Assembly: GCA_937892315.1 (NCBI GenBank)
Contig: CALAVF010000458.1
Span: 1-18,607 of the forward strand
Source: an uncultured Prevotellaceae bacterium
GTDB lineage: Bacteria; Bacteroidota; Bacteroidia; Bacteroidales; Bacteroidaceae
Direction of reading: 5' to 3'
DNA length: 18,607 nucleotides
This document shows, one piece after another, positions 1 to 18,607 of the stretch (position 1 is its first letter; every line of letters begins with the position of its first letter). The notes below the pieces were generated by a model. It saw only the letters and a list, made by a program, of their open reading frames with translations. It was not told the origin of the DNA and did not search any database. Position numbers and translations under genes: made by a program.

Positions 1-1
1 G

Positions 2-400
2 GCTGTGGCACGGGCTGTGCATGAGCATGGCGGGCACGGGATGGGGGTGGTGCCGCAGATTCTGGCGCAGCGGAACCGTGTGAGTGAGTATATCGACACG
101 ACGGTTCACACGGCAGACCTGAATGACCGCAAGCAGATGCTGATTGAGCAGTCGGACATCATCGTGGTGTTGCCTGGCAGTGTGGGCACGCTGGACGAGG
201 TGTTCACGGTGATGGCTGCCAACACGATTGGCATTCACGAGAAGCGGCTGGTGTTCTGGAATATCCATGGCTTTTGGGATGACCTTTTCCGCCTCTTTGA
301 GGGGCTGGAGCAGCGTGGTGCCATCAATAAGCCGATGAACGAACTGATGGACAGGGCTGATACTTTGGAAGAGTTGATTGAGGTAATTCGTAATGCATAA
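2..400 (+). CDS. LOG family (TIGR00730-type) nucleotide phosphoribohydrolase, 5' end cut by window
   Basis: This is the C-terminal 132 residues of a Rossmann-like LOG/YvdD-type protein. Members hydrolyse nucleoside 5'-monophosphates, cytokinin ribotides in plants and AMP-like nucleotides in bacteria, to base and ribose 5-phosphate in the cytosol. The reading frame is open to the window edge, and the family is usually about 180-190 residues, so some 50 N-terminal residues lie outside. The visible start AVARAVHEHGGHGMGVVP fits the stretch just after the family's first conserved glycine motif. The signature PGGxGTxxE appears as PGSVGTLDE, so the second glycine is a serine while the Thr and Glu are kept. 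The gene is followed by an AT-rich inverted-repeat spacer rather than a coupled gene. The family call is firm; the exact substrate is not known. Confidence 0.85.
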   Translation, partial: AVARAVHEHGGHGMGVVPQILAQRNRVSEYIDTTVHTADLNDRKQMLIEQSDIIVVLPGSVGTLDEVFTVMAANTIGIHEKRLVFWNIHGFWDDLFRLFEGLEQRGAINKPMNELMDRADTLEELIEVIRNA

Positions 401-406
401 TTCATT

Positions 407-476
407 ATTTACAATTTACAATTTACAATTGGAGTATTAATGGCAAGAATTGTCAAATTGTAAATCGTCCAATTGT
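407..476. repeat. AT-rich nested inverted repeats in the LOG-GH43 spacer
   Basis: Two inverted-repeat pairs are present: ATTTACAATTT (407-417) with AAATTGTAAAT (455-465), and ACAATTGGA (425-433) with TCCAATTGT (468-476). The pairs interleave rather than nest, so they cannot all fold in one simple hairpin. The left arm also contains a short tandem of TTTACAA. No clean poly-T terminator or TAnnTTTG promoter is seen here. It may serve as a terminator for the upstream gene or may be slippage-derived filler. Confidence 0.5.
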
Positions 477-486
477 CAAATTAACT

Positions 487-1614
487 ATGGAGCGAATCTT
501 TTTAGTGCTGACTGTGGTGTGGCTGTCTGCTGTGGGTGGACGTGCTCAGCAGAACGGCGAACTGTGGCCCGATGTGGGCGGTAAGCACATCAATGCGCAT
601 GGTGGCAACATCATTCGGTATGGCGAAACGTATTATTGGTATGGCGAGAACCGCCCCTACCGTGGTTTCACTACGGAGGTAGGCGTGGAGGTCTATTCCA
701 GCAAGGACTTGCGGGCGTGGACAGACGAGGGTGTGGCTCTGGCTGTGAGCGAGGAGGCTGGCAGCGACATTGAGCGTGGCTGCATCATGGAGCGGCCCAA
801 GGTGCTCTACAATGCCAAGACGGGTAAGTTTGTGATGCTCTTCCACCTGGAGTTGAAGGGACGTGGCTACGAGGCGGCTCGCGTGGCGTTTGCCGTGAGC
901 GACACCCCCACGGGGCCTTTCCGCTTTGTCCGTTCTACACGCATCAACGCCAATGTGTGGCCTTTCGACTACACCGCCAAGCAGCAGAAGGCGGCCATGA
1001 AGACGGACGCGAGCAAGTGGGAGAAATGGTGGACTCCCCAGTGGATGGGCGAGACGCAGAAGGGTATGTATCTGTGGCGCGACATGAAGGGCGGACAGAT
1101 GTCACGCGATATGACGGTGTATGTTGATGATGACGGACGGGCGTACCATATCACATCGTCGCAGGAGAACCTGACACTGCTCGTGTCGGAACTGACGGAC
1201 GATTACCTGGACTTCACGGGCAAATACAACCAGATTGCGCCGGGTGGACAGAACGAGGCTCCTTGCATCTTCAAGCGCAACGGCGTGTATTGGCTGATTT
1301 GCAGTGGCTGCACAGGTTGGGAACCCAACGAGGCGCGGATGTTCAGGAGCGAAAGCATCTGGGGGCCTTGGACTCAGTTGCCTTCCCCCTTCGTGGGCGA
1401 GGGCGGCTATCATGGCTTTGCTGCGAACAAGACCTTTGGTGCGCAGGGTACGTATATATTCAGGAAAAATGAAGAGGCGGGGACTCCATACGTCTTCATG
1501 GCTGACATCTGGAATCCCCGCCACTTGTCGGAGAGTCTGCACCTGTGGCTGCCTATCGGTTTTGAGGCTGACGGTCGGCCTGTGATTCGGTGGCAACAGC
1601 AAGTGCCTGATTGA
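487..1614 (+). CDS. Secreted glycoside hydrolase family 43-like protein (galactanase-type subfamily)
   Basis: This is a 375-residue exported five-bladed beta-propeller glycosidase of the GH43 type, predicted to act on galactose- or arabinose-containing plant polysaccharide in the periplasm or at the surface. Residues 1-20 form a signal peptide (hydrophobic core, cleavage after GGRA, before QQNGE). Blade motifs can be followed along the chain: D29-V-G-G-K-H-INAHGG (29-40), YYWYGE (49-54), MERPKVLYN (101-109), SRDMTVYVDDDGRAY (206-220), NEAPCIF with a candidate acid Glu257, and SGCTGWEPN (273-281). This pattern matches the galactan-active GH43_24/34 group better than xylosidase or arabinofuranosidase members, by family knowledge only. 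Its last 62 bases overlap the end of the converging sulP-type gene. No PUL partner genes (SusC/SusD) are visible, so it is either solitary or linked to genes outside the window. Confidence 0.85.
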   Translation: MERIFLVLTVVWLSAVGGRAQQNGELWPDVGGKHINAHGGNIIRYGETYYWYGENRPYRGFTTEVGVEVYSSKDLRAWTDEGVALAVSEEAGSDIERGCIMERPKVLYNAKTGKFVMLFHLELKGRGYEAARVAFAVSDTPTGPFRFVRSTRINANVWPFDYTAKQQKAAMKTDASKWEKWWTPQWMGETQKGMYLWRDMKGGQMSRDMTVYVDDDGRAYHITSSQENLTLLVSELTDDYLDFTGKYNQIAPGGQNEAPCIFKRNGVYWLICSGCTGWEPNEARMFRSESIWGPWTQLPSPFVGEGGYHGFAANKTFGAQGTYIFRKNEEAGTPYVFMADIWNPRHLSESLHLWLPIGFEADGRPVIRWQQQVPD

Positions 1615-3256
1615 TGTTGGAACAGATGTTTTCTGCGCCCAGCAGTTTCTGGAAGCCGTTCTTCAGCAGGACGGCTTCCACTTTTTCGTTTACGCCAGAG
1701 AGAATGACGCGGATGCCGCCCCGGTGCGACATTTCGATGAGGTTCTGCAGGTTGTGCATACCAGTGGAGTCGATGAAGGGCACCTTTCTCATGCGGATGA
1801 TGCGCACCTGTGGACGTTCCTTCATGCGGCTAATCATGTCTTCAAACTTGCTCGCCATACCGAAGAAGTAGGGTCCGTTGATTTCATAGACCTGCACGCC
1901 AGTGGGGATGGTGAGGTGCTCCATGTTGGGATTGTTGATGTCCTCGGCATTGGGGTCGATGTCATCGTGGTCGGTGAGCACACTGACCTGCGTGGTTTCG
2001 GCCATGCGTCGCATACAGAGAAGACAGGCAAGGATGAGGCCCACCTCGATGGCGATGGTGAGGTCGAAGATGACGGTGAGAATGAAAGTGAGCCACAGCA
2101 CGAAGGTGTCGCTCTTGGGGTTGTGCATCATCTCACGGACGGTACGCCAACCGCTCATGTTGTAACTGACCACGACGAGCACACCGGCAAGGCAAGCCAT
2201 GGGGATGTACTTGGCGTAGGGCATGAGGAAGAAGTATATCAAAAGGAGGACAACGGCATGGATGATGCCTGCCACGGGGGTCTTGCCGCCGTTGTTGATG
2301 TTGGTCATGGTGCGGGCAATGGCACCAGTGGCAGGGATGCCGCCGAAGATGGGCGAGAGCACGTTGGCGATGCCTTGACCGATAAGTTCTTGGTTGGAAT
2401 CGTGCTTCTTGCCGATGATACCGTCAGCCACGGTGGCAGAGAGCAGGCTCTCGATGGCACCCAGCACGGCAATGGTGATGGCAGGAGAGATGAGCCCCTT
2501 GATGCTCTCCCAGTTGAGAACGGGGATGTCGGCTTCGGGCACAGAAGGGTTGATGTCGAAGCGGTCGCCAATGGTATCGACATGGATGCCGAAGTAGTTT
2601 GTCATGATGACGCCTGCAATGGTCATGACGATGATGGCAACCAGGGAGCCTGGCACTTTCTTGCTGATGAAGGGGGTACAGGCAATGATGGCCACGGAGA
2701 GAATGCCGACAATGGCTGTGGCGAGGTCGATGGTGGAGAAGTTCTGGACGTAGCAAATCCACTTCTCAATGAAGTCGGCAGGGACGACACCCTCGATGTG
2801 AAGTCCCAAGAGGTCTTTAATCTGGGTGGAGAAGATGGTGAGGGCAATACCGCTGGTGAAGCCTACGATGATGGGGTAGGGAATGTAGCGGATGATGGTG
2901 CCGAGTCGGAGCACGCCGAGCAGGATGAGGAAGAGTCCTGCCAGAACGGTGGCGATGGCAAGCCCTGTGAGTCCGTACTGCTGGATGATGCCATAGATGA
3001 TGATGATGAAGGCACCTGTAGGGCCGCCTATCTGCACACGGCTGCCACCGAAGAGACTGATGGCGAGGCCGGCAATGATGGCGGTGAGGATGCCTTTTTC
3101 GGGCGAAACGCCAGAGGCGATACCGAAGGCGATGGCAAGCGGGAGGGCGACGATGCCCACAATGATACCTGCCATGAGGTCGGCAGTGAACTTCTGTTTG
3201 TTGTAGTTTTTGAGCGAGTAATACAACTCGGGTTTAGAAAGATGGAATTTCTTCAT
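1553..3256 (-). CDS. SulP/SLC26 family anion transporter with C-terminal STAS domain
   Basis: This is a 567-residue inner-membrane protein of the SulP family, which moves sulfate, bicarbonate or dicarboxylates, usually with protons or sodium. The first 420 residues hold about 11-12 hydrophobic segments with family hallmarks: GIIVGIVALPLAIAFGIASG near residue 30, GGPTGAF near 77, and the ELIGQGIANVLSPIFGG and PATGAIARTMTNI stretch around 290-320. A cytosolic STAS domain follows at about 450-560, with the conserved DSTG loop starting at D496. The ATG overlaps the TGA of the preceding glycosyltransferase in an ATGA arrangement, so it is translationally coupled and the third gene of the operon. 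Its 3' end runs into the convergent GH43 gene. The substrate cannot be read from sequence. Confidence 0.93.
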   Translation of the reverse strand: MKKFHLSKPELYYSLKNYNKQKFTADLMAGIIVGIVALPLAIAFGIASGVSPEKGILTAIIAGLAISLFGGSRVQIGGPTGAFIIIIYGIIQQYGLTGLAIATVLAGLFLILLGVLRLGTIIRYIPYPIIVGFTSGIALTIFSTQIKDLLGLHIEGVVPADFIEKWICYVQNFSTIDLATAIVGILSVAIIACTPFISKKVPGSLVAIIVMTIAGVIMTNYFGIHVDTIGDRFDINPSVPEADIPVLNWESIKGLISPAITIAVLGAIESLLSATVADGIIGKKHDSNQELIGQGIANVLSPIFGGIPATGAIARTMTNINNGGKTPVAGIIHAVVLLLIYFFLMPYAKYIPMACLAGVLVVVSYNMSGWRTVREMMHNPKSDTFVLWLTFILTVIFDLTIAIEVGLILACLLCMRRMAETTQVSVLTDHDDIDPNAEDINNPNMEHLTIPTGVQVYEINGPYFFGMASKFEDMISRMKERPQVRIIRMRKVPFIDSTGMHNLQNLIEMSHRGGIRVILSGVNEKVEAVLLKNGFQKLLGAENICSNINQALAVATESQADRQPQNR

Positions 3257-3981
3257 TTCTTAATCAATGCTCTGAATATAAACCAAATATGTTGTGCAAC
3301 AGTGGGCAAAAAGCCATAGTGCTTTGCCATGATGCGGAAACGCTCTTTGAGGGATGCCTTGTGGTTGGCGGTGGTCATGCCTTCGCTCAGGTAGTCGGCA
3401 AGAGGCTCGTGCACATAGATGTTCCTCATGCCCCGACTTTCGCCCTCCTTCATGCAGCGGATGCACCAGTCGAAGTCGGCGGAAAAACGGTAGGTCAAAT
3501 CGTATGGAAGGGCGATTTGACGATTGATGTAGAAGGCTTGGTGGCAGACGAGCATTCCGTCCTTGAAGGAACGCCAAGTGAGGTGTTCGGGCGGAGTGAG
3601 ACGGCGGTTGCGAAGGAAGGTGCCGTTGTTGTCCACGATGTGGGTGTCGCCATAGAGGACTCCGACGGGGGAACCGTCGGACGCTGCCGCAATCTTTGCG
3701 AGGGTGTCCTTGCTGTGGAGTTTGTCGCCTGCGTTGAGGAAGCAGAGGAAGTCGCCGGTGGCGAGTTTCAAGGCTTTGTTCATGGCATCGTACAGCCCCT
3801 TGTCGGGTTCGCTGACGACGATGGTGTTGTATCTTTGGGCAATCTCCACCGTCTTGTCCTTCGATGCTCCGTCCATGACGATGTGCTCGATGTCCGTGTA
3901 TGTCTGCTCTGCCACGCTTTGCAGGGTGCGTTCGATGGTCGCCTCAGCGTTGTAGGTGACGGTGATGATGCTAACCTTCAT
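3253..3981 (-). CDS. Family 2 glycosyltransferase
   Basis: This 242-residue GT-A fold enzyme is of the GT2 type and transfers a sugar from a nucleotide-sugar donor to a surface polysaccharide, lipopolysaccharide or exopolysaccharide acceptor on the cytosolic membrane face. It opens with MKVSIITVTYNAEATIERTL. The nucleotide-binding Asp is in MDGASKDKT (D37), the SEPDKGLYDAMNKA motif is at 58-71, and LNAGD (82-86) occupies the DxD metal-site position. The catalytic-domain block SADFDW comes later. There is no strong transmembrane segment; the C-terminus is hydrophobic and basic (WFIFRALIKK), suggesting membrane association. It overlaps the upstream GT4 gene by 11 nt and the downstream SulP gene by 4 nt, so the three are one translationally coupled unit. 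Donor and acceptor are unknown. Confidence 0.93.
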   Translation of the reverse strand: MKVSIITVTYNAEATIERTLQSVAEQTYTDIEHIVMDGASKDKTVEIAQRYNTIVVSEPDKGLYDAMNKALKLATGDFLCFLNAGDKLHSKDTLAKIAAASDGSPVGVLYGDTHIVDNNGTFLRNRRLTPPEHLTWRSFKDGMLVCHQAFYINRQIALPYDLTYRFSADFDWCIRCMKEGESRGMRNIYVHEPLADYLSEGMTTANHKASLKERFRIMAKHYGFLPTVAQHIWFIFRALIKK

Positions 3982-5212
3982 AAACCTCGCTGTATTTCTT
4001 GGCTACGGCACTTTCGCTGTAGGCGGTGAGCACTTTCTGGCGGGCATGGCTGCTCAGGGCATCGTAGTCGGTGGTGAGTGTCCAGATGATGCCGTTGGCA
4101 AAGTCCTTGGCATCTTGATAGGTTGCCACATAGCCGTTCGATTGGTGGTCAATCATCTCGGGAATGCCCCCCACGTTGAAGCCGACACAAGGGATGCCAC
4201 AAGCCAAGGATTCCATGATGGTGTTGGGCAGGTTGTCTTGCAGGGACGGCGTGACGTAGATATCGACGGCGTTGTAGAGTTGCACCATCTTCTCAGGGTC
4301 GCTGACATAGCGGATGGGGATGATGTCGAACGGAACTTGACTGCGAACGTTCTCTGCTTCGCCGCCCACGACCACCAGTTCCATCTGTTGGGCGAGTTGG
4401 GGATGGTCTTGCTTGATGATTTCCAATGCTTCGACCAGAAACTTGAAGCCTTTACGCTCGTCGGTGATACGTTGGCAACCGAAGAGCAGCAGGTGCTTGT
4501 CGAGGGGCAGGTTGAACGCTTGCCGTGCCTGCTGTTTGTTGACAGGACGGAACAGTTCCGTGTCGATGGCATTGGGGATGCTGACCACCTTTTGCCCTTG
4601 TGTGAGTTGGGAGGTTCGTGCCAGGTCTGCCATCCATTGGCTGCAACCGACAAACGTGAGTCGGGCATTGCTGTAGATACGTTGCTTCTGGAGGAACACG
4701 CGTTTGGCAAGGTCGCCAAACAGGTTGCTGTTCATCAGTTCGCAGTGGTGGCATTGGGTTTTGTACTTCTCGCAGGTGGCAGAATAGTGGCAGATGCCTG
4801 TGAAGTACCATTGGTCGTGCATGGTGATGACCACTTTCTTGCCTGAATGCATGATTTTCTGGATGTCAGACAGAGACAAGAAACCCTGATTGACCCAATG
4901 CAGGTGAATAACGTCGGAGCGTTGAAACTCCGTCAATCGGGTGATGTCGGTGCCCGTGTTGGCAAGATCCACTTGGAAGAGATTCTTGCGGCTGAACTGG
5001 TTGGCGACGAAGATGCAGAGCCGTTCCCACAGGAATTTCAGCGGCTGTGTCCAATTGTGACCCACCGAAAGCACTGTGAGGTGGTCGGTCTGCTTGTCAC
5101 GTACCAACATTTTTGCCTTGACACCATTTTTTTTCAAGGCTTCCATCAGTCGGTTGGCAGCAATGGCTGCCCCGCCAATCCGTTCGGATGTGTTGACAAT
5201 TAGTACTCTCAT
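3971..5212 (-). CDS. Family 4 glycosyltransferase (GT-B fold)
   Basis: This is a 413-residue retaining glycosyltransferase, first gene of the minus-strand operon. The start chosen is MRVLIVNTSERIGGAA, because GT4 enzymes begin with this strand-loop (GGA donor or acceptor loop). An in-frame extension of 30 residues upstream reads unlike the family and runs through the promoter. The N-domain holds a cysteine cluster, CHYSATC (141-147) plus C154 and C157, typical of a Bacteroidota capsule/LPS glycosyltransferase subgroup and possibly a metal or structural site. The C-domain has CQRITDERKGF, VVVGGEAEN and the donor motif TPSLQDNLPNTIMESLACG, in which the first acid of the EX7E pair is Asp. The likely role is surface glycan assembly together with the following GT2. 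Substrates are unknown. Confidence 0.92.
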   Translation of the reverse strand: MRVLIVNTSERIGGAAIAANRLMEALKKNGVKAKMLVRDKQTDHLTVLSVGHNWTQPLKFLWERLCIFVANQFSRKNLFQVDLANTGTDITRLTEFQRSDVIHLHWVNQGFLSLSDIQKIMHSGKKVVITMHDQWYFTGICHYSATCEKYKTQCHHCELMNSNLFGDLAKRVFLQKQRIYSNARLTFVGCSQWMADLARTSQLTQGQKVVSIPNAIDTELFRPVNKQQARQAFNLPLDKHLLLFGCQRITDERKGFKFLVEALEIIKQDHPQLAQQMELVVVGGEAENVRSQVPFDIIPIRYVSDPEKMVQLYNAVDIYVTPSLQDNLPNTIMESLACGIPCVGFNVGGIPEMIDHQSNGYVATYQDAKDFANGIIWTLTTDYDALSSHARQKVLTAYSESAVAKKYSEVYEG

Positions 5213-5228
5213 GTCTCTTTCTTGGTTG

Positions 5229-5236
5229 CAAAGGTA
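5229..5236 (-). promoter_or_regulatory. -7 element TACCTTTG for the GT4-GT2-SulP operon
   Basis: On the minus strand TACCTTTG fits the Bacteroidota sigma-ABfr -7 consensus TAnnTTTG. It lies 17 nt before the chosen ATG at 5212, giving a very short leader. No convincing TTTG is found 19-21 nt further upstream, so it is a -7-only call. Its position supports the shorter start of the GT4 gene. Confidence 0.6.
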
Positions 5237-5286
5237 CGCTTTTTCGCCCACATAGAAGCATTTTTCGCCATTTTCTTCATCTTTTG

Positions 5287-5318
5287 TTTGGTAGTTCGTC
5301 ACAAAACCCTTACCTTTG
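5287..5318 (+). promoter_or_regulatory. Complete Bacteroidota promoter of tRNA-Asn
   Basis: TTTG (5287-5290), a 20-nt spacer and TACCTTTG (5311-5318) match the -33/-7 consensus exactly. Transcription should begin near 5325, about 20 nt before the tRNA. The element lies in the roughly 130-bp divergent region shared with the glycosyltransferase operon promoter. Confidence 0.75.
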
Positions 5319-5343
5319 TATCGCTTTTCATAACGAACATACT

Positions 5344-5417
5344 GCTTCAGTAGCTCAGTTGGTTAGAGCACATGACTGTTAATCATGGGGTCGTTGGTTC
5401 AAGCCCATCCTGAAGCG
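5344..5417 (+). tRNA. tRNA-Asn (anticodon GTT)
   Basis: The 74-nt sequence folds as a cloverleaf. The acceptor arm is GCTTCAG (5344-5350) with CTGAAGC (5410-5416) and discriminator G5417. The D arm is GCTC-AGTTGGTTA-GAGC. The anticodon arm is CATGA-CTGTTAA-TCATG with anticodon GTT, decoding AAC/AAU. The T arm is GTTGG-TTCAAGC-CCATC, with one U-U mismatch in the stem as I pair it. CCA is not encoded (the 3' flank is CAA). It has its own promoter upstream and a terminator directly after it, so it is a monocistronic tRNA gene. Confidence 0.96.
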
Positions 5418-5448
5418 CAAAAAGGCTCGCACTTAGTGAGCCTTTTTG
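5418..5448. terminator. Bidirectional hairpin terminator between tRNA-Asn and trkH
   Basis: The stem AAAAAGGCTC (5419-5428) pairs with GAGCCTTTTT (5438-5447) around a 9-nt loop. It is followed by TTTTT on the plus strand, and A-runs give U-runs in the other direction. It begins immediately after the tRNA discriminator base and sits 3 nt from the trkH stop codon, so it can end both the tRNA transcript and the converging dxs-trkA-trkH mRNA. Confidence 0.88.
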
Positions 5449-5451
5449 TTT

Positions 5452-6936
5452 TTATCCCTTCTTCCAGAAACTTCGAGTGAAGAGGAGCATGATGGGGAAG
5501 ATTTCGAGACGACCGATGAGCATGAGGAAGGAGCAGGTGTATTTGGCAATGGGACTGAGAATCGCCCAGGAGTGGACGGGACCATAGTAGCCCATGCCAG
5601 GACCTACGTTGCTGATGCTCGACATGGCGATGCCGAAAGCCTCGTAATAGTCGAAATTGGGGTGTACGTCGTTGGGATTGACGCCGCTGAGTGCCAAGAT
5701 GAAGGCACCGAGGAAGAGGGAGCAGATGAAGAGTGCCACAAAGCCCATGAGGGTCTGCACGATGCTGGTGGGCACAATGTTGCCGTTGAGACGCACGGGG
5801 GTGACAGCCCGCGGGTGAAGAATGCGGGTGAACTCGTTCCTCAACACGCGGTAGATGATGCTGAGACGCACACATTTGAAACCACCGCTGGTGCTGCCCG
5901 AGCAGGCTCCTGCAAACATGACGAACAGGAGCACAGGCATGAGTTGCACAGGCCAAAGGGTGTAGTCGAAAGTGGCAAGTCCTGTCGTTGTTTGCAGGGA
6001 GATGACGGTGAAGAGCCCTTGACGCAATGCCAGTTCCACATCATGTAGTGGGTCTTGCAACATTAGTGTGATGGCACAAACCAACGATGCTCCGAAGGCA
6101 ATGGTGAGGTAGGCACGAAGTTCAGCATCTCCGAAGAACTTTTTGACTTTCCCTTTCAGGATGGTATAATATATTAATGTGTAATTCATGCCCGACACGA
6201 GCATGAAGAAAATCAACACGTATTCGATGGCAGTTGAATGATAGAGGTCATTCAGCAAGTTGGAATGTGTGCCATAACCGCCTGTGGCTGTCGTGCATAA
6301 AGCATAGTTGACAGCATCGAAAGTGGACATTCCACACACCATCAGCGAAAGGATGCAGAGGATGGTGAGTGCCACATAGACACCGCCAATCCATCGGGCT
6401 GCCACCGAAATGCGGGGATGGATTTTGTTGTGGAGGGGACCTGTTGACTCGGCGGCAAAGAGTTTCACTTCGCCCACGCCGAATGCCGGCAAGATGGCAA
6501 TGGTGAAGAACACGATGCCGATACCGCCAATCCATTGGGTGAGGCTACGCCAGAAGAGCAGACCTTTAGGCATGGAGTCGAGGTCGTCGATGACGGTGGC
6601 ACCCGTGCTGGTGAAGCCAGACATGGTTTCGAAGAAGGCACCCGAAACGTCGGGGATGCTGCCATCGCAAAGGAAAGGGAACATGCCAATGATGGTGAAA
6701 AGCACCCACACCAGCGACACTACGATGTAACCATCCTTTCGTCCCATCTTCTTTCCTGCATTTCTGCCGACGATGACTCCCGTGGTGCCCAACAAGAGGG
6801 CCGCCAAGATGGAGAGCGAGAAGGCTTTGACACCCTCGCCGTATATCCAGGATACGGCTTGACACAGCAACAAAAGCCCTGCCTCGATGAAGAGGAGGAA
6901 TCCCAAGACTTTTGCTATGAGCCGCCAGTTAATCAT
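5452..6936 (-). CDS. trkH: TrkH-type potassium channel/transport subunit
   Basis: This 494-residue polytopic membrane protein is the K+-translocating subunit of the Trk/Ktr superfamily and works with the cytosolic TrkA ring encoded just upstream. The four pore-loop repeats that build the selectivity filter are visible in order: GFTSTGATVI, CTTATGGYGTH, SLQTTTGLATFDY and SNVGPGMGYYG, each with its filter glycine. Ten or so hydrophobic helices surround them. The length is normal for TrkH. Its ATG overlaps the trkA stop (ATGA, 6933-6936), giving translational coupling and balanced synthesis. It is the last gene of the operon and ends at the shared terminator. Confidence in family and role is high. 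Confidence 0.95.
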   Translation of the reverse strand: MINWRLIAKVLGFLLFIEAGLLLLCQAVSWIYGEGVKAFSLSILAALLLGTTGVIVGRNAGKKMGRKDGYIVVSLVWVLFTIIGMFPFLCDGSIPDVSGAFFETMSGFTSTGATVIDDLDSMPKGLLFWRSLTQWIGGIGIVFFTIAILPAFGVGEVKLFAAESTGPLHNKIHPRISVAARWIGGVYVALTILCILSLMVCGMSTFDAVNYALCTTATGGYGTHSNLLNDLYHSTAIEYVLIFFMLVSGMNYTLIYYTILKGKVKKFFGDAELRAYLTIAFGASLVCAITLMLQDPLHDVELALRQGLFTVISLQTTTGLATFDYTLWPVQLMPVLLFVMFAGACSGSTSGGFKCVRLSIIYRVLRNEFTRILHPRAVTPVRLNGNIVPTSIVQTLMGFVALFICSLFLGAFILALSGVNPNDVHPNFDYYEAFGIAMSSISNVGPGMGYYGPVHSWAILSPIAKYTCSFLMLIGRLEIFPIMLLFTRSFWKKG

Positions 6937-8315
6937 TTGAAGAATTTATCCAGTTTTCTTAGCGTGTTGCCGACACAGAAGACCACCACTTTATCGCCTG
7001 CTTGCAGTTGGGTTCGACCTTCCACCAGCATGGAGTGTCCGTCACGCGACATGCCGCCGATATTCACCCCGTGGGGGAAGCAGAGTTCCATGACCTTTTT
7101 CTTGGTCACTTGCGAGCCAGGCTTGACGATGAACTCCGCCACGTCGGCATTGCCGATGGTCAGCATCTTCACATTGTCCACGTCGCCTTTCAGCAGCATC
7201 CGGTAGATGTGGCTGGCAGCAATCATCTTCTTGTTGATGATGGTGCCGATGTCGAGGTCGTCCGCCATGTCGAAGTAGTCAAGGTTTTCCACTTGTGCAA
7301 TGGTCTTGCGGATGCCTTTGCGGCGGGCAGCCACACAGGCAAGGATGTTCTGTTGGTCGTTGTCGGTCAGGGCGATGAGTGCTTCCATGCTGCCGTATCC
7401 CTCGTCGTTTAGCAAGTCCATGTCATAGCCCTCTCCCTCCAGAATCATCGTCTGGGGCGACACGAGGGCTTGCAGTTCTTCCGTGCGTTTCCTGTCTGGT
7501 TCGATGATTTTCACGCTGTCGTGAATGGACTCCAGTTTCCAACTGGCACGCACCGCCAGTTTGCCGCCGCCAATGAGGAGGCTGTTCTTCACGGCAGGGT
7601 AGTCGTCCTTGCCCGTCAGGTGGCGGATCACGGCAAGGTTCTCTTTGGTGGTCATGAAAAACACCAGGTCGCGCGGCAGAATCTTCTCGTCGCCGTGCGG
7701 ACTCACCGTCTCTCCGTCACGCTTGATTGCCACCACGTGGAAGTTGTGTCCGTGAGCCATACCGATTTCCTTCAGCGTATGTCCCACCAACTGATTGTCC
7801 TTGTTGCTGATTTCCTTTTCGTAGATGGGGTTGGCATCGTGCATCTTCACACTCAAGAGGAGCAGTTCGCCCCCGTTGAACTCCCACAACTGGCGTACCC
7901 AACTGTAGCGTGAACTGGCGGCAATGTCTTGGGCAGCCAGCAGTTCGGGGTAGATGAGCGATTCGATGCCCATGTTCTTGAAGAAGTCCAGATTCTCGGG
8001 CTTCATGTATTCGTAGTTGTCCACACGAGCCACCGTCTTCTTCGCTCCCAGTTGTTTGGCAAGCATCGCACAGGCGAGGTTTTCGCTTTCGTGAGGTGTG
8101 ACAGCGATGAACAGGTCGGCACGATTGACCCCCGCATCCTTCAATCCCTGAATGGATGTGGGTTGCTTGACCAAGGTCATGATGTCCAGTTCGTTGCCCA
8201 GACGAAAGAGTTTGCTTTCGTCGGCATCAATCAGCACGACGTCCTGATGGTCATTTGACAGCATTCGTGCCAAATGTGTGCCTACGGCTCCTGCACCTGC
8301 GATAATGATTTTCAT
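6933..8315 (-). CDS. trkA: TrkA, nucleotide-gating subunit of the Trk potassium system
   Basis: This is a 460-residue cytosolic peripheral protein made of two tandem RCK units (KTN plus C-terminal domain). The first Rossmann fold has GAGAVG (7-12) with the ribose-binding acidic residue D30 in VVLIDAD. The second has LLIGGGKLA with IIEPDRKR. NAD(H)/ATP binding to these domains gates TrkH. TrkA_C domains follow each Rossmann unit, the last ending in GDKVVVFCVGNTLRKLDKFF. It lies 51 nt downstream of dxs and overlaps trkH by 4 nt, so it is the middle gene of a dxs-trkA-trkH operon, a gene order I know from other Bacteroidales. Confidence 0.95.
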   Translation of the reverse strand: MKIIIAGAGAVGTHLARMLSNDHQDVVLIDADESKLFRLGNELDIMTLVKQPTSIQGLKDAGVNRADLFIAVTPHESENLACAMLAKQLGAKKTVARVDNYEYMKPENLDFFKNMGIESLIYPELLAAQDIAASSRYSWVRQLWEFNGGELLLLSVKMHDANPIYEKEISNKDNQLVGHTLKEIGMAHGHNFHVVAIKRDGETVSPHGDEKILPRDLVFFMTTKENLAVIRHLTGKDDYPAVKNSLLIGGGKLAVRASWKLESIHDSVKIIEPDRKRTEELQALVSPQTMILEGEGYDMDLLNDEGYGSMEALIALTDNDQQNILACVAARRKGIRKTIAQVENLDYFDMADDLDIGTIINKKMIAASHIYRMLLKGDVDNVKMLTIGNADVAEFIVKPGSQVTKKKVMELCFPHGVNIGGMSRDGHSMLVEGRTQLQAGDKVVVFCVGNTLRKLDKFFK

Positions 8316-8366
8316 CTTTACACCTCCCGAACTTACGAACTTAAAAACTTAAAAAAACTCACCAAC

Positions 8367-10289
8367 TCACCAACTCCTCTCCAACTCTTTCGCTATGCTC
8401 TCTGCATCCATGCCGCATTGTTGATGCAATTCGGCAACCGTGCCGTGCATGACAAATCGGTTGGGGATGCCGATGCGTTTCACTTCCACTTGATAGCCGT
8501 GGTCGGCAAAGAATTCCAGCACCGCACTGCCCAACCCGCCAGAGATGACACCGTCCTCTACCGTCACCACCTTCTTGAAGTTCTTGCCCACTTCGTGCAG
8601 CATCTCTTCGTCGATGGGCTTGAGGAAACGCATGTCGTAGTGAGCGATGTGCAGCGGTGCAGACGGGTTGCTGTTGAGCGACCGCATTTCAGCAATGGAG
8701 ATGCCTTTCTCTGCCTCTACGCCGATAGGACCGAGGCTCAACACCGCAATGTCCTTGCCGTCTTTCAGTTTTCTGCCCTTACCCACAGGCAACTCCTCGA
8801 ACTCACATTTCCAATCCACCACATTGCCTCTGCCACGCGGATAGCGGATGACGAACACACCCTTGTCGGGCAGTTGGGCAGTGTACATCAACTTACGCAG
8901 TTCAGGCTCGTTGTAAGGCGAAGCGATGGTCAAGTTCGGAATTGGACGGAGGAAAGCGAGGTCGAACGCTCCGTGATGGGTGGAGCCGTCCTCGCCCACA
9001 ATGCCGGCACGGTCGAGGCAAAGCACCATGTTCAGTCGCATGGTGGCGGCATCGTGGATGATATTGTCGTAGGCACGTTGCATGAACGACGAGTAGATGT
9101 TGCAGAACGGCATCATTCCGTCCTTTGCCATACCGCCGGAGAAGGTCACGGCATGTCCTTCTGCAATGCCCACATCAAACACACGGTCGGGCATGGCATT
9201 CATCATGATGTTCATCGAACAGCCGGTTGGCATGGCAGGGGTTACACCCACAATCTTCGGGTTCTGCTGTGCCAGTTCCAACAGCGTCTTGCCAAACACA
9301 TCCTGAAACTTGGGTGGATGAGGCTTCCCGTCGTGAGACACGAGACGTTCACCCGATTCCATGTCGAACTTGCCGGGTGCGTGCCATACGGTGGCATCCT
9401 CCTCGGCAGGTGCGAAGCCGTTGCCTTTCTTCGTGTGGATATGCAGGATTTTTGGACCCTTCATGTCCTTGATGACTTGCAGAATACGCACCAGTTCCAC
9501 CACGTCGTTGCCCTCGGCAGGACCGAAATAGCGGATGTCCATGCCTTCAAACATGTTCTTCTGGCGAGTCAGCACCGACTTCACGCTGTTGTTGAAACGA
9601 ATGAGCCCCTTGCGGCGGTTCTCGTTCAGGATTCCCCAGTCGAACAGTTTCTGCGACACCTTGTAGCGGATGTTATTATAAGTGGTGTTGGTGGTCAGTT
9701 GCAGCAGATACTTTCTCATGCCACCCACGCTGCGGTCGATGGACATGTTGTTGTCATTCAGCACAATCAGCATGTCGTTGGGCGTGCTTGCCGCATTGTT
9801 GATGCCTTCAAACGCCAAACCTCCGCTCAGGGCACCGTCGCCAATCACAGCCACCACTTTTCGGTTTTCGCCCTTCAACTTGGCAGCAACAGCCATGCCG
9901 AGTGCGGCAGACACCGAATTGCTGGCGTGTCCGCAGCAGAACGTGTCATATTCGCTCTCGTCGGGATGAGGAAAAGGTTTGAGTCCGTTCAACTTACGGT
10001 TGGTGCAGAACAGGTCGCGGCGACCCGTCAAAATCTTGTGTCCGTAAGCCTGATGCCCCACGTCCCACACGATGCGGTCGTAGGGCGTATTGAACACGTA
10101 GTGGAGAGCCACGGTCAGTTCCACCACGCCAATGCTCGATGCCAAATGACCTGGATTGACCGACAATTCCTCAATGATGTCACGCCTCAACTCCTCACAC
10201 ACCTGTGGCAATTCCTCCACCTTCAGTTGGCGTAAGTCGGCAGGATAGTCAATCTTTGTCAGATATTTATAATCGTTATTATCTCCCAT
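8367..10289 (-). CDS. dxs: 1-deoxy-D-xylulose-5-phosphate synthase
   Basis: This 640-residue thiamine-diphosphate enzyme condenses pyruvate and glyceraldehyde 3-phosphate to DXP, the first step of the MEP isoprenoid pathway, and also feeds thiamine and pyridoxal synthesis. Visible motifs are the substrate/ThDP histidine region [14 protein letters not shown], the ThDP/Mg motif [17 protein letters not shown], and the transketolase-like central block [19 protein letters not shown]; the C-terminal domain ends KELERSW. I chose the ATG giving [16 protein letters not shown], since this is where family similarity starts. An in-frame ATG 17 codons earlier would put a hydrophobic junk peptide across the -7 promoter element. 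It is the first gene of the operon with trkA and trkH. Confidence 0.96.
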
Positions 10290-10307
10290 AAAGAATATAA
10301 AAGCGTG

Positions 10308-10315
10308 CAAAGGTA
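10308..10315 (-). promoter_or_regulatory. -7 element TACCTTTG upstream of dxs
   Basis: Minus-strand TACCTTTG matches TAnnTTTG and sits 19 nt ahead of the chosen dxs ATG. The expected TTTG -33 box is not clear because the flank is an ATTCATC-type repeat. It fixes the dxs start downstream of 10308. Confidence 0.6.
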
Positions 10316-10324
10316 AGAAAATAA

Positions 10325-10376
10325 ATTCATAATTCATCATTCATCATTCACAAATCATCATTCATCATTCATAATT
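10325..10376. repeat. Imperfect tandem ATTCATC-type repeats
   Basis: About 52 bases consist of ATTCATAATTCATC-like units repeated on one strand, including two copies of CATCATTCATCATTCA-like blocks separated by CAAAT. The array lies directly behind the dxs promoter, where a -33 box would be. It may have arisen by replication slippage. No function is assigned. Confidence 0.6.
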
Positions 10377-10569
10377 AGCAAATAAATAAGTGAAAATTTG
10401 GAGTTTAGAGTTTCAGAGTTTTTAAGTTAAGGTTAAGTTGAAGCGACTAATAAAGAAAAATTAACGTAAAAAGGGGATGATGAAATCCCATTTTGTTCCT
10501 TTTGTTACCATTGATGGTTAATTTGTTTGTTTTTGTGTTAAAAAGCATACAATGTAAGAAAAAAGGCCG
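10377..10569. other. Divergent intergenic region between dxs and the beta-barrel gene
   Basis: About 190 bases of low-complexity, AT-rich DNA with runs such as GGAGTTTAGAGTTTCAGAG and TTAAGTTAAGGTTAAG. I see no gene, hairpin terminator or recognisable riboswitch. A -33 box for the downstream gene is not evident at the right distance from its -7 element. Confidence 0.5.
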
Positions 10570-10577
10570 TAACTTTG
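10570..10577 (+). promoter_or_regulatory. -7 element TAACTTTG of the outer-membrane protein gene
   Basis: TAACTTTG fits the Bacteroidota -7 consensus. Transcription would start near 10584 and leave a leader of about 100 nt, rich in purines, before the ATG at 10684. The leader contains the short repeat CCGAAAACC/CCGAAAG, with no convincing structure. A -33 TTTG at 20 nt is absent. Confidence 0.55.
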
Positions 10578-10683
10578 CACCGCCTTTCAGAAAAGAGGGG
10601 AATCCGAAAACCTCCGAAAGACATCGTTTAAGGTTATATTTAAAAAGAGTAGGAACGTGTAAAAAGATTAAATTTAGGAAATT

Positions 10684-11226
10684 ATGAAGAAAATGATTTT
10701 GGCTGCATTCGTTGCAGTAGCATCTCTCACAGCAAACGCACAGGTTTGGGTTGGTGGCGAAGTAGGTTTCAATACTTCTAAGACAACTCTCAATGGTACA
10801 GAACTCGCAAAGGAGAACAATGTAACAATCGCTCCTGAGATTGGTTACTCTATCAACGACAACTGGGACATCGCAGTGGCACTTGAGTATGCACATAGCG
10901 ACGTGAAGGGTGGTGCAAACTCTAACGGTTTCTCTTTCAACCCATACGTTCGTTACACCTACCTGAAGAGCGGCAAGTTCTCTGCATTCGTTGATGGTGG
11001 TTTCGCATACGGTTATGTTCACACCAGCGGTGTGCAGGACAACACCAATATTTGGGAAATCGCTATCAAGCCAGGTATCGCATACGGTCTCAGCGACAAA
11101 GTGAGCCTCGTTGCTCATGTAGGTGACCTCGGTTGGCGTTTTGCAAAGACAGGCGATGTGAAGACGAACGCTTTCGACCTTCGTGTGACCAACGCCATCA
11201 CTTTCGGTGCTTACGTTAATTTCTAA
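10684..11226 (+). CDS. Small outer-membrane beta-barrel protein
   Basis: This is a 180-residue OmpW/OmpX-like porin-fold protein of the outer membrane beta-barrel superfamily. A classic signal peptide, MKKMILAAFVAVASLTANA, is followed by Q20. The mature part is a string of amphipathic strands with alternating aromatic residues (VWVGGEVGFNTS, ITIAPEIGYSINDNWDIAVALEYAHS, FSFNPYVRYTYL, FSAFVDGGFAYGYV, WEIAIKPGIAYGLSD, VSLVAHVGDLGWRF) consistent with about eight strands. It ends in TFGAYVNF, whose C-terminal Phe is the BAM recognition signal. The very regular codon choice suggests high expression. It is monocistronic, ending at a strong terminator. No ligand or activity can be inferred. Confidence 0.9.
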   Translation: MKKMILAAFVAVASLTANAQVWVGGEVGFNTSKTTLNGTELAKENNVTIAPEIGYSINDNWDIAVALEYAHSDVKGGANSNGFSFNPYVRYTYLKSGKFSAFVDGGFAYGYVHTSGVQDNTNIWEIAIKPGIAYGLSDKVSLVAHVGDLGWRFAKTGDVKTNAFDLRVTNAITFGAYVNF

Positions 11227-11265
11227 TTGAGAGTCAAAGATAAAGTTCGATAGAACCCCAAAACT

Positions 11266-11296
11266 AAAGGGTCGGCAGATTTGCCGACCCTTTTTT
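11266..11296 (+). terminator. Rho-independent terminator after the beta-barrel gene
   Basis: A perfect 9-bp GC-rich stem, GGGTCGGCA (11269-11277) with TGCCGACCC (11282-11290), has a 4-nt loop, flanking AAA/TTT pairs and a TTTTTT run. It lies 40 nt after the stop codon. From the other side the T-run is shorter, so it may weakly stop the minus-strand small gene as well. Confidence 0.92.
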
Positions 11297-11304
11297 GATG
11301 GATG

Positions 11305-11463
11305 TTAAGGATTGTCACTTCCGTCATCATCTCCCTCGCCACCTCCGTCGTCGGTGTTCGTTGCACGGAGTTTCAGCAAGTCGATGTCCATGACCTTGAT
11401 GTTTCGGCGGATCCAATGAGTCATGAATTTTTTATTGTCAATTAATTTTGAGTAGTTATTCAT
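11305..11463 (-). CDS. Candidate small acidic-tailed peptide, function unknown
   Basis: This is a 52-residue open frame starting at MNNYSKLIDNKKF, with an alternative ATG at 11424 giving a 39-residue form that begins MTHWIRRN. The N-terminal half is basic (IRRNIKVMDIDLLKLRA) and the C-terminal half is a Gly/Asp/Glu tail (DDGGGEGDDDGSDNP). Short Bacteroidales proteins with this layout, a KPxxxVxxxxxxLL-like segment followed by a low-complexity Gly/Asp tail, are familiar to me, but their role is not established. It has a candidate -7 element about 210 nt upstream and a leader filled with repeats. An in-frame extension to 11505 begins inside a repeat copy and is not favoured. No signal peptide is seen. 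Confidence 0.4.
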   Translation of the reverse strand: MNNYSKLIDNKKFMTHWIRRNIKVMDIDLLKLRATNTDDGGGEGDDDGSDNP

Positions 11464-11486
11464 GAATTTACCTTGTATATAAAAAA

Positions 11487-11597
11487 TAATTTGGCTTGAA
11501 TACACCTTTCAATTTGGCTTGAATACAAATAAGTGTAATCAAGCCAAATTGCTTTTTATAATCAAGCCAAATCAAAAAGTGTATTCAAGCCAAATTG
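11487..11597. repeat. Five alternating copies of a 19-nt repeat (core TTTGGCTTGA)
   Basis: Two forward copies (11487-11505, 11510-11528) face three inverted copies (11533-11551, about 11555-11573, 11579-11597). The outermost pair are 18/19 identical as inverted repeats (AATTTGGCTTGAATACAC), and the 10-nt core is invariant in all five. The adjacent copies 2 and 3 form a stable hairpin with a short loop. The region is AT-rich between copies. On the minus strand these copies would lie in the leader of the small peptide gene. It could be a MITE-like element bounded by its outer copies, an operator array, or a switchable RNA leader. No clear target-site duplication is seen. Confidence 0.85.
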
Positions 11598-11676
11598 TTC
11601 AACAATGACGAGGGAGCCTTGAAAATAGTGCTGAAACAGATGCTTTTCACGGACCTTTACGTTCCCAATTTCGATG

Positions 11677-11684
11677 CAAAGGTA
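11677..11684 (-). promoter_or_regulatory. -7 element TACCTTTG upstream of the repeat leader and small peptide
   Basis: Minus-strand TACCTTTG, in the same GCGTACCTTTGCA-type context as the other promoters here, would start a transcript near 11670. That transcript runs through the five-repeat region into the small acidic peptide frame. A -33 TTTG at the right spacing is not found, as an A-run occupies that place. Confidence 0.45.
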
Positions 11685-11704
11685 CGCACTCTTCAGAGGG
11701 CAGG

Positions 11705-11740
11705 AAAAAACGGCTACATGCGACTCCTCATGCAGTAGCC
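11705..11740 (-). terminator. Hairpin plus U-run on the minus strand
   Basis: GGCTAC (11712-11717) pairs with GTAGCC (11735-11740). The stem continues as TGC/GCA after a one-base bulge and has a loop of about ten bases. On the minus strand it is followed by GTTTTTT (11705-11711). This is terminator-like for a minus-strand RNA coming from 11.75-11.9 kb, although no promoter for such an RNA was identified. Confidence 0.45.
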
Positions 11741-11900
11741 ACAAATCAATATTCGCATTCAGACGGGCTACGCTGTCTGGTCTCGATCCGCCCAAGTGCC
11801 TCGCCTACATTCGCTACGCTGGTCAACCTACACGAGCCTCACGTCTTGGTATTCACTCGCCATACCAAGTACCCTGATTCTATGTTCGCTGTTCATAGAG
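11741..11900. other. GC-richer structured intergenic block, identity unknown
   Basis: This stretch is more GC-rich than its flanks and holds internal repeats: GCTACGCTG occurs twice (near 11767 and 11812), each followed by GGTC, and an 8-bp perfect hairpin CTTGGTAT/ATACCAAG spans 11845-11869. No open frame in it resembles a protein I know. It may be an interspersed repeat, a decayed mobile-element end or a structured RNA terminated by the hairpin at 11705-11740. Confidence 0.35.
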
Positions 11901-12102
11901 CGTTGTTGGAATAAAACAAGAGCAACATGAAAAATGAATGAATGTTTGGAGGTATGGAAGAAAAAAGTGTGCCTTTGTCTGATTTTTCTTCAGGTGGGCA
12001 GATTTTTAATTATAAAAGTCAAAAACCAGATAAAAGTCGTGAAAAAGATGTCTAAATGTCACTTTTTGATTCACTTTGTGTCAGTATGTAGATAAAAAGC
12101 AC

Positions 12103-12110
12103 TACTTTTG
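12103..12110 (+). promoter_or_regulatory. -7 element TACTTTTG of the toxin-antitoxin operon
   Basis: TACTTTTG fits TAnnTTTG. The nearest upstream TTTG (12075-12078) is 24 nt away, somewhat longer than the usual 19-21. Upstream, CACTTT occurs twice (TGTCACTTTTTGATTCACTT), which could be an operator half-site pair. The predicted start near 12117 leaves a leader of about 40 nt before the ATG at 12157. Confidence 0.5.
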
Positions 12111-12156
12111 TACAGGCTATTCATTAAATACAACCTTACAACGAAAGGCTTTCAAT

Positions 12157-12729
12157 ATGACATTATTTGATAGGCAGACGCTGATAGAAGCAGTGCTCTA
12201 TATCCTCAATGCAACGAAGGGTATCGACTTTTACCATGTGTTCAAGATTTTGTATTTTGCAGAGCAGAAACATCTGGTAAAGTGGGGCACACGTATTACG
12301 GCAGAAGAATTCCATGCGTATGACTATGGTCCTGTGCCGTCAAATCTGTATGGTGCGGTGAGGACAAAACGAATTGGAACATCTGGAGCAGGTAGGGCAA
12401 GGCAGCAATTCTCCCACATGTTCAATGATGCCATATCTTTTGCTGGCGAGGATGCCCCCAATGTGCTGTTGGCGAGGCGAAATGCTAATTTGGACTATCT
12501 TTCGGAGTCAGATATACAATGCTTAGATGACTCCATCAAGGAGAATGCCCATTTGACTTTTAGCCAGTTAAAGGAAAAATCCCATGATAGTGCATGGCAT
12601 GAGGCATACGACAATAAAGGAACGGAGGGTGACTTGATGAATCCTCTTTCCATCGCTCGTGCCGCAGGTGCCAGTGACGATATGATTGAGTACATTTCGG
12701 AACAAATGGACGATTTGGTATTGGCGTGA
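12157..12729 (+). CDS. Panacea (DUF4065/SocA-like) domain protein, probable antitoxin
   Basis: This 190-residue protein carries the Panacea domain in its N-terminal half, as seen in LIEAVLYILNATKGIDFYHVFKILYFAEQKHLVKWG and EEFHAYDYGPVPSNLYGAVR; the stretch from the helix FKILYFAEQKHL to the GPVPSNLY turn is the family hallmark. The domain is known as a promiscuous antitoxin module that neutralises many unrelated toxins, and as the SocA proteolytic adaptor. The C-terminal half is helical and acidic (LDDSIKENAHLTFSQLKEKSHD, DMIEYISEQMDDLVLA). I use the ATG at MTLFDRQTL: the in-frame extension of 27 residues begins upstream of the -7 promoter element, so it could not be translated from that transcript. 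The stop overlaps the next gene (TGATG), the usual coupling of an antitoxin-first pair. Confidence 0.85.
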   Translation: MTLFDRQTLIEAVLYILNATKGIDFYHVFKILYFAEQKHLVKWGTRITAEEFHAYDYGPVPSNLYGAVRTKRIGTSGAGRARQQFSHMFNDAISFAGEDAPNVLLARRNANLDYLSESDIQCLDDSIKENAHLTFSQLKEKSHDSAWHEAYDNKGTEGDLMNPLSIARAAGASDDMIEYISEQMDDLVLA

Positions 12730-13172
12730 TGGAGATAACGGGGGAACAACTCAAAAAATTGGTTACGAACACCGTCGAAGTTGGTGATGTCTATCGGGTA
12801 AAAATGACGGTGAAAGACGGTGTCACTCCCAAAGACGGTGACGACTCACGCAACAAATTTTTTGTTGTTCTTGGCTTTGATGACCAAGGAACCATCTATG
12901 GAGGAGTCATTATCAATTCTAAAATCAATCAGAACGTGTCACAATCGGTGAAAGATTACCACATGCCTATATCGTGTGAAAAGTACAAGTTCCTTGACCA
13001 CGACTCTTTTGTCAATTGTGCCAATCTGAAAACCAAACCGCTGTCTGATTTTGTGGGTTCTCCGAAGTTGGGAACGGTTGATGATGATGACGTGGAACTG
13101 ATAAAGGAGACAATCAAAAACAGTCCAAATGAAAAGAAAGCAAAACTGAAGCAATTCGGTCTCCTGTCATAA
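12729..13172 (+). CDS. Probable toxin partner of the Panacea protein, PemK/MazF-like barrel
   Basis: This 147-residue cytosolic protein starts on the A of the preceding TGA (TGATG). Its core resembles PemK/MazF-type small barrels: VEVGDVYRVKMTV, then a charged loop, then NKFFVVLGFDDQGTIYGGVIINSKIN, followed by ISCEKYKFLDHDSFVNCANL. The last block resembles the strand that ends in a Ser/Asp/Cys pattern in such toxins. A basic C-terminus (KKAKLKQFGLLS) follows. By position it is the toxin neutralised by the Panacea gene, and by fold guess a ribonuclease or ribosome-directed toxin. The sequence match is to general pattern, not to a named toxin, so activity is inferred. There is no terminator of note before the converging TPR gene. 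Confidence 0.6.
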   Translation: MEITGEQLKKLVTNTVEVGDVYRVKMTVKDGVTPKDGDDSRNKFFVVLGFDDQGTIYGGVIINSKINQNVSQSVKDYHMPISCEKYKFLDHDSFVNCANLKTKPLSDFVGSPKLGTVDDDDVELIKETIKNSPNEKKAKLKQFGLLS

Positions 13173-13248
13173 ATGAGAACTTTTATCAGACTGCATGGAA
13201 AGGGTGTCTATTTTTGGTTTTCACCGAATAAATCCACATATTTATTTT

Positions 13249-14982
13249 TTATTTGCCTGTTACCTCATTGCCTAACTTTTCGCTGAACTTTTTCACCCAT
13301 CGCCAGATGGTGGCGTGGGAGAAGTTGGTGAGGTTTTCGATTTGCGAGTTGGAGAGCCCGATACGCATCAGGTAGCAGACCTGCATCTGGGATTCGCTGA
13401 GTTTCCCCAACTTCTGCACCAGCACATCCCGATACGTGGGGTGCAGTTCATCCACCGCCCGGTAGAGTTGCCGCCAGTCTGCTGAGGTCATCTTGCGTTT
13501 TCCCTCCGACGACATCCGGATGGCACGCACCAACTCCTCTGCCGTGGTTTCCAATTCAGCCTGGTGCAGCAATTTCATGAAAGTCCGATTCTGTTCTATC
13601 TTGTCAGTCAGCATGGCTTCTTTCCGTTTCAGTTCCTCATTGTAGTGTGCCAGTTCCTCGTTCACAAGACCCAAATCCTCCTTTGTCTTCTCCAGCGACT
13701 CGCTTGCGTCCTTCAGTTCCGCCTCTTTCTGTGTCACCTCATCTTCCAGCATCTGCTTGTCCCGCTTCATACGAGTCAATTCGTTTTGTGCCGCCAGCAG
13801 AGCCTTCAATTGCCGGTTTCTTCTGTACACGGACAGCAGGATGAGTGCCAGGATGACGATGGCAGAGAGCAGGGAGCAGCCAATCAGCAGATTGCGGTAC
13901 CGCTCCTTTCCCTCCTTCGCCTTTCGTTCCTCCTCCATGTTCTTGTGATACTGGTATTCATTGTTCACCGTCGCCGCCAGTTCTTGCCGCTCCCCCAAAT
14001 TCAGTGAATCGCTGACTTGAACGAAGAGATGGGCGTATCGGTTGGCTTGGGGAACATCGCCCTGTTCATCATGCAAGAGGAACAGCAACTTGGAGGCATC
14101 ATACATTCCGACGAGATTTGTGCTGTCTTGAAGGATTTTTTGATAGCAGGCGATGGCAGAATCCATCTGCCGGGTCAAGGTGTAGAACTCTCCCTTTGCC
14201 AAATAATAATCAGGCTCATCAAATGTCCAGTCCTTATATCCCATGATGATATCATCGCACTCTTGGGCTTCGGACGACATGCCGAAACGTGAGAAATGGT
14301 ACAAAAGGGAACAGAGCACCTCTTGCTGTTCCGCAATAGGCTTTCCCTTGAACAGTCGGAGTGCGGAACGGAATGCTTCTTTTGCTTCATTGATGCTGTC
14401 AAGCCGTGTGAAGGAAGCACCTACATGGCTCATTGCCGAAGCATCTAACTGATGTCGTGCTTTCAGCAAACGACATTCCTCTTTTGCCATCGGCAAGGCA
14501 TGCTGATAATCCTGCACCCTGTAAAATAAGTAACTCAAATTGGAAAACGTATTTGTCAATAGCATGGAATCACACTTTGCCATATTAGTCCCGATTTCAA
14601 GAGCCTTTAGAAAATGCTTCAAAGCCCGCGGTGTATCATGCAAATCGCGATAGACACTGCCGGCATAATAGTGTACTTCTTGCTTGTCTTTTTCGCTTCC
14701 ATGTTCTTCGAAATATGCCACTAAATCCTTAACCATCATATCAGAAGTCGGAAGCACATCTGCCTTGTCATGCAGACGGACATCCAACAAATCGTATTTC
14801 TTTTGCAAATATTCCGATTCTGTTCTTACACTCAACTTGATGGAATCCAGCATCTCCATCGCCAAAACAGGATTGCTGTTCCCCACTTGTTTAATCTGTT
14901 CCATCTTGTCAAGAAGATTCACTTCCTCACAAGCAAAGCACAGTAGCAACGAAAGGCATAATATAAGACTGCTTTTTTTCAT
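13249..14982 (-). CDS. TPR-transmembrane-coiled coil-HTH regulator
   Basis: This is a 577-residue membrane-spanning sensor/regulator of a type common in Bacteroidales. It starts with an export signal containing a near-lipobox (LLCFAC, Cys18, though -3 is Cys rather than Leu/Val). Tetratricopeptide repeats fill about 35-330 (YYAGSVYRDLHDTPRALKHF, AIACYQKILQDSTN), presumably periplasmic. One transmembrane helix, NLLIGCSLLSAIVILALILL, lies at 364-383, then a long coiled coil (about 393-465). The C-terminal helix-turn-helix is at 528-570 (LSESQMQVCYLMRIGLSNSQI, ATIWRWVKKFSEKL). It would sense something outside and bind DNA from the membrane inside. It is divergent from the DUF3244-type and protease genes, its likely targets by position. 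It has the best promoter of the window. Confidence 0.85.
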   Translation of the reverse strand: MKKSSLILCLSLLLCFACEEVNLLDKMEQIKQVGNSNPVLAMEMLDSIKLSVRTESEYLQKKYDLLDVRLHDKADVLPTSDMMVKDLVAYFEEHGSEKDKQEVHYYAGSVYRDLHDTPRALKHFLKALEIGTNMAKCDSMLLTNTFSNLSYLFYRVQDYQHALPMAKEECRLLKARHQLDASAMSHVGASFTRLDSINEAKEAFRSALRLFKGKPIAEQQEVLCSLLYHFSRFGMSSEAQECDDIIMGYKDWTFDEPDYYLAKGEFYTLTRQMDSAIACYQKILQDSTNLVGMYDASKLLFLLHDEQGDVPQANRYAHLFVQVSDSLNLGERQELAATVNNEYQYHKNMEEERKAKEGKERYRNLLIGCSLLSAIVILALILLSVYRRNRQLKALLAAQNELTRMKRDKQMLEDEVTQKEAELKDASESLEKTKEDLGLVNEELAHYNEELKRKEAMLTDKIEQNRTFMKLLHQAELETTAEELVRAIRMSSEGKRKMTSADWRQLYRAVDELHPTYRDVLVQKLGKLSESQMQVCYLMRIGLSNSQIENLTNFSHATIWRWVKKFSEKLGNEVTGK

Positions 14983-15013
14983 TTCTCATATAGTTTTTGT
15001 TCCGAGATGGGTG

Positions 15014-15045
15014 CAAAGTTATGTACTTCGGCTCAAATGGACAAA
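15014..15045 (-). promoter_or_regulatory. Complete Bacteroidota promoter of the TPR-HTH regulator
   Basis: On the minus strand TTTG (15045-15042), a 20-nt spacer and TAACTTTG (15021-15014) match both promoter elements exactly. Transcription would start near 15007, leaving a 25-nt leader to the ATG at 14982. Confidence 0.75.
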
Positions 15046-15213
15046 CTTTTTTGCCCTAAATCCGTTTCAAGTCGTTTCAAAATTTGTTTCATTCTCTAAA
15101 AAGAGGATATAATTGAAGTCGTGGTTGTATTACATCATATTCAATTGATTTACATTCTTTTAAAGGGTCTGAACTCTATTTTTAACATTTCAGTGAAACG
15201 CATTGAAATGAAA

Positions 15214-15249
15214 TTTGTATGGTAAATCAGAAAACTTACTATAACTTTG
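15214..15249 (+). promoter_or_regulatory. Promoter of the DUF3244-type gene
   Basis: TAACTTTG (15242-15249) is a good -7 element. TTTG at 15214-15217 is 24 nt away, longer than usual, so the -33 call is weak. The ATG at 15288 follows a start near 15256. The start is also supported by the AGG six nucleotides before it. Confidence 0.5.
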
Positions 15250-15287
15250 TGGCAAATTTTATACAACTTAAAAAACAAAAAAATAGG

Positions 15288-15686
15288 ATGAAAATAATGA
15301 AATTTGTGCTGCTCATAGCAGCGATGTGTGTTCAAACAATTGCATTTGCAGAAGACCCAACCCCTGTTCCATTGACACCAGGTCCTGGAGGACCGATATT
15401 GGGAGGTCATGGTGGTCCTCATAAGTCCCCTGCTCAACCGTCTATTTGTCCTATCGACGTTTATTTGAACGAAACCGAAGGTACACTCGACTTTGTTTTG
15501 TTAGATAATGTAGATGCTATCACCTATTACATCTACGACGAAGAAGGTGAAATGTTGCAGACCGAAGTTGCTGTGCCCGATGATGAACATTTGAGCGTTA
15601 GCATTGACACTCTGAATGCAGGAACATACTGCTTACAAATTGTGGTTAATGGAAATTCATATAGTGGAACTTTTATTTTGTATTGA
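15288..15686 (+). CDS. Secreted DUF3244-like small protein
   Basis: This 132-residue exported protein has the signal peptide MKIMKFVLLIAAMCVQTIAFA with cleavage before EDPTP. The start could also be the second ATG three codons on. A Pro/Gly-rich linker (VPLTPGPGGPILGGHGGPH) leads to a single immunoglobulin-like domain of the DUF3244 type (ICPIDVYLNETEGTLDFVLL, AITYYIYDEEGEMLQTEV, LNAGTYCLQIVVNG, ending SGTFILY). Two cysteines (in ICPI and YCLQI) could pair in the periplasm. The family has no assigned biochemical role. Such proteins often sit beside TPR regulators and secreted proteases, as here. It is 202 nt before the protease remnant and may share regulation by the divergent TPR-HTH protein. 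Confidence 0.7.
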   Translation: MKIMKFVLLIAAMCVQTIAFAEDPTPVPLTPGPGGPILGGHGGPHKSPAQPSICPIDVYLNETEGTLDFVLLDNVDAITYYIYDEEGEMLQTEVAVPDDEHLSVSIDTLNAGTYCLQIVVNGNSYSGTFILY

Positions 15687-15888
15687 TTCAAATAGTGTAT
15701 TTATGCACCCTATTGTCTGACAATGTCCATTTGGCAATTAACATTGATGCATGGAATACAGAAATGTAATGTATATATTCTGTGTTGGCGATGTCTTTAT
15801 ATTATGGTTCTATATTATATTCGCAACCACTTTAAGTTTATAAGTAAAAGAAAGAATGAGCAAGATTAACTTTTGATTTATTTGTATT

Positions 15889-16437
15889 ATGAAGGTAAAT
15901 GTTTTATCAGCAATTATTAGCATTTCATTGTGCTTGTTAACAGGGGAGAGTTATGCACAGGATTTGATACGTAAAGATGGGAAGGTGTATATTGAAGATT
16001 CTAAGCACATAAATAAGTTGTGGGAAGTTGATACGACCTCTGTCATGGTAAGCATTGATACAACTCTCGTTCAATCTGGTATCCTTTCCAAAGTCAATAC
16101 ATTAGGTTTTACGATGGTACATGTGCCTCAAGATGTTCGTCTTGAACAGTTTATGGATTCGTTGAAAAAGTTGCCTTATGTAAAATTCGTTGAGCATAAT
16201 GTATATGGTGAATACACGGACAATAGTGATCCATATGCAAGTGACCAATGGTATTATTGGGATTATGATTTTTACAATATTTCTGACACTATACAACAAA
16301 AATCGAAAGATTTTATGTATTTTTGCAGTCAGGATATTAAAAATGGAAAAAAAGTATATCGGACAACGACAAAAAGTCATCAGCCTATTCTCTGGAGCTG
16401 GTGGTCTGGATATTGGCTTCGAAAATGCAGGCTTTGA
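15889..16437 (+). pseudogene. Truncated subtilisin-family (S8) protease: signal and propeptide only
   Basis: The 182-codon frame starts with a signal peptide (MKVNVLSAIISISLCLLTGESYAQ). It continues as an S8 propeptide of the fervidolysin type: TLGFTMVHVPQDVRLEQFMDSL, LPYVKFVEHNVYGEY, and then the linker DNSDPYASDQW (112-121) that normally leads into the catalytic domain. After about residue 130 (near 16.28 kb) the frame no longer resembles a protease. From 16343 it simply reads through the methyltransferase gene out of frame (WSWWSGYWLRKCRL). None of the Asp, His and Ser catalytic blocks is present. No 3' remnant of the protease follows the restriction genes in this window. I infer disruption by acquisition of the restriction-modification cassette. 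Confidence 0.7.
16318..16325 (+). promoter_or_regulatory. Possible -7 element TATTTTTG before the methyltransferase
   Basis: TATTTTTG satisfies TAnnTTTG and is 17 nt before the ATG at 16343. The surroundings are AT-rich and no -33 TTTG is at the right distance, so this is a weak call. It would give the cassette its own short-leader transcript independent of the broken protease gene. Confidence 0.35.
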
Positions 16438-17068
16438 GGTGGTTGTGGCTGTAGAGATAGACCCCTCATGTTGTGATACCTTACATGCCAATAAGCCGAA
16501 TATGCCCATCATTAACAAAAGTGTAACAGATGTTACCGGGCAAGAGATATTGGATATCGCAGGTTTGAAAGTCGGTGAAGCAGCACTTGTAATCGGTGGC
16601 CCTCCATGTCAAAGTTTCAGTTTGGCTGGGCTACGCAAAGGCTTAGATGACGAACGTGGCCGATTGCTATTTGAGTACGTCCGAATTGTCAGAGAAACAT
16701 TGCCCAAAGCCTTTGTATTGGAGAATGTGAAAGGTCTGACGAACTGGGATCATGGTGGGGCGATGAAGTTACTCATTGACGAACTGAATAAACCCGTAGA
16801 ATATAATGGACAAATTTATCAATATAATATCGGGGTCCCGCAGGTCCTGAATGCTGTCGATTATGGTGTTCCACAGAATCGTGAAAGGCTTATCATTGTG
16901 GGAAATCGTTTGGGTAAGTCCTTTTTGTACCCAGCACCACATGTCTTTGAACCGAAAAAAACCGTTTGGGATGCTATTGGAAATTTGCCAGAGCCAGAAG
17001 GACCTTCGGAAACAGCCTTAAGAGTTGCCGGAACTATACAGGAAAGGAGAAACAAATATGGTTACTAG
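16343..17068 (+). CDS. DNA (cytosine-5) methyltransferase, N-terminal part (motifs I-VIII)
   Basis: This 241-residue protein contains the catalytic half of an m5C methyltransferase, which transfers a methyl group from SAM to cytosine in the restriction site. Motif I is VISLFSGAGGLDIGFENAGF (12-31), motif II the EID at 38-40, motif IV GGPPCQSFS with the nucleophile Cys89, motif VI ENV (127-129) and motif VIII QNRERLIIVG (178-187). It then enters the variable region (LPEPEGPSETALRVAG) and stops at TAG with ...RRNKYGY. Motifs IX and X are in the next, overlapping frame. Translation from MEKKYIGQ is preferred because upstream in-frame codons run through the protease remnant. It is either the alpha subunit of a split enzyme or the first half of a frameshifted gene. 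Confidence 0.85.
   Translation: MEKKYIGQRQKVISLFSGAGGLDIGFENAGFEVVVAVEIDPSCCDTLHANKPNMPIINKSVTDVTGQEILDIAGLKVGEAALVIGGPPCQSFSLAGLRKGLDDERGRLLFEYVRIVRETLPKAFVLENVKGLTNWDHGGAMKLLIDELNKPVEYNGQIYQYNIGVPQVLNAVDYGVPQNRERLIIVGNRLGKSFLYPAPHVFEPKKTVWDAIGNLPEPEGPSETALRVAGTIQERRNKYGY
17045..17049 (+). promoter_or_regulatory. Strong Shine-Dalgarno inside the methyltransferase overlap
   Basis: AGGAG, within AGGAAAGGAGA, lies 8 nt before the ATG at 17058 that opens the motif IX-X frame. Such a strong site is unusual in this window, where most starts have none. It favours independent initiation of the second half, although a purine run could also be chance. Confidence 0.55.
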
Positions 17069-17459
17069 ACATATACCCAATCACCAAGTAACTGCACACT
17101 CACCATCGACATTGGAGAAAATCAAGAAAGTAACCATCGGTGGGAAACTATCTGAAGTTGAGCAGACATTTGGTTCGACTTACAGACGTCTTGACCCGTC
17201 AAAACCATCACCAACAGTGACACGAAGTGGCTACCGTGACTTCATCCATCCGTATGAAGACCGCATGCTGACAGTACGTGAGTTGGCCTGTTTGCAAACA
17301 TTTCCCATTGACTGGGTATTCAAAGGGGTCAGGCTCGATTCTTACAGTTCAAAACGTAAGACTACAATGACACAATTCGGACAAGTCGGAAATGCGGTCC
17401 CCCCGAAACTCGCCGAAGCGATAGCCACAGAAGTAATGAAACAATTTTTTGAAGAATAG
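17058..17459 (+). CDS. DNA (cytosine-5) methyltransferase, C-terminal part (TRD end, motifs IX-X)
   Basis: This 133-residue protein continues the methyltransferase: MVTRHIPNHQVTAHSPSTLE and RRLDPSKPSPTVTR belong to the target-recognition/motif IX approach, RELACLQTFPIDWVF (74-88) is motif IX, and QVGNAVPPKLAEAIA is motif X, which completes the SAM pocket. Alone it cannot methylate. It overlaps the first part by 11 nt in the +1 frame. It has its own ATG and Shine-Dalgarno, and together the parts make 374 residues, a normal m5C enzyme length with nothing visibly missing. M.AquI is a precedent for such an alpha/beta division. Skipping one base near the TAG would instead fuse the halves (YGY-RHIPNH), so a one-base frameshift is the alternative. 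The endonuclease starts 3 nt after its stop. Confidence 0.8.
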   Translation: MVTRHIPNHQVTAHSPSTLEKIKKVTIGGKLSEVEQTFGSTYRRLDPSKPSPTVTRSGYRDFIHPYEDRMLTVRELACLQTFPIDWVFKGVRLDSYSSKRKTTMTQFGQVGNAVPPKLAEAIATEVMKQFFEE

Positions 17460-17462
17460 TTT

Positions 17463-18494
17463 ATGCCTAAAGTACCTGAATCAGTCGTGAAAGAGAGTTA
17501 TTTCCTTCGTGCGACTTTTAGCTATAACAGATTGCGCTCTGAAGGATATTTCGACCTGTTTGTAAAAATTCGCAAACTCGCTCGCATAGAAGGAGAAAAA
17601 CTTAGTTGGGAATTGAAAAATGACTGGGGAATAAGTACGGATGCATGGAACATACTCCAACTCAACAAGATCCAACCGATGCTTGTTTTTCTGCATCCGA
17701 AAGTACTGCAATTAGATCCGTCCGTCTTGAAATATTACCGTTCAGTGGCTTTAATACCACAGAAGGGCATGAAAGCACTATCCAGTGTTTCAAGTATAAA
17801 CGACATCGAAGACGGTAAGATTAAAGCTGGCCACCTCTCACAAAAACAGATTGAGAGGTTGGTCAAATCCATTAACGAAGCTGTATCACTCGTAATTGCC
17901 TTAGCATCCGACATCAATGAAAATAAAATTGAAGGTATGATGTACGCTACAGCAGGTGTAAAGATTGACGGGGCGTGGAGAACAAAAATTGGAGTGGAAG
18001 GTGAACGTGTCATTAGGAAAATCATTTTTAATGAATTATTTACACACAAAGAGATTTCATCAGTTGAAAACAAGAAAGGCATACTGAGCGAAATAACAAA
18101 ATGGAAAAATACCACAGATGTAGATGAAATAAAAGTACTACATATGATTAATGGCTACTCCATTTTGTTCTCATCCGAACCAGATGTTACGATATTCGAC
18201 CCATCTGGTTCCATTGTTGGAGTTATCGAAATCAAGTCTGGACTTGACCCTGCTGGCGCGTTAGAGCGCTTGGGAGCCATGTTTAAGTCGTTCGAGAATA
18301 CACTTGCTGAATATCCTGATGCTGTTACAATTTTAGTTGCATCGTGTATTACTGATGAAGTAGATAAACGGCTGAATTCCTCAATGACCGTTCGTCAAAG
18401 GTATCTCACAACAGATATCACATCGAGTGAACCAGAGAAACGGAAATTTGTGAACCGCTTACGAACAATAATGCACTTAACAGGTAAAAAGTAA
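17463..18494 (+). CDS. Type II restriction endonuclease, PD-(D/E)XK fold, XcyI-like
   Basis: This 343-residue protein directly follows the methyltransferase and is the restriction partner. A catalytic PD-(D/E)XK core is visible: P240-D241 in SSEPDVTIFDPSG, then E256-I257-K258 in VGVIEIKSG. The N-terminal half is helical and contains WELKNDWGISTDAWNIL, FLHPKVLQLDPSVLKYYRSV and ALIPQKGMKAL, which recall the XcyI family (CCCGGG cutters). That resemblance is from memory of the family pattern and the specificity should be taken as a hypothesis. The known XcyI and Cfr9I partners are m4C enzymes, whereas here the partner is m5C. The frame appears intact, so the gene could be active if the split methyltransferase works. 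Confidence 0.75.
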   Translation: MPKVPESVVKESYFLRATFSYNRLRSEGYFDLFVKIRKLARIEGEKLSWELKNDWGISTDAWNILQLNKIQPMLVFLHPKVLQLDPSVLKYYRSVALIPQKGMKALSSVSSINDIEDGKIKAGHLSQKQIERLVKSINEAVSLVIALASDINENKIEGMMYATAGVKIDGAWRTKIGVEGERVIRKIIFNELFTHKEISSVENKKGILSEITKWKNTTDVDEIKVLHMINGYSILFSSEPDVTIFDPSGSIVGVIEIKSGLDPAGALERLGAMFKSFENTLAEYPDAVTILVASCITDEVDKRLNSSMTVRQRYLTTDITSSEPEKRKFVNRLRTIMHLTGKK

Positions 18495-18505
18495 ATATCC
18501 ATCCG

Positions 18506-18607
18506 ATGAAAAAAAACCTCGACACAATCTGCCTGCACGGCGGATGGAAACCCACAAAGGGCGAACCGCAGCAACTGCCCATCTACCAGAGTACGACCTT
18601 CCGCTAC
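18506..18607 (+). CDS. Cys/Met metabolism PLP enzyme (O-acetylhomoserine sulfhydrylase type), cut by window end
   Basis: Only the first 34 codons are visible, MKKNLDTICLHGGWKPTKGE through QQLPIYQSTTFRY. The TICLHGG and PIYQSTTF blocks are the N-terminal signature of the gamma-family PLP enzymes: O-acetylhomoserine aminocarboxypropyltransferase, cystathionine gamma-synthase and methionine gamma-lyase. By wording it is closest to O-acetylhomoserine sulfhydrylase, which makes homocysteine in methionine synthesis. Family placement is good; the exact reaction cannot be fixed from this fragment. It begins only 11 nt after the endonuclease stop, so it has no private promoter region in between and may be transcribed from within or ahead of the restriction cassette. 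Confidence 0.8.
   Translation, partial: MKKNLDTICLHGGWKPTKGEPQQLPIYQSTTFRY

Follow-up and report, generated by a model that had tools for sequence, protein, structure and literature searches.

Two C5-cytosine methyltransferases, M.AquI and M.EcoHK31I, are named as naturally divided enzymes in the accessible portions of PMC3404938, PMC5944983, PMC3439449, PMC4081073, PMC8557920, PMC5608340, and PMC6429310. In M.AquI, the natural division follows motif VIII, ahead of the recognition domain, and yields two polypeptides (PMC3404938, in its accessible text), and an artificial division between the same elements also works (accessible parts of PMC3404938 and PMC5944983). M.EcoHK31I, which targets YGGCCR, likewise consists of two polypeptides by nature; in this case, the small subunit carries motif IX only, motif X and the recognition domain being located in the large subunit (accessible part of PMC3404938).

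The window, that is, the whole stretch of 18,607 nucleotides analysed here, contains a C5-cytosine methyltransferase encoded by two overlapping frames. With a probability of about 0.92, we consider that these are two functional genes for one obligate alpha/beta enzyme guarding against the adjacent nuclease. The observed basis for this is the split itself, its conservation, the completeness of the pair, the conserved catalytic residues, and the complete nuclease gene. The features of the locus are the following:

16343..17068, plus strand: alpha subunit gene, 241 aa (ATG at 16343, stop TAG at 17066-17068), the catalytic part of a C5-cytosine methyltransferase
16997..17065, plus strand: C-terminal tail of alpha, residues 219-241, outside the alignment to continuous enzymes, with a predicted helix at 223-239
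17045..17049, plus strand: AGGAG, resembling a ribosome-binding site, 8 nt upstream of the beta ATG
17058..17068, plus strand: alpha/beta overlap of 11 nt, containing the beta ATG and the alpha stop, with beta offset by +1
17058..17459, plus strand: beta subunit gene, 133 aa (ATG at 17058-17060, stop at 17457-17459), the rest of the target-recognition region with motifs IX and X
17463..18494, plus strand: XcyI-type restriction endonuclease, 343 aa (PF09571), with PD (240-241) and EIK (256-258)

The coordinates, offset, and overlap of the two frames agree with the original prediction, and the AGGAG that it placed before the beta ATG is confirmed. The nuclease gene begins three nucleotides past the beta stop on the same strand of the window. 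Upstream, a protein encoded at 15889-16437, in a frame that extends beyond the alpha start, has a weak match to a protease prodomain (PF22148, below the cut-off) and is possibly a host gene truncated where the restriction-modification genes inserted. Farther away, at 12076-13172, a possible toxin-antitoxin pair consists of a 217-aa protein with a SocA/Panacea domain (PF13274) and a 148-aa partner with no Pfam match, which is overlapped by the end of the former.

Alpha aligns to positions 2-196 of the Pfam profile PF00145 (E 5.8e-55) and beta to positions 221-323 (E 6.9e-12). The motifs are divided between the frames as had been claimed, the SAM-binding, PCQ, ENV, and QxRxR elements being found in alpha (GGLDIGF, GGPPCQSFS, VLENV, and QNRER) and motifs IX and X in beta (PSPTVT and GQVGNAVPP, respectively). 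The catalytic residues of PCQ, ENV, and QxRxR are invariant across 29 aligned alphas. The numbers assigned to the motifs of both subunits are those that we take to apply to this family. Their order agrees with the accessible text of PMC3404938 and PMC5944983. The AlphaFold2 model of alpha has a mean pLDDT of 85, and its best match in the PDB is M.HaeIII (1dct, E 9.4e-16), whereas beta modelled alone is unreliable (pLDDT 41). Alpha shares the catalytic fold of the continuous enzymes M.HaeIII and M.HhaI; however, these are single chains, and their sequence match to alpha ends at residues 203-214, before the tail.

A competing explanation is that a continuous methyltransferase gene was broken by a single-base change near 17066, either a frameshift or a sequencing error. 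A padded query of alpha and beta joined end to end, with candidates of ~275-875 aa, gave 120 listed matches, comprising 22 alphas, one single-unit continuous enzyme, and 97 two-unit enzymes. The single-unit protein (P0241, 335 aa) is the nearest continuous relative among the matches listed, being 50% identical and lacking the tail of ~23 residues seen in alpha. The other 97 continuous enzymes in this list are longer (709-819 aa) and less similar (32-39% identity), and because all have two PPC motifs, each corresponds to two methyltransferase units. A profile of 339 nodes was built from 90 continuous sequences, namely P0241 and the N-terminal units of 89 of the 97 two-unit proteins; for the remaining 8, the cutting pattern missed motif X in the expected range. 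On this profile, nodes 4-206 are accounted for by alpha and, after a gap of one node, 208-332 by beta, so the division removes nothing, and the earlier claim that no residues are lost is borne out. Such an almost gapless junction is also what a frameshifted gene would give. Nonetheless, the alpha tail (residues 219-241) is not covered by the profile; its residues 223-239 form a helix in the model, and its consensus in relatives is SETALRVAGTIKxRREKYGY. Had a continuous gene simply been frameshifted, neither the presence of this tail nor the fact that it is conserved would be accounted for, which disfavours the broken-gene explanation. We infer that the tail docks the subunits. It has no likeness to the N-terminus of beta, the local alignment score being equalled by 255 of 1000 shuffles.

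A search with the nuclease in a collection of 84,980 species, each represented by one genome, returned 8 bacterial loci, all from Bacteroidota by record title; four titles mention rumen or reticulum, three are RUG isolates, presumably rumen genomes, and the source of the last (L007) is not stated. Alpha and beta are separate frames directly upstream of the nuclease in all of them. Two distinct viral loci, found among IMG/VR sequences by beta alignment, were added to this set. The same split, with the +1 offset and the 11-nt overlap, is present in 8/8 bacterial and 2/2 viral loci and therefore, with the window, in 11/11. In this count, identical sequences were considered once (L016-L019 are exactly L015, and L024 is exactly L004), the viral contigs L082-L087 and L100-L105 duplicate L015-L020, and L021, which ends at a contig end, and L022-L023, which are distant continuous enzymes, were left out. 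The homologue comparison proposed with the original prediction thus finds the two-frame arrangement conserved in 10/10 distinct related loci. Nonsynonymous distances between the window and the bacterial loci are 0.11-0.23 for alpha and 0.04-0.17 for beta, and 0.37-0.40 and 0.27, respectively, for the two viral loci. Since the bacterial values are low and the synonymous distance, returned as -1 for all loci, is read as saturated, both genes are considered to be under purifying selection.

In a larger set of ~5.8 billion proteins, searched with alpha for proteins of ~133-421 aa, scoring was limited to the 7996 candidates sharing the most words with the query, and 7743 of them matched. The best 120 of these 7743, one of them being the protein of the window itself, all end in x[YHF]G[YFQ] like alpha, even though full-length enzymes were allowed. 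The closest relatives among the matches listed are 84-87% identical and have 250-280 aa as predicted in the database, and three of the best 120, with 308-340 aa, are longer only N-terminally, where they carry a PF13443 domain. For beta (~73-233 aa allowed), 848 matches were obtained, of which the best 120 have 130-146 aa and 78-91% identity, and 118 of these begin with the residues dictated by the overlap; among the remaining 728, some could be fragments of continuous enzymes. Source labels of some listed matches are Prevotella, Muribaculaceae, Pseudoflavonifractor, Solobacterium, Lachnospiraceae, Mitsuokella, and Caudoviricetes, as given. The alpha/beta arrangement is therefore a family trait and not a peculiarity of the window. 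Against a single-base change stand the identical overlap in every distinct locus, the common ending of the best alphas, the numerous stand-alone betas, the additional tail, and the fact that no continuous relative exceeds 50% identity among the matches listed. The insertion near 17066 that had been considered as the rival is contradicted, as no close relative among those listed is one continuous frame, and we regard a broken gene as hardly credible.

Within the overlap, the beta ATG is formed by the end of a Tyr or His codon and the Gly codon that follows, and this Tyr/His codon ends in T in 11/11 loci, the pooled T fraction in these genes being 0.68; the corresponding product would be 0.013 for independent loci, although these loci are related and hence not independent. 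In the next two codons after the one creating the ATG, the wobble bases vary among the 11 loci. Moreover, the upstream Arg codon located at the AGGAG is AGG in 10/11 loci, compared with 20% of the pooled Arg codons. Judging from these codon patterns, the start signal of beta looks selected at the nucleotide level. In addition, M1 of beta is invariant in 24 aligned betas, with starts as called by the gene callers of the databases.

A rigidly conserved overlap length and frame could also be expected of a recoding site, in which programmed +1 frameshifting would yield one continuous protein, with the separate products as by-products. However, neither the conservation of the beta start at the nucleotide level nor the invariant M1 would be needed for a fusion product, and we recognise no slippery sequence in the overlap. 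Also, M.AquI is described as two polypeptides in the accessible part of PMC3404938. Programmed frameshifting is then very unlikely, and translation of beta from its own ATG within the end of alpha remains the preferred reading.

Regarding the origin of the split, trees were inferred from hand-chosen rows (32 for alpha, 20 of them split, and 27 for beta, 15 of them split). Both group the split rows together with P0241, with support values of 99/99 for alpha and 89/89 for beta. P0241 lies on a long branch among the split rows, its exact placement lacking resolution. AU tests, performed with 29 alpha and 24 beta rows and leaving out the long continuous rows L010, L048, and L058, do not reject a clade of all split rows (p 0.375 for alpha and 0.309 for beta). 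Based on these phylogenies, one origin of the split is possible, as is re-fusion to a continuous enzyme. One of the long rows, L010, is a 365-aa frame on the minus strand encoding a continuous but circularly permuted C5-methyltransferase, in which a beta-like part (residues 2-133) is followed by the catalytic part (133-352). It is opened at about the junction that divides the enzyme of the window, and natural permutants of this type have been described (accessible part of PMC5944983).

Among sampled genomes, the split family is uncommon. The beta alignment is present in 1/399 genomes of the family and, at E<=1e-25, in 0/393 genomes of the order, an empty answer that, lacking a positive, shows nothing by itself; in the phylum, beta matches 5/395 genomes at E<=1e-15, each time within a continuous frame (365-754 aa), and the nuclease is found in 1/101 relatives, with 32% identity. 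In annotated phages, beta matched 57 records and alpha 333 (E<=1e-20), and in annotated plasmids, beta matched 281 records and alpha 144 (E<=1e-30), all with less than 60% identity. A viral scan with the beta of the window alone gave no match, whereas loci were obtained when alignments or other family members served as queries. The scan with the alpha alignment identified 57 viral loci (28-44% identity), where the 11-nt split is absent in those checked, the relative of beta often being too distant to locate.

In the IMG/VR contigs L015-L020, alpha is 48% and beta 72-75% identical to the subunits of the window and the same 11-nt overlap is found, with no match to the nuclease of the window in the available stretch. 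Perhaps, in this case, the split enzyme serves a phage or element to shield its own DNA. Such loci would also fit the idea that both subunits are made but that the enzyme is a regulator or orphan methyltransferase, with an incidental link to the nuclease. The N-terminal helix-turn-helix of the Cro/C1 type (PF13443) on several alphas points in the same direction. This domain is found on P0092, P0100, P0110, P0242, P0244-P0248, P0250-P0252, P0254, and P0255, which are possibly self-regulating methyltransferases. On the other hand, in 8/8 bacterial loci, the nuclease match starts -1 to +13 nt from the beta stop on the same strand, as is typical of a restriction-modification operon; however, the nuclease was the query used to gather these loci, so that their pairing with it in part reflects selection. 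Taken together, an orphan or regulatory role seems quite improbable for the enzyme of the window, and we favour its function as the partner of the nuclease.

This nuclease belongs to the XcyI family according to its match to PF09571 (E 3e-18, 66.6 bits, cut-off 25), and it is complete, with P240, D241, E256, and K258 invariant in the 11/11 aligned nuclease rows, including that of the window. The earlier argument on the lethality of an intact nuclease next to a methyltransferase that does not work is reasonable, since the nuclease gene is full length and has its catalytic residues, from which activity is predicted. XcyI-family nucleases cut CCCGGG, and the site of BsoBI is CYCGRG. The target of M.AquI, CYCGRG, includes CCCGGG (accessible part of PMC3404938). 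The nuclease profile matches BsoBI (1dc1) weakly (E 0.0027, 69 profile positions), two unrelated ATP synthase chains being slightly better, and 3/11 nucleases also hit the BsoBI family of Pfam (E<=0.1), the protein of the window not being among them; its listed Pfam matches are PF09571 and Saw1, the latter below the cut-off.

The 18.6-kb window contains no CCCGGG sites and four CYCGRG sites. As an indirect indicator, the median CCCGGG/GGGCCC ratio is 1.56 in 7 carriers compared with 2.29 in 60 family genomes (Mann-Whitney p 0.07), and 6 of these 60 are at or below the ratio of G706, so that no clear depletion is observed. The carriers are the genomes of L002, L003, L005, L006, L007, and L009, together with G706, which has exactly the L004 system, L008 being left out; the comparison genomes were sampled from the family at large, in which the system has the low frequency given above, and were not screened one by one. 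With no clear depletion of CCCGGG in the seven carriers, a target site of CCCGGG or CYCGRG is a guess.

In the proposed mechanism, a permanent break after motif VIII, ahead of the target-recognition region, would separate the C5-methyltransferase chain into two. SAM binding and the catalytic cysteine would come from alpha, and most of the target-recognition region together with motifs IX-X from beta; both would have to associate for activity, the two chains forming one enzyme. Beta would be translated from its own ATG, and the overlap probably couples its synthesis to that of alpha. In a type II restriction-modification system with the adjacent XcyI-type enzyme as the nuclease, the pair would provide the protection. 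Association of alpha and beta, enzymatic activity, translational coupling, and the target site are what we infer from the observations; the natural alpha/beta enzyme suggested originally is supported by the retention of the split and its 11-nt overlap in relatives. A broader and more tentative scenario, to which we would give somewhat less than an even chance, is that of an obligate two-subunit clade, formed once and since disseminated through phages and through bacteria of the gut and rumen. This clade would be defined by a split-specific docking helix in the alpha tail and by the invariant 11-nt start/stop overlap tying beta synthesis to that of alpha, and in Bacteroidota, it would have taken the place of the N4-cytosine enzyme that usually guards an XcyI-type nuclease. 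If so, splitting would be a maintained regulatory or assembly device and not a tolerated accident.

In relation to the known two-piece systems, the window enzyme differs from M.EcoHK31I because beta carries both IX and X. It corresponds to the M.AquI type, in which the large subunit has motifs I-VIII, the small one IX-X, and the division falls in the variable region (accessible part of PMC3404938). As in that type, both subunits are separately encoded, and this is conserved in the 11/11 distinct loci and the best 120 alphas. The subunits of M.AquI have about 248 and 139 aa, close to the 241 and 133 aa found in the window. The original prediction held that the division is exactly where M.AquI is divided; this stands at the level of domain order, as taken from the description in the accessible part of PMC3404938. 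M.AquI comes from a cyanobacterial host (Picosynechococcus/Agmenellum) and recognises CYCGRG, and its likeness to alpha/beta is taken from its description. In five plasmids of Picosynechococcus PCC 7002, neither the two subunits nor the nuclease have a significant match. One of these plasmids, pAQ5 (L091:6822-7932), has an annotated cytosine methyltransferase (270 aa) whose gene overlaps that of a hypothetical protein of 109 aa; this pair was rejected as a relative, being unrelated by tblastn.

On the nuclease side, the family PF09571 is shared with the XcyI and Cfr9I systems, but M.XcyI and M.Cfr9I are N4-cytosine methyltransferases (accessible part of PMC8557920), whereas the partner in the window is a split C5 enzyme. 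Likewise, an XcyI-like nuclease in L001:25-2376 (32% identical, also matching the BsoBI family) adjoins an N6/N4-type methyltransferase. As far as seen, the pairing of an XcyI-type nuclease with a split C5 enzyme is thus unusual. Another XcyI-family nuclease gene, with a shortened N-terminus, is located on the Nostoc plasmid p057_J (L088), where no methyltransferase is annotated within 6 kb on either side in plasmid gene tables that are incomplete.

The two-subunit architecture is already known, while its occurrence as a conserved family next to an XcyI-type nuclease is apparently undescribed: we found no description of such an overlap family in the accessible parts of open-licence PubMed Central articles, although it may be recorded elsewhere, for example in REBASE. 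Pairs of this kind may be taken for pseudogenes with a frameshift, so that active restriction-modification barriers are missed, and the family offers natural subunit pairs for programmable methylation tools. In the articles cited above, division is otherwise discussed mainly as an engineering device; here, the fixed junction, the added alpha tail, and the identical overlap provide natural replicates for studying the reasons behind the division of the chain and its retention.
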